A stretch of 64,000 nucleotides of DNA, taken from positions 1-64,000 of the forward strand of contig CANQRB010000003.1 of the NCBI GenBank assembly GCA_947626145.1, written 5' to 3'. The stretch comes from an uncultured Clostridia bacterium (lineage in GTDB: Bacteria; Bacillota; Clostridia; UMGS1883). Positions within the stretch are counted from its first letter, which is position 1, and each line of letters begins with the position of its first letter. The notes beneath the pieces are model-generated. The model did no database searches, was not told the DNA's origin, and saw only the letters and a list, made by a program, of their open reading frames with translations. Made by a program: the position numbers and the translations under genes. Shown piece by piece: positions 1 through 64,000 of the stretch.

Positions 1-5
1 TAACA

Positions 6-3000
6 ATGAGAATCAAAAAAATTCTGTCTGTTGCCGTGGTCCTCGCCATGGTAATGGCAGTAGTGCCCGCGTTTGGAATCACCGCAAGCGCGGCGAAAGG
101 CGATGTCTCGGATGAGTTTCTTTTAAGTTACGCCAAATCTTTGAACGCCGATTTTGATGCAGTAAGAGACAAAAAAGTTAGTAATGCTTATAATACACCA
201 ATAGGAGACGTTTTCCCAGGATGGTCAGGCGGTAATGGTGGTAGTAACATTGGCGGCACCGACTATCTTATGTTAAACGTAAGCGGCAGTAATGATCCGT
301 ATATTCAGATTTATACCAGTACAGCAAGCGACAAAAATGGGATAAATGATAAAACTCAAACCATTACAACGCCTGCATATGGCCAGGGTGACGACTGGGT
401 GCTTATTAGCACAGTGTTAGAGAACAGCGCCAGATGGGGTGATGTGGCTATAATGAATGGCGAATCTTACGTTACTGCTTTCCGTTTTGGATCTGAAGCA
501 AGTTCAATATGCCCATATCACGGTCATAATGGTTGGGGTACCCCTTATAATGGCAGCAAGCTTGAGGGTAGTGATTGGAATGGCCCTGCTTTCACCTATT
601 CGTATACTGACTCTGCAAAGGTTCCCACCAATCTGAATGATAAGGATGGATATTCAGGAGTATACACTAATGGGAGATCTCGCATTGACATACTTATAAG
701 GAAGTCCGGGGACAATCAGTACAAGGCAATTTATTTTGTAAATGGAGTGGCAATTGTAACATTTACATATACCGGTACTTTTAATGGCATACAGAACATA
801 AAGATGAACCTTGGTTCATGGGGGGCACAATGGCAAAACCTTTGCTTAAAGAAAATAGCCATATATTCAGGCAAATTCCCCGCAAAGGTCACGTATAAGT
901 TGATGGACGATCAGGATGAGGTATATTCTTATGATGTACCTGCTACCGCAGGAGAAGAATACACCGCGAAAGCCGCTTTCAACTACTTCCCATGTGAAGA
1001 GAAGAATACCCTTTATAGGCTCGGCGAGATGACACCTACTACGCTTACTCCCAGCGTTGACGGAGAAAATGTAATTAAGGTTGCTCTGAGCAAAGAAAAA
1101 GATATTCTTGGTAAAAATCTTGTTACCAATGGCAGCTTTGAAGAACACCATAATATCGGCTTTGGTATAAAGGGCTGGTCTGGTGCAGATGGCGGTGCGG
1201 TTTCGGGCAATTCTTTTGATATTGTTCGTAACGGCAGCGACGGCGAATACGCCATTGTGGCTAAATCTAATGGGAACGCCCATGGTGAAACACTCGTAAA
1301 TAAAGTACCGGTGACCGCTCAAAGAGAGTATTATGCAGCAATTGACTGTGAAGGATTTATTGGCAGCGGCACACAGTATGCATGGTTCTCTCAGCTGGAC
1401 GGTACTGAAAATGCGGACGCCATAAAGAAAGGCGGCGATAGTGGCGGCATTAAGGATAGTGGAAAGTTGTTCGGTATGGACGGCACAACAATGAACACCC
1501 CCATGGGCCGTTACGAAAGAACCGAAGCACTTGCGACTGTAAAAGATGGAATGAAATACATCGCCTACACCGGTACTTATTATCAGGATTCCCACGCGGG
1601 AATTGATAATTTCATGGTTTATCAGGTGCTTACAGAAGGTGAGAAGGTTGCAGCCGTAAAATATACGGTTGATGGCAAGGTTGTAGCCTCTGACAAAGCC
1701 ATTTACACTGGCGCCGATCATGAATTTTCCGAATTTTATTATCGTGAGATGGGCGGCTCAACGCTTTACCATGCAGACGCAGTAAAAGTTGGAGGCAGCG
1801 ATGAGGGTAACTCTAAGACTATAGAGATGACCGCTGTTGAAAATAAATTTGAGCCTCTTAATGATCAACAGGTTGTTCTTGCCAAAAACACCGAAAAGAA
1901 AGATGCCGCATATAAGATTAACGGCACAAATATCATACCGAACGGCGACTTTTCTAAGGGCCTTGCCGGTTGGTATGACGGAACAGACTGTCCCGCTAAT
2001 CCGGAAAAATTTAAGGTTAATAGCGATGGAACCATTAATGTTACCGTTAGTGCGGGCGGCAACAATGAAACCGCTCTTTGGGGAGCGTGGCCTGTTGAAG
2101 CCGGTCAAACATACGTGTTTACTATGGAAAACGGTACTGATACCACAACCTATACCGATACGATAACCCTCACTAAAGAGTTAGGCCGTACTGAGCCGGA
2201 TGGTGGCGTCATCGTTGGCCTCACTAACCAAAAAACCTTACATGGCTTAGCTGGAGACGGGTTCCCCGAGGGCGTATCCTATACGGCCTTTACCGTACCC
2301 GATGGCTACAAATACCTTTCTATGTGGTTCAGATGGCACAATGTGGAGTCTTCTCTTGGCAAAATTGGCCTTTATAAAGCGGTCAAAGATCCTGACAGCG
2401 ATGCTACGGTTACGGTAAACTATAAAGTTGATGGCGACACTGTTAATACTGTTGAAAAGACTGTGCTTAACGGTGGCGAAATTAAATTTGACCGTTACGA
2501 GTATCGTAAAGGTAATAAATTATACTGTGCCGATGCGTTGGCATATACGGATGTTCAAACCGACGCAACGAAAAATATTATAATGGAAGCAGACGAATCT
2601 AAGATACTCACGACACGGGACGGTTTCTTTACGCCGAATTTGAACAGTAATGATAATTCCATCAATAATTATGAGTTGTATATCAACAAAGATAACGGCA
2701 ACTCTATTTGTCTGTATGGAGCAAGCGATGTTGACCCGTTCGGTTTAATTGCTAAGGCAACAGAAAAATTTACTGATGCTAAGGGGACGGCTACAATAAC
2801 CGACACTATGAGTAAAAAGACTCGCGTCGGTTATGTAGAGTTTGATGTTCCTGAAACATATGTTAAGGGCGACAAGGTGACGCTTACCCTCATTCCGTAT
2901 AAGTATGACGGAGCAGAGGGCTCCAGGGTAATAGCTGTACCCACTACTATTGATGTGACTGAAGATAAAAATATTGATGGTGCAAATGCAGATTTTAAGG

Positions 3001-3917
3001 CAATCGAAGAATATTACGCTTCCGACAAACTGCCTAAAGATGCCACTGAGCCTTTGACAATCGATGTTACCGGCGTTGAGGCACATGAAGGAAAAATAAA
3101 ATTCCTGCTGGTACTCCCCCACGGTATAGCTTGGTTTGTCAACGAGGAAAAAACTAACAAAGGTGGAGCCTATGAGGCAAAAACCGCTTATATTGAAATA
3201 CAGCCCCTTGACCGTCCTGATATGGTTACTCCCGAACTTGGATGGGATGGCGAGAACTTTGTAATCAATGTAAAGTACGGAACCAAAAAGGGCGATAAGA
3301 TTACAATTAACGGAGAACCTCAGGAGGCTGGTACAGATGGCATCACCATCGAAACCAAACTCACAAACAAGGTTTACACTGTTGCGGCAACTTTGAATGA
3401 CGTCGCTTGCAAAGAGGTAAAGACAAGCATCTACAGCCTTGTAGTTGACGAAATTTTGAAGGAGGAGGCCAATCCCAATCCTGACAAGATAAAGGCGGCC
3501 AGCGAGGTTATTTCCGCCGGTGGTATTTATCTGGATGGTGACAACCTTGATGCGACAACCGATAAAGTAATTGACTACGATAAGGCCCAGAGTACTGTCA
3601 CGATGAGCGATGCGGCGCAGGCCCTTAAAATAGGCTTCACTGTTGTGGACGGCGGAATTTATATTGGCAGTCAAGATAACGCGGCAGCTCCCAGCGGTAA
3701 TGGAGAAGGTGGCGTCTACAAGAAGATGACGATAAGCATTGAAAAAAACACTGTTACCTTTGACCCGAATGACGCCTATGAAGGTACTGTTGCTGTAGCC
3801 GCCGAGGCTATCACTTTGTCCCTTGACAGCGTAAATATCGAATTTGTAGAGACCCTCATCGAGGAACTTGAAGCCGAAGGCGCCGACGACGCTCAGGACT
3901 TCATTCCCGAACTGTAA
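6..3917 (+). CDS. large secreted modular surface protein, function unknown
   Basis: This is a 1303-residue exported protein. It opens with a classical Sec signal peptide (Lys/Arg n-region, hydrophobic core to about residue 25, likely cleavage after ASA near residue 29). The first 290 residues are Gly/Asn/Trp-rich and resemble a carbohydrate-binding or concanavalin-type beta-sandwich. Then come three copies of a roughly 70-residue domain, starting near residues 295, 550 and 800, each opening with a V-x-Y-x-V/L-D pattern and containing an L-Y-x-A-like stretch; this is reminiscent of MucBP/Ig-like spacers. Between them lie NGSF and NGDF motifs (near 373 and 645) typical of carbohydrate-binding modules. 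There is no sortase motif, SLH domain or catalytic motif. The start lies 6 bases into the window, so its promoter is not visible. A small peptide gene follows 19 bp downstream. Role in glycan binding is inference. Confidence 0.75.
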   Translation: MRIKKILSVAVVLAMVMAVVPAFGITASAAKGDVSDEFLLSYAKSLNADFDAVRDKKVSNAYNTPIGDVFPGWSGGNGGSNIGGTDYLMLNVSGSNDPYIQIYTSTASDKNGINDKTQTITTPAYGQGDDWVLISTVLENSARWGDVAIMNGESYVTAFRFGSEASSICPYHGHNGWGTPYNGSKLEGSDWNGPAFTYSYTDSAKVPTNLNDKDGYSGVYTNGRSRIDILIRKSGDNQYKAIYFVNGVAIVTFTYTGTFNGIQNIKMNLGSWGAQWQNLCLKKIAIYSGKFPAKVTYKLMDDQDEVYSYDVPATAGEEYTAKAAFNYFPCEEKNTLYRLGEMTPTTLTPSVDGENVIKVALSKEKDILGKNLVTNGSFEEHHNIGFGIKGWSGADGGAVSGNSFDIVRNGSDGEYAIVAKSNGNAHGETLVNKVPVTAQREYYAAIDCEGFIGSGTQYAWFSQLDGTENADAIKKGGDSGGIKDSGKLFGMDGTTMNTPMGRYERTEALATVKDGMKYIAYTGTYYQDSHAGIDNFMVYQVLTEGEKVAAVKYTVDGKVVASDKAIYTGADHEFSEFYYREMGGSTLYHADAVKVGGSDEGNSKTIEMTAVENKFEPLNDQQVVLAKNTEKKDAAYKINGTNIIPNGDFSKGLAGWYDGTDCPANPEKFKVNSDGTINVTVSAGGNNETALWGAWPVEAGQTYVFTMENGTDTTTYTDTITLTKELGRTEPDGGVIVGLTNQKTLHGLAGDGFPEGVSYTAFTVPDGYKYLSMWFRWHNVESSLGKIGLYKAVKDPDSDATVTVNYKVDGDTVNTVEKTVLNGGEIKFDRYEYRKGNKLYCADALAYTDVQTDATKNIIMEADESKILTTRDGFFTPNLNSNDNSINNYELYINKDNGNSICLYGASDVDPFGLIAKATEKFTDAKGTATITDTMSKKTRVGYVEFDVPETYVKGDKVTLTLIPYKYDGAEGSRVIAVPTTIDVTEDKNIDGANADFKAIEEYYASDKLPKDATEPLTIDVTGVEAHEGKIKFLLVLPHGIAWFVNEEKTNKGGAYEAKTAYIEIQPLDRPDMVTPELGWDGENFVINVKYGTKKGDKITINGEPQEAGTDGITIETKLTNKVYTVAATLNDVACKEVKTSIYSLVVDEILKEEANPNPDKIKAASEVISAGGIYLDGDNLDATTDKVIDYDKAQSTVTMSDAAQALKIGFTVVDGGIYIGSQDNAAAPSGNGEGGVYKKMTISIEKNTVTFDPNDAYEGTVAVAAEAITLSLDSVNIEFVETLIEELEAEGADDAQDFIPEL

Positions 3918-3936
3918 AAAGGAGGAATGATCAACA

Positions 3937-4104
3937 ATGAAAAAAGAATTTAAGGCCCCGATTGTCGAGGCTAAGGAGTTTACCGCCGAGAGCATTATGA
4001 TAGATGCTTTTGTTGGGAGTGAGGACAATACTCTCAGCAAAAAGTGGACTGACAGTGATCAGGATGCAGCAAACGCTTACAAAATCTGGAAAGGTTTAAA
4101 ATAA
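3937..4104 (+). CDS. 55-residue peptide, possible co-expressed small effector or RiPP-like precursor
   Basis: A 55-codon reading frame starts with ATG behind a strong ribosome-binding site (AAGGAGG, about 9 bp upstream), 19 bp after the stop of the large secreted protein and before a strong terminator, so the two genes probably share one mRNA. The product begins MKKEFKAPIVEAKEF. This Lys-Lys-aromatic-x-x-Pro pattern is common at the start of tiny proteins in gut Clostridia and in some peptide leaders. The second half is acidic and polar, has two Trp and no Cys, and lacks a signal peptide or membrane segment. No maturase, protease or exporter lies adjacent, so calling it a modified peptide is speculation. 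The translation signals and position make it a believable gene; the function is unknown. Confidence 0.6.
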   Translation: MKKEFKAPIVEAKEFTAESIMIDAFVGSEDNTLSKKWTDSDQDAANAYKIWKGLK

Positions 4105-4127
4105 GGTTTTAAACCTTTCCACACGAA

Positions 4128-4152
4128 GGGCCCGCATTGCGGGCCCTTTTTT
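4128..4152 (+). terminator. intrinsic terminator after the secreted protein/peptide pair
   Basis: A perfect 8-bp GC stem (GGGCCCGC/GCGGGCCC, loop ATT) is followed by six T, 23 bp after the stop of the 55-aa gene. Confidence 0.93.
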
Positions 4153-4183
4153 CGTGCGTTTTTTATGTTTTACACGGCGAAGT

Positions 4184-4248
4184 AACGCCGCACAGCGGCT
4201 ACACCTCATCAGTCGGCTTCGCCGACAGCTTCCCCTCGAGGGGAAGCC
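4184..4248. repeat. half copy of palindromic repeat family A
   Basis: Contains the AACGCCGCACAGCGGCTACA module, CACCTCATCAGTCGGC, a GTCGGC/GCCGAC hairpin and the terminal GCTTCCCCTCGAGGGGAAGC palindrome. It matches the right half of the copy at 59428-59581 almost base for base. Confidence 0.75.
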
Positions 4249-4728
4249 TTTTTCGTCTATCATTGTTACCATAAGACAGTGCAGGGAGTTTTGATTTATT
4301 ATTTCGTTTATCATTGCCGTCGTAAACGTTTGATGGCGGGCGCCCGATTGCCGCCCATACGGCGCCGAGGTTACATCACCGCCACACTAACGACAAATAA
4401 ATTTACCTCACAATTTATTCCTAATTCCTCATTCCTAATTTCCGTAAAGCGGCGCGCCGAGTCGTCGCGCCCTACCGGTTATTTTGTCGTTGTTGCTGTA
4501 AGACGGCACAGGGAGTTTTGATTTATAATTTCGTTTATCATTGTTGCCGTAAACGTTTGATTGCGGGCGCCCGATGAGCGCCCCTACGGCTTACACGCTT
4601 TGTAATTAGGAATGAGGAGTGAGGAATGAGGAATAAGGCGGGCATAGGTTTTATTTATCGTTTTTGCCGTAAGTTTTCACAGATGCGATAGAGACAATGT
4701 CAGGACAGTGACAATGACAAAATGAAAA

Positions 4729-4892
4729 GGCTTCCCCTTTGAGGGGAAGCTGTCAGCGCAAGCTGACTGATGAGGTGTAGGATGCGAAGCATCCGTTATA
4801 AATAAAATGTTAAATATACGGTATAAATAACGCCGCACAGCGGCTACACCTCATCCGGCACTTCGTGCCACCTTCCCCTCAAAGGGGAAGGC
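4729..4892. repeat. full copy of palindromic repeat family A
   Basis: A 164-bp imperfect palindrome. Both ends carry a CTTCCCCTTTGAGGGGAAG-type hairpin. Next inward are complementary GATGAGGTGTA and TACACCTCATC blocks, then GGATGCGAAGCATCC and GCCGCACAGCGGC mini-hairpins. The whole element could fold on itself as RNA or cruciform DNA. No coding capacity; MITE/REP-like by appearance. Confidence 0.8.
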
Positions 4893-5262
4893 TTTTTCGT
4901 CTGTCATTGTTACCTTAAATTTCATACAGCTACGGCGCCGAGGTTACATCACCGCCACACCAACGACAAATAAATTTACCTCACAATCTATTCCTCATTC
5001 CTAATTCCTAATTTTCGCAAGGCGGCGCGCCGAGGTCGTCGCGCCCTACGGGTTATTTTGTCGCTGTTGACGTAAGACGGCGCGCCACACCGATAAATTT
5101 GTCGTGGTTACCGTAAGGCGGTACAGGGAGTTTTGAATTATAATTTCGTCTATTGTTGCCGCCATAAACGTTTGATGGCAAGCGCCCGATGAGCGCCCCT
5201 ACTTGGTAATTAGGAATAAAGCGGCGCACCATACGGGTTATTTTGTCGTTGTTGCCGTAAGG

Positions 5263-5299
5263 CGAAAAATTCGCCGCTTTTTTCCAAAGCGGCGAATTT
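5263..5299 (-). terminator. intrinsic terminator of the adhE-kinase-hydrogenase operon
   Basis: A 14-bp stem AAATTCGCCGCTTT/AAAGCGGCGAATTT with a 5-nt loop, just downstream of the hydrogenase stop; on the minus strand it runs into T residues. Confidence 0.85.
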
Positions 5300-5311
5300 G
5301 TTTGTAAAAAT

Positions 5312-6748
5312 TTACTTCTCGGCACGCAGGCGCTCGGTGGCGTGATATATATTCTCCGCCTTGGCCTCGTGGCCGTACTTGTCAACCTCGCTGCGGTTTT
5401 TGTCGCCGTGGGTCAGACAGCCGGCCCCGCCGATGCAGCCGTCACGGCAGGCCATTCCCTCAATCAGATTATAGGGCAGGGCGTTTTTCCCGGCCCGCAT
5501 AAGGGCCATGCGGCACTCCTCAATACCGTTGGCCACAAGGGGCTTGTACTCAAAGCCCTCAAGGCCGTGCTCCTTTATGGCCTGACCCACCGCGTCCGCC
5601 ACTCCGCCGCTGCGGGCAAAGATGCGGCCGTAATAAGAGGCCGTGGAAAGGTCGCTGTCCTCCATGGACGAAATATCCAGATCGCGGCTGTCCAAAAGGG
5701 CCTGAAGCTCCTCAAAGGTCAGGACGCAGTCAACATATTGGGGTATGCGGTACTTGGCCTCGGCCTTTTTGGCGGTGCAGGGGCCGATGAACACCACCTT
5801 ACAGTCACGGTCACGATCCTTGAAATACTTGGCTATCTGGCCCATGGGCGAAAGATTGTGGGATATGTGGCCCACAAGGTCGGGGAACTGGTTGTATATG
5901 TAATCCACAAAGGCGGGACAGCAGCTTGTGGTCAGGAAGCCTTTGTCCGACTCCGCAAGCTCCTTGCTCTCAAGAAAGGCCGTCATATCGGCGCCCTGGG
6001 CCACCTCGTCAACGGAGAAGAAGCCCAGCGCCTTTATGCCGGAAATCACCTGCCCCAGACGGGCATAGGTGAACTGACCGGCGACGGAGGGGGCGACAAT
6101 GGCGTGCACCTTGTATTTGGTGTTGTCACAGCTGCCGCGCAAAAGATTGATGGCGTCCACGATGAAGCTTTTATCCATAATCGCGCCGAAGGGGCACATA
6201 TAGGAGCAGGCGCCGCAGACAATGCACTTGGAATTGTCGATAAGGGCCTTATCCTCCTCGTCCATGGTTATGGCGTCCACCTTACAGGCCTTGACGCAGG
6301 GGCGGCGGTGGTTGATGATGGCAGAATAGGCGCAGACATCGGCGCACTTGCCGCACTCGACGCACTTGTTTTTGTCAATGACGGCCCTGTGGCTCTTGTC
6401 GAAGCTGATGGCGTCGCGGCGGCAGGCGTCCTGACAGCGGTGGGCCAGACAGCCCCGACAGTTGTCGGTGACGCTGTAACCGCCCAGGGGGCACTCCTCG
6501 CAGGCGATTTTCAATACTTCCATAATGTTAAGGTTCTTGTCGTCGCCGCCCATGGCGATGTCGATGCGCTCGCCCACGATGGCCTTTTCCTTGTAAATGC
6601 AGCAGCGCATGGTGGCCTCTTTGCCGTCCACGATAATATCGGGTATTTCGGCGTGGGCGCGGTTGAGGCGATCCTCCCAGGCGTAGCGCGCCACCTCCCG
6701 AAGCACCCGATATTTCAGAAACTGCACTTGTGTGTCAAACTTTTTCAT
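5312..6748 (-). CDS. [FeFe] hydrogenase, monomeric, group-B-like
   Basis: A 478-residue iron-only hydrogenase that interconverts protons and H2, probably with ferredoxin as partner. Residues 83-196 are rich in four-Cys ferredoxin motifs (near 83-109, 129-151 and 175-185) that would hold [4Fe-4S] clusters relaying electrons. The H-cluster domain follows, with all three signatures: TTSCCPAF (273-280), GPCTAKKAE (322-330) and GMACRDGCIGGAG (431-443). The third deviates from the FMACPGGC of group A enzymes and fits the group B form known from Clostridia and Bacteroidetes. The start is an ATG behind GGAGGAGAAA. It is the last gene of a minus-strand run behind adhE and a kinase (27-bp gap), suggesting shared fermentative expression. 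Maturases HydE, HydF and HydG are not in the window. The subgroup assignment is by eye. Confidence 0.93.
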   Translation of the reverse strand: MKKFDTQVQFLKYRVLREVARYAWEDRLNRAHAEIPDIIVDGKEATMRCCIYKEKAIVGERIDIAMGGDDKNLNIMEVLKIACEECPLGGYSVTDNCRGCLAHRCQDACRRDAISFDKSHRAVIDKNKCVECGKCADVCAYSAIINHRRPCVKACKVDAITMDEEDKALIDNSKCIVCGACSYMCPFGAIMDKSFIVDAINLLRGSCDNTKYKVHAIVAPSVAGQFTYARLGQVISGIKALGFFSVDEVAQGADMTAFLESKELAESDKGFLTTSCCPAFVDYIYNQFPDLVGHISHNLSPMGQIAKYFKDRDRDCKVVFIGPCTAKKAEAKYRIPQYVDCVLTFEELQALLDSRDLDISSMEDSDLSTASYYGRIFARSGGVADAVGQAIKEHGLEGFEYKPLVANGIEECRMALMRAGKNALPYNLIEGMACRDGCIGGAGCLTHGDKNRSEVDKYGHEAKAENIYHATERLRAEK

Positions 6749-6775
6749 GATTTCTCCTCCCTGTTTTTTTATTTT

Positions 6776-7546
6776 TTATTCGTAGTCCACGACGTTCACC
6801 CACGAGAGCAGGAACTCCCGCTCCTCGGGCCTGCCCTTGACGCTTTGGGACGCCGCCACGATGGGCATCCACTTTTGAACGTACTGCTTGGCGGTGTCGC
6901 TCTTTTTGCAGAACAAATTCAGGTACTTTTCCGCCATCTCCCTATCGCCGGACAGGCAGAACAGCAGGTAGGTCCGGGCCGCGTCGGCGCTTGCGTTGCC
7001 CTGGGTCACGTGGGCCCAGTCGATGACATAAGGCGTGCCGTCCTCAGTGATTATCACGTTGGAGGGGTTGAAGTCACCGTGACATATCTTGATGTGCTTT
7101 GGCATACTCTCAAGCCGGGTGTGGAGCTCGTAACGGGTGGTGGCGTCAAGGTCGGTGGCTGAGATCTTGGCGTTCATTTTATCCTTAAGCTTGTTGAGAA
7201 TGGGACACTTTTTCGCATGGATTGAGAGCTGGAGATCCACGAAAAGCTCCAGATATTCGTCCTTTTTTTCGGGATTTTCCTCCATGAGCTTGGCAAGGGT
7301 CTTGCCCTTGATATAGCGGGTGATTATGGCCCAGTCCCCGTCCACACGGGTCACCGCCGCAAGGGTGGGGCAGTTGATGCCGGTGGTTTCGATCTTCGCC
7401 AGATTGAGGGCCTCGTTCAGGATTTCCGCCTTGGAAAAGCTGTCGTCAAAGACCTTGATTGACAGATTTTGCTTTTTATCCCAGTAGACCGTCTTGTGCG
7501 GCCGCCGGGCTATGACCTCGCTGAGGTCAAGATTATTCAGATCCAT
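6776..7546 (-). CDS. APH-family small-molecule kinase
   Basis: A 256-residue protein with the aminoglycoside phosphotransferase/choline kinase fold. Diagnostic are HGDFNPSN (156-163, the catalytic-loop Asp with the Mg-binding Asn) and the Mg-binding IDW (175-177) in the segment after it. The N-terminal half (about 15-90) matches the small nucleotide-binding lobe, with IITRYIKGKTL as the hinge. Such kinases phosphorylate hydroxyls on sugars, choline-like alcohols or aminoglycosides; the substrate cannot be read here. It lies 15 bp after adhE and 27 bp before the hydrogenase, so a metabolic role is more likely than drug resistance, though this is inference. A GGAGGAAAACGAAA sequence precedes the ATG. 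Confidence 0.85.
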   Translation of the reverse strand: MDLNNLDLSEVIARRPHKTVYWDKKQNLSIKVFDDSFSKAEILNEALNLAKIETTGINCPTLAAVTRVDGDWAIITRYIKGKTLAKLMEENPEKKDEYLELFVDLQLSIHAKKCPILNKLKDKMNAKISATDLDATTRYELHTRLESMPKHIKICHGDFNPSNVIITEDGTPYVIDWAHVTQGNASADAARTYLLFCLSGDREMAEKYLNLFCKKSDTAKQYVQKWMPIVAASQSVKGRPEEREFLLSWVNVVDYE

Positions 7547-7561
7547 TTTCGTTTTCCTCCT

Positions 7562-10168
7562 TTATTCTCCGTAATAGGCCTTGAGATACATTTCCTTTAT
7601 CTCGCTCATCAGCGGATAACGGGGATTGGCGCCGGTGCACTGGTCGTCAAAGGCCTGTTCCGTCATTTCGTCCAGCCTGTCGAGGAAGTATTTCTCGTCC
7701 ACGCCGTAGTCCCTTATGGTGTCCTTGATGCCGATGGCTTTTTTCAGTTCGTCCAGCTTTGCGATAAGACCTTCCAGCTTCTCGTTGTCGTCTTTGCCGG
7801 ATATGCCGAGGAAGTCCGCTATCTCGCCGTAGCGGCGGAGGGTATGGGGATGGGCGTACTGTGGGAAGGTGCCCATTTTGGCCGGAATTTCGGCCGCATT
7901 GTAGCGGAGCACATGATCGATCATCAGAGCGTTGGCCACGCCGTGGGCGATGTGGTGATAAGCGCCCAGCTTGTGGGCCATAGAGTGGCACACGCCGAGG
8001 AAGGCGTTGGCAAAGGCCATGCCCGCCATTGTGGAGGCGTTGGCCATTTTCTCCCGCGCCTCGGGGTCGTTGGGGCCGTTGTCATAGCATCGGGGCAGGT
8101 AGTCAAATATGAGCCTGATGGCCTTAAGCGCCAGACCGTCGGTGAAGTCCGTGGCCATCATGGAGGCGTAGGCTTCGAGGGCGTGAGTCATGGCGTCGAT
8201 GCCCGAGGCGGCGGTGAGGCCCTTTGGCATATCCATCATCAGATCAATGTCAATAATTGCCATGTCGGGCATGAGCTCGTAGTCCGCCAGCGGGTACTTG
8301 ATGCCCGTGGTTTCGTCGGTGATAACGGCGAAGGGCGTCACCTCGCTGCCGGTGCCGGCGGAGGTGGGAATGGCGATGAAATATGCCTTTTCTCCCATTT
8401 TGGGGAAGGTGTATATCCTCTTCCGAATGTCCTGGAACCTCATGGCCATATCCATGAAGTCGGCCTCGGGGTGCTCGTACAACACCCACATTATTTTCGC
8501 GGCGTCCATGGCGCTGCCGCCGCCCACGGCGATTATCACGTCGGGCCGGAAGGCGGTCATGGCCTCGGCGCCCTTCCTTGCGCTGGCGAGAGAGGGGTCG
8601 GACTCCACATCGAAGAAAGCGGTGTGGACTATACCCATTTCGTCCAGCTTTTCGGTGACGGTGCGGATGTAACCGTTCTCGTACAGGAATTTATCCGTCA
8701 CGATGAAAGCCCGCTCCTTACCCATTACGCTCTTCAATTCATCTAAGGCCACGGGGATTGAGCCTTTCTTCATATACACCTTTTCAGGCGCCCGAAACCA
8801 CAGCATATTCTCTCTCCTTTCGGCCACGGTCTTGATGTTGAGCAGGTGCCTGACGCCCACATTTTCGGAGACGGAGTTCCCGCCCCAGCTTCCGCAGCCG
8901 AGGGTCAGCGAGGGCGCAAGCTTGAAGTTGTACAAATCGCCGATGCCGCCGTGGGAGGAGGGGGTGTTCACGAGAATACGGCAGGTTTTCATTCTGGCCT
9001 GATGGGCGGCCATTTTATCCTGAGCGGTCAGGACGCTGCAGTAGAGGGACGAGGTGTGGCCGTAGCCGCCGTCGGCCACCAGCCGCTCGGCCTTGGCCAG
9101 GGCGTCCTCGAAGTCCGCCGCCCGGTACATGGCCAGTACGGGCGAAAGCTTTTCGTGGGAGAATTCCTCGCTGAGGTCAACGCTCTCCACCTCGCCGATG
9201 AGGAGCTTTGTTCCCGCCGGAACCTCTATTCCCGACAGCTCCGCTATTCTTACCGCGGACTGGCCCACGATTTTGGCGTTCAGCGCGCCATTAATAATGA
9301 TGGTTTTTCTCACCTTATCCAGCTCGTCGGGGCTGAGGAAGTGGGCTCCGCGCCGGGCAAACTCGTCCTTTACGGCTCCATATACGCCGTCCAGCACGAT
9401 AACGCTCTGCTCCGAGGCGCAGATCATGCCGTTGTCGAAGGTTTTGGAGTGGATAACGGAATTGACCGCCAGCACCACGTCGGCGCTGTCGTCGATAATG
9501 GCGGGAGTGTTGCCCGCGCCCACGCCCAAGGCGGGCTTGCCGCTGGAATAGGCGGCCTTGACCATGCCGGGGCCGCCGGTGGCCAGAATTATATCCGCCT
9601 CCTTCATGACCATGTTGGTCATTTCAAGGGAGGGAACGTCGATCCAGCCGATTATGTCCTCGGGCGCTCCGGCCTTCACCGCCGCCTCGAGAACGGTCTT
9701 TGCGGCGGCGATGGTGCTCAGCTTTGCCCTGGGATGTGGGCTGATAATTATTCCGTTGCGGGTCTTGAGTGCCAGCAGGGTCTTGAAAATGGCGGTGGAG
9801 GTGGGGTTGGTGGTGGGGATCACCGCCGCGATAACGCCGACAGGCTCGGCGATCTTCTTTATGCCGTAGACCCTGTCCTCCTCTATCACTCCGCAGGTGG
9901 GAGTATTTTTGTAAGCGTTGTAAATATATTCGGAGGCGTAGTGGTTTTTAATCACCTTGTCCTCCACTATGCCCATGCCCGTCTCCTCAACGGCCATTTT
10001 TGCCAGAGGTATGCGGGCTCCGTTGGCGGCCAGCGCCGCCGCCCGGAATATTTCGTCCACCTGCTTTTGAGTGTAGGCGGCGAATTTCCGCTGTGCGGCC
10101 CGAACCTTTGCCAGAGCAGCCTCCAGCTTTTCGGGACTGTCAACGATTTCGTAGGTTTTGCTGTCCAT
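7562..10168 (-). CDS. adhE: bifunctional acetaldehyde-CoA/alcohol dehydrogenase AdhE
   Basis: An 868-residue two-domain enzyme that reduces acetyl-CoA to acetaldehyde and then ethanol with NADH, regenerating NAD+ in fermentation; it usually forms cytosolic filaments (spirosomes). The N-terminal aldehyde dehydrogenase half carries the catalytic Cys in NGMICASEQ. The C-terminal iron-dependent alcohol dehydrogenase half has GGGSAMDAAK (nucleotide binding), TSAGTGSEVTPFAV and the metal-binding His region MAHKLGAYHHIAHG. Length and domain order are normal for AdhE. I chose the ATG at 10168 because it follows a GGAGAG site; the frame stays open 66 codons upstream, but that part crosses the promoter and looks non-coding. 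It heads a minus-strand run with the kinase and hydrogenase. Confidence 0.96.
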   Translation of the reverse strand: MDSKTYEIVDSPEKLEAALAKVRAAQRKFAAYTQKQVDEIFRAAALAANGARIPLAKMAVEETGMGIVEDKVIKNHYASEYIYNAYKNTPTCGVIEEDRVYGIKKIAEPVGVIAAVIPTTNPTSTAIFKTLLALKTRNGIIISPHPRAKLSTIAAAKTVLEAAVKAGAPEDIIGWIDVPSLEMTNMVMKEADIILATGGPGMVKAAYSSGKPALGVGAGNTPAIIDDSADVVLAVNSVIHSKTFDNGMICASEQSVIVLDGVYGAVKDEFARRGAHFLSPDELDKVRKTIIINGALNAKIVGQSAVRIAELSGIEVPAGTKLLIGEVESVDLSEEFSHEKLSPVLAMYRAADFEDALAKAERLVADGGYGHTSSLYCSVLTAQDKMAAHQARMKTCRILVNTPSSHGGIGDLYNFKLAPSLTLGCGSWGGNSVSENVGVRHLLNIKTVAERRENMLWFRAPEKVYMKKGSIPVALDELKSVMGKERAFIVTDKFLYENGYIRTVTEKLDEMGIVHTAFFDVESDPSLASARKGAEAMTAFRPDVIIAVGGGSAMDAAKIMWVLYEHPEADFMDMAMRFQDIRKRIYTFPKMGEKAYFIAIPTSAGTGSEVTPFAVITDETTGIKYPLADYELMPDMAIIDIDLMMDMPKGLTAASGIDAMTHALEAYASMMATDFTDGLALKAIRLIFDYLPRCYDNGPNDPEAREKMANASTMAGMAFANAFLGVCHSMAHKLGAYHHIAHGVANALMIDHVLRYNAAEIPAKMGTFPQYAHPHTLRRYGEIADFLGISGKDDNEKLEGLIAKLDELKKAIGIKDTIRDYGVDEKYFLDRLDEMTEQAFDDQCTGANPRYPLMSEIKEMYLKAYYGE

Positions 10169-10191
10169 TCGATTCTCTCCGTTTCTTATTT

Positions 10192-10208
10192 GGCAAACAC
10201 TGTTTACC
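10192..10208. promoter_or_regulatory. inverted repeat in the adhE leader, possible operator
   Basis: GGCAAACA-C-TGTTTACC, two 8-bp arms that match at 7 of 8 positions, lies between the adhE promoter and its ribosome-binding site. It could bind a dimeric repressor or fold in RNA. It does not match the Rex consensus well. Regulator unknown. Confidence 0.35.
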
Positions 10209-10247
10209 TTGGCTGAACGGGCCGCCGGAGCGGCTCCCTCTCTATTT

Positions 10248-10276
10248 ATTTTAAGATATTTTTTCCAAAAAGTCAA
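10248..10276 (-). promoter_or_regulatory. sigma-A-type promoter for adhE operon
   Basis: TTGACT, 17-bp spacer, TAAAAT on the minus strand, about 80 bp before the adhE start codon. Confidence 0.75.
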
Positions 10277-10402
10277 CGTTCTAAATGTAAAATATAGAAA
10301 TAAACCTATGGAAAACTTTGTATATTTGATGCTTTCGGACAATGAGGAGGGAGAAACGAACCGCATCCGGTTTTATTTTACGTTTTTGCCCCTGACACAA
10401 AC

Positions 10403-10442
10403 AATACCGCGCAAGGCTCATCAGAGTTCTTTGCGCGGTATT
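10403..10442 (-). terminator. hairpin after the zinc-ribbon genes
   Basis: A perfect 12-bp stem AATACCGCGCAA/TTGCGCGGTATT with a 16-nt loop starts 5 bp after the stop of the 202-aa gene. There is no good T-tract, so termination is probable but not certain. Confidence 0.55.
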
Positions 10443-10446
10443 GCAT

Positions 10447-11055
10447 TTACCACCTAATGACAAGGTTACTGTCCCAGATCTTCCACTTGCCGTGTTCCTT
10501 GACAAGGACAATATCCTCCTCGTACTCCCGATCCTTGTCCTGACCCTTGGCGTTGATGACAAGCTCGGCCTCGGCCACCTTTGAGATGCCGCTCATGTCA
10601 TAGCCCATGGCCTCGTAGCCGTCAACAAAGTCGTCCCGCTCACGCTTCTCCATGGTTTCAAAGTCGTCAATCTCACAGCGGAGCCGGACATTCCGGCCGA
10701 CTCTGTTTTCGTAGGTGTCCATGGTCTCCTCAAAAGTGAGGAAGTAATATTTGGAGATAGTGTCGGCGTCAAGGCCGCTTCCATCCACAAGCGTCGGAGA
10801 CAAAAGCTTGAGCATGGCGTAGCCGTCTTCCTTTTCAACGGCCCTGACATAGCCGCGGACGACGCCCCGATAGCCCGTACCGGCGCACAGGAAGCCCACC
10901 AGCAGGACGCATATCACGGCCAGAGCCAGCACGCCCGCCCAAACCGGACGGCGGCTCTTCTTTTTGCCGGCGTAATGGGGGTTTATGGTTCCGCAGTTCG
11001 GGCAGACGGCGTCCATCTCCTCCATGGGAGTGCCGCAGTTGGCGCAGTATTTCAT
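10447..11055 (-). CDS. zinc-ribbon, single-pass membrane protein of unknown function
   Basis: A 202-residue protein. The N-terminal zinc ribbon has CxxC pairs at Cys4/Cys7 and Cys18/Cys21. A basic stretch (KKKSRR, about 32-37) is followed by one hydrophobic helix (about 38-60). The remaining 140 residues would lie outside the cell (N-in by the positive-inside rule). This part is acidic and ends in a KWKIWDSN-like strand, reminiscent of DUF4878/NTF2-like lipoprotein domains, though I cannot assign it. Its start overlaps the preceding zinc-ribbon gene by 4 bp (ATGA), so the two are translationally coupled and probably work together. Function not recognised. Confidence 0.8.
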   Translation of the reverse strand: MKYCANCGTPMEEMDAVCPNCGTINPHYAGKKKSRRPVWAGVLALAVICVLLVGFLCAGTGYRGVVRGYVRAVEKEDGYAMLKLLSPTLVDGSGLDADTISKYYFLTFEETMDTYENRVGRNVRLRCEIDDFETMEKRERDDFVDGYEAMGYDMSGISKVAEAELVINAKGQDKDREYEEDIVLVKEHGKWKIWDSNLVIRW

Positions 11056-11633
11056 CCCTGTTCCCCCTCCTTATCAGCCGTGTCGGTGACGCTCTCGCCC
11101 TCCGGAGCGGATTCATCCGGAGCGGGTTCCGGCCGGTCTGGCTCCGGGTCGGCAACCGTCCAATTCATGTCGTCGGGAGCGGCGGCCGGGGCGGCGATGG
11201 GCTTGCCGCAGAACTGGCAGAAGCTGCTGTCGGCCCGCACAGGCTGGCCGCAGCCCGGACAGGGTATCAGTCCGGCATTGGTCTTCTGGCGGGCGCCGCA
11301 GTTTTCACAGTAGGCGGCCGAGGCGGGAATCTCGGAGCCGCAGCTTACGCAGAGCGTGGTGCCGCGTATGGCCATTATGCGGGCGCGCAGCTCAGTTATC
11401 TTTTCCTCATCGCGGGATATGGACGCTATATCCTCGGCAAATCCGGCCTCGAAATCCTCCCGGTGAAGCTCGGCGTAAAGCTTGCCTATCCGCAGGCAGG
11501 CGGCGTCGATGGAATTTTCTCTTTCGGAGATCAGTGAGTTAATCTTTGAAATTTCGGTCATGTCCCTGGTTTTCTGTATGGCGTTTTGTCCGGACGCGGT
11601 CACACGCCGGCGCAGGTCGTCAAAAAAGGCCAT
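11052..11633 (-). CDS. coiled-coil double zinc-ribbon protein
   Basis: A 193-residue soluble protein. Residues 1-90 are predicted helical and probably coiled coil (charged ISERENSIDAA and RDEEKITELRARI segments). Two tandem zinc ribbons follow: Cys95/98/109/112 and Cys125/128/139/142. The tail (about 146-193) is Pro/Glu/Asp-rich and likely disordered. This arrangement (helical N-terminus plus C-terminal zinc ribbons) occurs in many Firmicutes proteins of unknown role. It starts 24 bp after a consensus promoter with an AGGGAGG ribosome-binding site and overlaps the downstream membrane zinc-ribbon gene by 4 bp. Function not recognised. Confidence 0.8.
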   Translation of the reverse strand: MAFFDDLRRRVTASGQNAIQKTRDMTEISKINSLISERENSIDAACLRIGKLYAELHREDFEAGFAEDIASISRDEEKITELRARIMAIRGTTLCVSCGSEIPASAAYCENCGARQKTNAGLIPCPGCGQPVRADSSFCQFCGKPIAAPAAAPDDMNWTVADPEPDRPEPAPDESAPEGESVTDTADKEGEQG

Positions 11634-11656
11634 TTTAATTCCTCCCTTTGAGGTTA

Positions 11657-11685
11657 ATTATACATTTTTCGGCGAAATTTGTCAA
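11657..11685 (-). promoter_or_regulatory. sigma-A promoter for the zinc-ribbon pair
   Basis: Perfect TTGACA-17-TATAAT on the minus strand, right behind the stop of the MBOAT gene. It shows that the zinc-ribbon pair is separately transcribed. Confidence 0.9.
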
Positions 11686-11696
11686 TATAATTTGGC

Positions 11697-13085
11697 TTAA
11701 AATCTGAAATAAATGAAGGGGTTGAAGGACGAGCTGACAATGAAGGCCACGCTCAGGAGCAGGAGCAGAAGGCAGCCCAAATTCAGCGCCGCCTCGGGCG
11801 GCCTTAAACGTTCCTTCAGCTTCCGCGCCACGGGAAAGGCGAACAGCAGCGCGGGCGCCAGCCAGAGCAGAGAATTGACAATTGAGGTGTCGGCCATTAT
11901 GGCTCCGGCAAGGTCGGTGGGGTGATAGGTGAACATCATTCCCAGCGCACGCAGGAGCCGCGCCGGGTCGGTGAGGTTAAAAATAACCCAGCTGAGGTTT
12001 ACCGCAAAGAAGGTGTAAATCCAGCCCACGGCCTTCGGCAGTCGGCGGAGAAGGCCGCCGTACACCAGCTTTTCGGCCAGAAGCAGCGCCGCAAAGTACA
12101 GACCCCAGATGATAAAGTTCCAGTCCGCGCCGTGCCACAGTCCCGTCAGGCCCCAGACAACGAGTATGTTGCGCACCCATTTGAGCCGTGTGGTACGGCT
12201 GCCGCCCAGGGGTATGTATATGTAATCCCTGAACCAGCGGGACAGAGAAATGTGCCAGCGGCGCCAGAACTCGGTGACGGACGTCGAAACGTAGGGATAG
12301 TCGAAGTTCTCCGGAAAGTGGAAGCCGAATATCCGACCGAGCCCTATGGCCATGTCGCTGTAGCCGGAAAAGTCGTAGTATATCTGCATGGTGTAGGCCA
12401 GCGACGCCAGCCAGTACATGAGAGTACCGTACTCGCCGCCGTTGGAGCTATAAATTATTTCCGCCGCCAGGGCCACTCTGTTGGCGATAAGAACCTTTTT
12501 CGCCAGTCCCACGATGAAGCGCCGGCAGCCCGCCGCCGCATCGCTCAGGCTCTCGCTCCGGACGGTGAGCTCCGTTTCCACCGTCTTATAGCGGACTATG
12601 GGGCCGGCTATGAGCTGGGGGAAAAGGCTCACGTACAGCAGGAGCATAAAGGGATTTTTTTGAAGGGAAATTTCTCCCCGGTAAAGGTCGATAACATATG
12701 ACAGTATCTGGAAGGTGTAGAAGCTGATGCCGATGGGCAGGGCTATCTCCTTCAGGCCGAAATCAAGGCCGGTGAGAGCCTCGGCCGTTCCGGTCAGGAA
12801 ATTAAGATATTTGAACACCACCAGATTTGCAGTCAGCAGCCCCACCGTGGCGATGAACACGGGCTTTTTCAGCCGCGGGAAACGCTCCATGCACAGACCG
12901 CCCAGCCACGCGGCAAAGGCGGCGGCCACGATAAGAACGATGTTCCGCGGCTCTCCCCAGGCGTAAAACAGCATGGAAAAGACCAGAAGCACGGCGTTTC
13001 GCCAATTTCTGTTTTTGCACAGGAAATAGGCCCCCGTGCAAAGAGGCATGAAAAACACCAAAAACGTCATGCTGCTGAAAAGCAT
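11697..13085 (-). CDS. MBOAT-family O-acyltransferase (AlgI/DltB-like)
   Basis: A 462-residue polytopic membrane protein of the membrane-bound O-acyltransferase family, which moves acyl groups across the membrane onto exported glycans. The family hallmarks are present: GISFYTFQILSYVIDLYRG (120-138), the EFWRRWHISLSRWFRDYIYIPLGGSR block (272-297, His278) and the catalytic His318 in TGLWHGADWNFIIWG. About ten hydrophobic helices are visible. It starts one base after the DHHW gene, the usual partner that completes transfer outside the cell, as AlgJ/AlgX/PatB do for AlgI/PatA. The acceptor is unknown: no polysaccharide synthesis genes are nearby. AlgI-type is favoured over DltB because no dlt genes are present. 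Confidence 0.93.
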   Translation of the reverse strand: MLFSSMTFLVFFMPLCTGAYFLCKNRNWRNAVLLVFSMLFYAWGEPRNIVLIVAAAFAAWLGGLCMERFPRLKKPVFIATVGLLTANLVVFKYLNFLTGTAEALTGLDFGLKEIALPIGISFYTFQILSYVIDLYRGEISLQKNPFMLLLYVSLFPQLIAGPIVRYKTVETELTVRSESLSDAAAGCRRFIVGLAKKVLIANRVALAAEIIYSSNGGEYGTLMYWLASLAYTMQIYYDFSGYSDMAIGLGRIFGFHFPENFDYPYVSTSVTEFWRRWHISLSRWFRDYIYIPLGGSRTTRLKWVRNILVVWGLTGLWHGADWNFIIWGLYFAALLLAEKLVYGGLLRRLPKAVGWIYTFFAVNLSWVIFNLTDPARLLRALGMMFTYHPTDLAGAIMADTSIVNSLLWLAPALLFAFPVARKLKERLRPPEAALNLGCLLLLLLSVAFIVSSSFNPFIYFRF

Positions 13086-13086
13086 A

Positions 13087-14253
13087 CTAATCCTCCAAAA
13101 TCAGGTCGTCAGATGTATAAAAGCCGATGCTGCCGATGAACAGCACCTTGTCGATGCCGTTGGCCTCAACATACTCGCCAAGGCTGAATTTTCTCCCCGT
13201 CTGAACCTCGTAATAGCGGAGATCGACGGAATAGGTTCGACCGAAGTTGGCCGCAAGGAGCTTGATTATGGCGTTGTCGTGGGACTCGCCCAAAACAAGG
13301 AGGTTTTCGCCGCCGCTGCCGGTGTCAAAGACCACCTCGCCAAAGTCGCCGCCGTAAAAGCTGCCGTAGCTGAGCTCCCCGTCGGCACTGCCGTTTATCC
13401 ACGCCTCCTGAGCGCCGTAGTCCCCGGCGGCGGAGCCGTTGACGGTGACCGACATGGGGGGGTACTCAAAGCGGTATGCGGTGAAATCCTCGGTGCGCAC
13501 GCCCTTGCCGCCGCTCTCGATGGCCTTTGAGCCGCTGAGGGGCCTGTCCAGCGTGACCTCGCCCACGGGCTCCAGCGGTATACCTCCGTCCAGAAGCTCC
13601 AGAACCTCTCTGTAGCCCTGATAGGAGCCTCTGTAATCCCAGTGGTGATCGGTGCGGAAGAACCGTCCGGCGTAGTCCTCAAAGCTGTCTATTCTGAAGG
13701 CGGACACATTGGCCGGAGGGAGGGCGAGCCTTTCCGCCAGATAACCGTAAAGGCCGGGCTTTTCTCCGGTCTCAAAATTGATGTCCGTGTCTTTTTCTAT
13801 GTAGTAGGCGTATACCGGCACGTCGGGATGCGACGCGGCAAAGGCGTTGATTTCCCCCGCGCCCCGGTCAAGGCCGGGCGCCATTTTTTTCAGCTCCCGG
13901 GTGTCATAAACCAGATAGCCGCCAAAGGAGCTGAGTCCCTCGCCGATGCGGATATACCGGTCCTGATTTGCCGCGTACAGGCCGGAGAGCAGGGCCTCGT
14001 TTATGCCGGAGGACACCAGATTGCAGCCGCTCCGGGCCATGCCGGAGCCTAAGGCCTGATCCGAAAGGGCCGCCTCCACTCCGTCCTGAAAGCTGCCGTC
14101 AAAAAACGAGGACAAAGTCGGGCGGGTGAGCCTGTTGGCGTAACGGTTCTCCTCGGAGCTCATCTCCTTGGGGCACAGCACCGCACGGCACAGACCCGCC
14201 GCCATAATAAGCCACACAATTCCCAGAAAAACGGCGTTGATCTTATTCTTCAC
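13087..14253 (-). CDS. DHHW-family SGNH-like acyltransferase partner
   Basis: A 388-residue protein with one N-terminal hydrophobic segment (about 5-26) that should export or anchor it. The TDHHW motif (201-205) and the LGESHDNA block (321-328) are the paired features of the DHHW/AlgX-like SGNH hydrolase fold; the DHHW residues supply Asp-His and the GESH serine is the likely nucleophile. Family members O-acetylate extracellular polysaccharide using acyl groups delivered by an MBOAT protein. The MBOAT gene starts one base after this stop, so the two form a cassette. Which glycan is modified cannot be told from the window. Confidence 0.88.
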   Translation of the reverse strand: MKNKINAVFLGIVWLIMAAGLCRAVLCPKEMSSEENRYANRLTRPTLSSFFDGSFQDGVEAALSDQALGSGMARSGCNLVSSGINEALLSGLYAANQDRYIRIGEGLSSFGGYLVYDTRELKKMAPGLDRGAGEINAFAASHPDVPVYAYYIEKDTDINFETGEKPGLYGYLAERLALPPANVSAFRIDSFEDYAGRFFRTDHHWDYRGSYQGYREVLELLDGGIPLEPVGEVTLDRPLSGSKAIESGGKGVRTEDFTAYRFEYPPMSVTVNGSAAGDYGAQEAWINGSADGELSYGSFYGGDFGEVVFDTGSGGENLLVLGESHDNAIIKLLAANFGRTYSVDLRYYEVQTGRKFSLGEYVEANGIDKVLFIGSIGFYTSDDLILED

Positions 14254-14284
14254 AGGCTCACCTCCTCCCTCAAAATATTACTTA

Positions 14285-15181
14285 TTACTTAAATTCCAGC
14301 TCGGGATTTTTCACGCTGACCCTCATGCCCTCGTCCACCGAGCTGGTAATAAAGGCGTTGGCCCCGATAGTGGCCCCCTTCTCGATAACGGTGTCGCCGC
14401 CGAGAATTGTGGTGCCGGAGTATATGGTCACATTGTCGCCGATGGTGGGATGGCGCTTGACGCCCTTGAGCTGCTGGCCCTTTCGGGTGGAAAGGGCGCC
14501 GAGGGTCACGCCCTGATATATTTTCACATTGTCGCCTATCTCGGTGGTCTCGCCGATCACTATGCCCGTGCCGTGGTCGATAAAGAAGCTGCGGCCGATC
14601 TTCGCCCCGGGATGAATGTCGATGCCGGTGACGCTGTGGGCGTGCTCGGTCAGAATTCGCGGTATCATGGGCACTCCCAGCAGCCACAGCTCATGAGCCA
14701 CACGGTACACCGTTACGGCAAAGAGCCCCGGATAGGAGAAGATTATTTCCTCATAGCTATAGGCCGCCGGATCGCCGTTGTAGGCCGCAAGGACGTCGTA
14801 ATAGAGATATTCTCTCAGCTCCGGTATTTTCTCCATGAATTTGTATACCAGCTCCTCCGCCCGCCGGTCGCCGGCGGCACGGGTGCAGTCGCCGCAGTCG
14901 CTGCCGCAGAGCTCACAGTCGCCCAAGGCACGGGCGATCTGCTTTTTCAGATTGTACTGGATAAATTCCAGCCTTTCGCCCACCAGAAAGCGCAAATACT
15001 CACTGCGCACCCTGTTCCGGTCAAAAAAGCCGGGAAAAAGGATCTTCCTCAGCTCCTCAAGAACCTCGATGAGCGTTTCCTTATTCAGCATATTGTCAGC
15101 GTCGACCCTCACCGTCAGCTCATGAGTCCTGTAGCTGTCCAGAATGACATCGACAAGCTTTTCAGTATTGTACTCTTTCAT
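14285..15181 (-). CDS. cysE: serine O-acetyltransferase (EpsC/CysE type)
   Basis: A 298-residue enzyme making O-acetyl-L-serine from serine and acetyl-CoA, the first step to cysteine. The C-terminal third is a left-handed beta helix of hexapeptide repeats with the catalytic HGTG (203-206) and the GVTLGALSTRKGQ loop before it. The N-terminal helical domain is longer than in E. coli CysE, as in the EpsC subfamily, and carries an odd C-x2-C-x3-C-x2-C cluster at Cys89-Cys99 that could bind metal. The ATG at 15181 follows GGAGG by 9 bp; an upstream ATG ten codons earlier has no such site. It is the first gene of a run with the DHHW/MBOAT pair (31-bp gap). Confidence 0.93.
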   Translation of the reverse strand: MKEYNTEKLVDVILDSYRTHELTVRVDADNMLNKETLIEVLEELRKILFPGFFDRNRVRSEYLRFLVGERLEFIQYNLKKQIARALGDCELCGSDCGDCTRAAGDRRAEELVYKFMEKIPELREYLYYDVLAAYNGDPAAYSYEEIIFSYPGLFAVTVYRVAHELWLLGVPMIPRILTEHAHSVTGIDIHPGAKIGRSFFIDHGTGIVIGETTEIGDNVKIYQGVTLGALSTRKGQQLKGVKRHPTIGDNVTIYSGTTILGGDTVIEKGATIGANAFITSSVDEGMRVSVKNPELEFK

Positions 15182-15260
15182 AAAACGAACCTCCACATAT
15201 TGGTATTTCAATACAATATATAAACCTTGCCGCGGAGAAAAAACCGTGTTGTTTTAATTT

Positions 15261-15289
15261 ATTATATAACAAAGAGGAAAAAATGTCAA
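15261..15289 (-). promoter_or_regulatory. sigma-A promoter for cysE-DHHW-MBOAT
   Basis: Perfect TTGACA-17-TATAAT on the minus strand, about 80 bp before the cysE start. No T-box or SAM riboswitch features are seen in the short leader. Confidence 0.88.
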
Positions 15290-15511
15290 GGCAATAGCGC
15301 ACAAAGATTGCCTTCCTATTGTGCGGCGACAAAAAATATATATCCGGCCGGCACGGAAAAAGTGGCAAATAATCCCACAGCAGCATCAAAAAAATTACAA
15401 CATGGAAGGTTTTTCGGCAATCATGTCATAATATTTCATTTTATATTTGTTATATTGTTGCATTTATTTTATTTCAAAAAAAGAGTAAAATATAGTCGAG
15501 GTGAAGTAATA

Positions 15512-15832
15512 ATGCAGCTTAAGGACGACGCTTTTGGCAGGGTCGTAAAAGAGGCACGCATTGCAGCCGATCTCACGAGGGAAGAATTCTCCGAGAAAAT
15601 TGGTAAGTCACCGCGTTACATAGCAGCCTTGGAGAATGAGGGACAGACACCAAGCTATGAGACGCTCTGTAAAATAATTGCCGTTCTCGGAATTGACCCA
15701 AATGTGATCTTCTACCCCGAAAAACCCGCTATGACCGATGAGGTTGACCGTGTTGTAAGGCTGGTAAAGCGGTGTGACGAGCATCAGCTCTCCGTCGTGG
15801 CCGCCACAGTCGAGGCACTTTTGAGCAAATAA
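15512..15832 (+). CDS. XRE-family helix-turn-helix regulator
   Basis: A 106-residue DNA-binding protein. Residues 6-65 form a Cro/CI-type five-helix HTH: the REARIAADLTREEFSEKI-like first helices, the recognition helix SPRYIAALENEG and the SYETLCKIIAVLGI tail. The C-terminal 35 residues are a short helical extension, perhaps for dimerisation. The start is the ATG after a GAGGTGA site; the frame is open upstream into an AT-rich region without coding character. It stands alone between the divergent cysE operon and tRNA-Asn. Its targets are unknown. Confidence 0.88.
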   Translation: MQLKDDAFGRVVKEARIAADLTREEFSEKIGKSPRYIAALENEGQTPSYETLCKIIAVLGIDPNVIFYPEKPAMTDEVDRVVRLVKRCDEHQLSVVAATVEALLSK

Positions 15833-15886
15833 GCACGGACGTACATACCTTTTCATCCTGCGGGAGCCTGTTTTATCCCTGACGTG

Positions 15887-15916
15887 ACGGCGGGATCCAA
15901 TTTTGGGTCCCGCCGT
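15887..15916 (+). terminator. hairpin after the XRE gene
   Basis: A 12-bp stem ACGGCGGGATCC/GGGTCCCGCCGT (one G-T pair, 6-nt loop) 55 bp after the stop. A clear T-tract is lacking. Confidence 0.5.
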
Positions 15917-15972
15917 TATGTTCCCTTTGCGGTATCGCCTTAAAATTTTTTTGAATTTTTTTCAAAAAGTAC

Positions 15973-16001
15973 TTGATTTTTATATTCCGTTGTGCTATAA
16001 T
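15973..16001 (+). promoter_or_regulatory. promoter of tRNA-Asn
   Basis: TTGATT-17-TATAAT, with the -10 box ending 31 bp before the mature tRNA 5' end. Confidence 0.8.
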
Positions 16002-16032
16002 AACTTTTGTCGGGCGAAAGACCGGCGGATAT

Positions 16033-16108
16033 TCCTCAATAGCTCAGTCGGTAGAGCATGCGGCTGTTAACCGCAGGGTCGTTGGTTCGAGTCCAACTTG
16101 AGGAGCCA
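16033..16108 (+). tRNA. tRNA-Asn (GTT)
   Basis: A 76-nt cloverleaf with CCA encoded. The acceptor stem is TCCTCAA/TTGAGGA, the D arm contains AGCTCAGTCGGTAGAGC, the anticodon loop CTGTTAA gives anticodon GTT at 16066-16068, and the T arm contains GGTTCGAGTCC. Its own promoter and terminator flank it. No integrase gene or attachment-site repeat is seen next to it. Confidence 0.97.
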
Positions 16109-16113
16109 TAATG

Positions 16114-16148
16114 AAAAAAGCTGTGATCTTAAGGGTCACAGCTTTTTT
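16114..16148. terminator. bidirectional terminator between tRNA-Asn and rarA
   Basis: AAAAAAGCTGTGA/TCACAGCTTTTTT stem with a short loop. It has T-tracts in both directions and serves the tRNA on plus and rarA on minus. Confidence 0.9.
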
Positions 16149-16160
16149 GCGGTTAGTCTT

Positions 16161-17477
16161 TTACTTATGCTGCTTTTTCCAGTCCTTTATTTGCTCCAGC
16201 CGCGTCTTGAACCGTGCCTCGAGGCCCTGCTCCGTTGGCCGGTAATACTCCCGACCGAGAAGCGAGTCCGGCAGGCACTGCATATTTGTGAGCTTGTCCT
16301 CGGTGTCGTGGGCGTACTGATAGCCCTTGCCGTAATCCAGCTCCTTCATAAGTCTGGTGGGAGCGTTGCGTATTACGAGGGGCACCGGCTCGGCCAGCTG
16401 CTCGAGAGCGTCCCTGCGGGCCCGTCCGTAGGCGGCGTCCAGGGCGTTGGATTTCGGGGCCAGCGACATATACACCACGGCCTGAGCCAGGTGGACGGTA
16501 CACTCGGGCATACCGATGAAATGGCAGGCCTGATAGGCGGCCACGGCCAGCTCCAGCGCTCTGGGGTCGGCCAGGCCCACGTCCTCGCTGGCGAAGCGGG
16601 TCACGCGCCGGGCCACGTACAACGGATCCTCTCCGGCCTCCAGCATCCGGGCAAGCCAGTAGATCGCGGCGTCCGGGTCGGAATTTCTCATGGATTTGTG
16701 CAGGGCGGAGATCAGATTGTAATGCTCCTCGCCGTTTTTGTCATAGAGCAGGGACTTCTTCGATGTACACTGCTCCAGGGTCTCGGCGGTGACGGTTATC
16801 TTTCCCTCGCCGGCGTCGCCGTTCAGCACCACCATTTCAAGGGTGGACAGGGCGCTGCGGGCGTCGCCGTTGGAAAAGACGGCGATCTGCTCCAGCATAT
16901 CCGCCGAGATCTCCACCTTTATGTTCCCGAAGCCCCTCGGGTCGGACAGGGCCCGGTTCATCAGCTCCACAAGCTCAGGAGTTTTCAGTGCCTGAAGCAC
17001 AAAGACCTTGCATCTGGACAGAAGGGCTCCGTTGACCTCGAAGGAGGGATTTTCGGTGGTGGCGCCGATAAGAATGATGCTGCCCTTTTCCACAAATGGG
17101 AGAAAGGCGTCCTGCTGGGCCTTGTTGAAACGGTGTATTTCGTCCACGAACACGATGGTTTTTTCTCCGTACAGCCGGTTGTTCTCGGCCTTCTGCATGA
17201 CGGCCTTTATTTCCTTTATGCCGCTGGTGACGGCTGAAAAGTCGATGAAGGCGGCCTTGGTGCGGTTGGCGATAATCTGCGCCAGAGTGGTCTTGCCAAC
17301 GCCCGGCGGGCCCCAAAATATCATGGAGGATACGCTGTCGTTCTCTATGAGCCGGCGCAGCACCTTTCCCTCGCCCAAAAGATGCGTCTGCCCCACAAAC
17401 TCCTCAAGGGAACGGGGCCGCAGCCTTGAGGCGAGGGGCTGAGAGCCGTCATTTTCAAAAAAGGTGGGCTGTTCCAT
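16161..17477 (-). CDS. rarA: replication-associated recombination protein RarA (MgsA), AAA+ ATPase
   Basis: A 438-residue clamp-loader-like ATPase acting at stalled replication forks. It shows Walker A GPPGVGKT (56-63), Walker B VDEIHR (111-116), sensor-1 GATTENPSF and the MgsA-type C-terminal region with ARRVTRFASEDVGLADP and PLVIRNAPT, typical of the tetramerising domain. The N-terminus (PLASRLRPRSLEEFVGQTHLLG) is the family signature. A consensus promoter and GGAGGGAGAAC site precede the ATG. It is monocistronic. Full length, no anomalies. Confidence 0.96.
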   Translation of the reverse strand: MEQPTFFENDGSQPLASRLRPRSLEEFVGQTHLLGEGKVLRRLIENDSVSSMIFWGPPGVGKTTLAQIIANRTKAAFIDFSAVTSGIKEIKAVMQKAENNRLYGEKTIVFVDEIHRFNKAQQDAFLPFVEKGSIILIGATTENPSFEVNGALLSRCKVFVLQALKTPELVELMNRALSDPRGFGNIKVEISADMLEQIAVFSNGDARSALSTLEMVVLNGDAGEGKITVTAETLEQCTSKKSLLYDKNGEEHYNLISALHKSMRNSDPDAAIYWLARMLEAGEDPLYVARRVTRFASEDVGLADPRALELAVAAYQACHFIGMPECTVHLAQAVVYMSLAPKSNALDAAYGRARRDALEQLAEPVPLVIRNAPTRLMKELDYGKGYQYAHDTEDKLTNMQCLPDSLLGREYYRPTEQGLEARFKTRLEQIKDWKKQHK

Positions 17478-17512
17478 GTTCTCCCTCCGTTTCTGCTTTT
17501 TTCATTAATAAA

Positions 17513-17541
17513 ATTATACAACTCTCCGATACAAAAGTCAA
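17513..17541 (-). promoter_or_regulatory. sigma-A promoter of rarA
   Basis: TTGACT-17-TATAAT on the minus strand, about 35 bp before the start codon. Confidence 0.88.
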
Positions 17542-17610
17542 TAATTAAATTTACCGAAAAAGCAGCGCACCCATACAGCGCAGGGGAAAAACGGCAACAA
17601 GCCCAAATAT

Positions 17611-18309
17611 TCACATATACTTTATCATGTCCTTCTTAAGCCTTGCGATTATCTTCTTTTCCAGTCGGGATATGTAGCTCTGGCTGATACCCAGCAGGTC
17701 GGCCACCTCCTTCTGTGTCAGCTCCTTCCGCCCGCCAAGACCGTAGCGCAGCTCCACTATCCTCTTTTCCCGCTTGCTCAGTCTGTCCATGGCCTGATGC
17801 AGCAGCTGATAGTCCACCTCGTCTTCGATGTGCTTATCCACGCTGTCGCTGTCCGAGCCCAGAATGTCCCCCAAAAGCAGCTCGTTGCCGTCCCAGTCCA
17901 CGTTAAGGGGCTCGTCAAAGGAGACAAGTATTTTGCTGCTGCTGTTCTTGCGAAGGTACATCAGTATCTCGTTCTCGATGCAGCGGCTGGCGTAGGTGGC
18001 CAGCTTTATATTTTTGTCGGCCTTGAAGGTATTTATGGCCTTGATAAGCCCGATGGTGCCGATGGAGATCAGGTCGTCGGGACAGATCCCGGTGTTGTCA
18101 AAGCGGCGGGCTATATATACGACCAGCCGCAGATTTCGCTCAATAAGGGTGTTTCGGCATTTTACGTCGTCAATATTGGCGATGCACTCCGCCTCCTCCT
18201 CCGGCGTCAGCGGCGGGGGCAGATATTCGTTGTTGCCGATGTAGTTTATTTCCCTGCTGTCAAGCGTCAGCCGGGGAAACATTGACCTGAAAAATTTGAC
18301 TGAAGCCAC
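17611..18309 (-). CDS. sigE: sporulation sigma factor SigE (pro-sigma-E)
   Basis: A 232-residue sigma-70-family factor that directs early mother-cell transcription in sporulation. After an N-terminal stretch of about 20 residues, which probably includes the membrane-associated pro-sequence removed by SpoIIGA, come region 2 ([51 protein letters not shown]) and region 4 ([15 protein letters not shown]...[24 protein letters not shown]). It lies 23 bp after spoIIGA, as in B. subtilis and most Clostridia, which separates it from SigG, SigF and SigK. sigG often follows in this neighbourhood but is absent here; rarA is next. Confidence 0.95.
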
Positions 18310-18332
18310 AGGGCTCCACCTCCTTAGGCAAT

Positions 18333-19211
18333 TTAATTGGGATTATATAAGGCGTCGTAGCTCTTGTCCGGCGAAAGCCGGTGAGGATAGACTCCGATAA
18401 CACAGTTTTTCATGGGCAGCAGGCTCCCGCCCCGACAGACCGAGGCTTTGTCCGGCACAAAGCCCACCATCATGCCGTCTCTCTCCCCGACCGAGCTGAA
18501 GGGTATGAGTCTCGCCTTAAGGCCCCGCTGGGCCATCAGTCCCAGCCCCTCCTGAAGGTCGTCGGAGCCCAGACTCACCCGAACGGAATAGTCAAAAAGC
18601 CCTTTCAGAGCCTCAAGCTCGGCCACAATGACGGGAGCGTGAGTTATGGGATCCACAAGAACGTTGCCGGTGTCCGCCAGAGCGGTGAGCTCCGCCCGAC
18701 GGCCGTCCAGCTCCACCACCAGCTTGTGGCGGGAGCCGCGGCGTCGGCTGAGACGTACGGCCGTACCCACAAGGGCGGTCAGGCCGTAAAAGGCCAGCGC
18801 CCCCAGGAACAGCGCCGTCACGGGAATGTCCAGATAAACCACGCCGTTGCTGTATACCGCTCCCAGCCTCGCTCCCCAGTCCGTCAGGAAAAACAGGGCG
18901 AAGGACAGGCCCCCGAAGGCCGCAGACACCAGATAGAACAGTCCCGTCAGCCGAAAGAAATCCCGAAGGCCGTATACCGGAAAGGCGGCGGCCACCATAA
19001 GTCCGGAGGCCAGCAGCTTGAAGGTCAGAGAATACAGGAGGCCCAGGTCGGGGAAAAAAACGGCGATGGCATAGGCCGCGCCAATGACCGCTCCCAGCGC
19101 CGTCCTCCACCGGCGCGGGCGGCTGCCGGCGATGAGACCCACGGTCCGCAGAAGTATGTAGTTGATGAACAGGTTCACCCCGAAAAGCACGTCGATGTAG
19201 ACCACAGGCAT
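18333..19211 (-). CDS. spoIIGA: sigma-E processing peptidase SpoIIGA
   Basis: A 292-residue membrane aspartic protease that cleaves pro-sigma-E after a signal from the forespore. The N-terminal half holds about five hydrophobic helices; the C-terminal half is the soluble protease domain with the catalytic Asp in [12 protein letters not shown] (Asp180 here, matching Asp183 of B. subtilis as I recall it). The start [10 protein letters not shown] at 19211 fits the family's usual N-terminus and follows GGTGAT; in-frame ATGs exist 2, 12 and 23 codons upstream. A TGTCGCA sequence at 19257-19263 matches the Spo0A box TGTCGAA in 6 of 7 bases, which is suggestive only. It precedes sigE. Confidence 0.92.
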
Positions 19212-19312
19212 TTTCATCACCAATTGGAATTTTACCGCAAAAAGCATGGGATTGTCTGTCGCAACAGGGCGTGGAGGCAAATTTTTTTATCTACAAATTT
19301 TCCCAAAAATTA

Positions 19313-19341
19313 TTGACAACAGGGCGGAAAAGGAGTATTAT
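19313..19341 (+). promoter_or_regulatory. promoter of the glycyl radical enzyme operon
   Basis: TTGACA-17-TATTAT, 22 bp before the activase start codon, divergent from spoIIGA. Confidence 0.82.
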
Positions 19342-19363
19342 TATAAAGATAGGAGTAATTAAG

Positions 19364-20251
19364 ATGTTCTTATTTAACATACAACGATTTTCCACCCACG
19401 ACGGGCCGGGGATAAGGACGACGGTGTTCTTCAAGGGCTGCCCCATGAGGTGCCGCTGGTGCCACAATCCCGAAAGTCAGCGTTTCGGGCCGGAGGTGCT
19501 GCACAACAGCGAACGCTGCGTCCTCTGCGGCAAGTGCGTGTCGAACTGTCCCGCTCAGGCCATCACCATCGGCAACGGCACCCTGTTCACCGACGCGGGC
19601 AAATGCACCGGCTGCGGCCTGTGCGCCGACGAGTGTCTCAACTGCGCCCGCGACGTGGCCGGCAGAGAATACACCGTGGGTCAGGTCATGGACACGATTT
19701 TGCGGGACAAGACCTTTTACGCCGAAAGCGGCGGCGGAGTCACCTTTTCCGGCGGGGAGTGCATGAGTTCCCCGAAGGAGCTGACCGCCCTGCTGCGTGA
19801 GTGCCGCCAATGGGGCATACATACCGCCGTGGACACCTGCGGCTACTGCGAGCCCGAGGATCTGGCGGGCACCCTGCCATACACCAGCCTGTACCTCTAC
19901 GACGTCAAATGCGTCGATCCGGAGCTGCACAAAAAGCTAACCGGAGCCGACAACGGCGTGATTTTGCAAAACCTCCGCTTTCTCAAGGAAAGCGGGGCAA
20001 ATATATGGCTGCGGCTGCCCCTGATCAGCGGGGCAAACTGCGGCGAAAGGGAGACGGAGGCGCTCCTTGAGCTGGCCGATGAAATAAAGCCCGCCCACGT
20101 GAGCCTCCTCCCCTACCACAACACGGGCAACTTCAAATACAAAAAGCTGAACCGCAGGGCCGGAGACTTCACCGTTCCAAAGGAGGAATGGCTGGAGGAG
20201 CTTCGGGGCCGCTTTGAAAAAGCCGGTCACAGCGTAAAAATCGGGAATTAA
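19364..20251 (+). CDS. glycyl-radical enzyme activase for HypD (radical SAM)
   Basis: A 295-residue radical SAM protein that uses S-adenosylmethionine and a [4Fe-4S] cluster to place the glycyl radical on its partner. Cys26/30/33 (GCPMRCRWC) bind the SAM cluster. Two ferredoxin motifs follow at Cys52/55/58/62 and Cys81/84/87/91; this insert is absent from the pyruvate formate-lyase activase but typical of activases for dehydratase, decarboxylase and lyase GREs. GGGVTFSGGE is the conserved SAM-contact segment. The ATG at 19364 follows AGGAG; the open frame upstream crosses the promoter. The GRE gene begins 21 bp downstream, so the pair is one operon, with the activase first, the reverse of the common order. 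Confidence 0.94.
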   Translation: MFLFNIQRFSTHDGPGIRTTVFFKGCPMRCRWCHNPESQRFGPEVLHNSERCVLCGKCVSNCPAQAITIGNGTLFTDAGKCTGCGLCADECLNCARDVAGREYTVGQVMDTILRDKTFYAESGGGVTFSGGECMSSPKELTALLRECRQWGIHTAVDTCGYCEPEDLAGTLPYTSLYLYDVKCVDPELHKKLTGADNGVILQNLRFLKESGANIWLRLPLISGANCGERETEALLELADEIKPAHVSLLPYHNTGNFKYKKLNRRAGDFTVPKEEWLEELRGRFEKAGHSVKIGN

Positions 20252-20272
20252 AATTTAAGAGGAGAGATTATC

Positions 20273-22645
20273 ATGCGCGGATACACCGAGAGAACAAAAA
20301 AACTTCGTGAGCAGAGCGTTTCGACTCAGCCTCACATTTCCACCGAGCGGGCCTACTGGTTCACTCAGGCATACAAAAAATACGAGGGCAGCGTGGACAC
20401 CCCCGTGCTTCGGGCCCTGGCCTTCAGAACATATATGGAGAACCGCACCCTCTGCATAAACGACGGCGAGCTCATCGTGGGCGAAAAGGGCACCGGCCCC
20501 CAGTGCGCCCCCACCTTTCCGGAGCTGTGCTGCCACACCATGGAGGATCTGCAGGTCATGAACGACCGCGACCTCATCAACTTTACCGTCGACGAGGAAA
20601 CCCGGCGCATCCACGCCGAGGAGATAATACCCTATTGGGAGCACCGGAGCATCCGTGAAAAGATCATGCGCTCGGTGGATCAGAGCTGGAAGGACTGCTA
20701 CGCGGCGGGAATGTTCACCGAATTTATGGAGCAGCGGGGCCCCGGCCACACCGGCGGCGGCAACGGCTTTTATCACAAGGGCTTCAGCGATTACAAGAAG
20801 GACATCGCCCGTAAGCTGGCGGAGCTGGACTTCACCAACGACCTCAAGGCCTACGACAAGCGGGCGGAGCTGGAGGCCATGGACATAGCCTGCAACGCCA
20901 TAATCACCTACGGCCGCCGTTACAGCGCATACGCGAAGGAGCTGGCGGAAAAGGAGACCGACCCTCAGAAGAAGGCCGACCTGTTGCTCATCAGCGAGAA
21001 CTGCGCCGTGGTGCCCGAGTTCGCCCCCCGCACCTTCCATCAGGCCCTGCAAATGTACTGGTTCGTCCACATCGGCGTGACCAGCGAGGTAAATCCCTGG
21101 GACGCCTTCACTCCCGGCCGTCTGGATCAGCACACCTATCCCTTCTACAAGAAGGACGTCGAGGACGGCATTCTGGACTACGACAAGGCCCGGGAGCTCA
21201 TGGAGTGCCTGTGGATAAAGTTCAACAACCAGCCCGCTCCCCCCAAGGTAGGCATCACCCTTAAGGAGAGCGGCACCTACACTGATTTCGCCAACCTGAA
21301 CACCGGCGGCATAACTCCCGACGGCAAGGACGGCGTAAACCCCGTGAGCTACATCATCCTTGACACCATGGACGAGATGAAGCTTCTCCAGCCCTCCAGC
21401 AACGTTCAGATTTCCCGCAAGACACCCAAGGAGTTCCTGCTCCGGGCCTGCGAGATAAGCCGCAAGGGCTGGGGCCAGCCCGCCTTTTACAACACCGAGG
21501 CCATAATACAGGAGCTGCTCAACGCCGGCAAGTCCATCGAGGACGCCCGCTGCGGCAGCGCCACCGGCTGTGTGGAGACCGGCTGTCTGGGTAAGGAGAG
21601 CTATGTGCTCACCGGCTATTTCAACACCCCCAAGGTGTTGGAGATAACCCTTAACAACGGCTTTGACAAATACACCGGCAAGCAGATCGGCCTTGCCACC
21701 GGCAACGCCGAGGACTACAAGAGTTATGAGGAACTTTGGGACGCCTTTGAGCGGCAGATGAATTACTTTATCGACATAAAGATAAAGGGAAACAACATCA
21801 TCGAGAAGATATACGCCGAGTATATGCCCGTACCCTTCCTCAGCGTCATTATGGACGACTGCATCGAAAAATGCACCGACTACAACTGCGGCGGCGCAAG
21901 ATACAACACCAACTATATTCAGGGCGTGGGCATCGGCACCATTACCGACAGTCTCAGCGCCATCAAGTACAACGTGTTCGACAATCACTGCTTCACCATG
22001 GCCCAGCTCAAGGAGGCCATCGACGCCAACTTTGAGGGTCACGAGGACATCTACAACAAGGTTGCCAACCACTCGCCCAAGTACGGCAACGACGACGACT
22101 ACGCCGACGCCGTTATGAAGGACGTTTTCAACGCCTATTACGAGGCGGTAACGGGCCGGCCCACCGTCAAGGGCGGCACCTACCGGATAGATATGCTGCC
22201 CACCACCTGTCACGTCTATTTCGGCGAGGTCTGCGGAGCGCTGCCCAACGGCCGCCTGGCAGGGAAGCCCGTTTCCGAGGGAATTTCTCCCGAAAAGGGC
22301 GCCGACCGCCACGGCCCCACCGCCGTTATCAACTCCTGCGCCAAGATGGATCACCTCAAGACCGGCGGCACTCTCCTCAATCAGAAGTTCACCCCCAAGG
22401 TGGTAGAGGGACAGCAGGGCCTTGAGAATATGGCGGCTCTTATCCGCTCCTACTTCGCCATGGACGGCCACCACATCCAGTTCAACGTTATCGACCGGGC
22501 CACTCTTCTGGACGCCCAGGCTCACCCCGAGGAGTACAAGGATCTTATCGTCCGTGTGGCGGGCTACAGCGACCACTTCCGCAATCTGAGCAAGGCCCTT
22601 CAGGACGAGATAATCAACCGCACCGAGCAGAGCTTCAGCTGCTGA
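20273..22645 (+). CDS. hypD: trans-4-hydroxy-L-proline dehydratase (glycyl radical enzyme HypD)
   Basis: A 790-residue glycyl radical enzyme. The sequence closely resembles my recollection of C. difficile HypD over its whole length, with a one-residue offset: thiyl Cys433 and base Glu435 in TGCVETG, His159, Asp277 (NPWDAFTPG), Ser333 and Phe339 all fall where HypD has 434, 436, 160, 278, 334 and 340. The radical glycine is Gly764 in RVAGYSDHF. HypD dehydrates trans-4-hydroxy-L-proline to (S)-1-pyrroline-5-carboxylate, which ProC can reduce to proline for Stickland metabolism or biosynthesis. Pyruvate formate-lyase is excluded because it has a Cys-Cys pair; glycerol and diol dehydratases have different active-site segments. 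proC, often adjacent, is not here. Oxygen-sensitive, cytosolic. Confidence 0.94.
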   Translation: MRGYTERTKKLREQSVSTQPHISTERAYWFTQAYKKYEGSVDTPVLRALAFRTYMENRTLCINDGELIVGEKGTGPQCAPTFPELCCHTMEDLQVMNDRDLINFTVDEETRRIHAEEIIPYWEHRSIREKIMRSVDQSWKDCYAAGMFTEFMEQRGPGHTGGGNGFYHKGFSDYKKDIARKLAELDFTNDLKAYDKRAELEAMDIACNAIITYGRRYSAYAKELAEKETDPQKKADLLLISENCAVVPEFAPRTFHQALQMYWFVHIGVTSEVNPWDAFTPGRLDQHTYPFYKKDVEDGILDYDKARELMECLWIKFNNQPAPPKVGITLKESGTYTDFANLNTGGITPDGKDGVNPVSYIILDTMDEMKLLQPSSNVQISRKTPKEFLLRACEISRKGWGQPAFYNTEAIIQELLNAGKSIEDARCGSATGCVETGCLGKESYVLTGYFNTPKVLEITLNNGFDKYTGKQIGLATGNAEDYKSYEELWDAFERQMNYFIDIKIKGNNIIEKIYAEYMPVPFLSVIMDDCIEKCTDYNCGGARYNTNYIQGVGIGTITDSLSAIKYNVFDNHCFTMAQLKEAIDANFEGHEDIYNKVANHSPKYGNDDDYADAVMKDVFNAYYEAVTGRPTVKGGTYRIDMLPTTCHVYFGEVCGALPNGRLAGKPVSEGISPEKGADRHGPTAVINSCAKMDHLKTGGTLLNQKFTPKVVEGQQGLENMAALIRSYFAMDGHHIQFNVIDRATLLDAQAHPEEYKDLIVRVAGYSDHFRNLSKALQDEIINRTEQSFSC

Positions 22646-22668
22646 GGAACATATTTGCAGTAAATATT

Positions 22669-22704
22669 AAAAAGCCTTTCCTTCAATGCGGGAAAGGCTT
22701 TTTT
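22669..22704 (+). terminator. intrinsic terminator of the hypD operon
   Basis: AAAAAGCCTTTCC/GGAAAGGCTTTTTT stem with T-tract, 24 bp after the hypD stop. Confidence 0.92.
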
Positions 22705-23074
22705 AAACTAAGGGGACTGTAAAAAACCACTTTACAATGAGGAATAAATTATATGTCGGGTTTATTTGTCGTTGAGAATTTGAGTTTGCGTAATACGTAC
22801 AAATAACAAATGTCAGGTAGGGCACGACGAGGAGACGCATCTCCCGGCGCGCCGTTACGTGGCGTTATTGTGCCGTAAATGGAAATTTTCAATTTAAAAT
22901 GCTTGACAAAATAGATAGAGGCAAGTCCGTAAAACGGTTAGCCAAAGTTCGGATTATTTTTTATGATGACAATGTGATAAATATGTACAACGGCGCGCCG
23001 GGGTCGTCGCGCCCTACGGGTTAATTTGTCATTATCGCATTAATATTCCTCATTTCTAACTCCTAATTACACAG
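22705..23074. repeat. gene-free gap with repeat remnants
   Basis: No gene seen. GGGGACTGTAAAAAA near 22710 resembles the end of the MITE-like element at 43834. The GGCGCGCCGGGGTCGTCGCG module near 22990, followed by CCCTACGGGTTAATTTGTC and ATTCCTCATTTCTAACTCC (23047-23065), repeats the composite island at 4.4-5.2 kb. Confidence 0.6.
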
Positions 23075-23108
23075 CAAAAGCTCCGGAGAACGCTCTCCGG
23101 AGCTTTTG
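23075..23108 (-). terminator. intrinsic terminator of the stalk-domain LRR gene
   Basis: A perfect 15-bp stem CAAAAGCTCCGGAGA/TCTCCGGAGCTTTTG with a 4-nt loop, 11 bp after the stop on the minus strand. Confidence 0.9.
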
Positions 23109-23119
23109 TTGTGCGGCTG

Positions 23120-24193
23120 TCAGCCGTTTATGATTACCGTGTATGTATCACCGTCCCACTGGACGTCGTAGCCGAGCTCCTCCGAAACAAAGCGGATAGG
23201 TATGAGCGTGCGGCCGTCCGTCGCCACGGCGGGCTGGGCCATGAGCTTTTCAATGCCGTCAACGAGGGCCGTGGCGCTGCCGATGGTGAGGACTATGGTC
23301 TTGCCCTTGGCGGTTATTGTGACGGTGTTGTTTTCGCCGTTCCATACGAACTCCGCGCCAAGTGGTTCCAACGCGAGTCTGACGGGCAGCATGGTAGTGC
23401 CGTCGATGGCCGTGGGCAGCACGTCAAAATCTATTTTACTGCCGTTGACCGTGACCTTTATTTCCGGTACAAGCGGTGCTGTTTCCGGCATTGGGGAGTT
23501 GTAGTGGATTGTGGCGTTGCTAATCATTTTCGGAAAAGCAAACTTATCCATACTCTTAATTTTTTCCCAGTCCTCTTCACTGCCGGTATAGTACAAATCA
23601 GTTAGATTAGGGCAATACATACCCCAGATGGTCTTAACACTGTCGGGAATAGTGATGCTGGTAAGGTATTCGTTATACATTTCGCTAATGTCTTTCACTC
23701 CATAGGGGATAACATAGCTTGTCCGTGTATTCCCTTTGGGGTAATATTCTAATGACATTCCTCCCTCTTCATAAATCATAAATAATACTCCGTCAATACT
23801 CATGTAACTCTTATTATCAGGATTGAATATTATTTCCTCAAGATTCGGACACCCTGAAAAAGGCCATTCCCAAAGCTCTTCCACACTGGCCGGTATTGTG
23901 ATGCTGGTAATATAGTCGCGGTCAAAGGCCTGACTACCAATAATAGTCACGGGCAGGCCCTCGATTTCTGAGGGAACGGAAATTCTGCTGTTACTACCGT
24001 TATAATCCGTAATAATGCAACAATCGCGGTCAAAATAATCACCGTCGCCATGTGCAATTATGTACCCAAAACCGTCGGCGGTATAAGCATCAGATTCCTC
24101 CTTAAAATCACTCGCCAACGCTACACCCGGCATAACTGCCATTACCATTGCCATACACACAAGCACGGCGAAACACTTCCTGATTTTGTTCAT
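23120..24193 (-). CDS. secreted BspA-like LRR protein with C-terminal copper-amine-oxidase-N/stalk domain
   Basis: A 357-residue exported protein. The signal peptide (MNKIRKCFAVLVCMAMVMAV, cleavage near ALA-S at about 28) is nearly identical to that of the large LRR protein at 25628. Residues about 65-225 hold a few irregular BspA/TpLRR-type repeats (ITSITIPASVEELWEWPFSG; LTSITIPDSVKTIWG). The last about 110 residues are two stalk-type repeats (copper amine oxidase N-domain-like: DGTTMLPVRLALEPLGAEF and DGRTLIPIRFVSEELGYDV), a cell-surface module common in Clostridia that does not imply amine oxidase activity. The ATG at 24193 follows AAGGAGGACGAACAA. A 280-nt leader with a terminator-like hairpin separates it from its promoter. 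Confidence 0.88.
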   Translation of the reverse strand: MNKIRKCFAVLVCMAMVMAVMPGVALASDFKEESDAYTADGFGYIIAHGDGDYFDRDCCIITDYNGSNSRISVPSEIEGLPVTIIGSQAFDRDYITSITIPASVEELWEWPFSGCPNLEEIIFNPDNKSYMSIDGVLFMIYEEGGMSLEYYPKGNTRTSYVIPYGVKDISEMYNEYLTSITIPDSVKTIWGMYCPNLTDLYYTGSEEDWEKIKSMDKFAFPKMISNATIHYNSPMPETAPLVPEIKVTVNGSKIDFDVLPTAIDGTTMLPVRLALEPLGAEFVWNGENNTVTITAKGKTIVLTIGSATALVDGIEKLMAQPAVATDGRTLIPIRFVSEELGYDVQWDGDTYTVIING

Positions 24194-24239
24194 TTGTTCG
24201 TCCTCCTTATATAAATTATGTGGTATTTTCCCGCCCATC

Positions 24240-24274
24240 AAAAAATGCGCGGTCTGAGCCGCGCACGAAAAACG
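24240..24274 (-). promoter_or_regulatory. terminator-like hairpin in the leader of the stalk/LRR gene
   Basis: On the minus strand, TGCGCGG-CTCAGA-CCGCGCA followed by six T, 47 bp before the start codon and within the transcript from the promoter at 24487. The stem and flanks (GCGTTTTTCG before, GATGGGCGGGA after) are identical to those at 25548-25593; only the loop differs. This is a candidate attenuator; no known riboswitch class was recognised. Confidence 0.6.
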
Positions 24275-24486
24275 CAGCCCGGTTTAATGTTGCCACACAT
24301 CACATTCTTAATTGCTATGCACGTATATTCCTGCTCTACTACACACCAAGAATGACACCAAAGCGTGCGTTTTTTCCATAGAAAAAACACACCCTTAGCG
24401 TATAATAAAGCAACAGAAAATATACATGACAATATATGATTGGCAATGTACACAGCAATTCAAATATTGTGAAATGTGGCACTTTT

Positions 24487-24515
24487 AGTATAACATATAT
24501 TTTTCCGGTTGTAAA
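24487..24515 (-). promoter_or_regulatory. promoter of the stalk/LRR gene, with long leader
   Basis: TTTACA-17-TATACT on the minus strand, about 290 bp before the start codon. The leader also holds a long AT-rich hairpin (GTGTGTTTTTTC/GAAAAAACGCAC, about 24363-24390). Confidence 0.75.
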
Positions 24516-24563
24516 GTGTTTTTTTAATTTTTTTACGGTTTGGGTAACTGGGCAATAAATTTC

Positions 24564-25211
24564 TCACGCAAAAAGCCTTGACGTGAGCTTTTTCTGCATC
24601 CACGCCACTATAGGCCCGCAGAAAAACGCCACCGCCACGGTGACTACACCCACCGAGCCGCCGAGGGCGAAGCCCGCCGCCATAAACGCCAGATCCCAAA
24701 GCATCCTGACGGTGCGGAAGGAAATCCTTTTGACCCGATGAGAAATGATAAAGGGCAGGGCGTCGTAGGGCGAAGAGCCCAGTCCCGAGCACATATAGGC
24801 CGCTGCCCCGAAGAGCAGCCCCGCCAGCCCCGGCAGCAGCAGGGCATAACGCACGGCCGCCGCCCCAAAAAAGCCCGCCGGCAGTATCAGCCGCCACAGC
24901 CAGGTGAAAAAGTCCGATATATAGCCCAAAAAGCACATATTCCCCACAGTGCCGAAGCCTATGTAGCTCATGTCGAGGCCCGCAACAAAGGCGAAGGTCA
25001 CAAGATGGCACAGCAGCTGGCAGGTGCCGAAGCTGAAGGGCACAAAATTTGCCACGCCGAGGGTCAGGCAGGAGCAGGGATCCACGCCCAGATTTATGGC
25101 CCGGAGTATGGAAAGGCCGAAGCCCTGAACCGTCACCCCGATTATCATCACCAACAGCCGCCGGAGGAAGGGCGCCGGCCGGCCGAAGCAGGTCAGTTGT
25201 TTTTTTGTCAT
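24564..25211 (-). CDS. YczE/YitT-like integral membrane protein
   Basis: A 215-residue protein with five or six hydrophobic helices, similar to the YczE/YyaS group of Firmicutes membrane proteins. Recognisable segments are IIGVTVQGFGLSILRAINLG near the N-terminus, GVDPCSCLTLG and YMCSGLGSSPYDAL in the middle. The two G-x-x-P-x-D/C-like segments look like an internal repeat, as in related transporters. YczE has a reported genetic link to lipopeptide production in Bacillus but no defined biochemical role. It has its own promoter, divergent from the large LRR gene. Function here unknown. Confidence 0.78.
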   Translation of the reverse strand: MTKKQLTCFGRPAPFLRRLLVMIIGVTVQGFGLSILRAINLGVDPCSCLTLGVANFVPFSFGTCQLLCHLVTFAFVAGLDMSYIGFGTVGNMCFLGYISDFFTWLWRLILPAGFFGAAAVRYALLLPGLAGLLFGAAAYMCSGLGSSPYDALPFIISHRVKRISFRTVRMLWDLAFMAAGFALGGSVGVVTVAVAFFCGPIVAWMQKKLTSRLFA

Positions 25212-25238
25212 ACGATCACTCCCAAAGGATTTTACATT

Positions 25239-25267
25239 ATTATAGCACCGTACCGGACAAATTTCAA
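25239..25267 (-). promoter_or_regulatory. promoter of the YczE-like gene
   Basis: TTGAAA-17-TATAAT on the minus strand, 27 bp before the start codon. Confidence 0.85.
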
Positions 25268-25291
25268 GTGCCTAAAAAATTGAAAAAATAC

Positions 25292-25320
25292 TTTACAAAA
25301 AATAAATTGTGTGATATACT
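25292..25320 (+). promoter_or_regulatory. promoter of the large LRR gene, with long leader
   Basis: TTTACA-17-TATACT, the same two hexamers and spacing as the promoter of the LRR paralogue at 24487. It starts a leader of about 300 nt that holds an AAGAGCATC/GATGCTCTT hairpin (about 25419-25464). Confidence 0.75.
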
Positions 25321-25547
25321 GAATTTGCGGCATAATTTGGATATAAAGGGAGACCTTGTTTTTTGCGTGGGCGAATTTTGCGCTCATGGCTTGTTTTGGT
25401 TGAATAAAATATTGCAAAAAGAGCATCTTTACAGTGGTAAAAATGCCGCTCTATATGATGCTCTTGGTGTCGCTTTAAGATTATCCTTAACCAAAAAGTG
25501 ATTTCCTTCTATCATATCCAATTTATGTCGCAGTAAATTCGGAGCGG

Positions 25548-25593
25548 GCGTTTTTCGTGCGCGGCTCCGTCCGCGCATTTTTTGATGGGCGGG
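25548..25593 (+). promoter_or_regulatory. terminator-like hairpin in the leader of the large LRR gene
   Basis: TGCGCGG-CTCCGT-CCGCGCA followed by six T (25558-25583), 45 bp before the start codon. It is the sister of 24240-24274. Since it lies between a promoter and its gene, it is a candidate attenuator, although leftover terminator function cannot be excluded. Confidence 0.6.
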
Positions 25594-25627
25594 AAATAAA
25601 ACATATATGCATAGGGAGGACGAACAA

Positions 25628-28600
25628 ATGAACAAAATCAGGAAGTGTCTCGCCGTGCTGGTGTGCATGGCAATGGTAATGGCAGTGATGCCAGGTGTTG
25701 CGTTGGCGGATGGAACGACCGCCGATGGATTTGAATACTATGTGTATTATGATTATGTGGAAATAACCGGCTATACCGGCGATGCTACGGATCTTATTAT
25801 TCCCGAAGAGATTGAAGGCTTACCTGTCACGTCAATCAGAAGCAGCGCTTTTTCCGGCTACGCCGGCCTTACAAATGTAACTATTCCAAACAGCGTCACG
25901 AGCATTGACAGGAGTGCGTTTTATGGCACCGCATTGTATAACGATAGTGCCAATTGGGATAATGGCGTATTCTATATAGGCGATATTTTAATTGAAACGC
26001 GTTATAAAATATCCGGCGATTATGTCATAAGGCCCGGAACGCGTATAATTAACGAGTTTGTATTTGATAATTGCGTCGACCTCACCAGCGTGAGCATACC
26101 CAACAGTGTAAAATATATCGGTAGTAATGCATTTGCGAATTGTACCGGACTCACCAGTATGACCATTCCAAACAGTGTCGTAGAAATTGGTTGGAGAGCG
26201 TTTGCTGATTGCACTGGCCTCACCGGTGTGACCATAGAAAACGGCGTCGCTGGAATTAGCGGTAATGCATTTAAGGGCTGTACCGGTCTCACCGATGTAA
26301 CCATTCCAAACAGCGTTACAAAAATTGGCGAGGAGGCCTTTTATGGATGCACCAGTCTTAAAAATGTGAATATACCCAATGGTATCACGGAAATTGGCCG
26401 CAGTGCGTTTGAGGGTTGCACCGGCATCACCAGCTTGACCATAGAAAACGGCGTCACTGAAATTGGCGATAGTATGTTAAAAAACTGTACCGGCATCACC
26501 AACGTGATAATTCCAAGCAGTGTTACGGAAATTGGATATAGTGCGTTTGAGGGCTGCACCGGCATCACCAATGTTATAATTCCAAGCAGTGTCACTGAAA
26601 TTGGCGGAGGTGCGTTTTCTGGTTGTATTGGCCTCACCAGCGTGAACATTCCCGACAGTGTTACGAAAATCGGCAGCGGTGCGTTCGAAAACACGGCAAT
26701 ATGTAACAATTATGAGAATTGGGGCAGTAATGTCCTTTACATAAATAATAATTTAATTAAGGCGCGCAAGGAAATATCCGGCGATTATATTATAAGGCCC
26801 GGAACGCTTACAATTGCCGGCGGCGCGTTTCACGGCTGCGCTGACCTCACCGGCATAACCATTCCCGAAAGTGTCACAAGCATAGGTAATTTTGCGTTTT
26901 GCAACTGCACAGGCCTTGTAAGTATAAAAATACCTGACAGTGTGAAAGAAATAGGAAGCAGTGCTTTTGAAAACTGCGCCAACTTGGCGACGGTCGACTT
27001 TGGAAATGGACTGAAAAGCATTGATGTAATGGCATTTAGCGACTGCGTTAGCTTAACATCCATAGATATTCCGGACACAGTGACTCACATTGGCTATTGG
27101 GCATTTAGTGACTGTACAGCTTTGGCGGATATAAAGCTTCCGGCAAAACTTGTGGAATTAGGCAATGCTTCGTTTTCCAATACAGCATATTACAATGACC
27201 CTGCCAATTGGGTCGACGGCGTCCTTTACAACGGGGACATTATTATGAATTCCATGGGTACAAATCCGGAATATGGACCTGCCTATACCTTTGACAGCAG
27301 CTATCGCATAAAGGACGGCACAAGAGTTGTGGTTCAGGCATTCTACGATCACAGTGAAATAAAGAACCTGACAGTGCCCGCCAGCGTTGAAGCCTTTGTC
27401 GGTAACGCCTGCGGCGAATTGCAGCTTCAAAGGCTGATTTTCGAGGGCAATGTCCCTCAAATTGTGTCCGAGATGGGAACGCAATATGAATTTTATCCAT
27501 TTGGGTACTTCATAGATCGATTGTATTACGGCAACGTTTTTATTTACTATCCGATCAACAATCAAACGTGGATCGAAGAGCTTGCCGACGGAGAGTTTTA
27601 TATTTTTAACGAGAGCAATGCCACATTTGTGCCTTACGACCCGTCTGTCGGGCCGGAACTCGTGCCTGATTTTACCGACCCAATCAAGTATAGGGTATAT
27701 CCGGATCACGTGGAGATAACCGATTATAAAGGAATGGCGTCGTCTCTGGAAATTCCCGCTCAGATCGAAGGATTGCCGGTTACTGCAATAGGGGACAAAG
27801 CCTTTGAATACTGCTGGTCTCTGGAGGAAGTGATACTGCCCAACAGCGTCACCGATATTGGGGATTGGGCATTTGAATACTCCAATATTAAAAGCATAAC
27901 AATACCGAACAGCGTTACCCACATAGGGAGCGGCGCATTTTATGGTTGCACCGGTCTTACCAGTGTGAATATTTCCAACTGCGCAACGGAAATCAGCGAT
28001 TATATGTTTTACGGTTGCACCGGCCTTACTGACATAACCGTACCCAACAGCGTCATAGATATAGGAAGCAATGCGTTTTATGGCTGCACCGGCCTAACTA
28101 ACATAACCATACCCAACAGTGTCACGAGTATAGGAAATAGTGCGTTTTCCGGCTGTACCGGTCTCAGCAGTGTGACCATAGGCAGCGGCGTTAAGGAAAT
28201 CAACAGCTCTTTTTCCGGCTGCACAAGTCTCGCCAATGTTACAATACCTGATAGCGTCACGAGCATTTATAGCGGCATATTTGACGACACAGCGTTATAT
28301 AACGATAATGCAAATTGGGACGATGGCGTCCTCTACATAAATAATCATTTAATAGCAGCGCGCCATGAAATATCCGGAGATTATATAATACGCCCCGGCA
28401 CATGTACTATAGCCGGCAGTGCGTTTAGCGGCTGTACCGGTCTCACAAGCGTTGACATTCCCGAGAGTGTTAAGGAAATTGGCTACAATGCGTTTTCCAA
28501 CTGCACCGGCCTAACTAGCGTGACAATTCCAAACAGTGTCGCAAAAATTGGCGATAGTGCATTTTCTGACTGTACTGGACTTATCAGTGTGTCTATAGGC

Positions 28601-28819
28601 AACGGTGTTAATGAAATCAGTACTGCTGCTTTTAGTGGCTGCACCGCTCTGCTCAGTGTGACCATCCCCAGCAATGTCACTATGCTTCGCGCCAGTGCGT
28701 TCTATGGTTGCACCAGTCTCACAGACATATACTACGGCGGCAATAATGGGTTTAGTTATTATCCCGGAAATGACTCGTTTTTTAACGCACAGATCCATTA
28801 TGATACACCAATGTCGTAA
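25628..28819 (+). CDS. large secreted BspA-like leucine-rich-repeat surface protein
   Basis: A 1063-residue exported protein. The signal peptide (MNKIRKCLAVLVCMAMVMAV, cleavage near ALA at about 27) matches its paralogue at 23120. The rest is mostly BspA/TpLRR repeats of about 23 residues with the pattern G-C-T-G-L-T-x-V-T-I-P-N-S-V-T-x-I-G-x-x-A-F, in two arrays (about 60-620 and 685-1045) that each restart with a Y-x-x-Y-x-D-x-V-E-I-T-x-Y strand. Four copies of an insert (NW-x-x-G-V-L/F-Y-I...EISGDYIIRPGT) interrupt the arrays. Such proteins bind host or microbial ligands. No sortase or SLH anchor is visible, so attachment is unclear. The ATG follows GGGAGGACGAACAA; a seven-codon upstream extension is possible but lacks a ribosome-binding site. 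Confidence 0.92.
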   Translation: MNKIRKCLAVLVCMAMVMAVMPGVALADGTTADGFEYYVYYDYVEITGYTGDATDLIIPEEIEGLPVTSIRSSAFSGYAGLTNVTIPNSVTSIDRSAFYGTALYNDSANWDNGVFYIGDILIETRYKISGDYVIRPGTRIINEFVFDNCVDLTSVSIPNSVKYIGSNAFANCTGLTSMTIPNSVVEIGWRAFADCTGLTGVTIENGVAGISGNAFKGCTGLTDVTIPNSVTKIGEEAFYGCTSLKNVNIPNGITEIGRSAFEGCTGITSLTIENGVTEIGDSMLKNCTGITNVIIPSSVTEIGYSAFEGCTGITNVIIPSSVTEIGGGAFSGCIGLTSVNIPDSVTKIGSGAFENTAICNNYENWGSNVLYINNNLIKARKEISGDYIIRPGTLTIAGGAFHGCADLTGITIPESVTSIGNFAFCNCTGLVSIKIPDSVKEIGSSAFENCANLATVDFGNGLKSIDVMAFSDCVSLTSIDIPDTVTHIGYWAFSDCTALADIKLPAKLVELGNASFSNTAYYNDPANWVDGVLYNGDIIMNSMGTNPEYGPAYTFDSSYRIKDGTRVVVQAFYDHSEIKNLTVPASVEAFVGNACGELQLQRLIFEGNVPQIVSEMGTQYEFYPFGYFIDRLYYGNVFIYYPINNQTWIEELADGEFYIFNESNATFVPYDPSVGPELVPDFTDPIKYRVYPDHVEITDYKGMASSLEIPAQIEGLPVTAIGDKAFEYCWSLEEVILPNSVTDIGDWAFEYSNIKSITIPNSVTHIGSGAFYGCTGLTSVNISNCATEISDYMFYGCTGLTDITVPNSVIDIGSNAFYGCTGLTNITIPNSVTSIGNSAFSGCTGLSSVTIGSGVKEINSSFSGCTSLANVTIPDSVTSIYSGIFDDTALYNDNANWDDGVLYINNHLIAARHEISGDYIIRPGTCTIAGSAFSGCTGLTSVDIPESVKEIGYNAFSNCTGLTSVTIPNSVAKIGDSAFSDCTGLISVSIGNGVNEISTAAFSGCTALLSVTIPSNVTMLRASAFYGCTSLTDIYYGGNNGFSYYPGNDSFFNAQIHYDTPMS

Positions 28820-28842
28820 AATATCCATTATCTCATAAATAT

Positions 28843-28877
28843 AGCCCCGGAGAGTTTCCACACTTTCCGGGGCTTTT
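28843..28877 (+). terminator. intrinsic terminator of the large LRR gene
   Basis: AGCCCCGGAGAGT/ACTTTCCGGGGCT stem (one wobble pair) with a T-tract, 23 bp after the stop. Confidence 0.88.
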
Positions 28878-29002
28878 GCTGTTAATGACAAGCGCCTAAC
28901 CCCCGCACAGCAGCGCGCCAAGCATCAGAAAATCCGATATTTTTTGTATATTTATGCGCTTTATGCGCATGAACGGATTAAGTTTTTTATGAAAAATATC
29001 CC

Positions 29003-29031
29003 TTGAGACAGGGGATATTTTTTGTTATAAT
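29003..29031 (+). promoter_or_regulatory. promoter of carD
   Basis: TTGAGA-17-TATAAT, 50 bp before the start codon. The -35 lies in the loop of an AAAATATCCC/GGGGATATTTT hairpin. Confidence 0.8.
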
Positions 29032-29081
29032 ATAATAAAAAGGTTATAATAGGTAATAGAAGGCTTTGACGGAGGTATGAA

Positions 29082-29570
29082 ATGTTTAAAGAAAAAGACA
29101 CTGTGGTTTACGGGGCGTCGGGGGTTTGTGAAATATCCGAGCTGCGAGAGATGAAGGTCGGAGGCAAGTCCGCCATCTATTATGTGCTCCGGCCGCTGAA
29201 CAACGCGGGCTCCACGGTGTTTGTGCCGGTGGACAATCCCGCCCTCACGGCCAAGATGCAGAAGGTGATGTCCCGGGACGAGGCCAGCTCGATGCTGGAC
29301 GACAAGACCCAGTATCTGGATTGGGTGGAGGAGCGCAAGCTTCGGGCCGAAAAGTACAGCGCCGTCATTTCCGGCGGGGACAAGCGTGAGATCCTCTGTA
29401 TGCTGCGTATGCTGTACGGAGAAAAGCTCCGGGCCGAAAGTCAGGGCAAAAAACAGTACATCACCGACAAGCGGCTGATGACGATCGCCGAAAAAATCGT
29501 GGGCGACGAATTTTCCTATGTTATGGATTTGCCGCGGGAGGGCGTGGCCCGATACGTGTACGAGCACTGA
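29082..29570 (+). CDS. CarD-family transcriptional regulator
   Basis: A 162-residue protein of the CarD/CdnL family, which binds the RNA polymerase beta subunit and stabilises open promoter complexes. The N-terminal RNAP-interaction Tudor-like domain (about 1-55) starts with the typical FKEKDTVVYGASGVCEI and continues through YYVLRPL and STVFVPVDN. The helical C-terminal domain (about 60-160) contains EILCMLRMLYGEKL and KRLMTIAEKIVGDEFSYV, as in CdnL. It is monocistronic with its own promoter and a GGAGGTATGAA site. Confidence 0.93.
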   Translation: MFKEKDTVVYGASGVCEISELREMKVGGKSAIYYVLRPLNNAGSTVFVPVDNPALTAKMQKVMSRDEASSMLDDKTQYLDWVEERKLRAEKYSAVISGGDKREILCMLRMLYGEKLRAESQGKKQYITDKRLMTIAEKIVGDEFSYVMDLPREGVARYVYEH

Positions 29571-29847
29571 ACGGGGCGTCGATAAAGTCTATCTTCTTGC
29601 CCGTATTTCGTGTGAGCTATGTGACATTTTTTGTTTTCGACGCACCATCAATCGTTTACCGTTGTAAACATAAACGGTTGATGGCGGGAGCGCAATGCGG
29701 CTCCCCTACGGAGTACAGGCTGCATTACAAGTATATACACGACACGCAAAACGCCGCGGCTGTACCGTCAGTATTCCTCATTCCTCATTCCTAATTCCTA
29801 ATTATCGTTTAAGGTGTCGAGGTTACATTTTTGTTTTTCGACACGCT
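29571..29847. repeat. gene-free gap with repeat modules
   Basis: ATAAACGGTTGATGGCGGGAG...GGCTCCCCTACGGAG (29668-29711) and ATTCCTCATTCCTCATTCC followed by TAATTCCTAATTA (about 29775-29803) are copies of motifs from the 4.2-5.3 kb island. No gene seen. Confidence 0.65.
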
Positions 29848-29875
29848 AAAAGGACGCCACGAAGCGTCCTTTTTT
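29848..29875. terminator. bidirectional terminator between carD and the ABC importer
   Basis: AAAAGGACGC/GCGTCCTTTT stem, loop CACGAA, followed by more T, between converging genes. Confidence 0.88.
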
Positions 29876-29884
29876 ATTGTTTTC

Positions 29885-30658
29885 TCAATTTCCGCTCTCG
29901 ATACTTATGTGATTGAACCGATCCAGCAGATCGTCCACATCCACGTTGGCCCGGGCCTCGCCGGAGAGATCCATCTCGATGCCGCCCCGGTGGAACATGA
30001 GCAGCCGGTCGCCGTAGCTGACGGCGTGGCGGAGGTTGTGAGTTACCATCATGGTGGTGATGCCCTTTTCACGGACGATTTTGTTGGTGAGCTCAATTAT
30101 CAGCTCGCTGGTCTTGGGGTCAAGGGCGGCGGTGTGCTCGTCAAGGATGAGCAGGTCGATGTCCGCCATGGTACACATTACCATGGCCAGCACCTGACGC
30201 TGGCCGCCGGAAAGGGAGCCCGCCAGCACGTTCATCTTGTCCTCGAGGCCCAGCCCCAGCGGGGCCAGCAGCTCCTTGTAGTGATTTATCCGCTTGCGGT
30301 TGACGCCGGGGGTCAGACCGTAAAATTTGCCCTTGTTGTCCGCCAGAGAAAGATTTTCGAGAATTGTCATGTTGGGCGAGGTGCCCTTTTGAGTGTCCTG
30401 GAACACCCGGCCTATCTGGCGGGCCCGGCGGTATTCGGTTATATTGGTTATGTCCTTGCCGCCCAGGAATATTTTGCCCTTGTCGGCAAAGATGGTGCCG
30501 CAAATGAGGTTGAGTATGGTAGTCTTGCCGCTGCCGTTGCTGCCTATGACGGTGACGAACTGGCCCTTCGGCACGGACAGGCTGAAGTCCTCCAGCACCT
30601 TTGTTTCGTTTATCAGGCCGGGGTTGTAGGTCTTATATATGTTTTCCAGCTTAAGCAT
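29885..30658 (-). CDS. ABC importer ATP-binding protein
   Basis: A 257-residue ATPase of an importer. It has Walker A GSNGSGKTT (39-47), Q-loop FQDTQKGTSPNMTI, signature LSGGQRQ (149-155), Walker B LLILDEHT (169-176) and the H-loop MVTHNLRHAV. The DEHTAALDPKTS stretch and the NITEYRRARQIGRVFQ segment are typical of the TrpXYZ-like amino-acid importer family, not the branched-chain LivG/LivF family. Its start overlaps the permease gene by 8 bp. It is the last gene of the importer run binding protein, permease, ATPase. Confidence 0.9.
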   Translation of the reverse strand: MLKLENIYKTYNPGLINETKVLEDFSLSVPKGQFVTVIGSNGSGKTTILNLICGTIFADKGKIFLGGKDITNITEYRRARQIGRVFQDTQKGTSPNMTILENLSLADNKGKFYGLTPGVNRKRINHYKELLAPLGLGLEDKMNVLAGSLSGGQRQVLAMVMCTMADIDLLILDEHTAALDPKTSELIIELTNKIVREKGITTMMVTHNLRHAVSYGDRLLMFHRGGIEMDLSGEARANVDVDDLLDRFNHISIESGN

Positions 30659-31556
30659 CTTCCTTGACCCCCTTAAGAATCTTGTCGTTGAAGATGAGCA
30701 TCAGCAGGAACAGCGCCGCGATTATCAGCTTCAGGAAGTGAGGCGGAAGGCCCAGATTGAGGGCTATTTTAATGCAGGCATAATAGATAACGCTGCCGAA
30801 AATGACCTTGGTGGTGTTTTTGAAGAATTTCACCTTGTGGAGCACCGTCATGCCGATGATGACCGACGCAAGGCCGATAACCATGGAGCCGGTGCCGTCG
30901 CCCACGTTGAAGCTGTACTTGTACTGGCACATAAGGCAGCCGCTGAGGGCCACAAGGCCGTTGGCCAGTGCCAGACCCAGCATCTTTATCTTGCCGCTGT
31001 CCACATTGAGGGACTTGACCATCTGCTCGTTTGCGCCGCAGACCATGAGCATCATTCCGCACTTTGTTTTCATGAACAGGTCAAAGAGCAGCTTCACCGC
31101 CGCAACGCAGATGAGGATAATCAAAAGCTTGCTGACCGCCGGCGGAAAAAGCTCCGCCAATTTTCCGGTGAAGATCTTGCTCATGGACGGACTTATTATG
31201 AAAAGGCTGCTACTGCCGTTGCTGATGATGAGGTTCACGCTGTACAGCGCGGTCATCATAAGTATGCCGCTGAGCAGATTGGTGACACGGAACTTCACGT
31301 GGATGATGCCGGTTATTATACCGGCGGCGGCCCCGCACAGGAAAGAGATTGGCAGACAGAGCCAGGAATTGACCCCATTGGCAATAAGCACCGCCGTGAC
31401 GGCGCTGCCAAGAGGGAAGGTGCCGTCCACCGACAGGTCGGGGAAGTTGAGGACACTGTAGCTGACATACAGTCCAAGGGCCAGAAGGGCGTAAATCAGC
31501 CCCTGCTCCAGCACGCTCTGAGACATATTCAGCAAAGTGTTAAGTATGTTGGGCAT
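30651..31556 (-). CDS. ABC importer permease
   Basis: A 301-residue polytopic membrane protein of the branched-chain-type permease superfamily (BPD_transp_2). The hallmark is ALLALGLYVSYSVLNFPDLSVDGTFPLGSA near residues 20-50, followed by eight to nine hydrophobic helices and a cytoplasmic TKCGMMLMVCGANEQMVKSLN loop that couples to the ATPase. A single permease gene suggests a homodimer. A GC-rich hairpin with T-tract separates it from the upstream binding-protein gene, which could keep transporter levels below those of the receptor. Confidence 0.9.
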   Translation of the reverse strand: MPNILNTLLNMSQSVLEQGLIYALLALGLYVSYSVLNFPDLSVDGTFPLGSAVTAVLIANGVNSWLCLPISFLCGAAAGIITGIIHVKFRVTNLLSGILMMTALYSVNLIISNGSSSLFIISPSMSKIFTGKLAELFPPAVSKLLIILICVAAVKLLFDLFMKTKCGMMLMVCGANEQMVKSLNVDSGKIKMLGLALANGLVALSGCLMCQYKYSFNVGDGTGSMVIGLASVIIGMTVLHKVKFFKNTTKVIFGSVIYYACIKIALNLGLPPHFLKLIIAALFLLMLIFNDKILKGVKEDA

Positions 31557-31576
31557 AGTGTGTTATCCCCCCGGAG

Positions 31577-31617
31577 AAAAAATTTAAAAATTACGGGGCG
31601 GAACATCCGCCCCGTAA
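31577..31617 (-). terminator. intercistronic terminator between binding protein and permease
   Basis: A perfect 11-bp stem TTACGGGGCGG/CCGCCCCGTAA, loop of 5, followed on the minus strand by TTTTTAAATTTTTT. It should end part of the transcripts after the binding-protein gene. Confidence 0.8.
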
Positions 31618-31631
31618 AACTGTTTTTTTAT

Positions 31632-32681
31632 TTATTCGGTGTACTCGGCCCGGGCGGCGTACTCGTCGGTGATTACCGCGCCGAAGCTCTCGGCAACGGC
31701 CTTGTTGATGGTGAGCTTGCTCTGCTCGGGGTCAACATACTCGCTGCCGATGGTTGAGATGTCCTCGCCGTTGAGGATTTTGGCGGCCATGGCGCCGGTC
31801 TGCCTGCCAAGGGCGACATAGTCCAGACCCTCGGAGGCGATGCAGCCGTTCTTGACCTGCTCCTCCTCGCTGCCGAACACGGGAACGTTGGCGGCGGTGG
31901 CCTTTTCAAGGACTACGGGCAGATTTTCAACGATAAGGTTGTCGGTGAGGTTGGTGATGGCGTCCACCTGACCGGCCAGAGTTTCGGCGGCCATGGGGAT
32001 GTAGGTGGCGTCGGCCACGCCCTCGGTAACTATCTCAATGCCGTATTCGGGAGCCTTCTCCTGATAAAGGGCGATCTGAGTCTCGCTGTTGGGCTCGTTG
32101 GTGCTGTAAAGGATACCCAGCTTTGCGGCCTCGGGGAACATGGAATGTATGAGCTGAAGCTGCTTTTCAACGGGTATTATGTCGCTGACACCGGTAACGC
32201 CGTCGCCGGCCTGACCCATCTCGGGCACGAGCTGAGCCGCGACAGGATCGCTGACGGCGCAGTAAACCAGAGGAATGCCCGCGTCCTTGCCGAGAGCGTA
32301 GAAGTTGGTGGCGGCGGGAGTGGCTATGGCGCAGACAAGGTCATACTTTTTATCCACAAACTGCTGAGCGATTGTGGTGGACAGGTTCATATCGGCGGCG
32401 GAGTTCTGATAGTCGAACTCCACATTTTCGCCCTCAACGAAGCCGGCCTCGGCCAGTCCCTGAATGAAGCCCTCGCGGCAGTTGTCCAGAGAGGCGTGCT
32501 CAGCGAACTGGGAAATGCCGATCTGATATACCTTTTCGGTTTCCTGATCCTGAGTTTCCACCTGACCCTGAGTGTCGTTCGCGTCGGGGGCCGGGGTGTC
32601 GCCGTTTCCGCCGCAGGCGCCCAGCGCCAGAGTGAGAGAAAGGGCGGCCGCTAAAAATCTTGATTTTTTAAAGAATTTCAT
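31632..32681 (-). CDS. ABC importer substrate-binding lipoprotein (TrpX-like)
   Basis: A 349-residue lipoprotein of the ABC_sub_bind family, whose characterised members bind aromatic amino acids. The lipobox ALGAC puts the lipidated Cys at position 23, and the mature N-terminus is a typical Gly/Asp/Gln linker to about residue 50. The two-lobed periplasmic-binding-protein fold is indicated by IGISQFAEHASLDNCREGFIQG, CAIATPAATNFYAL, VYCAVSDPVAAQLV, LGILYSTNEPNS and VPVFGSEEEQVKNG segments. The ATG at 32681 follows AGGAG. Tryptophan/tyrosine specificity is a family-based guess; no T-box leader is seen. Confidence 0.9.
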   Translation of the reverse strand: MKFFKKSRFLAAALSLTLALGACGGNGDTPAPDANDTQGQVETQDQETEKVYQIGISQFAEHASLDNCREGFIQGLAEAGFVEGENVEFDYQNSAADMNLSTTIAQQFVDKKYDLVCAIATPAATNFYALGKDAGIPLVYCAVSDPVAAQLVPEMGQAGDGVTGVSDIIPVEKQLQLIHSMFPEAAKLGILYSTNEPNSETQIALYQEKAPEYGIEIVTEGVADATYIPMAAETLAGQVDAITNLTDNLIVENLPVVLEKATAANVPVFGSEEEQVKNGCIASEGLDYVALGRQTGAMAAKILNGEDISTIGSEYVDPEQSKLTINKAVAESFGAVITDEYAARAEYTE

Positions 32682-32716
32682 AATTAAGTCAACTCCTCTT
32701 TTTTTATTTATACAAT

Positions 32717-32745
32717 ATAATAGCACAGTAAGGGTAAAATTGCAA
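32717..32745 (-). promoter_or_regulatory. promoter of the ABC importer operon
   Basis: TTGCAA-17-TATTAT on the minus strand, about 36 bp before the start codon. Confidence 0.75.
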
Positions 32746-32817
32746 TAATTTTTTGCGTAATTTTTAACAAAAATATTTTTCGATTTAAAAATTTAATAAA
32801 AAACGCATGGATATGGG

Positions 32818-32846
32818 TTGAAAACGAGGCGGAAAAATATTATAAT
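32818..32846 (+). promoter_or_regulatory. promoter of the DUF554 gene
   Basis: TTGAAA-17-TATAAT, 48 bp before the start codon. Confidence 0.8.
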
Positions 32847-32894
32847 TGTAATGTTATGACTTTATATTTTATATTGAGAGGTGCCATATAAGCT

Positions 32895-33623
32895 ATGGGT
32901 ACATTAGTCAACACGGCGGCCATAGTCGTCGGCTGTTTCATCGGCCTGTTCTTCAAGCGGCTGGTGTCGGAAAAAATGAACGAGGTTCTCATGCAGGCTC
33001 TGGCCCTCTGCACTATTGCCACGGGCATACTGGGAGCCGTGCAGGCCGGCATGGCCGTCACCGGCGGCGAGCTTGGCACCCGCCACACCCTGATGATGAT
33101 TTTGAGCATGGTCATAGGGACAATTATCGGCGAAATCATCGACATACAGGACAAGCTCGACAGGCTGGGGAGACTTCTTGAAAAGCGGTTCTCCTCCGGC
33201 GGAGAGGGGGATTTCAGCCGGGGCTTCGTCACCGCCACCCTGACGGTTTGCGTGGGAGCGATGGCCATCATGGGCGCCCTCAACGACGGCCTGCGCCACG
33301 ATCCAACGCTGCTCTACACCAAGAGCATACTCGACCTGACCATATGCGTGGTATACGCCTCCACGCTGGGCGTTGGGGTAATGTTTTCCGCCGTGCCACT
33401 GTTCATATATCAGGGGGGTATAACGGTTTTTGCCCGCTTTCTGGAACCCCTGCTCTCCGATGCGGTAGTGGCCCAGATGAGCTTTATCGGCAGCGTGCTC
33501 ATAATGGGTATAGGCTTCAACTTCGTGTACAAGCCCAAACTCCGGCTGGCGAATATGCTGCCCGCCGTGTTCATTCCGCCGGTATGGTACGGGATAGTTA
33601 CTTTGGTTGGAATGATAAAATGA
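32895..33623 (+). CDS. DUF554 (YdfK-like) membrane protein
   Basis: A 242-residue polytopic membrane protein of the DUF554 family, function unknown. Typical features are the start MGTLVNTAAIVVGCFIGLFF, a conserved GTIIGEIIDIQDKLDRLG loop, the FVTATLTVCVGAMAIMGALNDGL segment with a Gly-rich helix, and KSILDLTICVVYASTLGVGVMFSA. Seven hydrophobic segments are plausible. A consensus promoter precedes it, and malQ follows after 31 bp, so malQ may be read from the same promoter. No substrate can be inferred. Confidence 0.9.
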   Translation: MGTLVNTAAIVVGCFIGLFFKRLVSEKMNEVLMQALALCTIATGILGAVQAGMAVTGGELGTRHTLMMILSMVIGTIIGEIIDIQDKLDRLGRLLEKRFSSGGEGDFSRGFVTATLTVCVGAMAIMGALNDGLRHDPTLLYTKSILDLTICVVYASTLGVGVMFSAVPLFIYQGGITVFARFLEPLLSDAVVAQMSFIGSVLIMGIGFNFVYKPKLRLANMLPAVFIPPVWYGIVTLVGMIK

Positions 33624-33654
33624 CAAAGCATCTAAGTTTTTAGGAGGAGTTACA

Positions 33655-35160
33655 ATGTTCAACAGATCATCCGGTGTGCTCATGCACATCTCATCACTGC
33701 CGGGAAAATACGGCATAGGAAATCTGGGCAAAAGCGCCCGGGATTTTGCCGACCGGCTGGCGGATATGGGCTTTTCCGCATGGCAGATACTGCCCATCGG
33801 CCCAACGGACGCCTTTAATTCGCCCTACGCCAGCCTCAGCGCCTTCGCGGGAAATCCGGCCTTCATAGACCCCGAGCAGCTCTATGCCGACGGCCTTCTG
33901 ACGGCGGAGGAATTAAAGGCCTGCGAGGTCAACAGCCCCTACCGCACGGACTACGCCGGAGTGTACAAGTGGCTGATGCCTACCCTGCGCAAGGCTTTTT
34001 CCCGGGCCGACGAGGAGCTGATGAAAAAAGTACGTTCCTTTGCCCGCAGGAGCCACTGGCTTCCGGATTACGCCCTGTTCCGGGCCCTTAAGGAAAAGGA
34101 TCCCGAAACCCTGTGGAACCAGTGGGAGGACGGCCTTAAGCTGCGGAAAAAATCCGCCCTCGCCAAGGCAAAAAAGGAGCTGGCGGAGGACGTTGACTTC
34201 TACTGCTTTGTCCAGTATCAGTTCTACACCCAGTGGACGGAGATGAAAAAATACGTCAACTCGAAGGGTATAAGCCTCATCGGCGATATGCCCATCTATC
34301 TCAGTCTGGACAGCGCCGACATCTGGGCCAATCCGGAGCTTTTCGACCTTGACGAGGATATGTGTCAGAAGAGCTGCGCCGGAGTGCCGCCGGACTACTT
34401 CAGTCAGGAGGGCCAGCGCTGGGGCAATCCCCTCTACGACTGGGACGCCATGAAGAAGGACGGCTACGGCTGGTGGATAAGGCGGATAGAAAACTCGCTT
34501 AAGCTCTACGACGCGGTGCGCATCGACCACTTCCGGGGCTTTTCCTCCTATTGGGAGGTGCCGGGAGACAAGAGCGCCAAATTCGGCAAGTGGCGCAAGG
34601 GCCCGGGCATGGATCTCTTTAAGGCCCTGAACGAGGCTCACCCCGGAGCGGCGATAATCGCCGAGGATCTGGGGGACATAGACGACGACGTGCGGCAGTT
34701 GGTGAAGGACAGCGGCTTCCCCGGCATGGCCGTGCTGGAATTTGCCTTCATCGAGGACGGGGACAACGTCCACCTGCCCCACAACCACACGAAAAACACC
34801 GTGGCCTACACCGGCACCCACGACAATGACACCCTCATGGGCTGGCTCTGGTCCGACAGTCAGCACCGTCAGTACGGGCTGGATTACTGCAGCTTTGAGG
34901 GCGACTGGGGGCAGGGCGGCCCAAAGAGCCCGGTTATCCGCTCCTTTGTGCGCACCCTCTGGCGCAGCGGGGCCATACTTACCGTACTCCCCATTCAGGA
35001 TCTGTGCGGCTTCGGCGGCGACTGCCGCATGAATATGCCCGGCGTGGCCGACGGCAACTGGAGCTTCCGTGTGACGGAGGAGGCCCTCGATCAGATAGAC
35101 GCGGGCTGGATCAGGGGAATGACCGAGCTGTACCGGCGGAGAAATCCGCTGCTGAAATAG
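33655..35160 (+). CDS. malQ: 4-alpha-glucanotransferase (amylomaltase, GH77)
   Basis: A 501-residue disproportionating enzyme that transfers alpha-1,4-glucan segments between maltodextrins, used in starch, maltose or glycogen metabolism. The N-terminus (SSGVLMHISSLPGKYGIGNLG) is the family signature. Catalytic groups are visible: nucleophile Asp in AVRIDHFRGF (about 291), acid/base Glu in IIAEDLG (about 337) and the third Asp in GTHDNDT (about 390). The length is standard for the bacterial short form. A GGAGGAGTTACA site precedes the ATG. No other glycogen or maltose genes are near. Confidence 0.95.
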   Translation: MFNRSSGVLMHISSLPGKYGIGNLGKSARDFADRLADMGFSAWQILPIGPTDAFNSPYASLSAFAGNPAFIDPEQLYADGLLTAEELKACEVNSPYRTDYAGVYKWLMPTLRKAFSRADEELMKKVRSFARRSHWLPDYALFRALKEKDPETLWNQWEDGLKLRKKSALAKAKKELAEDVDFYCFVQYQFYTQWTEMKKYVNSKGISLIGDMPIYLSLDSADIWANPELFDLDEDMCQKSCAGVPPDYFSQEGQRWGNPLYDWDAMKKDGYGWWIRRIENSLKLYDAVRIDHFRGFSSYWEVPGDKSAKFGKWRKGPGMDLFKALNEAHPGAAIIAEDLGDIDDDVRQLVKDSGFPGMAVLEFAFIEDGDNVHLPHNHTKNTVAYTGTHDNDTLMGWLWSDSQHRQYGLDYCSFEGDWGQGGPKSPVIRSFVRTLWRSGAILTVLPIQDLCGFGGDCRMNMPGVADGNWSFRVTEEALDQIDAGWIRGMTELYRRRNPLLK

Positions 35161-35193
35161 CCAAAATCGTTTCAGGAACAGGAGCTGTTGTAT

Positions 35194-35445
35194 ATGCAGG
35201 ATACGCAAAGCCGCGTGGCCCTCATAGGCATAATCGTACAAAATCCGGACTCGGTTGAAAAAATGAACGCCATCCTTCACAATTACAGGGACGTGATAAT
35301 CGGCCGTATGGGTCTGCCCTACCGCGAAAAGAACATCAGCGTGATAAGCGTGGCGGTGGACGCTCCGGCGGCGGTGATAAGCGCCCTCAGCGGCAAAATC
35401 GGAATGCTGGACGGAGTGGCGGCAAAGACGGTTTATTCAAACTAA
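35194..35445 (+). CDS. TM1266-family (iron-only hydrogenase system) putative regulator
   Basis: An 83-residue protein resembling the TM1266 family of small ferredoxin-like/ACT-like proteins, annotated as putative regulators because they often sit next to [FeFe] hydrogenase maturation genes. Seen here: ALIGIIVQNPDSVEKMNAILHNY, IIGRMGLPYREKNISVISVAV, and the end GKIGMLDGVAAKTVYS. The ATG at 35194 lies 9 bp after AGGAG; a TTG two codons upstream is too close. It sits 33 bp behind malQ, not with hydrogenase genes, though a hydrogenase lies 28 kb away. The regulatory role is a family annotation, not shown here. Confidence 0.85.
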   Translation: MQDTQSRVALIGIIVQNPDSVEKMNAILHNYRDVIIGRMGLPYREKNISVISVAVDAPAAVISALSGKIGMLDGVAAKTVYSN

Positions 35446-35548
35446 TTAGTATACTAAAAAGTTCATAATTTGTTCATTATTTTTACACGTTATTTTAATA
35501 TAAAAGGATTATCATATGTCCATAATTTGTATTCTTGGAGGTAGAACA

Positions 35549-38236
35549 ATGGCAGATAAGGATATGAACAAAGACCTGCCCCTCGAAGGGGACAGCCCCG
35601 GGGAGGCCGCGCCCGAACAGGAGGAGACCGCGCCTCAGACGGACGCCGCGCCCGAGGGAGAAGCTCAGGAGGAGAACCATTCCGGCGAAGAGCCCTCCGG
35701 CGGCGAGGAAATAGCGCCGCCGCCGGTAATTAAAAAGAGAAAAAAGAGCTTCCTCAAAAGCAAGTGGTTCAAATGGATTGTGATAATCCTCATAATTGCC
35801 GCTCTGGTCAGCGCCTATTTTATACATAAGAATATAAAGGCCAAACAGGAGGCCGAGGCCGCCGCCACGAGCAATACCGCCGTTGTCACACGGGGCGACA
35901 TAACGGTCAAGATAACTGGTTCGGGCACGGTAGAGCCGATCGAGACATATAATATCATTCCCACGGTGAGCGGCACGATCGACGCCGACTACTACGAGGA
36001 AGGCGACTACGTTGAGGAGGGCGCCGTGCTGTACCGCTTCGACAGCACTGTGGCTGACAACGCCATCCGCACGGCGGAAAATTCCATCAAGACCGCCGAG
36101 AACGGAGTCAAGACCTCGGAAAACTCGGTCAAGACCTCCGAAATTTCCGTAAAGAATGCGGAAAACGCCATCAAGACCGCCGAGAACGGAGTTAAGACCT
36201 CGGAAAATTCCGTCAAATCCTCGGAAAATTCCGTGCGCACCTCGGAAAATTCCGTTAAAAACGCCGAAAATGCGGTGCATACCGCCGAAAACGCCGTAAA
36301 AACGGCAGAGAACGCCGTCACCACCTCGGAGAACAGCGTTGCCGCCGCCGAGAACACCGTTGAGCGGGCCGAGGTGGAGCTCCAGAACCGGGCCGACGAC
36401 ATTGAGCGGGCCGAGGAAAATCTGGAAAAGCTGAACATCTACGCCAACTCCGACGGTAAGGTTGGCGATCTGGCTCTCACGGTAGGCAACGACACCTCCG
36501 GCAGAATATGCACCATTACCGACACCTCCACTCTGCTGGTGAAGATACCCTTCAATTCTGCCCAGTTTGAGCAGATACGCGTGGGCGACAGCGTTACCGT
36601 CAGCATTGAAAAGTACATGACCACCGCCGGAGGCAAAGTGACCCGCAAGTATAACGCCGCCGGAACCGGCAGCGACGGCAGCGTGGTCTATGATGTGGAA
36701 ATACAGATAAACAGCGGCGTCGAGCTGCCGGCGGGCACCTATGTCACCGCTTCCGTAAACACAGGCGAAGGGACCGTAAGCTCCGCTCAGGCCGGAGCGG
36801 TGTACTATCCAGACACCACCAGCGTAATGGCCGAATACAGCGGCAAGGTGAAAGAGGTTCTTGTGAAGAACGGCGACTGGGTAAAGAAGGGCGACCTGAT
36901 AGCCCGACTCAGCAGCACGACCCTTGAGGACGCCCTCAAGACCGCTCAGCAGAACTACGACAACGCCGAGCGCTCCCTTCAGGAGGCGCAGAACAGCTAT
37001 GAGAACGCCCTCATAAATCTTGACAACTCCAAAACCAGCCTTGACAATGCCAAAGCTTCGTTGGACAATTCCCAGATAAGCCTTGACAACGCTCAGGCCA
37101 ACTATGACAATTCCCTCAACTCTCTGGACAGCGCCCGGGCCAGTCTTGACAACTCCAAGACCAGTCTGGACAACTCCTATTCCTCCCTTGACACGGCCAA
37201 GACTAACCTTGACAACTCCAAGACCAGTCTCGACAACTCCAGAACCAGTCTGGACAACGCCCAGACCACCCTTGAGGACAGGAAGAAGGACGCCGAGGAC
37301 TACACCATAACCGCTCCCATCAGCGGCGTGATAATGAGCAAGGACTACAAGGCCGGGGACACCATCTACGGCCAGAACTCCACCACACTGATGGTCATCG
37401 CCGACATGAGCAAAATGAAGTTCACCATCAGCGTCGATGAGCTGGACATTTCACGTATAGCTCTGGGGCAGGAGGTCGAGGTCACCAGCGACGCTCTGGA
37501 GGGCGTTGAGCTGGTGGGATACATAACCAACATCTCTCAGCTGGGTACGGCCCAGAACGGCGTTACCAACTATCCTGTTGAGGTCACCATCGACGAACCC
37601 GGCGACCTGATGAGCGGCATGAACGTCAGCGCAGAGATTGTCGTGGGCGAGGTCTTTGACGTGATACAGGTTCCCGTCACGGCGGTCAGCTACTTCGAGG
37701 GTAAACACTACGTCACGGTAGTGGGCGAGGTGGCCGGCATGGCCGACACCGGTGCCGACGGCGTGACCGTTCCTCCCGGAGGCATGGGCCGTCACGCCGA
37801 GGGCGAGGCCGCCGGGGAAGGCGCTCCGGAGGGTGCGGCTCCCGAGGGTGAAGCTCCGCCTGACGACGGCGGCCACGGAGCCGTGGCGGTTCCCGTCGGC
37901 AGCATGGACGCCGCCGAAAGGGATAACGCCGCAGAAATCGGCGGCGCGTCCGAGCAGCGTTCCGGAAGGCGCAGCTCCGGCAAAGGCGGCAGTGAGTCCG
38001 GCAACATCACCATCTTCGATCAGGAACAGCGCGTCGAAGTTGAGGTCGGCCTCAGCAACGACGACTATTACGAAATCAAGAGCGGCCTTCGTGTGGGTCA
38101 GGTAGTCCGTGACAACGGCACCGGCTCCGGCAGCACCAATCCCTTCGCCATGATGATGAGCGGCATGAGCGGCATGGGCGGCGGCCCACAGGGCGGCGGC
38201 GGAGGCAGACCCCAGGGCGGCGGCGGCCCCAGATAA
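35549..38236 (+). CDS. ABC exporter membrane-fusion/adaptor protein with two tandem HlyD-like modules
   Basis: An 895-residue adaptor for a MacB-type exporter, more than twice the usual length. An acidic Pro/Glu cytoplasmic tail (1-65) leads to one membrane helix (about 75-95). Module 1 has a split lipoyl domain (ITVKITGSGTVEPIET...) around a heptad array (about 170-287) of near-perfect A-E-N-x-V-K-T repeats, then a beta-barrel. Module 2 restarts near 426 (AEYSGKVKEVLVKNGDWVKKG), with a second array (about 469-582) of S-L-D-N-S/A-K/Q-T repeats, the closing lipoyl half and a second barrel (about 620-697). An acidic Ala/Pro/Gly insert (about 730-825) and a Gly-rich tail end the protein. The ATG follows GGAGGTAGAACA. 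First gene of a four-gene run. Confidence 0.9.
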   Translation: MADKDMNKDLPLEGDSPGEAAPEQEETAPQTDAAPEGEAQEENHSGEEPSGGEEIAPPPVIKKRKKSFLKSKWFKWIVIILIIAALVSAYFIHKNIKAKQEAEAAATSNTAVVTRGDITVKITGSGTVEPIETYNIIPTVSGTIDADYYEEGDYVEEGAVLYRFDSTVADNAIRTAENSIKTAENGVKTSENSVKTSEISVKNAENAIKTAENGVKTSENSVKSSENSVRTSENSVKNAENAVHTAENAVKTAENAVTTSENSVAAAENTVERAEVELQNRADDIERAEENLEKLNIYANSDGKVGDLALTVGNDTSGRICTITDTSTLLVKIPFNSAQFEQIRVGDSVTVSIEKYMTTAGGKVTRKYNAAGTGSDGSVVYDVEIQINSGVELPAGTYVTASVNTGEGTVSSAQAGAVYYPDTTSVMAEYSGKVKEVLVKNGDWVKKGDLIARLSSTTLEDALKTAQQNYDNAERSLQEAQNSYENALINLDNSKTSLDNAKASLDNSQISLDNAQANYDNSLNSLDSARASLDNSKTSLDNSYSSLDTAKTNLDNSKTSLDNSRTSLDNAQTTLEDRKKDAEDYTITAPISGVIMSKDYKAGDTIYGQNSTTLMVIADMSKMKFTISVDELDISRIALGQEVEVTSDALEGVELVGYITNISQLGTAQNGVTNYPVEVTIDEPGDLMSGMNVSAEIVVGEVFDVIQVPVTAVSYFEGKHYVTVVGEVAGMADTGADGVTVPPGGMGRHAEGEAAGEGAPEGAAPEGEAPPDDGGHGAVAVPVGSMDAAERDNAAEIGGASEQRSGRRSSGKGGSESGNITIFDQEQRVEVEVGLSNDDYYEIKSGLRVGQVVRDNGTGSGSTNPFAMMMSGMSGMGGGPQGGGGGRPQGGGGPR

Positions 38237-38251
38237 AGGAGGAGCGGCACA

Positions 38252-38947
38252 ATGATCAGAATTAAAAATATGTACAAGATATACAAGATGGGCGACGTGG
38301 AGGTACGGGCGCTGAACGGCATTAACCTCCACATCAAGCCCAAGGAATTTGTGTCCATAATCGGCCCCTCCGGCAGCGGCAAGTCCACTCTCATGAACAT
38401 GATAGGCTGCCTCGACACCGCCACCAGCGGAGAATACTGGATAGACGGCATACCCGTGGAAAACATGAGCGAGGACGATCTGGCGGCCCTGCGGAATGAA
38501 AAAATAGGCTTCATCTTTCAGGGCTACAACCTTTTGCCAAAGCTCTCCGCTCTGGAAAACGTGGAGCTGCCTCTGATTTACCGGGGCATCGACTCCGCCC
38601 GCCGGCGGGAGCTGGCCGAGGCCGCCCTCTACCGTGTGGGTATGTATGAGCGTATGAACCACAAGCCCAAGGAGCTTTCCGGCGGCCAGCAGCAGCGTGT
38701 GGCCATAGCCCGTGCCCTGAGCAACAAGCCCTCGCTGATACTGGCCGACGAGCCCACCGGCGCGCTGGATTCCAAGACCGGCATCGAGGTTCTCCAGATG
38801 ATGAAGGATATACATAAAGAGGGCAACACCGTCGTCCTCATCACCCACGACAGCAATATCGCCCGCAACGCCGAGCGTGTGGTACGCATAGCCGACGGCG
38901 TCATCACCAGCGACACCACCGACGTCAAGGATGTGGTCACGGGATGA
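38252..38947 (+). CDS. MacB-type ABC exporter ATP-binding protein
   Basis: A 231-residue ATPase of the MacB/LolD/FtsE family. Walker A GPSGSGKST, Q-loop FIFQGYNLLPKLSALENVELPL, signature LSGGQQQR, Walker B LILADEPTGALD and H-loop VLITHD are all intact. It begins 15 bp after the adaptor gene and overlaps the permease by 4 bp (ATGA), so the three proteins make one exporter. In Firmicutes such systems export peptides, lipids or antimicrobials, or act in envelope-stress detoxification; the substrate is not evident. Confidence 0.95.
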   Translation: MIRIKNMYKIYKMGDVEVRALNGINLHIKPKEFVSIIGPSGSGKSTLMNMIGCLDTATSGEYWIDGIPVENMSEDDLAALRNEKIGFIFQGYNLLPKLSALENVELPLIYRGIDSARRRELAEAALYRVGMYERMNHKPKELSGGQQQRVAIARALSNKPSLILADEPTGALDSKTGIEVLQMMKDIHKEGNTVVLITHDSNIARNAERVVRIADGVITSDTTDVKDVVTG

Positions 38948-40137
38948 ATATCGGCATGGCCTTTAAAATGGCTATCAACAGCGTCATGTCCGCAAAGATA
39001 CGCTCTTTTCTGACGATGCTGGGCATTATAATCGGCGTGGCCTCGGTAATAGTGCTGGTAAATCTGGTCACTGCCTCAACGCTGAGTATGCGTTCCCAGC
39101 TGGAGAGCATGGGTACCAACCTGATACAGGTTTCCATCAACCGCGGCGGTTGGGGCCAGACCCGCAGTGTATCCCTCGACGACATCGAGGAGCTGACTGG
39201 GGAAAACAGTGACCTTTTTGAGGCCGTTACCCCTCTTGTCAGCGGAATGGGCGTCATCAAGTACGGCACCAATAATGTCAGCAGCAGTCTTACCGGCGTA
39301 AGCGAGGACTATCTGTCCATCCGCAGCCGTGAAGTGGTGGACGGACGTTTCATAACAGAAACTGACTGTGACAACCGCAGCAACGTGGTTGTCATAGGCG
39401 AGTACATAAGACAGGAGCTCTTCGGCAGCGAAAGTCCTGTGGGCCAGACCGTGAAGATAAATAACGAAAAATTCACGGTGATCGGTCTTTTGGATCAAAA
39501 GTCCTCCAACGCTTCATCGGGAAGCGACGACGACATAATAATCATTCCCTATACCCGGGCCACACGGCTGCTGAGGAATGCCAATATAAACAGCTTCATG
39601 GTTTCGGCCGTGAGCTCGGACTACATGAGCGAGGCTACCGAGGCCATCGAGAACTTTCTCTATAAAAAATTCAAAAACGACGACTATTACAACGTCCTTA
39701 ACACCGCCGAGCTGATAGACACCATTGACGACGCTTTGGGCACTATGAGCCTGCTCATGGCGGGCATTGCCGGTATATCGCTGCTGGTGGGAGGCATAGG
39801 CATAATGAACATCATGCTTGTGACCGTTTCCGAGCGCACAAGGGAGATAGGCATACGCAAATCCATAGGCGCAAAGCGTAAAAGCATAATAACGCAGTTC
39901 CTGATAGAATCCGCAGTCATAAGCTGCATGGGGGGAATTATCGGAATTGTGGTAGGAATCGGCGGCAGTTATTTTGTGTGCAAGGCGCTGAGTATGGACG
40001 CCGTCCCCTTGGCAAATCAGGTGACGGTTATCTCAGGCTCCTTCGCCTTCTCCGCCCTTATCGGCATCTTCTTCGGCCTGTATCCGGCCAATAAGGCGGC
40101 CAAGCTCAACCCCATCGACGCATTGAGGAACGATTAA
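38944..40137 (+). CDS. MacB/FtsX-type ABC exporter permease
   Basis: A 397-residue permease with the MacB topology: one N-terminal helix (RSFLTMLGIIIGVASVIVLVNL), a large extracellular domain of about 220 residues (MacB_PCD type), then three C-terminal helices (MAGIAGISLLVGGIGIMNIMLVTV; AVISCMGGIIGIVVGIGGSYF; GSFAFSALIGIFFGLYPANKAAKLNPIDAL). The terminal P-x-x-A-A-x-L-x-P-I-x-A-L motif is the family signature. It works as a homodimer with the preceding ATPase. A predicted SLH-domain protein follows after 24 bp. Confidence 0.95.
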   Translation: MNIGMAFKMAINSVMSAKIRSFLTMLGIIIGVASVIVLVNLVTASTLSMRSQLESMGTNLIQVSINRGGWGQTRSVSLDDIEELTGENSDLFEAVTPLVSGMGVIKYGTNNVSSSLTGVSEDYLSIRSREVVDGRFITETDCDNRSNVVVIGEYIRQELFGSESPVGQTVKINNEKFTVIGLLDQKSSNASSGSDDDIIIIPYTRATRLLRNANINSFMVSAVSSDYMSEATEAIENFLYKKFKNDDYYNVLNTAELIDTIDDALGTMSLLMAGIAGISLLVGGIGIMNIMLVTVSERTREIGIRKSIGAKRKSIITQFLIESAVISCMGGIIGIVVGIGGSYFVCKALSMDAVPLANQVTVISGSFAFSALIGIFFGLYPANKAAKLNPIDALRND

Positions 40138-40161
40138 TCCGGTCAAGGAGGTATAACATAA

Positions 40162-42525
40162 ATGAAATATAAAACGCTGATCGCGGCCCTTGTCTGCCTT
40201 CTGATTGCAGCCGTGCCCGCCTTTGCCGCCGACTATTCCGACATAGCCGACGACCCGGCGCTGGACGAGGCGGTGAGCATACTCAGCCGTCTGGACATCA
40301 TCTCCGGCGGCGACGACGGTCTTTACCGCCCCGGCGACAATCTGACCCGGGCCGAGTTTTCCAAAATAGCCACCTATCTCTCGGGCGCCGAGGAAAACGC
40401 CGTAAGCACCGGCGTGCCCTTCGTCGATGTGCCAACCGGCCACTGGGCCACGGCCTATATCGGCTATGTGAGCAATACCGGCATAATCTCCGGCTATCCC
40501 GACGGCACCTTTGCTCCCGAGGAAAAAATAAGCTGGGCTCAGGCCCTGACCGTGACGGTTCGGGTGCTGGGCTACAGCGGTGAGGACGTGGCCTACCGCT
40601 GGCCCGATGGCTATATCGAAAAGGCTCAGGCCATCGGCCTGCTGGACGGGCTGACGGTGACGGACTACAACGCGCCCATAACCCGGGGCGAAGCGGCTCT
40701 CCTCTTTCAAAACGCCCTGTTCACCGACATGAAAAACGGCGGCGAGCTTATCTCCATGCGCAAGGTCACCCGTGCGGAGGACGTGGCCGTCATCGCCGAC
40801 AGCCTTGTTGACGTGACCCTCGCCTCCGACATGATAAAGACCTCCGCCGGCAGCTTCAAGGTTCCCGAGGATCCGGAGCAGACGCCGCAGGTGGGCGATT
40901 ACGGCGACCTGTACTACGACACCGACAGCCGCATTGTAACCTTCGTGCCCGAAGCGGAGACCGTCCGGACGCTGACCGTGACAAGCACCTTTATGAACGC
41001 CGAGACCAATAAGGTGGAGATAAATTACACCGAGAACGGCGCCGCCGGAACCGAAAGCTTCGAGCTCAACCGTCCCCTTTACAACGAGGGCAGCGCCCTC
41101 ACCATCGGCAACGGCTATCAGCTCATGGGCGAGGGCAGCCAGCTCAAGCTCTATTACGACAGCGAGGGCGGCTTCCGACGGGCCATGCTCAGCACCGTTA
41201 CACTGGCCGGGCCCAAGGTTGTGGAAAGCGAGAGCTTCTCGCCGGTGCGCGAGTTCAATATAGCCGACACCTCTACCCTGCGCGTCATTCGCAAGGGCCT
41301 TACGGCCAAACTCAGCGACATAGAACGCTTCGATGTGCTTTACTACGCCGAAAACACCAACACTCTCTACGCCTACGCCGACAGCGTAACCGGCATCTAT
41401 GAAAAGGCCCACCCCATCAAGGCCAACGTCACCAGCATAACCCTAAGCGGCACGGAATACGAGCTGGCCACTCAGGACGCCATAAACAAGCTGAACGAAA
41501 GCCCCGGCGCCTTTGCCATAAACGACCGGATAACCCTGCTCAAGGGCCGCAACGGCGAGATCGTGGGCGTGGCGGACACCGACAGCGCCGACCTCCTCGG
41601 CTACGGAGTGATCCAGAACGCCTACACGGTGATCTCTCAGGACGAAGACAATCTCGGCCGCGAGGAGTACTGGGTGACAGTGTTCACCGCCGACGGAGCC
41701 TCCTCGGACTACCGCTGCGACGCGGATTACACCGACTATATCGGCGAGTTCCGCCGTCTGGTGTTCACGGACGGGGCCCTGAGCCTTGAAAAGGTGAAGT
41801 ACAACGTGTTCACCGGCGTTCTTGACGCTTCCGTTCCCTCGCTGGCCGGTCACTGGTTCGCCAACGACTTCGGTATAATCGAGCTGGTAAGCCTGCCGGA
41901 CAACGGGCCCGCGACGCTGCGCACAGTTTCTCTCGACGAGCTCAACCGCAAGTCCCTGACCATTTCGGACATAATCCACATCCAGACCGTGGGCGAAATG
42001 GACGACATCTCCATCCTCTACCTCGGTTCAGTCACCAAGGAGCAGTACAGCTACGGCGTGATAAAGGAAAAGGAAGAGTCGAGCGAAGTCATATCCACGG
42101 AAACCAAGGTCGATCAAACCGGACAGCCGGTAGTGGACTATCACTTTTACAAATACTCATATACCGTTCTGCTGGGCAATCAGGAGGTCGTGTTAAACAA
42201 CAATTACCTCTTTGATACCGGCGAGGCCATCGGTTACGGCACGGACGAGGACGGCGAGACGAATTTCATCAGCCTTGCCAAAATAGGCGAAGGCAAGACC
42301 GTGACGGCCGTCACATCAAACAGGATAAAGGTGGACGACACCATATACACCATGAGCGGCAGCGCGGTGGCCTATGGCGGCGACTATCCCAAGAATTATC
42401 GGGCGCTGAGCCTTGACGAGCTGACCGACATTGAAAACGTGAAATCTGTAACCCTCTATTCCGACCGCTCCATTTCAAGCGGCGGCTCCGTGAGAGTCAT
42501 TATCCTTAACATAAAGGAAGACTAA
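40162..42525 (+). CDS. S-layer-homology (SLH) domain cell-wall protein
   Basis: A 787-residue exported protein. The signal peptide (about 1-22, cleavage at AFA-A) is followed by three SLH repeats (about 23-80, 85-148, 150-192; ITRGEAALLFQNALF closes the third), which bind pyruvylated secondary cell-wall polymer. The remaining 590 residues are beta-rich and repetitive in character (TSITLSGTEYELA, GVIQNAYTVIS, KVKYNVFTGVLD, GVIKEKEESSE), with no enzyme motif found. As the last gene of the exporter operon it may be a wall-anchored partner or scaffold of the exporter, or simply an S-layer protein; the link is positional only. Confidence 0.9.
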   Translation: MKYKTLIAALVCLLIAAVPAFAADYSDIADDPALDEAVSILSRLDIISGGDDGLYRPGDNLTRAEFSKIATYLSGAEENAVSTGVPFVDVPTGHWATAYIGYVSNTGIISGYPDGTFAPEEKISWAQALTVTVRVLGYSGEDVAYRWPDGYIEKAQAIGLLDGLTVTDYNAPITRGEAALLFQNALFTDMKNGGELISMRKVTRAEDVAVIADSLVDVTLASDMIKTSAGSFKVPEDPEQTPQVGDYGDLYYDTDSRIVTFVPEAETVRTLTVTSTFMNAETNKVEINYTENGAAGTESFELNRPLYNEGSALTIGNGYQLMGEGSQLKLYYDSEGGFRRAMLSTVTLAGPKVVESESFSPVREFNIADTSTLRVIRKGLTAKLSDIERFDVLYYAENTNTLYAYADSVTGIYEKAHPIKANVTSITLSGTEYELATQDAINKLNESPGAFAINDRITLLKGRNGEIVGVADTDSADLLGYGVIQNAYTVISQDEDNLGREEYWVTVFTADGASSDYRCDADYTDYIGEFRRLVFTDGALSLEKVKYNVFTGVLDASVPSLAGHWFANDFGIIELVSLPDNGPATLRTVSLDELNRKSLTISDIIHIQTVGEMDDISILYLGSVTKEQYSYGVIKEKEESSEVISTETKVDQTGQPVVDYHFYKYSYTVLLGNQEVVLNNNYLFDTGEAIGYGTDEDGETNFISLAKIGEGKTVTAVTSNRIKVDDTIYTMSGSAVAYGGDYPKNYRALSLDELTDIENVKSVTLYSDRSISSGGSVRVIILNIKED

Positions 42526-42536
42526 ATAAACTAAAT

Positions 42537-42579
42537 AATTATACAAAGAACGCCGGCCGCCGGCGTTCTTTGTATAATT
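42537..42579 (+). terminator. long palindromic terminator after the exporter operon
   Basis: A roughly 20-bp stem centred on ACAAAGAACGCCGG/CCGGCGTTCTTTGT with a 3-nt loop, 11 bp after the SLH stop. It lacks a long T-tract but is very stable. Confidence 0.7.
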
Positions 42580-42584
42580 TAGTC

Positions 42585-42614
42585 TTGACTACTCCCCTGT
42601 TTATGTCATATAAT
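42585..42614 (+). promoter_or_regulatory. promoter of the CDF transporter gene
   Basis: TTGACT-18-TATAAT, 30 bp before the start codon. Confidence 0.8.
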
Positions 42615-42644
42615 GTATTATATATATCAAAAGGGGGCGTCACA

Positions 42645-43823
42645 ATGGCGGGACTGCTGATCAGGCTCTTTATAAAGGACAGCGAAAATACCGGCGATCC
42701 GACGGTGCGGCGGAGCTGCGGCACCGCTCTGGCCATGCTCGGCATAGCCATCAATTTGCTGCTGTTTCTGGCAAAGCTGGCCGCCGGTCTCATCAGCGGC
42801 AGCGTCGCCGCCGTGGCCGACGCCTTCAACAACCTGAGCGACGCCGGAACAAGCATCGTGACCCTCGTGGGCTTCCGCCTCGGCGCACAGGAGCCCGACC
42901 CGCATCACCCCTACGGTCACGGGCGGTACGAGTATATTTCCGGCCTGCTGGTGTCAGTGGCCGTGCTTTTAATGGGCGTCGAGCTGCTGCGCACCGGCGT
43001 TGAAAAGATATTCCGCCCCTCCCCTACCGCCGCCGGTCCGGTACTGCTGGCGGTTCTGGGGGCGGCCATTCTGCTCAAGCTCTATATGGCGGCCTATAAC
43101 CGCAAATACGGGCGGCTGCTCAACTCCACGGCCATGAAGGCCGCCGCCGCCGACAGCCTGAGCGACTGCGCCGCCACGGGAGCGGTGCTGCTTTCGGCGC
43201 TGGTGAACCGCTTCACCGGCGTGGACGTGGACGGCTGGGCCGGTGTAGTTGTGGCGGTTTTCATACTCCGCACCGGTATCCTCTCCCTCAAGGAGACCAT
43301 CGACCCGCTGCTGGGCCGTGCCCCTGACGGAGCCATGGTGGCGAAGGTGTACGAAATAGTCAACTCCCATCCGGAGGCCCTTGGCATCCACGACCTGATA
43401 GTCCACGACTACGGCCCCGGCAGACTCATGCTCACCCTTCACGTGGAGGTGGACGGCAGCCTTGGAGTATACGAGCTCCACGACGCGGTGGACGCCATGG
43501 AACGGGAGCTGGCCGAAAGTCTGGGATGTACCGCCACCATACACATGGATCCCACCTCCCGCAATCCCGTGCCGGGCCGCACCCTTCGCGGCGAGATCAC
43601 CCGCATACTCAGGGAGAGGGTGGATTACAGGATCAGCATACATGACCTTTGGGTAGACGCGGACAGGGCGGTCATCGGCTTTGACACAGTGGTGCCCCGG
43701 GATCTCAGCCACAAGAGCGTCGAGCTGAAGGAGGAGATCTGCCGTATTGTGGAAAAGGCCTTCCCCGGCTGCAAGGCCGAGACGGCCATAGACATAGAAC
43801 TGGAAGTCAGCGAGGAAAAATAG
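42645..43823 (+). CDS. cation diffusion facilitator (CDF) family metal transporter
   Basis: A 392-residue membrane transporter exporting divalent metals by proton antiport. About six helices span residues 25-215. Metal-site residues are recognisable: VADAFNNLSDAGTSIVTLVG on helix 2 (an N-x-x-x-D site where zinc transporters carry H/D-x-x-x-D) and AAAADSLSDCAATGAVL on helix 5 (D-x-x-x-D). DPHHPYGHGRYEYISGL is the conserved loop after helix 2. The N-x-x-x-D form is more typical of Mn/Fe-type CDFs than Zn types, which is inference. The C-terminal cytoplasmic part (about 220-390) is extended beyond the usual single dimerisation domain. The ATG at 42645 follows AAGGGGG. Confidence 0.92.
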   Translation: MAGLLIRLFIKDSENTGDPTVRRSCGTALAMLGIAINLLLFLAKLAAGLISGSVAAVADAFNNLSDAGTSIVTLVGFRLGAQEPDPHHPYGHGRYEYISGLLVSVAVLLMGVELLRTGVEKIFRPSPTAAGPVLLAVLGAAILLKLYMAAYNRKYGRLLNSTAMKAAAADSLSDCAATGAVLLSALVNRFTGVDVDGWAGVVVAVFILRTGILSLKETIDPLLGRAPDGAMVAKVYEIVNSHPEALGIHDLIVHDYGPGRLMLTLHVEVDGSLGVYELHDAVDAMERELAESLGCTATIHMDPTSRNPVPGRTLRGEITRILRERVDYRISIHDLWVDADRAVIGFDTVVPRDLSHKSVELKEEICRIVEKAFPGCKAETAIDIELEVSEEK

Positions 43824-43833
43824 ACTCATTTTA

Positions 43834-44161
43834 GGGGCTGTAAAAAAAGTCGCGCAGACCGTTCAAGGGCTGAAAGCCTTTATTTAAGCCAAATTTATGT
43901 ATTGTTAAATCTGACAATAAAATCAAATTAGTGAATTGATGTGGAAAAACCGCCTTTTTACGAGAAAAGGACGGTTTTTCTTCTTATTTTATGCCCTTGA
44001 ACTACGAACGAAAATCACCCTCGGCGTACCTGTGTACGCCGTCGGGAGGGCCTGCTCGGCGGCAGGGGCCGCCTGCGCGGGCTGATTTTCGTCCGTTCTG
44101 CACGATTTTTTTGGACAGCCCCCGTGCCTCCAAGTTACATTGTGAGTTTTTTTACAGCCCC
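43834..44161. mobile_element. MITE-like element with GGGGCTGTAAAAAAA terminal inverted repeats
   Basis: A non-coding 328-bp segment bounded by GGGGCTGTAAAAAAA (43834-43848) and its exact complement (44147-44161). A second, better extended end lies inside: TCTGCACGATTTTTTTGGAC followed by AGCCCC, to 44122, complementary with few mismatches to the left end through GCAGAC. Within is a second palindrome, CGAACGAAAATCA (from 44003) with TGATTTTCGTCCGTTC (to 44098). No transposase is encoded. It may be a miniature element or two nested ones; mobility is inferred from structure. Confidence 0.6.
43944..43985 (+). terminator. intrinsic terminator inside the MITE-like element
   Basis: GAAAAACCG-CCTTTT / AAAAGG-A-CGGTTTTTC stem with one bulge and more T after it. 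It may end transcription from the CDF gene. Confidence 0.7.
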
Positions 44162-44299
44162 CATTTTTGAACAGCTCAATTTTTGCGCCGGCAGCCGAAA
44201 AAATTTTTTATTTTTATCTTCCCTTTTTGTAAATTTTGTGGTAGAATATAGTTGGCGGTAAAATCCACCAAAATTATAGGAATGAGGAGTCGAAACACA

Positions 44300-44863
44300 A
44301 TGAAGGTCCAACTGAAAAACCTGACCCTTGCGGCCATGTTCATGGCAATAGGCTTCGTGCTGCCCTTTCTGACCGGACAGATACAGGCCATCGGCAATAT
44401 GCTCTGCCCCATGCACATCCCAGTTTTGCTCTGCGGCCTGATCTGCGGCTGGAAATACGGCGCCGCCGTGGGCTTTATCCTGCCCCTGCTGCGCTCGATG
44501 ATTTTCGGAATGCCGCCCATGTACCCCACGGCAATCGCCATGGCCCTCGAGCTCATGACCTACGGTCTTGTGATAGGACTGCTGTACAGCCGTTCCCGCT
44601 GGCAGTGCGTAATCGCCCTGTACCGCTGTCTTATCGCCGCCATGCTGGCCGGCCGGGCAGTCTGGGGCATAGCGCAGGTGATACTGCTGGGTCTCGGCGG
44701 CAGCGCCTTTACGGTTAAAGCCTTCCTGGCGGGAGCGCTGCTCAACGCTATTCCCGGCATAGTGCTCCAGCTTGTGCTTATACCTGTTATAATGGTGGCC
44801 CTCAACCGCACGGGGCTGGTAAAGTTCCGCCGGGCGGAAACTGAGCCCGCAAAAGGTCTTTGA
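44300..44863 (+). CDS. ECF transporter S component (substrate-binding membrane subunit)
   Basis: A 187-residue protein with five to six hydrophobic helices, shaped like the S components of energy-coupling-factor vitamin importers. Family-like segments are LKNLTLAAMFMAIGFVLPFL at the start, GLICGWKYGAAVGFILPLLRSMIFGMP, and the C-terminal ALNAIPGIVLQLVLIPVI-like helix. The LAGRAVWG segment recalls the riboflavin/pantothenate-type group, but no vitamin riboswitch is seen upstream and the substrate is undetermined. The ATP-binding A/A' and T subunits are absent, so it would use shared modules. The ATG at 44300 follows GAGGAG. Confidence 0.83.
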   Translation: MKVQLKNLTLAAMFMAIGFVLPFLTGQIQAIGNMLCPMHIPVLLCGLICGWKYGAAVGFILPLLRSMIFGMPPMYPTAIAMALELMTYGLVIGLLYSRSRWQCVIALYRCLIAAMLAGRAVWGIAQVILLGLGGSAFTVKAFLAGALLNAIPGIVLQLVLIPVIMVALNRTGLVKFRRAETEPAKGL

Positions 44864-44906
44864 TAACGCAAAAATCTATCAGAAAAAAGTGAGGAATTAA
44901 AAAGGC

Positions 44907-45767
44907 ATGAATAAAATAACCCGGGGCTATTATACGGGAGAACGCCCCCTGTTTGGCGAGCGTGACCTGACAATCGAGGACACCATCTTCACCGACGGAG
45001 AATCTCCGCTCAAGGAAAGCTCGGAAATCAGGCTTTACAATTCCATGTTCAAGTGGAAGTACCCCCTGTGGTATTCAAAAAACATATACGCCAAGGGCTG
45101 CGTATGGTTCGAAACGGCCCGTGCGGGCGTATGGTACACCGACATGATCACCGCGGAGGACTGCCAGATAGATGCGCCCAAAAACTTCCGCCGCTGCCGC
45201 GGAGTCACTCTCAGGGATGTATCATTCCCCAACGCGGAGGAAACCCTGTGGAGCTGCCGCGACGTCACCCTCGAAAACGTGACGGCCAGGGGCGACTACT
45301 TCGCCATGAACAGCGCGGACATGAAAATCGACGGCCTGACGCTGTACGGCAACTACTCCTTTGACGGAGTGAAAAACGCGGAGATACGCAATTCCCGGCT
45401 TCTCTCCAAAGACGCCTTCTGGAACAGCGAAAACGTGACCGTCTGCGATTCCTTTATATCCGGCGAATACCTGGGCTGGAACGCAAAAAACCTGACGCTG
45501 GTCAACTGTACGGTGGAAAGCCTTCAGGGTATGTGCTACATAGATAACCTCGTAATGAAAAACTGCAAGCTCATCAACACCACCCTCGCCTTTGAGTATT
45601 CCACGGTGGAGGCGGAAATAATCGGCAAAATCGACAGCGTTTTCAACCCATCCGGCGGCAGAATAACAGCGGACAGCATAGGCGAGCTCACGGTGGAAAG
45701 GGACAGAGTCGATCCGACAAAGACCGTTATCGTGTGCAGAGACCGTTCACAAAAGGAGGCCTGCTGA
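44907..45767 (+). CDS. DUF3737 family protein (predicted right-handed beta-helix)
   Basis: A 286-residue protein matching the DUF3737 family by its N-terminus (YYTGERPLFGERDLTIEDTIFTDGESPLKES) and by repeated short strands of the type N-V-T-x-x-x-S-x-x-S-G-E and L-V-N-C-T-V. The pattern predicts a right-handed parallel beta-helix. No signal peptide is visible, so it is likely cytosolic. No catalytic motif or known activity. It overlaps the next gene, a PLP-dependent C-S lyase/aminotransferase, at TGATG, so the two are translationally coupled; family members are often found with such enzymes. Confidence 0.9.
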   Translation: MNKITRGYYTGERPLFGERDLTIEDTIFTDGESPLKESSEIRLYNSMFKWKYPLWYSKNIYAKGCVWFETARAGVWYTDMITAEDCQIDAPKNFRRCRGVTLRDVSFPNAEETLWSCRDVTLENVTARGDYFAMNSADMKIDGLTLYGNYSFDGVKNAEIRNSRLLSKDAFWNSENVTVCDSFISGEYLGWNAKNLTLVNCTVESLQGMCYIDNLVMKNCKLINTTLAFEYSTVEAEIIGKIDSVFNPSGGRITADSIGELTVERDRVDPTKTVIVCRDRSQKEAC

Positions 45768-46948
45768 TGAGATACGACTTTGACACCGCCCCCGACCGGC
45801 GGAACACAAGCTCCCTCAAATGGGACGTGGCGGAGCGCGAACTGCCCATGTGGGTGGCCGACATGGATTTTGCCGCCGCGCCGGAAATCCTCGAGGAATT
45901 GAGAAAGCGCCTTTCCCACGGGGTTTTCGGCTATTCCGTAATTCCGGAGGAATGGTACGGGGCCATCTGCGGCTGGTGGCGGGAGCGCCATTCCTTCCAA
46001 ATGGAAAAAGACTGGCTTATCTTCTGCACAGGCGTCGTTCCGGCCCTGTCCTCAATCGTGCGGAAGCTGACGACAGTGGGCGAAAACGTGCTTATTCAAA
46101 CGCCTGTCTACAATATTTTTTTCAACTCCATTTTAAATAACGGCAGGAACGTCCTCGAAAGCCCCCTGCGCTATGAGGACGGCCGCTATTCCATAGATTT
46201 TGAGGAGCTGGAGCGCAAGCTCGCCGACCCTCAGACAAGTCTGATGATACTCTGCAATCCTCACAACCCCATCGGAAAGATCTGGGACAGAGAAACACTG
46301 GCCGAAATCGGCCGTCTGGCCGCAAAGCATCATGTGATTGTGGTGTCGGATGAAATACACTGCGATTTGACCGACCCCGGGAAGGAATATGTCCCGTTCG
46401 CGTCCGTAAACGAGGAATGTCGGCGGAACAGCGTCACCTGCATCGCCCCCACCAAAACCTTCAATCTGGCTGGACTCCAGACCGCCGCCGTATGTGTTCC
46501 CGATCCGGTGCTTCGGCACAGGGTATGGCGCGGGCTAAATACCGACGAGGTGGCCGAACCCAACGCCTTTGCAATTCCGGCGGCAATAGCCGCCTTCACA
46601 AAGGGCGGCGGCTGGCTCGACGGGCTCAGAGAATACCTCTTTGAAAACAAACGAACCGTGGCCGGTTTTCTTGAGGAGCGTCTGCCCGATATACGGCTCG
46701 TACCCTCGGAGGCCACATATCTGCTCTGGCTGGACTGCGGCGAAATATGCGCCGACGCTTCGGAGCTGCAAAAAAGCCTCCGGCGGGAAACAGGTCTGTA
46801 CCTGTCCGCCGGAAGCCAGTACGGACAAACGGGGAAAAGCTTTCTGCGAATGAACATCGCCTGCCCCCGCGCCACTCTCATTGACGGACTGACACGGCTC
46901 TGCGACGGGGTGAACCGGTTTTGCGGCCGCCCGGCACAAGGCAGCTGA
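45767..46948 (+). CDS. MalY/PatB-type PLP-dependent cystathionine beta-lyase/aminotransferase
   Basis: A 393-residue fold-type I PLP enzyme. The PLP Lys is in APTKTFNLAGLQTA; other hallmarks are ELPMWVADMDFAAAPEI at the N-terminus, NPHNPIGKIW and VVSDEIHCDLT. This set marks the MalY/PatB group, which cleaves cystathionine or cysteine conjugates (and in E. coli MalY also modulates the maltose regulator). It begins inside the stop codon of the DUF3737 gene. Substrate is not determined; sulfur amino-acid metabolism is most likely. Confidence 0.92.
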   Translation: MRYDFDTAPDRRNTSSLKWDVAERELPMWVADMDFAAAPEILEELRKRLSHGVFGYSVIPEEWYGAICGWWRERHSFQMEKDWLIFCTGVVPALSSIVRKLTTVGENVLIQTPVYNIFFNSILNNGRNVLESPLRYEDGRYSIDFEELERKLADPQTSLMILCNPHNPIGKIWDRETLAEIGRLAAKHHVIVVSDEIHCDLTDPGKEYVPFASVNEECRRNSVTCIAPTKTFNLAGLQTAAVCVPDPVLRHRVWRGLNTDEVAEPNAFAIPAAIAAFTKGGGWLDGLREYLFENKRTVAGFLEERLPDIRLVPSEATYLLWLDCGEICADASELQKSLRRETGLYLSAGSQYGQTGKSFLRMNIACPRATLIDGLTRLCDGVNRFCGRPAQGS

Positions 46949-46976
46949 TACTAATCCGTTTTTTACTGTTTTCATC

Positions 46977-47005
46977 TTGAAAAAACGGACAAATTGTGAT
47001 ATAAT
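46977..47005 (+). promoter_or_regulatory. promoter of the LytTR response regulator
   Basis: TTGAAA-17-TATAAT, 33 bp before the ATG at 47039. Confidence 0.82.
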
Positions 47006-47038
47006 AGTATAAATACGCGTTGGAGGAGAGTGGCAGGC

Positions 47039-47755
47039 ATGTACAACTTTGCACTTTGTGACGACGACACAGATTTCTGCAATGAATTTAAGGACAGGCT
47101 GGCCGCTATTCTGGCGGGCAAGGCCATCAGGTATGAGCTGACCTGCTTCGACAGCGCCGAAAAATTTTTGGCGGCTCTGGACGGTGGCCGCTTCGATTTG
47201 ATTTTTCTCGACATAATGCTCGGCGACACGAACGGAATGGATATTGCCAAAGCCATCAGAGAGAAAAACTACGGCTGCGACATCGTGTTTATATCTTCAT
47301 ACAGGGATTTTGCCTTTGACAGCTACGATGTACGGCCCCTGCACTATCTTGACAAGTCGCCCGGCATCGGCCGTCTGGAGGAAGCGCTCAACCGCTTTCT
47401 TGAAAAAAGCTCCGGCGCGACGATCTATCTGACCAACTCAAGGGGAGCGCTCGCGCTGAACCTTGCGGACATATTATATTTCGAGGTGTTCGGTCACGAC
47501 CTGACCATACACAAGAGCGACGGGACAAAGCTGCGCTACAGCGGGACGCTGAAGGACATGGAGGATATGCTGCCGCCGTCGTTATTTGTGCGCACCCAAA
47601 GGAGCTTTCTGGTAAACCTCGGCCATGTTAAGGAGATCACCCGCCACGAGGTGATACTTACCGACGGCGAGTCGGTGTCCATCGGCCGGGGAAAGTACGA
47701 CACCGTGAGGCTGCGGTTTTTGGACTATGTCGCCAAAAAGAACGCCTTCGGATAA
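47039..47755 (+). CDS. LytTR-family response regulator
   Basis: A 238-residue two-component regulator. The receiver domain (1-120) has the acidic pocket CDDD (7-10) and phospho-acceptor Asp58 in FDLIFLDIMLGD; the switch Ser is in DIVFISSYRDF. The C-terminal LytTR DNA-binding domain (about 135-238) shows ILYFEVFGHDLTIHKSDG, FVRTQRSFLVNLGHVKEI and ILTDGESVSIGRGKYD, as in AgrA and VirR. The ATG at 47039 is about 10 bp after GGAGGAG; a GTG three codons earlier is too close to that site. A GHKL kinase converges on it with 12 bp between stops, so the pair is likely cognate. Confidence 0.93.
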   Translation: MYNFALCDDDTDFCNEFKDRLAAILAGKAIRYELTCFDSAEKFLAALDGGRFDLIFLDIMLGDTNGMDIAKAIREKNYGCDIVFISSYRDFAFDSYDVRPLHYLDKSPGIGRLEEALNRFLEKSSGATIYLTNSRGALALNLADILYFEVFGHDLTIHKSDGTKLRYSGTLKDMEDMLPPSLFVRTQRSFLVNLGHVKEITRHEVILTDGESVSIGRGKYDTVRLRFLDYVAKKNAFG

Positions 47756-47767
47756 GGCCGTCCGGGC

Positions 47768-49636
47768 TCATATATTCAGGTAGGCCGTCACGGCAAAGGC
47801 CGAGGGCTTTTGCTCCGCCTTGACCACGCCGCCGTATTTTTCAGCCACACGGGCCATATTTTTCATGCCATAGCCGCTTTCCGTCTGTCCCTCACCGGCG
47901 GGGCGGCTGTTTTCGCAGCCTATGAAAAGCAGGCTGCCGTCAAGGGACATCTTAATTTTGATAAATCTTTCGTCCTCACCGTCCATACGTTCGCAGGCGT
48001 TTACGGCGTTTTCCAGCAGATTGGTTATCAGAACGCAGAGATCGCTGTCGGGCACGGAAAGGGTCTCGGGCAGATCAAAGCTGTATCTCACACTGACTCC
48101 CTCCCGGGCCGCCCTGTCAAGGTAAGCTCCGGCGATAACGTTGACCATCATGTTTTTGCTGTATCTGGCGGCAGGCAGACTGTCAAGATCCTCCTCCACC
48201 GACGAGATATAGCTGTCCGCCCCGTCGGCGTCGCCGTTTTTCAACATTCCATGCAGGGCCAGCAGGTGGTGCTTCATTTCATGACGGGCGGCGTTAGTGG
48301 CCCTTTCCGCCGCCTCCATGCGGCGGTAGCTCTCCATGGCCTGCCGGTTTTTTTCCTCCAGAACGAGCATGGTTTCTCTGGTGCGGAGGGTTCTCTTTAT
48401 AAACTCAATTATCACCGCCGCCGTGACGGTAATCGCGCACACATGGGAAATAAACACCGCAAGAGGATAAAAGTACCCTTTGAGAGGCTGTATAATTATC
48501 TGAATTAAATACATCGAAACGGCCCAGTTCCAGTGAGCGCTGTTCATAACGATACATACGACCGCCGTGACCACGGCTATTAAAGAGTAAAGTACGACGT
48601 CGGCTCTTTTGGGCCGCCTTTCTTTTTTCAGCTTCAATTCGGCGATTACCATGGCCAGAGCCAAAAGATACAGCAGCATTATGACGGGAGCGGAGGCCTT
48701 GCCGTAAAACGGGCCGTTGGTCAGCCGGAACAATATAAGCCTGACGCTGTCAACCACGAACCACAACGCCGTGGCTCCGGCCAGCACCCACCTCCGCCAC
48801 GAGGTGAGACAGAACGCCGCAAACATCAGCAGCGGGGCGATATACATTTCACAGACAAAGTCAAGCATATTGAACTTTTCAAACAGAAGGCTGTAGGTTC
48901 CCGCAATAGACGAAAAGGCCTGATCGAGGAAGAGCATGATATAAAACAGGGTCAGCAGGAGCACCTTTTTGTCGGCCTTGCCGTTGGATATATCCAAAAT
49001 ATAGATCAAAGCCGTGAGGAAAGCGAGAATAGCGCACATCGTGGCGAGGGAAATGGGACGCACGTTTTCCACCGATGTGACCGAAAACATGGTATCAACG
49101 CTGCACAGATACGGGAAAATCGGAATTATATCCACGGTTTCCGACGGGAAATAGCTGACCACGGTCAGCTCGCGGCCAAGGTAGTCCTCCGGCAGATTTA
49201 TCACATAGTTCCCGGCCCTGCACGGAGCCATGCCCTCGGTCACGACAAAGCCGTTCCCGTCCCTCGGCGCGCCCTCAAAGCTGGTGAAGAACAGCTCTCC
49301 GTCCAGCAGAATGTCCACACCGCAAAAGACGTCATACACATAAAACCCCAGCCGTGCGCCGTCCATTTTCTCCTTCAGAGTTCTCACGGCTCTGACCGCA
49401 CGGGCGCTTTCTCCGGGGAAGCTCACGGTAAATTCATCCAGAATGACAGGCACGACGGGCCTGACACTGTCGCCGGAAACGATCTCGTATTCCCAACCGG
49501 TGTCGCCGCCGGGATTCATATCTATATCGACTATATTAGTCCGCCCGAGAAGCGAGAACACCGTAATAATAAACATTACGACGGCAAGGGCAGCGGCTGT
49601 GCCTATAATACACTGTCTTTTTTGTTCAGGCGTCAT
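47768..49636 (-). CDS. membrane sensor histidine kinase with GHKL ATPase domain
   Basis: A 622-residue kinase. One helix (about 10-31) is followed by an extracellular domain of about 160 residues (beta-rich, with VILLDGELFFTSFEG-like strands) and then about seven hydrophobic helices (about 195-420), a 7TMR-DISM-like layout. A coiled linker leads to the dimerisation/phospho-acceptor helix ARHEMKHHLLALHGML (His near 453). The GHKL ATPase domain has the N box NLLENAVNAC (about 539) and a G box around GYGMKNM. Such kinases usually pair with LytTR regulators; here the regulator lies head-on at 47039. The ligand is unknown; the large sensor domain argues against a simple AgrC peptide receptor. Confidence 0.9.
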   Translation of the reverse strand: MTPEQKRQCIIGTAAALAVVMFIITVFSLLGRTNIVDIDMNPGGDTGWEYEIVSGDSVRPVVPVILDEFTVSFPGESARAVRAVRTLKEKMDGARLGFYVYDVFCGVDILLDGELFFTSFEGAPRDGNGFVVTEGMAPCRAGNYVINLPEDYLGRELTVVSYFPSETVDIIPIFPYLCSVDTMFSVTSVENVRPISLATMCAILAFLTALIYILDISNGKADKKVLLLTLFYIMLFLDQAFSSIAGTYSLLFEKFNMLDFVCEMYIAPLLMFAAFCLTSWRRWVLAGATALWFVVDSVRLILFRLTNGPFYGKASAPVIMLLYLLALAMVIAELKLKKERRPKRADVVLYSLIAVVTAVVCIVMNSAHWNWAVSMYLIQIIIQPLKGYFYPLAVFISHVCAITVTAAVIIEFIKRTLRTRETMLVLEEKNRQAMESYRRMEAAERATNAARHEMKHHLLALHGMLKNGDADGADSYISSVEEDLDSLPAARYSKNMMVNVIAGAYLDRAAREGVSVRYSFDLPETLSVPDSDLCVLITNLLENAVNACERMDGEDERFIKIKMSLDGSLLFIGCENSRPAGEGQTESGYGMKNMARVAEKYGGVVKAEQKPSAFAVTAYLNI

Positions 49637-49747
49637 GACCCCGCCTCCTTTTTTATTATTATCTCATAACACCGGCGATTTGTCAAGGATTAAATAAGAC
49701 ACAGCGCCGCCGCGGTCATGAGGACGGCGGCGGCACAGGGACAAGAA

Positions 49748-50758
49748 TTATTTTGCCTTCTTATTTTTGAATATAAGCGAGAACAGCCTGAAGAATGCGG
49801 GAACACCGGCCACGAACCAGAATACGCAGATAAACTGGGTCAGGGCCTTGACGGGGCCCTCGGCCATACCGGCGGCTATCATCGTCTTGGTAAGCACGTC
49901 GCCCACGTAAGTGTTCACCAGCATAAAGGTGACCGCGCCAAAGGCAAAGCGAACAACCTTCTCGGCTCCGCCGACCTCGGTGGAAAAGCGGATTAACCGG
50001 CGCTCAATAAACCAGCCGATGAAAAAGCCCAGTCCCATTCCGGCGTTTTTGAAGGAATCGACCGCCATTTTTGTGGGATTGACAATGAGCTCCCCGGCGT
50101 CGTTATAGTCCATGGGATAGGTGCTGAGGGGCTTAATTGCGGCGTAGGCTATCAGCAGCACACAAAGTGCAATTCCTCCGGCCAGAACCCACACATCGGC
50201 CCCGGGCTTTTTATCCAAAAGCTCCATGACCTTGTTTACGACAAAAAGCATAACGGCGGCCAGCGCTATGGCGACGATTACATCCTGCGGAGTATGTACA
50301 CCCAGATAGTTGCGGGAAAAGCCTATCAGCAGCACCGCAATAACCAACAGTATGCGGCACCAAAGGGGGTTCTTTTTGCCAGCGTAGGTCTTGCCGTAGG
50401 CGAGGCCGCCCCAGACGGCGGTGGCGTTGCCGGCGTGTCCGCTGGGGAAGGAATAGCCGGTGGCCTCGGCCATGGCCGCGGGTACGGGCTGCACCCGGGC
50501 GTCCCTTATCCACGGGCGGTAAGCGCAGGCCGTTATTTTGAGAAAGCCGTTGAGCACACGGTTTGTGTACAGCGTCATCGTCATAAAAATACCCTGACGC
50601 TTGTCAATACACCAATACACCAATCCCAGTATCATCATCAGGATCGGCGAGCTGACCGAGGTCTCGCCCAGCCGGGTAATCGCCTCGAAAAAGCCGTCCA
50701 GCACTCCTCCGGTGGCCTCTCTGAAGTTCTGAAGCAAAAGCAGATAGCTTATGTCCAT
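49748..50758 (-). CDS. PAP2-family membrane phosphatase
   Basis: A 336-residue membrane protein with the three motifs of the phosphatidate phosphatase/undecaprenyl-pyrophosphate phosphatase family: KITACAYRP (74-82), PSGHA (105-109, catalytic His) and SRNYLGVHTPQD (148-159, nucleophile His). About eight hydrophobic helices. It could recycle undecaprenyl pyrophosphate or act on phospholipid phosphates; the motifs do not settle this. The C-terminal half (about 180-330) extends the usual 200-residue core with extra helices. It starts behind a CGAGGAGGA site and is divergent from the 5'-nucleotidase gene. Confidence 0.9.
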   Translation of the reverse strand: MDISYLLLLQNFREATGGVLDGFFEAITRLGETSVSSPILMMILGLVYWCIDKRQGIFMTMTLYTNRVLNGFLKITACAYRPWIRDARVQPVPAAMAEATGYSFPSGHAGNATAVWGGLAYGKTYAGKKNPLWCRILLVIAVLLIGFSRNYLGVHTPQDVIVAIALAAVMLFVVNKVMELLDKKPGADVWVLAGGIALCVLLIAYAAIKPLSTYPMDYNDAGELIVNPTKMAVDSFKNAGMGLGFFIGWFIERRLIRFSTEVGGAEKVVRFAFGAVTFMLVNTYVGDVLTKTMIAAGMAEGPVKALTQFICVFWFVAGVPAFFRLFSLIFKNKKAK

Positions 50759-51098
50759 AAAAATCCTCCTCGTATTTTTTTATTATTCTAACATTAATTG
50801 TCTGAAAAATCAAGACATTTTACACAAAAAGCATTTACACGGCGTAAAAGGCTCAAACGCCGGCCCAAAGCATGCATTTTATGCGGAGGCGATGACGTTT
50901 TGCGCCTTTTTTATTGACATTCCCAATAAAAAGGTGTATAATATATTATTGCTTATAAAGGGCAAACGGTGTGAAAACACATATTGCTCAGCACAAAAAC
51001 CGCCAAAGAGCCTCAACCCGGCCCGCACATTTTACAGCAGCGGTCTTTTGGCGGTACTGCCTTAAAATTTTATTTTATACAATAAGGAGAGATCAAAC
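50759..51098. other. divergent intergenic region with hairpins
   Basis: This 340-bp gap separates the PAP2 gene from the 5'-nucleotidase. It contains an imperfect AAAAGGCTCAAACG...CGTTTTGCGCCTTTTTT inverted repeat (50846-50912), the plus-strand promoter at 50914, and a transcribed leader of about 150 nt with an ACCGCCAAAGA/TCTTTTGGCGGT stem (50999-51055, 34-nt loop). No gene and no riboswitch class recognised. Confidence 0.6.
50914..50942 (+). promoter_or_regulatory. sigma-A promoter of the 5'-nucleotidase gene
   Basis: Perfect TTGACA-17-TATAAT, about 157 bp before the start codon. Confidence 0.9.
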
Positions 51099-53216
51099 AT
51101 GAACAAATTATCCAAGCGCATTTCTGCCCTGGCGGCCGCCCTATTCATGACGGCCTCGGCGGTTCCCGCGGCCTTCGGCGCCGAGGAAGGAGAAGAAAAA
51201 ACAGTCTCCCTTCGGATGGCGGCCTACTACGACGGCTCCGGCAATCTCGTCAGTGTAAAACGCATCGGCGAGGGCCTCAGCGAGGACGAGACGGAGGTCC
51301 TTGTGGACCTGTACGATCCGGCAAACGCCGTCACCGCCAAGGTTTTCGCATGGACGGCCCAGCTTGACCCCATCGAGGGCGCGGCAAAGACATACGACAT
51401 AAGCGACGGCAGCGATTCCGTTGTAATCCTCCACACCAACGATATGCACGGCAGCCTTGCCGGATCAAGCTCCGTAATCGGCAGCGACAGCGTGGCCGCC
51501 CTTAAGAAGGCCGAGAACGCCATACTGGCTGACGGCGGCGACGCCACTCAGGGAGTGGCTCTGGCCTCCCAGTCCAAGGGCATGGACATAATCAAAATAA
51601 TGAACGCCGCCGGATATGACGTGATGGCTCTGGGCAATCACGAGTTCGACTACGGTCAGGAACAGCTCAGGCAGTTCCGCGAGCTGGCCAGCTTCCCCAT
51701 GATCTCCGCAAACACCTACGCTGACGGCAGCATCCTCTGCGGATCCGAGGACAACAACGGCGAAAACGTGATTATCGAAAGGAACGGCATAAAGGTGGGC
51801 ATCTTTGCCCTCACCACCCGCGACACAAGAACTTCCACCAAGCCCGAGAATCTCACCGGCGTGGAGTTCCGGGACGAAATAGAGACGGCTAAGGAGCAGG
51901 TCGAGAAGCTGGACGCCGAGGGCGCCGACGTTATCGTCGCTCTTGTACATATGGGCGTGCTCAAGGACGAGGACAACTGCACCAGCCGCGAGCTGGCTCA
52001 GGCCATGAAGGACACCGAGCTTGACGCCATAATCGACGGCCACAGCCACACCGTGGTCAACGAGGTGGTTGAGGGCACCGACATAGTCCTGGCCCAGACC
52101 GGCACCGGCGGCGCCAACGTGGGCCGCATGGAAATATCCGTGGACGCCGACGGCGGCGTGACCGTTGACGAAACTCTCCTCTCAAAAGCGTTCTTTAACA
52201 ACATTACTCCCGACGCCGAGGTGACCTCCGTCATTGACGAGCTCAACGGCGAGCTCAGCGAGACCCTCAGGCAGCCCATCGGCACCGCGGTGAACACCCT
52301 CTGGGGCGGCTCCGTAAACGGTAAGATCTCCGAGTCCCGCTCCGGCGAGACCAATCTGGGCGACCTCATCTGCGACTCCATGATAGCCGAGGCCGAGGAC
52401 ATCATGCTCGCCGACAAAAAGGCCCTGCCCATCGTGGCGATAGAAAACGGCGGCGGCTTCCGCACCGCCATTCCCAACGGGGAAATGACTCTGGGCAGCG
52501 TAATCAACTGCCTCCCCTTCGCCAACGCCGTTATGACCAAAGAGATAACTCCCGCCGTGCTTTATACAGCTCTGGAGAGCTTTGTTTCCTCCGTTACGGC
52601 TCAGGATAAAGAGACGGGCTTCCTGACCGCGTCTTATTCCGGCTCCTTCCCCCAGATAGGCGGCATGAGCTTCGTTTATGATCCCAACGCCGAAAAGGGC
52701 GCAAAGGTAACCTCCGTCACACTGAAGGACGGCACGGCTCTTGACCGCGGTGACGACACGACAAAAATCATCCTTGTTTCCAACGACTATGTGATCGGCA
52801 ACGCCGCGTTTGCGGATTGCCCCTCCGTGGCGGAGGGCAGCGGCCTTACCGAAAGTGTGCTGGCCTACATTGCGGAGCTGACCGACAACGGCGCCAAGCC
52901 TCTTGAGCTGCCGGTTACCGAGGGCCGTATCAAAACCGTTAACAACGATGAAAACAGGAAGTACACCGCCCGCTTCTCGATAAAGGGCGAGGGCGTGCCC
53001 GCTACTCTCACCGCGATTATCGACGGCAAGGATACGGCGGAGGGCGCCGTGACCGACGGCATTCTTGCGCTGGAGCTCCCCGACGGCCCCCACGCGGTAA
53101 AGCTTTACGCCGACCAGCAGGAGGTATATGTGAACAATTACAGCGGCAACGGAACCCTCGAGGACTACGGCGACCTTCACCTTGGCTGGCCGGAGCTTGA
53201 ATATTCCGCCGAATAA
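51099..53216 (+). CDS. secreted 5'-nucleotidase/metallophosphoesterase (UshA/YfkN type)
   Basis: A 705-residue exported enzyme. Signal peptide about 1-27 (cleavage at AFG-A or close). Residues about 33-98 are a small domain shared with the next gene (LRMAAYYDGSGNL...KVFAWTAQLDPIEG). The calcineurin-like metallophosphatase domain follows: HTNDMHG (112-118), DGGD (145-148), GNHEFD (179-184), DGHSHT and the Asp/His metal ligands between them. The 5'-nucleotidase C-terminal domain (about 395-590) contains ETNLGDLICDSM and IENGGGFR, which bind the nucleoside. The last about 70 residues form a small beta domain. It probably dephosphorylates extracellular nucleotides. No wall anchor is visible. Confidence 0.93.
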   Translation: MNKLSKRISALAAALFMTASAVPAAFGAEEGEEKTVSLRMAAYYDGSGNLVSVKRIGEGLSEDETEVLVDLYDPANAVTAKVFAWTAQLDPIEGAAKTYDISDGSDSVVILHTNDMHGSLAGSSSVIGSDSVAALKKAENAILADGGDATQGVALASQSKGMDIIKIMNAAGYDVMALGNHEFDYGQEQLRQFRELASFPMISANTYADGSILCGSEDNNGENVIIERNGIKVGIFALTTRDTRTSTKPENLTGVEFRDEIETAKEQVEKLDAEGADVIVALVHMGVLKDEDNCTSRELAQAMKDTELDAIIDGHSHTVVNEVVEGTDIVLAQTGTGGANVGRMEISVDADGGVTVDETLLSKAFFNNITPDAEVTSVIDELNGELSETLRQPIGTAVNTLWGGSVNGKISESRSGETNLGDLICDSMIAEAEDIMLADKKALPIVAIENGGGFRTAIPNGEMTLGSVINCLPFANAVMTKEITPAVLYTALESFVSSVTAQDKETGFLTASYSGSFPQIGGMSFVYDPNAEKGAKVTSVTLKDGTALDRGDDTTKIILVSNDYVIGNAAFADCPSVAEGSGLTESVLAYIAELTDNGAKPLELPVTEGRIKTVNNDENRKYTARFSIKGEGVPATLTAIIDGKDTAEGAVTDGILALELPDGPHAVKLYADQQEVYVNNYSGNGTLEDYGDLHLGWPELEYSAE

Positions 53217-53231
53217 AAAAGCACGGACAAA

Positions 53232-53265
53232 ATCGGGCCGGCGCTGTTATAAGCGGCGGCCCGAT
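53232..53265 (+). terminator. hairpin after the 5'-nucleotidase gene
   Basis: ATCGGGCCG/CGGCCCGAT stem 15 bp after the stop; no T-tract, so read-through into the NlpC/P60 gene is likely. Confidence 0.45.
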
Positions 53266-53303
53266 ACGCCCGCCTATGAAAAAAATAAACTGGAGGGATA
53301 AAA

Positions 53304-54878
53304 ATGAAGTTAATAACTGTCGCCGCCATGCTGATGACGGCGATGATGGCGCTGCCCCGCGCTTCCCAGGCGGCAAGCGATTCCCTTTATATATGCGCAT
53401 ACTACGGCGGGGACGGAACGCTGACCGAGGCAAAAAAATTTGACGAGACTCAGCTTCGGAGCCTCCTCGACCTTTTTGCTCCGGAGGGCGCCGCAAAGGG
53501 TAAGCTTTTCAGCTGGAACAAAAACCTCGGGCCCGAAGACGACGCCGTCACATCGGTTTACGGCATACCGGCGGGTGATGTGACTAAAAATATGGAGAGC
53601 ACCACGCTGGCCGTCAACGTTACGCCGGAAATGTGTCTGGCCGAATTTTGGCATAAAAAGCCCAACTGCTCTGACGAGCCGATCATGACGGGCGAAGAGA
53701 TAAAGGCCCTCAACCGGGCCATTCTTGACACGCCCGCGACCAACACAAACGATCTCTCGGCAATTGTGGGGACATACAACGGTGTGAGGCTTGCCGAGCT
53801 CAACGCCAATTTTACATCCCCCACGGGACTGTATCTGAACGGCGAGCCCGTTCCGGAAAGCTACTACGAGGCCATACGTGAGAACATACTCTCCGCTCAG
53901 GTGACTGAAGAAATGCCTTATAAATACGGTTTTGCCGTAAACAGAACCGTGATGAAGGCCTATCCCTACTCCGACTATCTGTCCGACGACCCGAACGATC
54001 CCGAATGGGACAATCTTGTGTCCAGCGCCATAGCGGTAAACGAACCCCTTGTGATCCTTTTCACCACGGCGGACGGGAAGTTCACTCTGGTAAACAGTCA
54101 GTGCTGTTCCGGCTGGACGCCCACCGAGGATATTGCCGTGTGCGGGAGCATGGAGGAATGGGAAAGCCTGAGAAATCCCGAAAAATTTGTGGTCGTGACC
54201 GGAGAAAAGGTTTACCTTGAGCCCAGCGCGGACAAGGAGCTTAACGAGAAAATGCTCACCATGGGCACCGTCCTCCCCCTGTCCGACGACACAGAGGGAC
54301 AGGTATCATACAGGCTGCCCTGGAACAATTACGTGGTCAAAATGCCTGCGAGGAACGACGACGGCAGCTTTTATCAGAAGGACGCTCTCATTCCCGCCAA
54401 CCGTGACGTGAACGTGGGCTACCTCCCCTATACCTCGGCGAACGTCGTGACCCAGGCCCTGAAATCTCTGGGCAACCGTTACGGCTGGGGCGGCATGATG
54501 AACTCTCAGGACTGCTCCTCTTATGCGCGGGAGGTATACCGCTGCTTTGGCTTCGAGCTCCCCAGGAATACCACCTGGCAGTCGGCAACGCCCGCCGAGG
54601 TCACAAAGATGAGCGGTATGACGACCGACGAACGGAAGGCCGTACTGGACAGCCTCCCCGCCGGAACAATACTGATATTCCCCGGCCATGAGATGCTCTA
54701 CCTCGGCGAGGACGGCGGTTTGTATTACTGTATCAGCGACGTCAGCTCCCTTGTGTCACAGGATATGCCCGGGGTGATTATAAAGCCGAGGGGCGTGGTG
54801 CTGAACGACCTCTCCACCCTTCGCGCTAACGGTACAACGTGGCTGGACAACCTGACCTACGCTGTAACTTTAAAGTAA
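53304..54878 (+). CDS. secreted NlpC/P60 peptidoglycan hydrolase-like protein
   Basis: A 524-residue exported protein. Signal peptide about 1-25. Residues about 28-80 (LYICAYYGGDGTLTEAKKFDE ... GKLFSWNKNLGPED) match the small domain in the preceding 5'-nucleotidase. The middle (about 115-370) resembles SH3-type and docking segments (EPLVILFTTADGKFTLVNSQ; VRLPWNNYVVKMP-like). The C-terminal NlpC/P60 domain (about 385-490) has LGNRYGWGG, catalytic Cys404 in NSQDCSSYAREVYRCFG and a His near 463 in FPGHEMLYLG, the usual dyad of a D-Glu-diamino-acid endopeptidase. It likely trims cell-wall stem peptides. GGAGGGATAAAA precedes the ATG. Confidence 0.9.
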   Translation: MKLITVAAMLMTAMMALPRASQAASDSLYICAYYGGDGTLTEAKKFDETQLRSLLDLFAPEGAAKGKLFSWNKNLGPEDDAVTSVYGIPAGDVTKNMESTTLAVNVTPEMCLAEFWHKKPNCSDEPIMTGEEIKALNRAILDTPATNTNDLSAIVGTYNGVRLAELNANFTSPTGLYLNGEPVPESYYEAIRENILSAQVTEEMPYKYGFAVNRTVMKAYPYSDYLSDDPNDPEWDNLVSSAIAVNEPLVILFTTADGKFTLVNSQCCSGWTPTEDIAVCGSMEEWESLRNPEKFVVVTGEKVYLEPSADKELNEKMLTMGTVLPLSDDTEGQVSYRLPWNNYVVKMPARNDDGSFYQKDALIPANRDVNVGYLPYTSANVVTQALKSLGNRYGWGGMMNSQDCSSYAREVYRCFGFELPRNTTWQSATPAEVTKMSGMTTDERKAVLDSLPAGTILIFPGHEMLYLGEDGGLYYCISDVSSLVSQDMPGVIIKPRGVVLNDLSTLRANGTTWLDNLTYAVTLK

Positions 54879-55080
54879 ATGTATTATGCTGGCGTTAGCC
54901 GCATCCACAGCGTCAGGCATATTTAACCAAATCGCGGAACGTTGTTAGCGACGCAAGATTGTCCTCGGATAATACGGGAGCTACAAGGCCTTTCCTTTGA
55001 AAGAATGTTTTTATGTCCGACAGGGGGTGTTCCCAACATACTGAGCTCATTGTCTTTTAGTGATAATATCGAATTAGGTG

Positions 55081-55109
55081 TTGCTTTTTATTTGCAAAAA
55101 TGATATACT
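55081..55109 (+). promoter_or_regulatory. promoter of the 87-aa zinc-ribbon protein gene
   Basis: TTGCTT-17-TATACT, 26 bp before the start codon. The 200-bp gap before it shows no gene. Confidence 0.65.
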
Positions 55110-55135
55110 GTATCTAAAAGAAAGCGGTGGTTTAG

Positions 55136-55399
55136 ATGAGTGATTTTGATGTACTAAAGTTTTGGTTCGGGGCTATATGTATAGGAATTGTTATTGTTGC
55201 TATACGGGAGTTCGGCAAATATTTCTTGGGCGGTGGAGGTCCCTCGACCCCATACACCCCTATGTGCCCCAACTGCCACAGCCACAACACCGGCAAGATA
55301 ACCGCTATCAAGCGCGTACTTGAGCACAGCACCTTTGGCTGGGCGTCGCCGTCCTCCGGCAACACTTTCGAATGCTATGACTGCGGATATAAGTGGTGA
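55136..55399 (+). CDS. small membrane-anchored zinc-ribbon protein
   Basis: An 87-residue protein. One hydrophobic helix (about 9-24, FWFGAICIGIVIVAI) is followed by a Gly/Pro linker and a zinc ribbon made of CPNCH (44-48) and CYDCG (80-84). This compact arrangement recurs in small uncharacterised Clostridia proteins. It has its own promoter and terminator. Function not recognised; it is not obviously linked to its neighbours. Confidence 0.75.
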   Translation: MSDFDVLKFWFGAICIGIVIVAIREFGKYFLGGGGPSTPYTPMCPNCHSHNTGKITAIKRVLEHSTFGWASPSSGNTFECYDCGYKW

Positions 55400-55740
55400 T
55401 TTTGTCCATACATAAAGGAGCCGCCCGAACGGACGGCTCCTTTATGTATGGATATGTTGCCCTTGCCGTGACGATGACGACCAACTATATTGTTTATGTT
55501 GATTTCTTTAACGTAGTCGGTGGCCTTTTGCGATGGCACTCTGAACGAAAATGTGGTTTGTCCGCCATAATTACTCACAGAAAAGTCTCCGCAACGTATA
55601 ATATCCATACTGATGAGTGCCCCAAGCCCTTGATCCCCGATACTCGAATCGCTAAACACTATGTCAGCGATATAAACGCCATTGGGCAGTAAAATATTTA
55701 CATTGTATTTATGAATAGATAGACCGGCCCTGACAATACT
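55375..55740 (-). pseudogene. C-terminal fragment of a retropepsin-like aspartic protease
   Basis: The minus-strand frame, open from 55740, reads ...HKYNVNILLPNGVYIADI, then IGDQGLGALISMDIIRCGDF and SVSNYGGQTTFSFRVPS. This is the C-terminal half of retroviral-type aspartic protease proteins seen in Clostridia (a G-M-D-I-I-x-x-G-D-F-x-V-S-N core). The N-terminal half with the catalytic Asp-Thr/Ser-Gly is missing: a TAG at 55741-55743 ends the frame, and no start codon or ribosome-binding site fits. The 3' part of the frame runs through the neighbouring gene's terminator. It is most likely a decayed remnant; recognition is by eye. Confidence 0.55.
55406..55451. terminator. strong hairpin terminator after the 87-aa gene
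   Basis: An 18-bp perfect stem CCATACATAAAGGAGCCG/CGGCTCCTTTATGTATGG, 6 bp after the stop. Symmetric, so it can act in both directions. Confidence 0.75.
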
Positions 55741-55758
55741 CTATGTATTATCAGGGCC
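55726..55758 (-). terminator. hairpin after the ECF sigma/anti-sigma pair
   Basis: GGCCCTGACA/TATCAGGGCC stem (one wobble) 30 bp after the stop of the anti-sigma-like gene on the minus strand; weak T-tract. Confidence 0.5.
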
Positions 55759-55788
55759 GCCAATGTCAAAAAAACCGACGCGATTTAA

Positions 55789-56379
55789 TTATGGATTGGC
55801 ATCAAATGTACATATCCATTCGCCACGGATGGTAAGCGGCTGATCAGCTTTCGCGCCCCCCGTAAAGGCGTCAACATACAGGGTATAATTCCCCGCCGCC
55901 ATATCAGGCAGGGGAATTTTTATTTCGGCCCTTCCGCCGTCAACAGCGCACATTTCCGTCGGGCCGCCCTCAAAGACCGTCCGGCCGTCCTCTCCGGTTA
56001 TGCGGAAGCTGCCGACGCCAAGGCTTTCGAGTTCACTGTACGGAACATCGTCCGATTTAAGCATAATCGCTGTGACGGTGAGCTCGCCGCCCGATACTTC
56101 GGCGGTCAGCTCTATCTCGTCGGAGGCCTGTTCATACTCAGTGCCGGTAACGGCCCCGTCCCACCGCAATATGTTCCTGAAAAATCCGCCGCTGCCAGCC
56201 GCGCCCACGACCGCCGCAAGACAAAGGCAGACAACGGCCACAAGAGCCGCAAGTCCCTTCGAGCGAAGCTTTTTTACCGCGGAGCCGGTTTTTCTTTCCT
56301 CCCGACAGCGCCTGATGATACGCTTCCTCACCTCATCCGGCATCTTTATCTCCTCGACCGCTCTTTTCAGCTCGTTCAT
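55789..56379 (-). CDS. membrane anti-sigma-factor-like protein
   Basis: A 196-residue single-pass protein. The cytoplasmic N-terminus (1-40) has a short helical MPDEVRKRIIRRCREER segment like those of DUF4179/RsiW-type anti-sigma proteins, then one membrane helix (about 43-64) and an extracellular beta-sandwich of about 130 residues (ELTVTAIMLKSDDVPYSELES; NYTLYVDAF). It starts immediately after the stop of an ECF sigma factor gene with no gap, the standard arrangement for a sigma/anti-sigma pair. It lacks the classic H-x-x-x-C-x-x-C zinc motif, so the assignment rests on context and topology. The signal sensed is unknown. Confidence 0.78.
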   Translation of the reverse strand: MNELKRAVEEIKMPDEVRKRIIRRCREERKTGSAVKKLRSKGLAALVAVVCLCLAAVVGAAGSGGFFRNILRWDGAVTGTEYEQASDEIELTAEVSGGELTVTAIMLKSDDVPYSELESLGVGSFRITGEDGRTVFEGGPTEMCAVDGGRAEIKIPLPDMAAGNYTLYVDAFTGGAKADQPLTIRGEWICTFDANP

Positions 56380-56868
56380 TTACATATACTCCTTTCGATA
56401 TTTTTCTCTCAGCAGCTCACGCCCCTTTTTCAGACGCATTTTTATTGCCGAGGGCGTTTTTCCCAATATACGCGCTATCTCGTTCACCCGATATTCCTCC
56501 ACATAATGAAGGATGAGCACGAGCCGGAATTTTTCCGGCAGGGACATGAGAGCCTCCAATATTCCGCTGCCGCCCTCCGGCATTTCCGCCGCCGCTTCCT
56601 CCATTTGACCCGCATCCGCCTGACGGCGTCGGCGGCGCAGCATATCACGGCACTTATTCTTAGCCGTGGTAATCAGCCATGCCTTTTCGTGCCCGGCGTT
56701 TTCAAAGGGCGGAGCGCTCCGCATATAGGCCAGCATTGTGTCCTGTACGGCGTCCTCCGCGTCCGCTCCGCCGCCCAGCATAACGAAGCACAGTCTGAAC
56801 AGCATATCGCCGTAACGGGCCACGGCCGCCTCGGCGCTCTCATTTGAGCGTGACGAATAATTGTCCAC
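56380..56868 (-). CDS. ECF-type RNA polymerase sigma factor
   Basis: A 162-residue sigma-70-family factor with region 2 (VARYGDMLFRLCFVMLGGGADAEDAVQDTMLAYMRSAP, then KAWLITTAKNKCRDMLRRRRR) and region 4 (SLPEKFRLVLILHYVEEYRVNEIARILGKTPSAIKMRLKKGRELL). Length and the missing regions 1 and 3 fit the extracytoplasmic-function class. It precedes a predicted membrane anti-sigma protein directly. Such pairs respond to envelope stress; regulon unknown. Confidence 0.93.
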   Translation of the reverse strand: MDNYSSRSNESAEAAVARYGDMLFRLCFVMLGGGADAEDAVQDTMLAYMRSAPPFENAGHEKAWLITTAKNKCRDMLRRRRRQADAGQMEEAAAEMPEGGSGILEALMSLPEKFRLVLILHYVEEYRVNEIARILGKTPSAIKMRLKKGRELLREKYRKEYM

Positions 56869-57207
56869 GTTTAAAACCTCCTTTCACTTATAACACGTTT
56901 TATAAGGCGGTTTGGTCAATTTTTTGAAGAAAAATTTTTTAATGCAAAAACGGCCGCATACGCGACCGTTTGAGCATGTTGAAAAACAAAAATGTAGCCT
57001 TGGTATTGTAGGGGCGGCCATTGGCCGTCCGCCATCAAACGTTTACAGTCGTGATTTTAAACATTATTACGACAAATATATTCACAAAATCGTACAAATG
57101 TTACCGTAAATTTGTGTAAGCGGACGCGCGATGCGCGCCCCTACGAAATCCGGCAAAAAATCGACTATATCGACAGTCTGAAACGGCCGCATAAGCGACC
57201 GTCTTTT
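56869..57207. repeat. gene-free gap with duplicated hairpin and repeat modules
   Basis: The hairpin ACGGCCGC-ATAC-GCGACCGT (56949-56968) recurs as ACGGCCGC-ATAA-GCGACCGT (57183-57202). The second copy is followed by CTTTTTT on the plus strand and lies just after purF on the minus strand. Between them are GTAGGGGCGGCC...GTCCGCCATCAAACGTTTA (about 57008-57046) and GCGGACGCGCGATGCGCGCC (57119-57138), relatives of the island modules at 4.3-5.2 kb. No gene seen. Confidence 0.65.
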
Positions 57208-58647
57208 TTAAAATCCTCTTTCGTTTCTTACCTTATCATAGGGCACGGGCATGGGATAATTGCCGGTCAAGCAGGCGTCGCACCAGCCGGTGCAGGCGTG
57301 GGGTATCATTTCGCCGAGGGCCTCGACCGGCAGATAGCCCAGCGAGTCGGCGCCAATCATGTCCCTTATTTCGTCCATATCGCGCTGCCAGGCAATCAGC
57401 AGCTCCTGCGAGGGTATGTCGGTGCCGAAGTAGCACGGATAAAGGAAGGGCGGCGAGGCAAAGCGCATATGCACCTCTTTTGCCCCCGCGGCGCGCATCA
57501 TGGTGACTATGGGCTTACACGTCGTGCCGCGCACCATGGAGTCGTCTATCATCACCACGCGCTTGCCCTCCACAATCTCACGGAGGGGATTGAGCTTCAG
57601 GCGGACGCTGCGCTCCCGCATTTCCTGACTGGGCTGGATAAAGGTGCGGCCCACGTAACGGTTACGTATCATGCCGTGCTCGTAGGGTATGCCCGAGGCC
57701 TCGCTGTAGCCTATGGCGGCGTCAAGGCCGCTGTCGGGCACGCCCACCACCACATCCGCCTCGGCGGGGCAGTATTTTGCCAGCAGACGGCCGGCGTTTT
57801 TGCGGGCCTCATAGACGCTCATGCCGGCGATTTTGCTGTCGGGCCGGGCGATATAGATATACTCAAAAATGCACATTCTGGGCCGGACGGCCTTGCAGTT
57901 GTCACGGAAGGACAGCAGCCCCCGCTCCCGGTCGCAGACCACGACCTCGCCGGGCTCCACGTCCCGGACGAACTCGGCGCCCACGGCGTCGAGAGCGCAG
58001 GTCTCGCTGGCAAAGACCCAGGAATTATTGATTTTGCCGATAGACAGGGGCCGCAGGCCGTAAACGTCCCGGGCGGCGATGAGCTTTCGCGGGCTCATCA
58101 CCAGCAGGGAGTAGGCCCCGTGGATGCGGGGAATGCTCCGCACCACGGCCTCCTCCACGCTTTTGCTGCCCAGGCGTTCGCCGGCTATGACGTAGGCTAT
58201 GGCCTCGGAATCAATGGTTGTCTGGAAAATCAGGCCCCTGTTTTCGAATTCCTGCCGGAGCTCGTCGCCGTTGGTAAGATTGCCGTTGTGTGCGATAGCC
58301 AAAGTTCCTTTGACGTACTTCGTCACAAGGGGCTGTGCGTTTTCCCGCCGGCTCTCGCCGGTGGTGGAATAGCGGACGTGGCCGATGGCCATCTCTCCTT
58401 TGAGCTGGCTCAGCACGTCGCCGGTAAAGACCTCGTTTACCAGGCCCATGTTCTTGTAGTGCTTAATGTCCCGGTTTTGACTGACCGCTATGCCGCAGCT
58501 CTCCTGTCCCCGATGCTGAAGGGAAAACAGGCCGAAATATGTGAGCTGGGCCACATCAAGGCCGTCGTTGTCAAAAATACCGAAGACGCCGCACTCCTCC
58601 CTGGGCTTATGGCTGTCCGTCCGGGGTCTTGCTTCAAAATCTGTCAC
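57208..58647 (-). CDS. purF: amidophosphoribosyltransferase PurF
   Basis: A 479-residue enzyme catalysing the committed step of purine synthesis: PRPP and glutamine to phosphoribosylamine. The N-terminal nucleophile is Cys19 in EECGVFGIFD after an 18-residue propeptide that is normally cleaved off, as in the B. subtilis type. The glutaminase domain includes IGHVRYSTTGES and IAHNGNLTN; the PRPP loop is VVMIDDSMVRGTT (about 365-377). Cys in MCIFEYIY and in GWCDACLTG fit the [4Fe-4S] cluster ligands of oxygen-sensitive PurF. Translation seems to start with GTG at 58647, directly behind the purC stop (TAA-GTG) without a clear ribosome-binding site, so coupling to purC is expected. Confidence 0.95.
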   Translation of the reverse strand: MTDFEARPRTDSHKPREECGVFGIFDNDGLDVAQLTYFGLFSLQHRGQESCGIAVSQNRDIKHYKNMGLVNEVFTGDVLSQLKGEMAIGHVRYSTTGESRRENAQPLVTKYVKGTLAIAHNGNLTNGDELRQEFENRGLIFQTTIDSEAIAYVIAGERLGSKSVEEAVVRSIPRIHGAYSLLVMSPRKLIAARDVYGLRPLSIGKINNSWVFASETCALDAVGAEFVRDVEPGEVVVCDRERGLLSFRDNCKAVRPRMCIFEYIYIARPDSKIAGMSVYEARKNAGRLLAKYCPAEADVVVGVPDSGLDAAIGYSEASGIPYEHGMIRNRYVGRTFIQPSQEMRERSVRLKLNPLREIVEGKRVVMIDDSMVRGTTCKPIVTMMRAAGAKEVHMRFASPPFLYPCYFGTDIPSQELLIAWQRDMDEIRDMIGADSLGYLPVEALGEMIPHACTGWCDACLTGNYPMPVPYDKVRNERGF

Positions 58648-59349
58648 TTACAGACCCAGACGCTTGAATACCTCGGCGTAAGCGCCCTCGACGCCGCCCA
58701 TATCCCTGCGGAAGCGGTCCTTATCCAGCTTTTCGTTGGTGTCGGCGTCCCACAGGCGGCAGGTGTCGGGCGAAATCTCGTCGGCGAGGATAATCTGACC
58801 GTGATAGCGGCCGAACTCTATCTTGAAGTCGATGAGCTTTATGTTCAGCTCCTTAAAGAAGGCGATGAGGGCGTCGTTCACCTTAAAGGTCAGGTCGCTG
58901 ATGGTTTCCAGCTCCTCCTTGGTGGCAAGGCCCAGGGCGTAGATCTGGTAGTCGTTTATCATGGGGTCGCCCAGATCGTCATTCTTGTAGCAGAATTCAA
59001 GGGTGGGACTGAGCAGGGCGGTGCCCTCCTCCACGCCGAAGCGCTTGGAGAAGCTGCCGGCGGCGACGTTGCGGACGATTACCTCAAGGGGAACAATCTC
59101 CACCTTTTTGACAAGGGTCTCGCGGTCGCTGAGCTCCTGAATATAGTGGGTGGGAACACCCTTTTTCTCCAGCATCTGGAGAAGGAGATTTGTCATGCGG
59201 TTGTTTACGACGCCCTTGTTCTCGATGCTACCCTTCTTAAGGCCGTTAAAAGCCGTGGCATCGTCCTTGTAATCGACAATGAGCTGATCCTCGTTGTCAG
59301 TGAGCCAGACCTTTTTGGCCTTGCCCTCGTAAAGCATTTCCTTCTTCAT
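58648..59349 (-). CDS. purC: phosphoribosylaminoimidazole-succinocarboxamide synthase PurC
   Basis: A 233-residue ATP-dependent ligase joining CAIR and aspartate to SAICAR in purine synthesis. The start [18 protein letters not shown], the [21 protein letters not shown] block, [31 protein letters not shown] and [10 protein letters not shown] are family hallmarks. Typical bacterial length. It precedes purF with no gap. An ACGGAGGTCACAACC site precedes the ATG; no purine riboswitch is evident in the short leader, and I could not fix a clean promoter there. Confidence 0.96.
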
Positions 59350-59427
59350 GGTTGTGACCTCCGTATAGTAAATTTTAAATTATATTCTTTTCAAGTTCAC
59401 ACTAATCCCAATTAAAATCGCCCAATA

Positions 59428-59581
59428 AAGCCTTCCCCTTTGAGGGGAAGGGGGACCGCTTGCGGTGGATGAGGTGTAGGATGCGAAGCATCCGTTATAC
59501 GTTTACGGTTACACTAACGCCGCACAGCGGCTACACCTCATCAGTCGGCCTTCGCCGACAGCTTCCCCTCGAGGGGAAGCC
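59428..59581. repeat. full copy of palindromic repeat family A
   Basis: CCTTCCCCTTTGAGGGGAAG at the left end and GCTTCCCCTCGAGGGGAAGC at the right, with GGATGAGGTGTAGGATGCG, AAGCATCCGTTATA and AACGCCGCACAGCGGCTACA followed by CCTCATCAGTCGGC inside. Most inner blocks are identical to 4729-4892 and 4184-4248, 55 kb away. It fills the gap upstream of purC and downstream of the small nucleotidyltransferase gene. Confidence 0.8.
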
Positions 59582-59625
59582 TTTTTTATCTGTCACATAT
59601 CTTCGAGATGACCTTTTTATCGTGT

Positions 59626-59922
59626 TCATTCATATATGACCACCCCGCTGCTTTTTATATCCCTGTCCACTCCGGACTCCGGACGTATCTGACTGACATC
59701 CAGCAAATCCACCTCATTTTCCAAAGCCTCGGAAACATCCTCGAGCAAGCCGTAAAACGCCAATCCCCTCAGACCGCTGTCCACAAGGATATCAATGTCG
59801 CTTTTTGCTCTCGCCGTACCCTTGGCGTAAGAGCCGAACAGGACGGCACGGCGAACACGGTGAGCCTTAAAAACCGGACTGAGAATATTTTTTATCTGCT
59901 CCACAGTGTAGGCGGCTTCCAT
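59626..59922 (-). CDS. MNT-type minimal nucleotidyltransferase domain protein
   Basis: A 98-residue protein of the pol-beta-like nucleotidyltransferase superfamily. The GSYAKG (30-35) and SDIDILV (41-47) motifs carry the Gly-Ser and the Asp-x-Asp metal ligands; a third Asp lies in EVDLLDV. Such proteins act as MNT antitoxins that AMPylate HEPN toxins, or as orphans. No HEPN gene is adjacent; it lies 16 bp behind dapL, and a MNT-HEPN pair lies upstream in the same run. GAGGTGATAAT precedes the ATG. Confidence 0.85.
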   Translation of the reverse strand: MEAAYTVEQIKNILSPVFKAHRVRRAVLFGSYAKGTARAKSDIDILVDSGLRGLAFYGLLEDVSEALENEVDLLDVSQIRPESGVDRDIKSSGVVIYE

Positions 59923-59938
59923 ATTATCACCTCAAAAA

Positions 59939-61159
59939 TTATTTGCCGAATACGTTCTTTATCCGCTCTATGGCCTCGACGGTGGCCTCGGCGCTGCCGA
60001 AGCCGGTGAGCCGGAAATACCCCTCGCCGCTGGGGCCGAAGCCGCTGCCGGGAGTACCCACCACGTTGGCCTTGTCCAACAGCTCGTCAAAGAAGTCCCA
60101 GCTGGTCATGCCCTCGGGCACCTTCATCCAAACGTAGGGGGAATTAACTCCGCCGCTGACGCTGAAGCCCGCCTGCGCCAGACCCTCACGGATTACACGG
60201 GCGTTATTCATGTAGAAGTCCACCAGCTCCCGAACCTGAGCCTTGCCCTCGGGGCTGTAAACGGCCTCGGCACCCCGCTGAACTATGTAGGGCACACCGT
60301 TGAACTTGGTGGTGTGGCGGCGGTTCCAGAGGGAAGCCACGCTCACATCTCCAACCTTGAGCTCCTTTGGAATTACGGTAAAGGCGCAGCGGGTGCCGGT
60401 GAATCCGGCGTTCTTGCTGAAGGAGCGGAACTCGATGGCGCACTCCTTGGCCCCCTCTATCTCAAAGATGCTGTGGGGCAGATTTTCGGTGATATATGCC
60501 TCATAGGCGGCGTCGTAAAGAATGACCGCCCCGTTGGCGCGGGCGTACTCCACCCACTTTCTCAGCTCCTCATAGCCGATGGCGGCTCCGGAGGGGTTGT
60601 TGGGGAAGCAGAGGTAAATTATATCCGGCGTCCTCTCCGGCAGCTGCGGCATGAAGCCGTTCTCCTCAAGGCAGGGCATATACACCAGATTTGTCCAGGT
60701 TTCGGTCTTGGGGTCATAGTCGCCAGCCCGTCCGGCCATGGCGTTGGTGTCCACATACACGGGATAGACCGGATCGCATACGGCCACAACGTTGTCCACG
60801 CCAAAGATGTCGCCGATGTTGCCGCAGTCGCTCTTGGCTCCGTCGGACACGAAGATTTCCTCGGGGGAAATGTCCACTCCCCGGGCCTTATAGTCGTTTT
60901 CGGCAATGGCGTTCCTGAGGAAATCATAGCCCTGCTCGGGCCCGTAGCCCCGGAACGTGGCGGCGTCGGCCATTTCGTCCACGGCCTTATGCATGGCCTC
61001 TATGACGGCCTTTGGCAGAGGACGGGTCACGTCGCCGATGCCAAGACGGATTATCTTTTTGTCCGGATGGGCGGCGCTGTACTCATTCACCTTTTTTGCG
61101 ATAGCGCTGAAAAGGTAGCTGCCCGGCAGCTTGAGATAATTTTCGTTAATTTTAATCAT
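59939..61159 (-). CDS. dapL: LL-diaminopimelate aminotransferase DapL
   Basis: A 406-residue PLP enzyme making LL-diaminopimelate directly from tetrahydrodipicolinate, the short lysine/peptidoglycan route found in many Clostridia. The N-terminus [57 protein letters not shown] and the PLP-Lys segment [15 protein letters not shown] are DapL signatures. The ATG at 61159 follows GGAG by 6 bp; a TTG four codons earlier overlaps that site. It follows dapF by 33 bp, giving the next-step pair in reverse order. Confidence 0.96.
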
Positions 61160-61192
61160 GTCGATCTCCAATCCTTTTTTATTATGACCCTT

Positions 61193-62029
61193 TTATTCAT
61201 AGTCAACTTCAGCCGTGAAAACCATAGTGGCGGGCCCTGTCATGAATACGTGGCCGGTGGCCTCGTCCCACTCGATGAGCAGGTCACCGCCCCGAAGCTT
61301 TACCGTGGCCCGGCGGTCGCAAAGTCCGTTGAGCACCGTGGCCACCAGAACGGCGCAGGCGCCGGTGCCGCAGGCCCAGGTCTCCCCCGCTCCACGCTCC
61401 CAAACGCGCATCTGCACGGTGTGGCGGTCCAGCACCTTCACAAATTCGGTGTTGGTCTTGCGGGGGAATTTTTCGTGCTTTTCAAAATCGGGGCCTATCT
61501 TTTCGATTTCAAGGCTGTCCACATCGTCAATATAGACCACGGCGTGGGGGTTTCCCATGGAAACGCAGGTCACCCTGTATTCCCTGCCCTGTACGACGAT
61601 AGGCCGGGCCACGGCCTCGTCCCCGTCGAAATTGCAGGGAATGAGCTCCGGCTCCAGTATGGGCGCGCCCATGTCAACACGGACGGAGGCCACCTTTCCG
61701 TCCTCCACCGTCAGCTCGAGGTATTTTATTCCGGCCCTGGTGGCGATGCTGACGGAGGTTTTATCGGTCATGCCGCTGTCATACACATACTTGCCAACGC
61801 AGCGGATGGCGTTGCCGCACATTTCCGCCTGAGAACCGTCGCTGTTGTACATATCCATTTCAAAGTCCGCGATCTCCGAGGGCTTTATCAGCACAAGGCC
61901 GTCGCTGCCAACCCAGAAATGACGGTCGCTCAGGTCTTTGGCCGCCCTGTGGGGATCGGCCACGGTCTCCTCAAAGCAGTTGACATAAATATAGTCGTTG
62001 CCGATGCCGTGCATTTTTGTTATGCGCAT
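61193..62029 (-). CDS. dapF: diaminopimelate epimerase DapF
   Basis: A 278-residue cofactor-free epimerase converting LL- to meso-diaminopimelate. The two catalytic Cys are in [13 protein letters not shown] (about 71-83) and WACGTGACA (about 217-225); GNDYIYVN at the start and the central [14 protein letters not shown] loop are family motifs. It lies 6 bp behind the HEPN gene and 33 bp before dapL, so lysine-pathway genes share a transcript with the MNT-HEPN pair. Confidence 0.96.
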
Positions 62030-62035
62030 GGAAAT

Positions 62036-62473
62036 TCACTCACCCTTCAATTTATGTCCAATATATTCATTCACAAGTCCGTAAATATATTCAGCATTTT
62101 TAATTTGTTCCTCAGCATCTCCCTTATCGGCAACAAACATATCGTCATAGTCGGAAGCGCTGCGTATGGTGAAAGCGGAGCCTATCATCTTCGACATACC
62201 GGCAGGGAAAACTCCTCCCTTAATATATCTTCTTCTAAACTCTGCTATAACTCCGCTGTGCTTGCTGGAATCAAAACCATCCAGCACCAGCACCGCCCTC
62301 AAAGCGTGAAAAATCGCATAGTAGGCGCGGTTATTTGCCACTCTGTAGCTTTCTGCCCCAAAGAGAATTCGGGCAGCATCAAGATCCTCCTCCGACCGTT
62401 TCAGGCGGTACAAGGCATAATCCCGACGTTCAGCGCTGTAATCAGGCAAGCCGCACACCCTCTCTCTGGACAT
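62036..62473 (-). CDS. HEPN-domain protein, likely toxin of a HEPN/MNT pair
   Basis: A 145-residue all-helical protein of the HEPN superfamily. The core ALYRLKRSEEDLDAARILF, then AYYAIFHALRAVL with an upstream Arg (R-x6-H, a candidate for the RNase motif), and SSKHSGVIAEFRRRYI are typical. In characterised pairs the HEPN protein is a ribonuclease toxin silenced by AMPylation from the MNT partner. The ATG at 62473 overlaps the MNT gene by 32 bp and lacks a ribosome-binding site, pointing to translational coupling; GTG at 62458 is an alternative. The frame is open further upstream, but that part is antisense-like overlap with the MNT gene. Confidence 0.85.
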   Translation of the reverse strand: MSRERVCGLPDYSAERRDYALYRLKRSEEDLDAARILFGAESYRVANNRAYYAIFHALRAVLVLDGFDSSKHSGVIAEFRRRYIKGGVFPAGMSKMIGSAFTIRSASDYDDMFVADKGDAEEQIKNAEYIYGLVNEYIGHKLKGE

Positions 62474-62777
62474 TCTGGTAAAAAGCGGAAACCGGCATAT
62501 ATTGCTGATAAAGTCTGAAGCTCTGAAATACCGGCGCAAGCACAACATCATAGGTCATATCAAGTTCGTCGGAAATATCGTCCATACGCCGACGTTCCGC
62601 TTTAATATCCTCATCCGGCACATCCAGCAAAACCATTAAATCAATATCGCTGTCCTGCGCAAAGTTTCCCCTGGCACAGGAGCCATAGAGTATCACCTGA
62701 TTGAGCTTGGGGCCGTAAATTCGCTTAGCTTCGGACGCAAACTCGGACGCCGCCGTTCTGAAATCCCTTTCCGTCAT
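62442..62777 (-). CDS. MNT-type nucleotidyltransferase, likely antitoxin
   Basis: A 111-residue pol-beta-like nucleotidyltransferase. YGSCARGNF and DSDIDLMVLL give the GS-x-x-R-G and D-x-D motifs; the third acidic residue is in YDVVLAP. It overlaps the HEPN gene and precedes it, the usual order of MNT-HEPN modules. It lies 18 bp behind an ANTAR regulator in the glnA cluster. Confidence 0.87.
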   Translation of the reverse strand: MTERDFRTAASEFASEAKRIYGPKLNQVILYGSCARGNFAQDSDIDLMVLLDVPDEDIKAERRRMDDISDELDMTYDVVLAPVFQSFRLYQQYMPVSAFYQNVQREGVRLA

Positions 62778-62795
62778 GCTTTCGCCCCCTTTTGT

Positions 62796-63356
62796 TCAAT
62801 ACACTATCTCTCCCGCCAGAATGGCCCTGGCGGTGTCTATCATCTTGCTGCCGTTGTTCATGCTCACCCGCTGGATAAAGCGGTGGGCCTGATCCTCGGT
62901 CATGTTGTTCTGCTCCATGAGCAGCTCCTTGGCCCGGGTAATGGTTTGTTTGTCCAAATCGCTCCGGCCGGGGCGCTTATCCTCGCCGCTCTTTTTTGTG
63001 CCGGGCTTGTCGTTTATCATTATAACAGTTTTCAGTGTGTCCAGAAGAGCCGTCCGGCTCACGGGCAGATTTATGCTTTGGATGCCGTAGGGCAGCTCAA
63101 CCGCTCCCACCTGATTTTGGGCCAGAAGCACCAGCATACCCACGCCCTGGGGCAGGTCGGCATATACCTCCGCCGCGGTGGTGTCCTTAAGTCTGTAGCC
63201 GCAGACCACCGCCGAAGCCGGCGCCCACTCCAGCATACGCAGAACCTCGGCGCCGCCGGAGCAGATCCCGCTGACGCCGTAGCCCCCGAGCTGAATGACA
63301 CGCCTTATGGTCTCGGCCGCTTCGGGATTCTGAAAAGCTATTACCACACTTTTCAT
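62796..63356 (-). CDS. ANTAR-domain RNA-binding regulator with degenerate receiver (NitR-like)
   Basis: A 186-residue antiterminator-type protein. Residues 1-115 resemble a response-regulator receiver, but at the phosphorylation position the sequence reads VVCGYRLKD (50-58) with no Asp, so phosphorylation is unlikely. Residues about 128-184 are the ANTAR domain (DKQTITRAKELLMEQNNMTEDQAHRFIQRVSMNNGSKMIDTARAIL), which binds paired RNA hairpins to prevent termination. It sits 35 bp behind glnA. Clostridial glnA genes are known to be followed by such a regulator (nitR in C. saccharobutylicum, from memory), so control of glutamine synthesis is the likely job. Confidence 0.9.
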   Translation of the reverse strand: MKSVVIAFQNPEAAETIRRVIQLGGYGVSGICSGGAEVLRMLEWAPASAVVCGYRLKDTTAAEVYADLPQGVGMLVLLAQNQVGAVELPYGIQSINLPVSRTALLDTLKTVIMINDKPGTKKSGEDKRPGRSDLDKQTITRAKELLMEQNNMTEDQAHRFIQRVSMNNGSKMIDTARAILAGEIVY

Positions 63357-63391
63357 CAGGAGACCCCCTCTTTACAAGCCTGAAGAGGGCC

Positions 63392-64000
63392 TCAGTATTT
63401 GCCGAGATATTTATCCATTTCCCAGCGGGTGACCTGGGTGCGGTACTCGTCCCACTCGGATTTTTTCGCCTTCACATATCTGTCAAAAACCTCGTTGCCA
63501 AGGGTCTCGCGGACGAGGCTGTCCCTCTCCATGGCCGCCACGGCCGCCTCGAGAGTGCCGGGCAGGCTTTCGATACCCATGCTGAGCCGCTGATTTTCCG
63601 TCAGGCTGAAAATCGAAATATTCACGCTTTCCGGAGGGGCGATCTGCTCCCTGATGCCCTCGAGACCGGCCTTGAGGATAACGGCCAGAGCCAGATAGGG
63701 GTTACAGGTGGGATCGGGGCAGCGGAGCTCAACTCTCGTTCCGGCCCCTCTTGCCGCCGGAATACGGATAAGAGTGCTGCGGTTGGAGGCACTCCATGAA
63801 ATATAGCAGGGAGCCTCGTAGCCGGGCACCAGCCGCTTATATGAGTTGACCGTGGGGTTCGTCACGGCGGTGAGGCCCTTGATGTGCTCCAGCACGCCGC
63901 CGATGAAGCTGTAGGCTAGCTCGCTCAGGCCGTTGTCGGCGCCCTCGTCATAGAAGGCGTTGCCCTTATCGTTCATCAGGCTCATGTTGGTGTGCATACC
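63392..64000 (-). CDS. glnA: glutamine synthetase GlnA, C-terminal part (cut by window end)
   Basis: The visible 202 C-terminal codons are from type I glutamine synthetase, which makes glutamine from glutamate, ammonia and ATP. The fragment starts within the GMHTNMSL active-site motif (metal/ATP region) and includes TNPTVNSYKRLVPGYEAPCYISWS, NRSTLIRIPAARGAGTRVELRCPDP and NPYLALAVILKAGLEGI, all conserved. The N-terminal half lies beyond 64000 and cannot be assessed. The C-terminus lacks an obvious adenylylation-site Tyr context. An ANTAR regulator follows. Confidence 0.94.
   Translation of the reverse strand, partial: GMHTNMSLMNDKGNAFYDEGADNGLSELAYSFIGGVLEHIKGLTAVTNPTVNSYKRLVPGYEAPCYISWSASNRSTLIRIPAARGAGTRVELRCPDPTCNPYLALAVILKAGLEGIREQIAPPESVNISIFSLTENQRLSMGIESLPGTLEAAVAAMERDSLVRETLGNEVFDRYVKAKKSEWDEYRTQVTRWEMDKYLGKY

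Follow-up and report, generated by a model that had tools for sequence, protein, structure and literature searches.

A candidate family of transcription attenuator RNAs upstream of surface protein genes in Clostridia

Results

The window, a 64,000-nucleotide stretch of contig CANQRB010000003.1 from an uncultured Clostridia bacterium, contains two genes with signal-peptide-like starts and LRR_5 repeats. Gene A (positions 23120 to 24193, minus strand) encodes a secreted protein of 357 amino acids with LRR_5 and Cu_amine_oxidN1 domains, and gene B (25628 to 28819, plus strand) encodes a secreted BspA-type LRR_5 protein of 1,063 amino acids. Ahead of both stand the promoter hexamers TTTACA and TATACT, 17 nucleotides apart (24487 to 24515, minus strand, for gene A; 25292 to 25320, plus strand, for gene B), a leader of about 290 to 300 nucleotides, and a TGCGCGG/CCGCGCA hairpin followed by six T residues (24240 to 24265, minus strand, and 25558 to 25583, plus strand). 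In both leaders, 44 to 46 nucleotides separate the end of the U-tract from the start codon. The hairpin flanks, GCGTTTTTCG and GATGGGCGGGA, are identical between leaders A and B, and the loops differ (CTCAGA and CTCCGT). These features are present as the original prediction described them. Between the two leaders lies a hydrophobic open reading frame (ORF) of 215 amino acids without a Pfam match (24564 to 25211, minus strand).

The pair had been described as a duplicated leader. That description holds for the near-identical 3' end, the ribosome-binding site, and the signal-peptide start; the remainder represents two subtypes of one family. The flank GATGGGCGGGA occurs three times in the 2.44-Mb genome, twice in the two window leaders, and the exact palindrome pattern occurs at four places. 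When 141 nucleotides surrounding the hairpin served as a query against the genome, other loci matched in part, some by the ribosome-binding site and signal peptide only and others by the hairpin module only. The gene at positions 1517 to 2584 of locus L008 (G000:C2:87720) has the signal peptide and ribosome-binding site of gene A and, by eye, also its C-terminal domain. Because this gene has a gene-A-like start with no attenuator, the shared gene start and the RNA appear to have spread independently.

Seven copies that were read individually, the window pair included, share the same order of promoter, 5' segment of a closing stem (P1), variable interior, 3' segment of P1, and terminator. A custom covariance model of the 3' module (R1), a check that the original prediction had proposed, found 11 copies in the source genome (E ≤ 1e-3), matches in all 8 genomes of the genus (E ≤ 0.1), and 2 to 25 copies in each of the 21 genomes of the family (21/21 at E ≤ 0.001). 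A broader model built from 39 sequences (R2) matched 26 of 28 genomes of the order (E ≤ 1e-4) and 96 of the 391 in a class-wide sample (E ≤ 1e-6); only 13 candidates were scored per genome of that sample, which makes the copy numbers there lower bounds. When a phylum-wide sample of 398 genomes was searched, the source genome alone matched at E ≤ 1e-7, which argues for specificity. With its 11 copies and this sole match in the phylum sample, the leader pair is above chance. The original prediction was to be abandoned if the genome held no copies beyond a recent duplication; the copies are numerous and divergent. Matches across genus, family, order, and class rule out local duplication as the sole explanation. 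The pair, previously read in that way, instead represents two diverged copies from a large family of RNAs. One weak match in the window (15278 to 15339, minus strand; 17.5 bits, E = 0.038), located ahead of a T-run, is probably a chance match or a decayed copy.

We found this family in none of the catalogues searched. The comparison with Rfam 15 that had been proposed for the leaders matched them to no family: over the window the only match was a tRNA, and matches over the leaders were at chance level. No match lay over the RNA in 20 loci searched at the gathering score or in six searched at E ≤ 1. No description of the motif was recognized in the literature, surveyed mostly as titles and the opening lines of abstracts, which is no proof that it is unpublished. 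Among the named records carrying the RNA are isolates of "uncultured Clostridia bacterium" with the name Lapin, suggestive of the rabbit gut. In mobile-element collections, a plasmid collection had no match, exact-pattern scans of the viral_contigs collection gave none, and a phage collection had two. The latter, L253 and L254 (MT835845.1 and MT837627.1), are unverified "Bacteriophage sp." contigs from human feces with full members; in L253 the sequence adjoining the RNA looks bacterial by eye.

For statistics, 163 matches were extracted and 28 were removed by hand beforehand, leaving 135 members, of which 134 have a candidate for the strand designated 2 below. The removed sequences were weak matches (L086, L087, L088, and L136), contig-end cuts, near-duplicates, and failed automatic assignments of P1 or the U-run, and this selection favors P1. 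In a less selected set of 157 (the 163 minus the four weak matches and two with short upstream sequence), P1 scored at least 19 in 133 of 157 compared with 8 of 157 when the upstream sequence was shuffled; with the cutoff lowered to 15, the difference narrowed (151 versus 74 of 157). Three of the four weak matches had low P1 scores, and the fourth, L088, which we take to be a cobalamin-type leader, scored 21.5.

The members share a common plan of promoter, P1, rod-like hairpin, linker, and terminator. The −10 box ends exactly 5 nucleotides before P1 in 100 of 135 members. In leader A (all minus strand), the 5' strand of P1, TGCCACATTTCACAATATT, occupies 24463 to 24481, the likely transcription start region, and its 3' strand occupies 24291 to 24309. 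Within P1 lie strand 1, the 5' arm of the inner hairpin (24381 to 24392), and strand 2, GGAAAAAACGCACGC (24363 to 24377). Downstream of P1, strand 3, CCGGGCTGCGTTTTTC (24267 to 24282), is complementary both to strand 2, as a pseudoknot (duplex of −15.5 kcal/mol; see the family tests below), and to strand 4 (24256 to 24266), the left arm and loop of the intrinsic terminator, as an antiterminator. Leader B (all plus strand) has the corresponding P1 strands at 25325 to 25352 and 25506 to 25533, an inner hairpin (25421 to 25463) bearing strand 2, GGTAAAAATGCCGCTC (25436 to 25451), strand 3, CGGAGCGGGCGTTTTTC (25540 to 25556), and strand 4 (25557 to 25569); its 2:3 duplex reaches −18.1 kcal/mol. 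In both leaders the hairpin with its U-tract constitutes the predicted intrinsic terminator. Calculated energies of antiterminator and terminator are −15.2 and −12.2 kcal/mol in leader A and −15.8 and −11.6 kcal/mol in leader B.

Covariation was counted in 45 members, picked by eye before counting from 69 nonredundant short forms. P1 was 98.1% paired with double changes in 11 of 12 pairs, the inner P2 was 86.3% paired (7 of 7), the 2:3 pseudoknot was 89.7% paired (7 of 8), and the terminator was 99.3% paired (4 of 6). Across the 135 members, the pair at P1 position 4 was G-C in 68, C-G in 34, A-T in 16, and T-A in 15. The alternative antiterminator helix, 3:4, was 92 to 96% paired with double changes in only 3 of 8 pairs. 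An A5:U5 hairpin was 96% paired with no double changes; its sequence hardly varies, so covariation does not prove this portion of the inner hairpin. The compensatory changes support P1, the 2:3 pseudoknot, and the terminator as predicted helices. Neither the 500 shuffles nor any slid version of the pseudoknot structure reached a single one of five summary measures, and the antiterminator structure was likewise unmatched, results that are not probabilities and that overstate significance because the members are related and the 45 were picked by eye. RNAalifold recovered P1 and the terminator unaided. Minimum-energy folds of seven single members had a long rod within P1 followed by either the antiterminator or the terminator, with the core of strand 2 in a 3'-side bulge of the rod or near its apex. 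The leader RNA thus has the conserved secondary structure looked for in a riboswitch.

The two P1 strands are inverted repeats that enclose the interior between a promoter and a gene, and the genes encode surface proteins. Such an arrangement could also allow the DNA between the P1 repeats to invert and so produce phase variation, as at cwpV; phase control was among the inputs that the original prediction had listed. Were the interior an inverting switch, both orientations should be seen. Strand 3 pairs better with the interior in its present orientation in 128 of 134 members and with the inverted interior in 3, with 3 ties, which makes a cwpV-like DNA switch unlikely. Furthermore, P1 differs between copies within one genome and contains G-U pairs (at position 8 in 28 of 135), both unlike recombinase sites. 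We consider inversion highly improbable.

The interior of the rod is very variable in length and sequence. Leaders span 144 to 446 nucleotides (median, 173), although the longest may reflect wrong P1 assignment. Across the alignment of 45, no aptamer-like conserved pocket was found beyond an AAUA stretch and a short linker. This variability exceeds that of the usual metabolite aptamer and fits a protein-controlled attenuator, in which an RNA-binding protein on the rod, the AAUA, or the U-rich antiterminator loop would decide termination without a small molecule contacting the RNA directly. The U5 conserved in the antiterminator loop, the AAUA conserved after P1, and the breadth of the regulon point the same way. 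No candidate protein was encountered incidentally. We judge protein control to be rather unlikely, and a small-molecule riboswitch is tentatively favored over a protein-binding leader.

Nine loci (L184, L187, L191, L193, L239, L248, L250, L251, and L252) form a second subtype that is extended on the 5' side, where a GGG(G)TAT...ACCC(TTT) hairpin is often present, and in which strand 2 takes the form AAAAAYGCAAATTCC, both by eye. The extra sequence is perhaps a second sensing module. Tandem copies about 210 to 360 nucleotides apart occur at L095, L101, L148, L151, L213, and L222, and others at G026:C50:97121/97442 and G023:C23:211405/211623, an arrangement that suggests serial attenuators ahead of one gene.

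In 131 of 134 members, strand 3 was matched better by the member's own strand 2 than, on average, by 40 swapped partners, and in 123 of 134 its own strand 4 was the better partner of strand 3. An earlier swap set kept 98 of 114 members (14 were excluded by name and a P1 score of 15 was demanded of the rest); its counts were 97 of 98 for 2:3 and 87 of 98 for 3:4. Swapped 2:3 partners still pair at −12.1 kcal/mol, indicating that the 2:3 complementarity derives in part from a shared consensus. Given the likeness of strands 2 and 3 from copy to copy and the energy that swapped pairs reach, the terminated short RNA might act in trans as a small RNA, its strand 2 pairing with strand 3 of other copies while the genes are expressed by leakage. 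By a rule that places an ORF with a ribosome-binding site within 320 nucleotides, 16 of 135 members, some at contig ends, have no ORF, so some could be stand-alone RNAs. We nevertheless regard trans action as improbable: own pairs beat swapped ones, a conserved antiterminator would be purposeless for such an RNA, and in most copies a ribosome-binding site and gene lie directly behind the U-tract.

The original prediction had argued that a terminator between promoter and gene suggests regulated read-through. In strong support of this idea, an antiterminator alternative was present in all 135 kept members in a search for the best truncation, and pairing of the upstream segment with the left arm of the terminator averaged −14.3 kcal/mol in the family versus −6.1 kcal/mol in 81 ordinary terminators taken from the window and the retrieved loci. 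Antiterminator and terminator differ little in energy, with means of −15.8 and −14.7 kcal/mol (n = 135; antiterminator energies are the best values over truncation points), and the terminator is the more stable in 47 of 135. By sequence and covariation, terminator and antiterminator are mutually exclusive. The terminator and read-through parts of the original prediction stand, and what it missed are P1, the pseudoknot strand, and the antiterminator.

Such competition between strands resembles the logic of amino-acid operon attenuators, in which a ribosome translating a leader peptide would mediate attenuation. A ribosome-binding site, a start codon, and at least five codons were found inside the P1 domain in only 7 of 135 members, and the downstream genes are nonbiosynthetic. 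This mode of control is therefore, in our estimation, very unlikely to apply.

An ORF with a ribosome-binding site follows within 320 nucleotides in 119 of 135 members, with a median of 42 nucleotides from U-tract to start. By a crude rule, 76 of 119 downstream ORFs have a basic, hydrophobic N terminus, compared with 12 of 44 window ORFs, genes A and B among them. Pfam was run on 113 of 118 distinct downstream ORFs, each cut to 220 amino acids, and identified LRR_5 in 30, LRR_8 in 18, Cu_amine_oxidN1 in 7, SLH in 3, MazE/AbrB-like domains in 3, and YpsA in 2; single cases include a sugar transferase, a D-Ala-D-Ala carboxypeptidase, LiaF, and LytTR. The genes behind the RNA are mostly predicted to encode secreted or envelope proteins. 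At L083, L096, L097, L101, and L125, the RNA is followed by a conserved ORF of 45 to 51 amino acids (FxRIAxxExxLLDRLxGxxLxLLNDLIEAWTEY), the one member tested having no Pfam match.

Discussion

We propose that each leader is very probably a cis-acting transcription attenuator belonging to a new RNA family. Comparison among members, from which the identity and complementarity of the strands derive, indicates an RNA that starts at P1, with P1 enclosing the rod-like hairpin; strand 2, in a bulge or loop of the rod, has its complement in strand 3 immediately after P1, and strand 3 is likewise complementary to strand 4 in the terminator. As to the order of folding and the direction of control, we infer that in the OFF state strand 3 is sequestered by strand 2, as a pseudoknot with P1, so that the terminator forms and transcription stops, and that in the ON state a free strand 3 pairs with strand 4, blocking the terminator and allowing the gene to be transcribed. 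Less certainly, an effector acting at the P1-rod domain might shift this balance and so set many envelope genes together.

For the effector that the P1-rod domain would sense, a small molecule or ion is the most likely candidate, a choice we make with some hesitation. A more speculative reading is a new riboswitch class, found 2 to 25 times in each genome of its home family, for a signaling molecule other than c-di-GMP. Under that equally speculative reading, the signal could coordinate the cell surface of gut Clostridia, and the pseudoknot, one strand of which competes with the antiterminator, could fuse the sensing domain to the expression platform. Roughly one in four genomes sampled across the class has this RNA, often in multiple copies, with no match in Rfam 15. 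Because it precedes genes for BspA-type LRR proteins, S-layer-like proteins, AbrB/MazE-like and LytTR regulators, and enzymes of the cell wall, the effector would rank among the main signals by which gut Clostridia shape their surface. The three competing helices offer ready-made mutants for the mechanism and a handle for finding the effector.

Several known systems offer comparisons. In Clostridia, c-di-GMP riboswitches occur in many copies per genome ahead of surface and envelope genes, the same multicopy placement as here. No Rfam match to the c-di-GMP aptamer was found in the window, in the 20 loci, or in the six loci at E ≤ 1. Of the 28 genomes of the order, 16 encode GGDEF, and all 12 without a GGDEF match carry the RNA, making c-di-GMP unlikely as a common ligand; 5 of these 12 are at least 91% complete, and drafts can miss genes. 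As a universal ligand, c-di-GMP is accordingly disfavored.

Terminator-type riboswitches include pseudoknot classes such as preQ1, and they likewise combine a structured leader, a pseudoknot, a mutually exclusive antiterminator and terminator, and many genes per RNA class. Our family would work in a similar manner, with membership among riboswitches requiring a ligand. It differs in that it has no Rfam family, its interior is very variable, and its sequestering strand lies in the bulge of a long rod.

Amino-acid operon attenuators and T-box leaders likewise rely on competing strands to choose between a terminator and an antiterminator, the choice predicted here. Unlike the amino-acid operon attenuators, the family has no leader peptide (an ORF with a ribosome-binding site in 7 of 135). 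No T-box covariance match lay over the RNA in 20 loci, and one T-box lies elsewhere in L185.

In Clostridioides difficile, the cwpV switch also places inverted repeats and a terminator between a promoter and a surface protein gene; there, a 195-bp segment flanked by imperfect 21-bp repeats inverts, which is proposed to give the OFF transcript a terminator (PMC2784873). The RNA family described here bears no sign of inversion, and its complementarity acts at the level of RNA.

Follow-up and report, generated by a model that had tools for sequence, protein, structure and literature searches.

A 64,000-nucleotide stretch of DNA from an uncultured Clostridia bacterium (here called the window) encodes an exporter adaptor whose two lipoyl/barrel sets are nested rather than arranged in tandem, and whose two repeat arms are the antiparallel strands of one coiled coil. 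We regard this arrangement as near certain. The nested pairing of the halves, the antiparallel course of the arms, and their change of length in step are all strongly supported by computation. We consider it probable that the protein is a MacA-like adaptor of a MacB-type ABC exporter, nested and double-ended, which crosses the wall and places its distal head beside an SLH anchor. Such double-ended adaptors are widespread in Clostridia and apparently undescribed: we met neither the nested topology nor an SLH partner in the literature consulted, largely outside subscription journals. Annotating them linearly as two HlyD units is a misreading of the fold.

Pairing of the half-domains

The adaptor is the translation of a single open reading frame of the window DNA (Table 1). 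We prefer position 35549 as its start, because a GGAGG-type ribosome site sits directly before it; the upstream ATG at 35516 is less favored. HlyD/lipoyl profiles of Pfam and NCBIfam match at two places in the chain, with HlyD_D23 and HlyD_3 (Pfam) and TIGR01730 (NCBIfam; 226.6 bits versus a cutoff of 94.9) above their cutoffs, and the translation together with these matches bears out the first-pass annotation's description of one 895-residue chain with two lipoyl/barrel sets. The protein falls below the cutoff of the NCBIfam MacA equivalog (NF008606, 85 bits versus 342). Its proximal barrel B nevertheless has a phmmer match to MacA (PDB 4dk0), and the MacA-like Glu631 and Tyr675 of that barrel are conserved in the adaptor family, which in sequence terms may be taken as a hint, and only a hint, of a hexameric ring. 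The C-terminal tail (38117-38233) ends in Arg, and a Met/Gly-rich tail recurs in the family consensus.

Table 1. Features of the adaptor and of its operon in the window
Feature	Position	Strand	Basis
Double-ended (nested) exporter adaptor, 895 aa, P0001	35549..38236	+	ORF, ribosome site, HlyD/RND_mfp matches
Predicted membrane anchor helix, aa 74-104, after acidic disordered N-terminal stretch	35768..35860	+	AF2 secondary structure; hydrophobic stretch
Membrane-proximal domain, N-terminal strands, aa 109-127	35873..35929	+	AF2 strands; couplings 117-703 and 113-706 to C-terminal strands
Half-lipoyl A1, aa 128-165 (proximal lipoyl domain, with B2)	35930..36043	+	2d5d alignment; couplings 144-600, 156-592, 158-588
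Arm 1, aa 166-295, outgoing helix of shared coiled coil, [AS]EN-x-V-K-T heptads	36044..36433	+	Repeats; antiparallel coupling in relatives
84-bp (4-heptad) DNA duplication in arm 1	36074..36234	+	Tandem Repeats Finder: period 84, 1.9 copies, 88% matches
Half-lipoyl A2, aa 296-327 (distal lipoyl domain, with B1)	36434..36529	+	5gu8 alignment; A2-B1 couplings
Distal beta-barrel A, aa 328-413	36530..36787	+	AF2 model; compact core in relatives
Half-lipoyl B1, aa 414-456 (distal lipoyl domain, with A2)	36788..36916	+	Pfam Biotin_lipoyl_2 426-454; structural alignment; couplings
Arm 2, aa 457-585, returning helix of shared coiled coil, S-L-D-N-x-x-T/A heptads	36917..37303	+	Repeats
Half-lipoyl B2, aa 586-621 (proximal lipoyl domain, with A1)	37304..37411	+	Structural alignment; couplings
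Proximal beta-barrel B, aa 622-700, MacA-like	37412..37648	+	phmmer and structural match to MacA 4dk0
Membrane-proximal domain, C-terminal strands, aa 701-728 and 820-856	37649..38116	+	AF2 secondary structure, pLDDT
Disordered Gly/Glu/Ala-rich insert, aa 729-819, splitting the C-terminal membrane-proximal strands	within 37649..38116	+	AF2 secondary structure, pLDDT
Met/Gly-rich C-terminal tail, aa 857-895	38117..38233	+	Translation; like tail in family consensus
MacB/LolD-type ATPase of exporter	38252..38947	+	Pfam ABC_tran, NCBIfam MacB/LolD profiles; position conserved in relatives
MacB-type permease (MacB_PCD and FtsX)	38944..40137	+	Pfam; position conserved in relatives
SLH-domain wall protein with conserved C-terminal region	40162..42525	+	Pfam SLH; relative at 47/52 loci

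The chain had been read as two modules in tandem, each with its own coiled-coil arm, and it is this part of the first-pass annotation that fails, because the halves interleave. We pair A1 with B2, A2 with B1, and arm 1 with arm 2, since AF2 models, residue couplings, and an antiparallel coupling band between the arms all favor a shared coil. In this layout the chain would run from the membrane anchor through the N-terminal membrane-proximal strand, A1, and arm 1 to the distal head (A2, barrel A, and B1), and would return through arm 2, B2, and barrel B to the C-terminal membrane-proximal strands; the overall shape would be like that of two adaptors joined tip to tip via one coil. The coiled-coil tip loop of single-head adaptors is replaced by the lipoyl-barrel insert at aa 296-456, and the membrane-proximal domain is formed from both ends of the chain (couplings 117-703 and 113-706; AF2 model).

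The structure models carry much of this argument. Prediction of the monomer had been proposed as a check, with a fold of only one set as the adverse outcome; two lipoyl/barrel sets are predicted. The AF2 model of the window protein aligns with MacA 4dk0 over residues 108..857 (319/324 residues, rmsd 2.9, Z 20.1), its distal lipoyl domain aligns with the biotinyl domain 5gu8 over 293..455 (69/71 residues, rmsd 1.8), and its proximal lipoyl domain aligns with the biotinyl domain 2d5d over 133..618 (70/70 residues). In the model of a relative with arms of 32 and 31 residues (L063), a complete biotinyl domain aligns over 148..310, that is, over A2 and B1 with barrel A in between, and a complete Spr0693 aligns over 72..459 (226/231 residues, rmsd 2.9), which takes in A1, arm 1, arm 2, B2, and barrel B. 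AF2 models each arm of this relative, with high pLDDT, as a continuous helix of 29 residues. The AF2 models and the structural alignments both show the build of periplasmic adaptors (HlyD/RND_mfp), in which the coiled coil emerges from a loop of the lipoyl domain and a beta-barrel is also present.

Residue couplings give the same pairing. In a mean-field analysis of 214 cores (effective number, 175), 9 pairs above z 4 join A1 to B2 and 10 join A2 to B1, versus 2 for A1-A2 and 2 for B1-B2 (Fisher p = 0.001); the A2-B2 block also holds 4 pairs above z 4 in these cores, which we take as noise. Taken as a whole, the proximal and distal coupling maps show weak similarity (r = 0.08), but high scores are found for both the coupled pair 156-592 and the corresponding distal pair, 446-302. 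Among 120 distinct proteins with 32/31 arms, the antiparallel band between arm 1 and arm 2 reaches 0.433, against a maximum of 0.281 in 300 shuffles, and a band of the kind expected if an arm folded into its own hairpin is absent from either arm (-0.08 and -0.12). Prolines and glycines in the arms are not decisive, as 36 of 184 short arm-1 sequences hold one. The AF2 models and the coupling analysis draw on overlapping alignments and hence are not fully independent; the arm-length data discussed below are independent of both.

Could the two sets instead stand side by side, each module with its own lipoyl domain and hairpin, so that three chains form a pseudo-hexamer in which six hairpins reach the same height? 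This arrangement would also explain arms of equal length, and tandem AcrA fusions work in Escherichia coli (PMC4446572). It was our first explanation of the matched arms, and we dropped it on the strength of the L063 model, the structural alignments, and the couplings: the couplings join A1 with B2 and A2 with B1, the arms couple to each other and not internally, AF2 gives one helix per 32-residue arm, and the structural alignments span both modules. Arms built of one, two, or three loop-separated units, which occur in some relatives, also suit straight strands better than hairpins. We now judge the side-by-side arrangement very unlikely.

At one set of loci (L204 to L208), a Ser/Gly-rich insert splits B2, the second half of the proximal lipoyl domain; judged by eye, the insert lies at the position of the MacA-type loop that forms the gating ring.

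Length of the two arms across the family

In the window protein, arm 1 spans 130 residues and arm 2 spans 129, and each is an almost perfect array of about 18 heptads, unbroken in phase, with a self-match at a lag of 7 residues of 0.52 and 0.41, respectively. Neither arm contains a proline, and they hold 2 and 0 glycines. The DNA of the adaptor repeats with periods of 21, 42, 63, and 84 bp, the 84-bp unit corresponding to 4 heptads at 88% match. The same 130/129 arms are found in a second species assembly (G007, 95% identical), so that two separate assemblies agree on these lengths. They are the longest arms that we found in the adaptor family. At 1.5 Å per residue, the coil would measure approximately 41 Å in short members and approximately 186 Å in the window protein if it is straight and unbroken. 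AF2 breaks both arms of the window protein midway, at a pLDDT of approximately 40 (aa 219-230 and 522-529), and in the nested reading the two breaks fall at the same height, with 52/54 and 63/65 residues on either side; a kink, a loop, or a folded-back rod at this point is possible on the model.

The two-set layout had been thought unusual, yet it proves common across Clostridia, in single ORFs mostly of 550 to 780 aa, and arm length, rather than the presence of two sets, is what sets the window protein apart. Some form of match turns up in 50 of 60 related genomes, and 89 of 398 genomes from the phylum give strong profile matches; hosts named in the record titles include Sporosalibacterium, Acetivibrio, Pseudoflavonifractor, Enterocloster, Hungatella, and Anaerocolumna. 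The distal head core is compact (approximately 156 to 164 aa) in nearly all relatives. Rod length varies more than fourfold across the family, in heptad steps. The arm 1/arm 2 series runs 25/24, 32/31 (the commonest), 39/38, 46/45, 53/52, 81/80, and 130/129, and under the same boundary rule arm 1 exceeds arm 2 by one residue in nearly every member. The genus of the window organism alone contributes 53/52, 81/80, and 130/129. The 81/80 congener is split over two contigs: arm 1 has 81 residues, and arm 2, which starts at the equivalent of residue 7 of the window arm, has 74 visible residues plus 6, giving 80.

The two lengths correlate at r = 0.998 in 93 aligned proteins and at r = 0.976 in 214 proteins with HMM-based boundaries, 165 of which have an arm 1 exactly one residue longer than arm 2. 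Raw HMM boundaries in 227 proteins give only r = 0.63, which reflects mainly boundary errors arising from the Ser/Gly-rich insert in B2, single-set adaptors, and loops; the 214-protein set uses refined boundaries with 12 weak cases dropped, and the 93-protein set is cleaner and was aligned independently. Shared ancestry is accounted for by independent contrasts on a tree of the non-arm cores, which yield r = 0.98. Some form of arm change falls on 41 edges of that tree. Both arms change on 29 of them, in the same direction every time (29/29) and by exactly equal amounts on 17; the remaining 12 edges, on which one arm alone changes, mostly involve small amounts or ambiguity of reconstruction. 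The steps are mostly whole heptads, as is required when both strands lengthen together. Some clades do have unequal arms (42/31, 32/39, and 51-52/31), owing in part to loops.

That the arms are heptad arrays with different consensus sequences was correctly described at the outset. From this difference it had been concluded that each arm was amplified on its own, and here the picture divides: the sequences do differ, but the lengths have changed together. The same difference in sequence means that the length match does not come from copying one arm into the other. Two arms forced to change length together therefore let length covariation alone reveal the fold, and the family offers a plain example from nature of a duplication followed by a domain swap. 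Probably, a tandem duplication of an adaptor was followed by loss of the hairpin turns and an exchange of partners between the halves.

Long arms could also be neutral repeat expansions, whose length plays no role. The 21- and 84-bp DNA repeats permit slippage, and the arms of the window clade far exceed those of its relatives in length. Slippage in one arm, however, would yield unequal arms, at odds with the paired, same-direction changes counted above, and the heptad phase has stayed intact; we think this explanation very improbable. Least credible of all is a stack of two complete adaptors in series with one arm each, for although the linear domain order and the profile matches to both parts suggest it, the couplings, AF2 models, and alignments that speak against side-by-side modules speak equally against it, and it offers no reason for an equal change of arm length in the same branch.

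A second mode of lengthening, besides single heptads, is seen at three loci (L043, L045, and L053), where the arms consist of 1, 2, or 3 units of approximately 30 residues split by short loops, with unit number equal in both arms.

Operon partners and a proposed wall-crossing role

The adaptor heads an operon in which the ATPase, the permease, and an SLH wall protein follow in turn, and the placement of ATPase and permease downstream of the adaptor is conserved in relatives. In a paralogous adaptor clade (L033, L034, L040, L055, and L057), the permease comes directly after the adaptor, with no ATPase between. Elsewhere in the window, a 1,070-aa secreted protein of BspA/LRR_5-like repeats is encoded at 25607-28819 (+), with 69-bp DNA tandem repeats at 26385-26685 and 28006-28161, and an ABC importer set (ATPase, permease, and lipoprotein-type binding protein) lies at 29885-32726 (-); ABC importer-like genes are also near the adaptor operon at L084 and L101.

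The SLH protein scores 79.1 bits against Pfam SLH (cutoff, 20.8). Its conserved C-terminal region gave no match outside SLH, a profile search of the PDB hit SLH regions only, and no hydrolase domain was found in the protein. Of 52 loci with sufficient flanking sequence, 47 have an SLH-domain gene in the operon and 5 have none, irrespective of arm length (25 to 130). The same searches also yielded 18 loci of single-set adaptors as a control; an SLH gene adjoins the adaptor at none of them, and at one an SLH ORF lies approximately 5 kb away. The gene is usually fourth in the operon; in the group with arms of 36 to 53 residues, which includes Lachnospiraceae, Enterocloster, Hungatella, and Anaerocolumna records, it lies directly upstream of the adaptor. 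The upstream placement is seen at L061, L065, L075, L084, L085, L095, L097, L099, L101 to L106, and L108, and at several of these loci the SLH protein is shorter and matches the conserved C-terminal region only weakly. The earlier proposal of an SLH wall protein as candidate partner is strengthened by this conservation.

What would the far end of such a rod meet? Omp85, LpxC, and TolC were not found in the window genome, which is 95% complete, and the sole OEP hit is the arm itself. On this gene content the host looks monoderm, with no outer-membrane duct to dock on; the TolC-type outer-membrane exit duct of a tripartite efflux pump was likewise not found in this genome. The suggestion that one chain builds a longer structure through a monoderm wall fits the nested architecture, and we consider a wall-crossing exporter role likely.

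We propose that several chains, probably six by analogy with MacA and Spr0693, form a tube whose proximal ring would sit on the MacB-type permease and whose helical barrel would pass through the wall. At the far end, the SLH protein would hold or extend the second lipoyl-barrel ring within the wall or S-layer, and ATP-driven movements of the permease would push a substrate through the tube past the wall; that substrate may be a peptide, a lipid, or a drug, as in analogous systems. The oligomer, the SLH contact, export, and the substrate are thus what we infer, and we hypothesize in addition an SLH dock and a length ruler. More tentatively still, and with the balance of probability against it, there may be a class of exporters in monoderm Clostridia with two rings and a helical tube, in which the far ring docks on an SLH protein that replaces TolC and a heptad ruler of approximately 4 to 19 nm is matched, species by species, to how thick the wall or S-layer is.

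The main functional rival is mechanical signaling in the style of FtsEX, in which the same nested fold would act as a mechanotransmitter and the FtsX/MacB-type permease would pull on, or signal to, the SLH protein via the rod. FtsEX acts on wall hydrolases, and we know of no FtsEX system that uses a MacA-type ring adaptor. The permease does have MacB_PCD and FtsX domains, the SLH protein is a near-constant neighbor, and FtsX-type proteins have been described as mechanotransmitters (PMC6355983). Against signaling stand the lack of a hydrolase domain in the SLH protein, the retention by the adaptor of a MacA-like proximal barrel and membrane-proximal domain, and the fact, just mentioned, that FtsEX is not known to use a ring adaptor. 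We hold mechanical signaling to be unlikely, if by some way the strongest competitor to wall-crossing export.

Relation to known adaptors

The adaptors MacA, Spr0693, and YknX assemble into hexameric tubes that sit on MacB-type permeases (PMC5768738 and PMC8277102). Like MacA of MacAB-TolC (PDB 4dk0 and 5nik), the window adaptor has a membrane-proximal domain, a barrel, a lipoyl domain, and a coiled coil and is encoded with a MacB-type ATPase and permease. The MacA hairpin, however, has a free tip that meets TolC, whereas the tip of the window adaptor carries a second lipoyl-barrel head. Also closely comparable are YknX and Spr0693 of the Spr0693-0694-0695 system of Streptococcus pneumoniae (PDB 5xu0), which likewise are adaptors of MacB-type exporters in monoderms. 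Spr0693 is a hexameric nanotube (PMC5768738) with a single head and a helical barrel of 56 Å, in contrast to the 41 to 186 Å estimated for the double-ended family, and no SLH gene is reported in its operon.

An exceptionally long heptad coiled coil is shared with EmrA of Aquifex aeolicus (PDB 4tko), whose coil of 127 Å, with 11 heptads per helix (PMC4158417), is the longest solved adaptor coil that we have come across; the coil of the window protein would exceed it if straight. EmrA differs in having a single head, no membrane-proximal domain, and an MFS partner. Engineered tandem AcrA fusions also place two functional adaptor units in one chain (PMC4446572 and PMC13328181), but they are man-made and consist of conventional side-by-side modules that are not nested. 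Why adaptors with long hairpins exist in monoderms, which have no outer membrane, has been left open (PMC4446572). A heptad-stepped rod, a head at its tip, and a near-constant SLH gene together suggest a testable answer to that question, namely, that the adaptor reaches through the wall.
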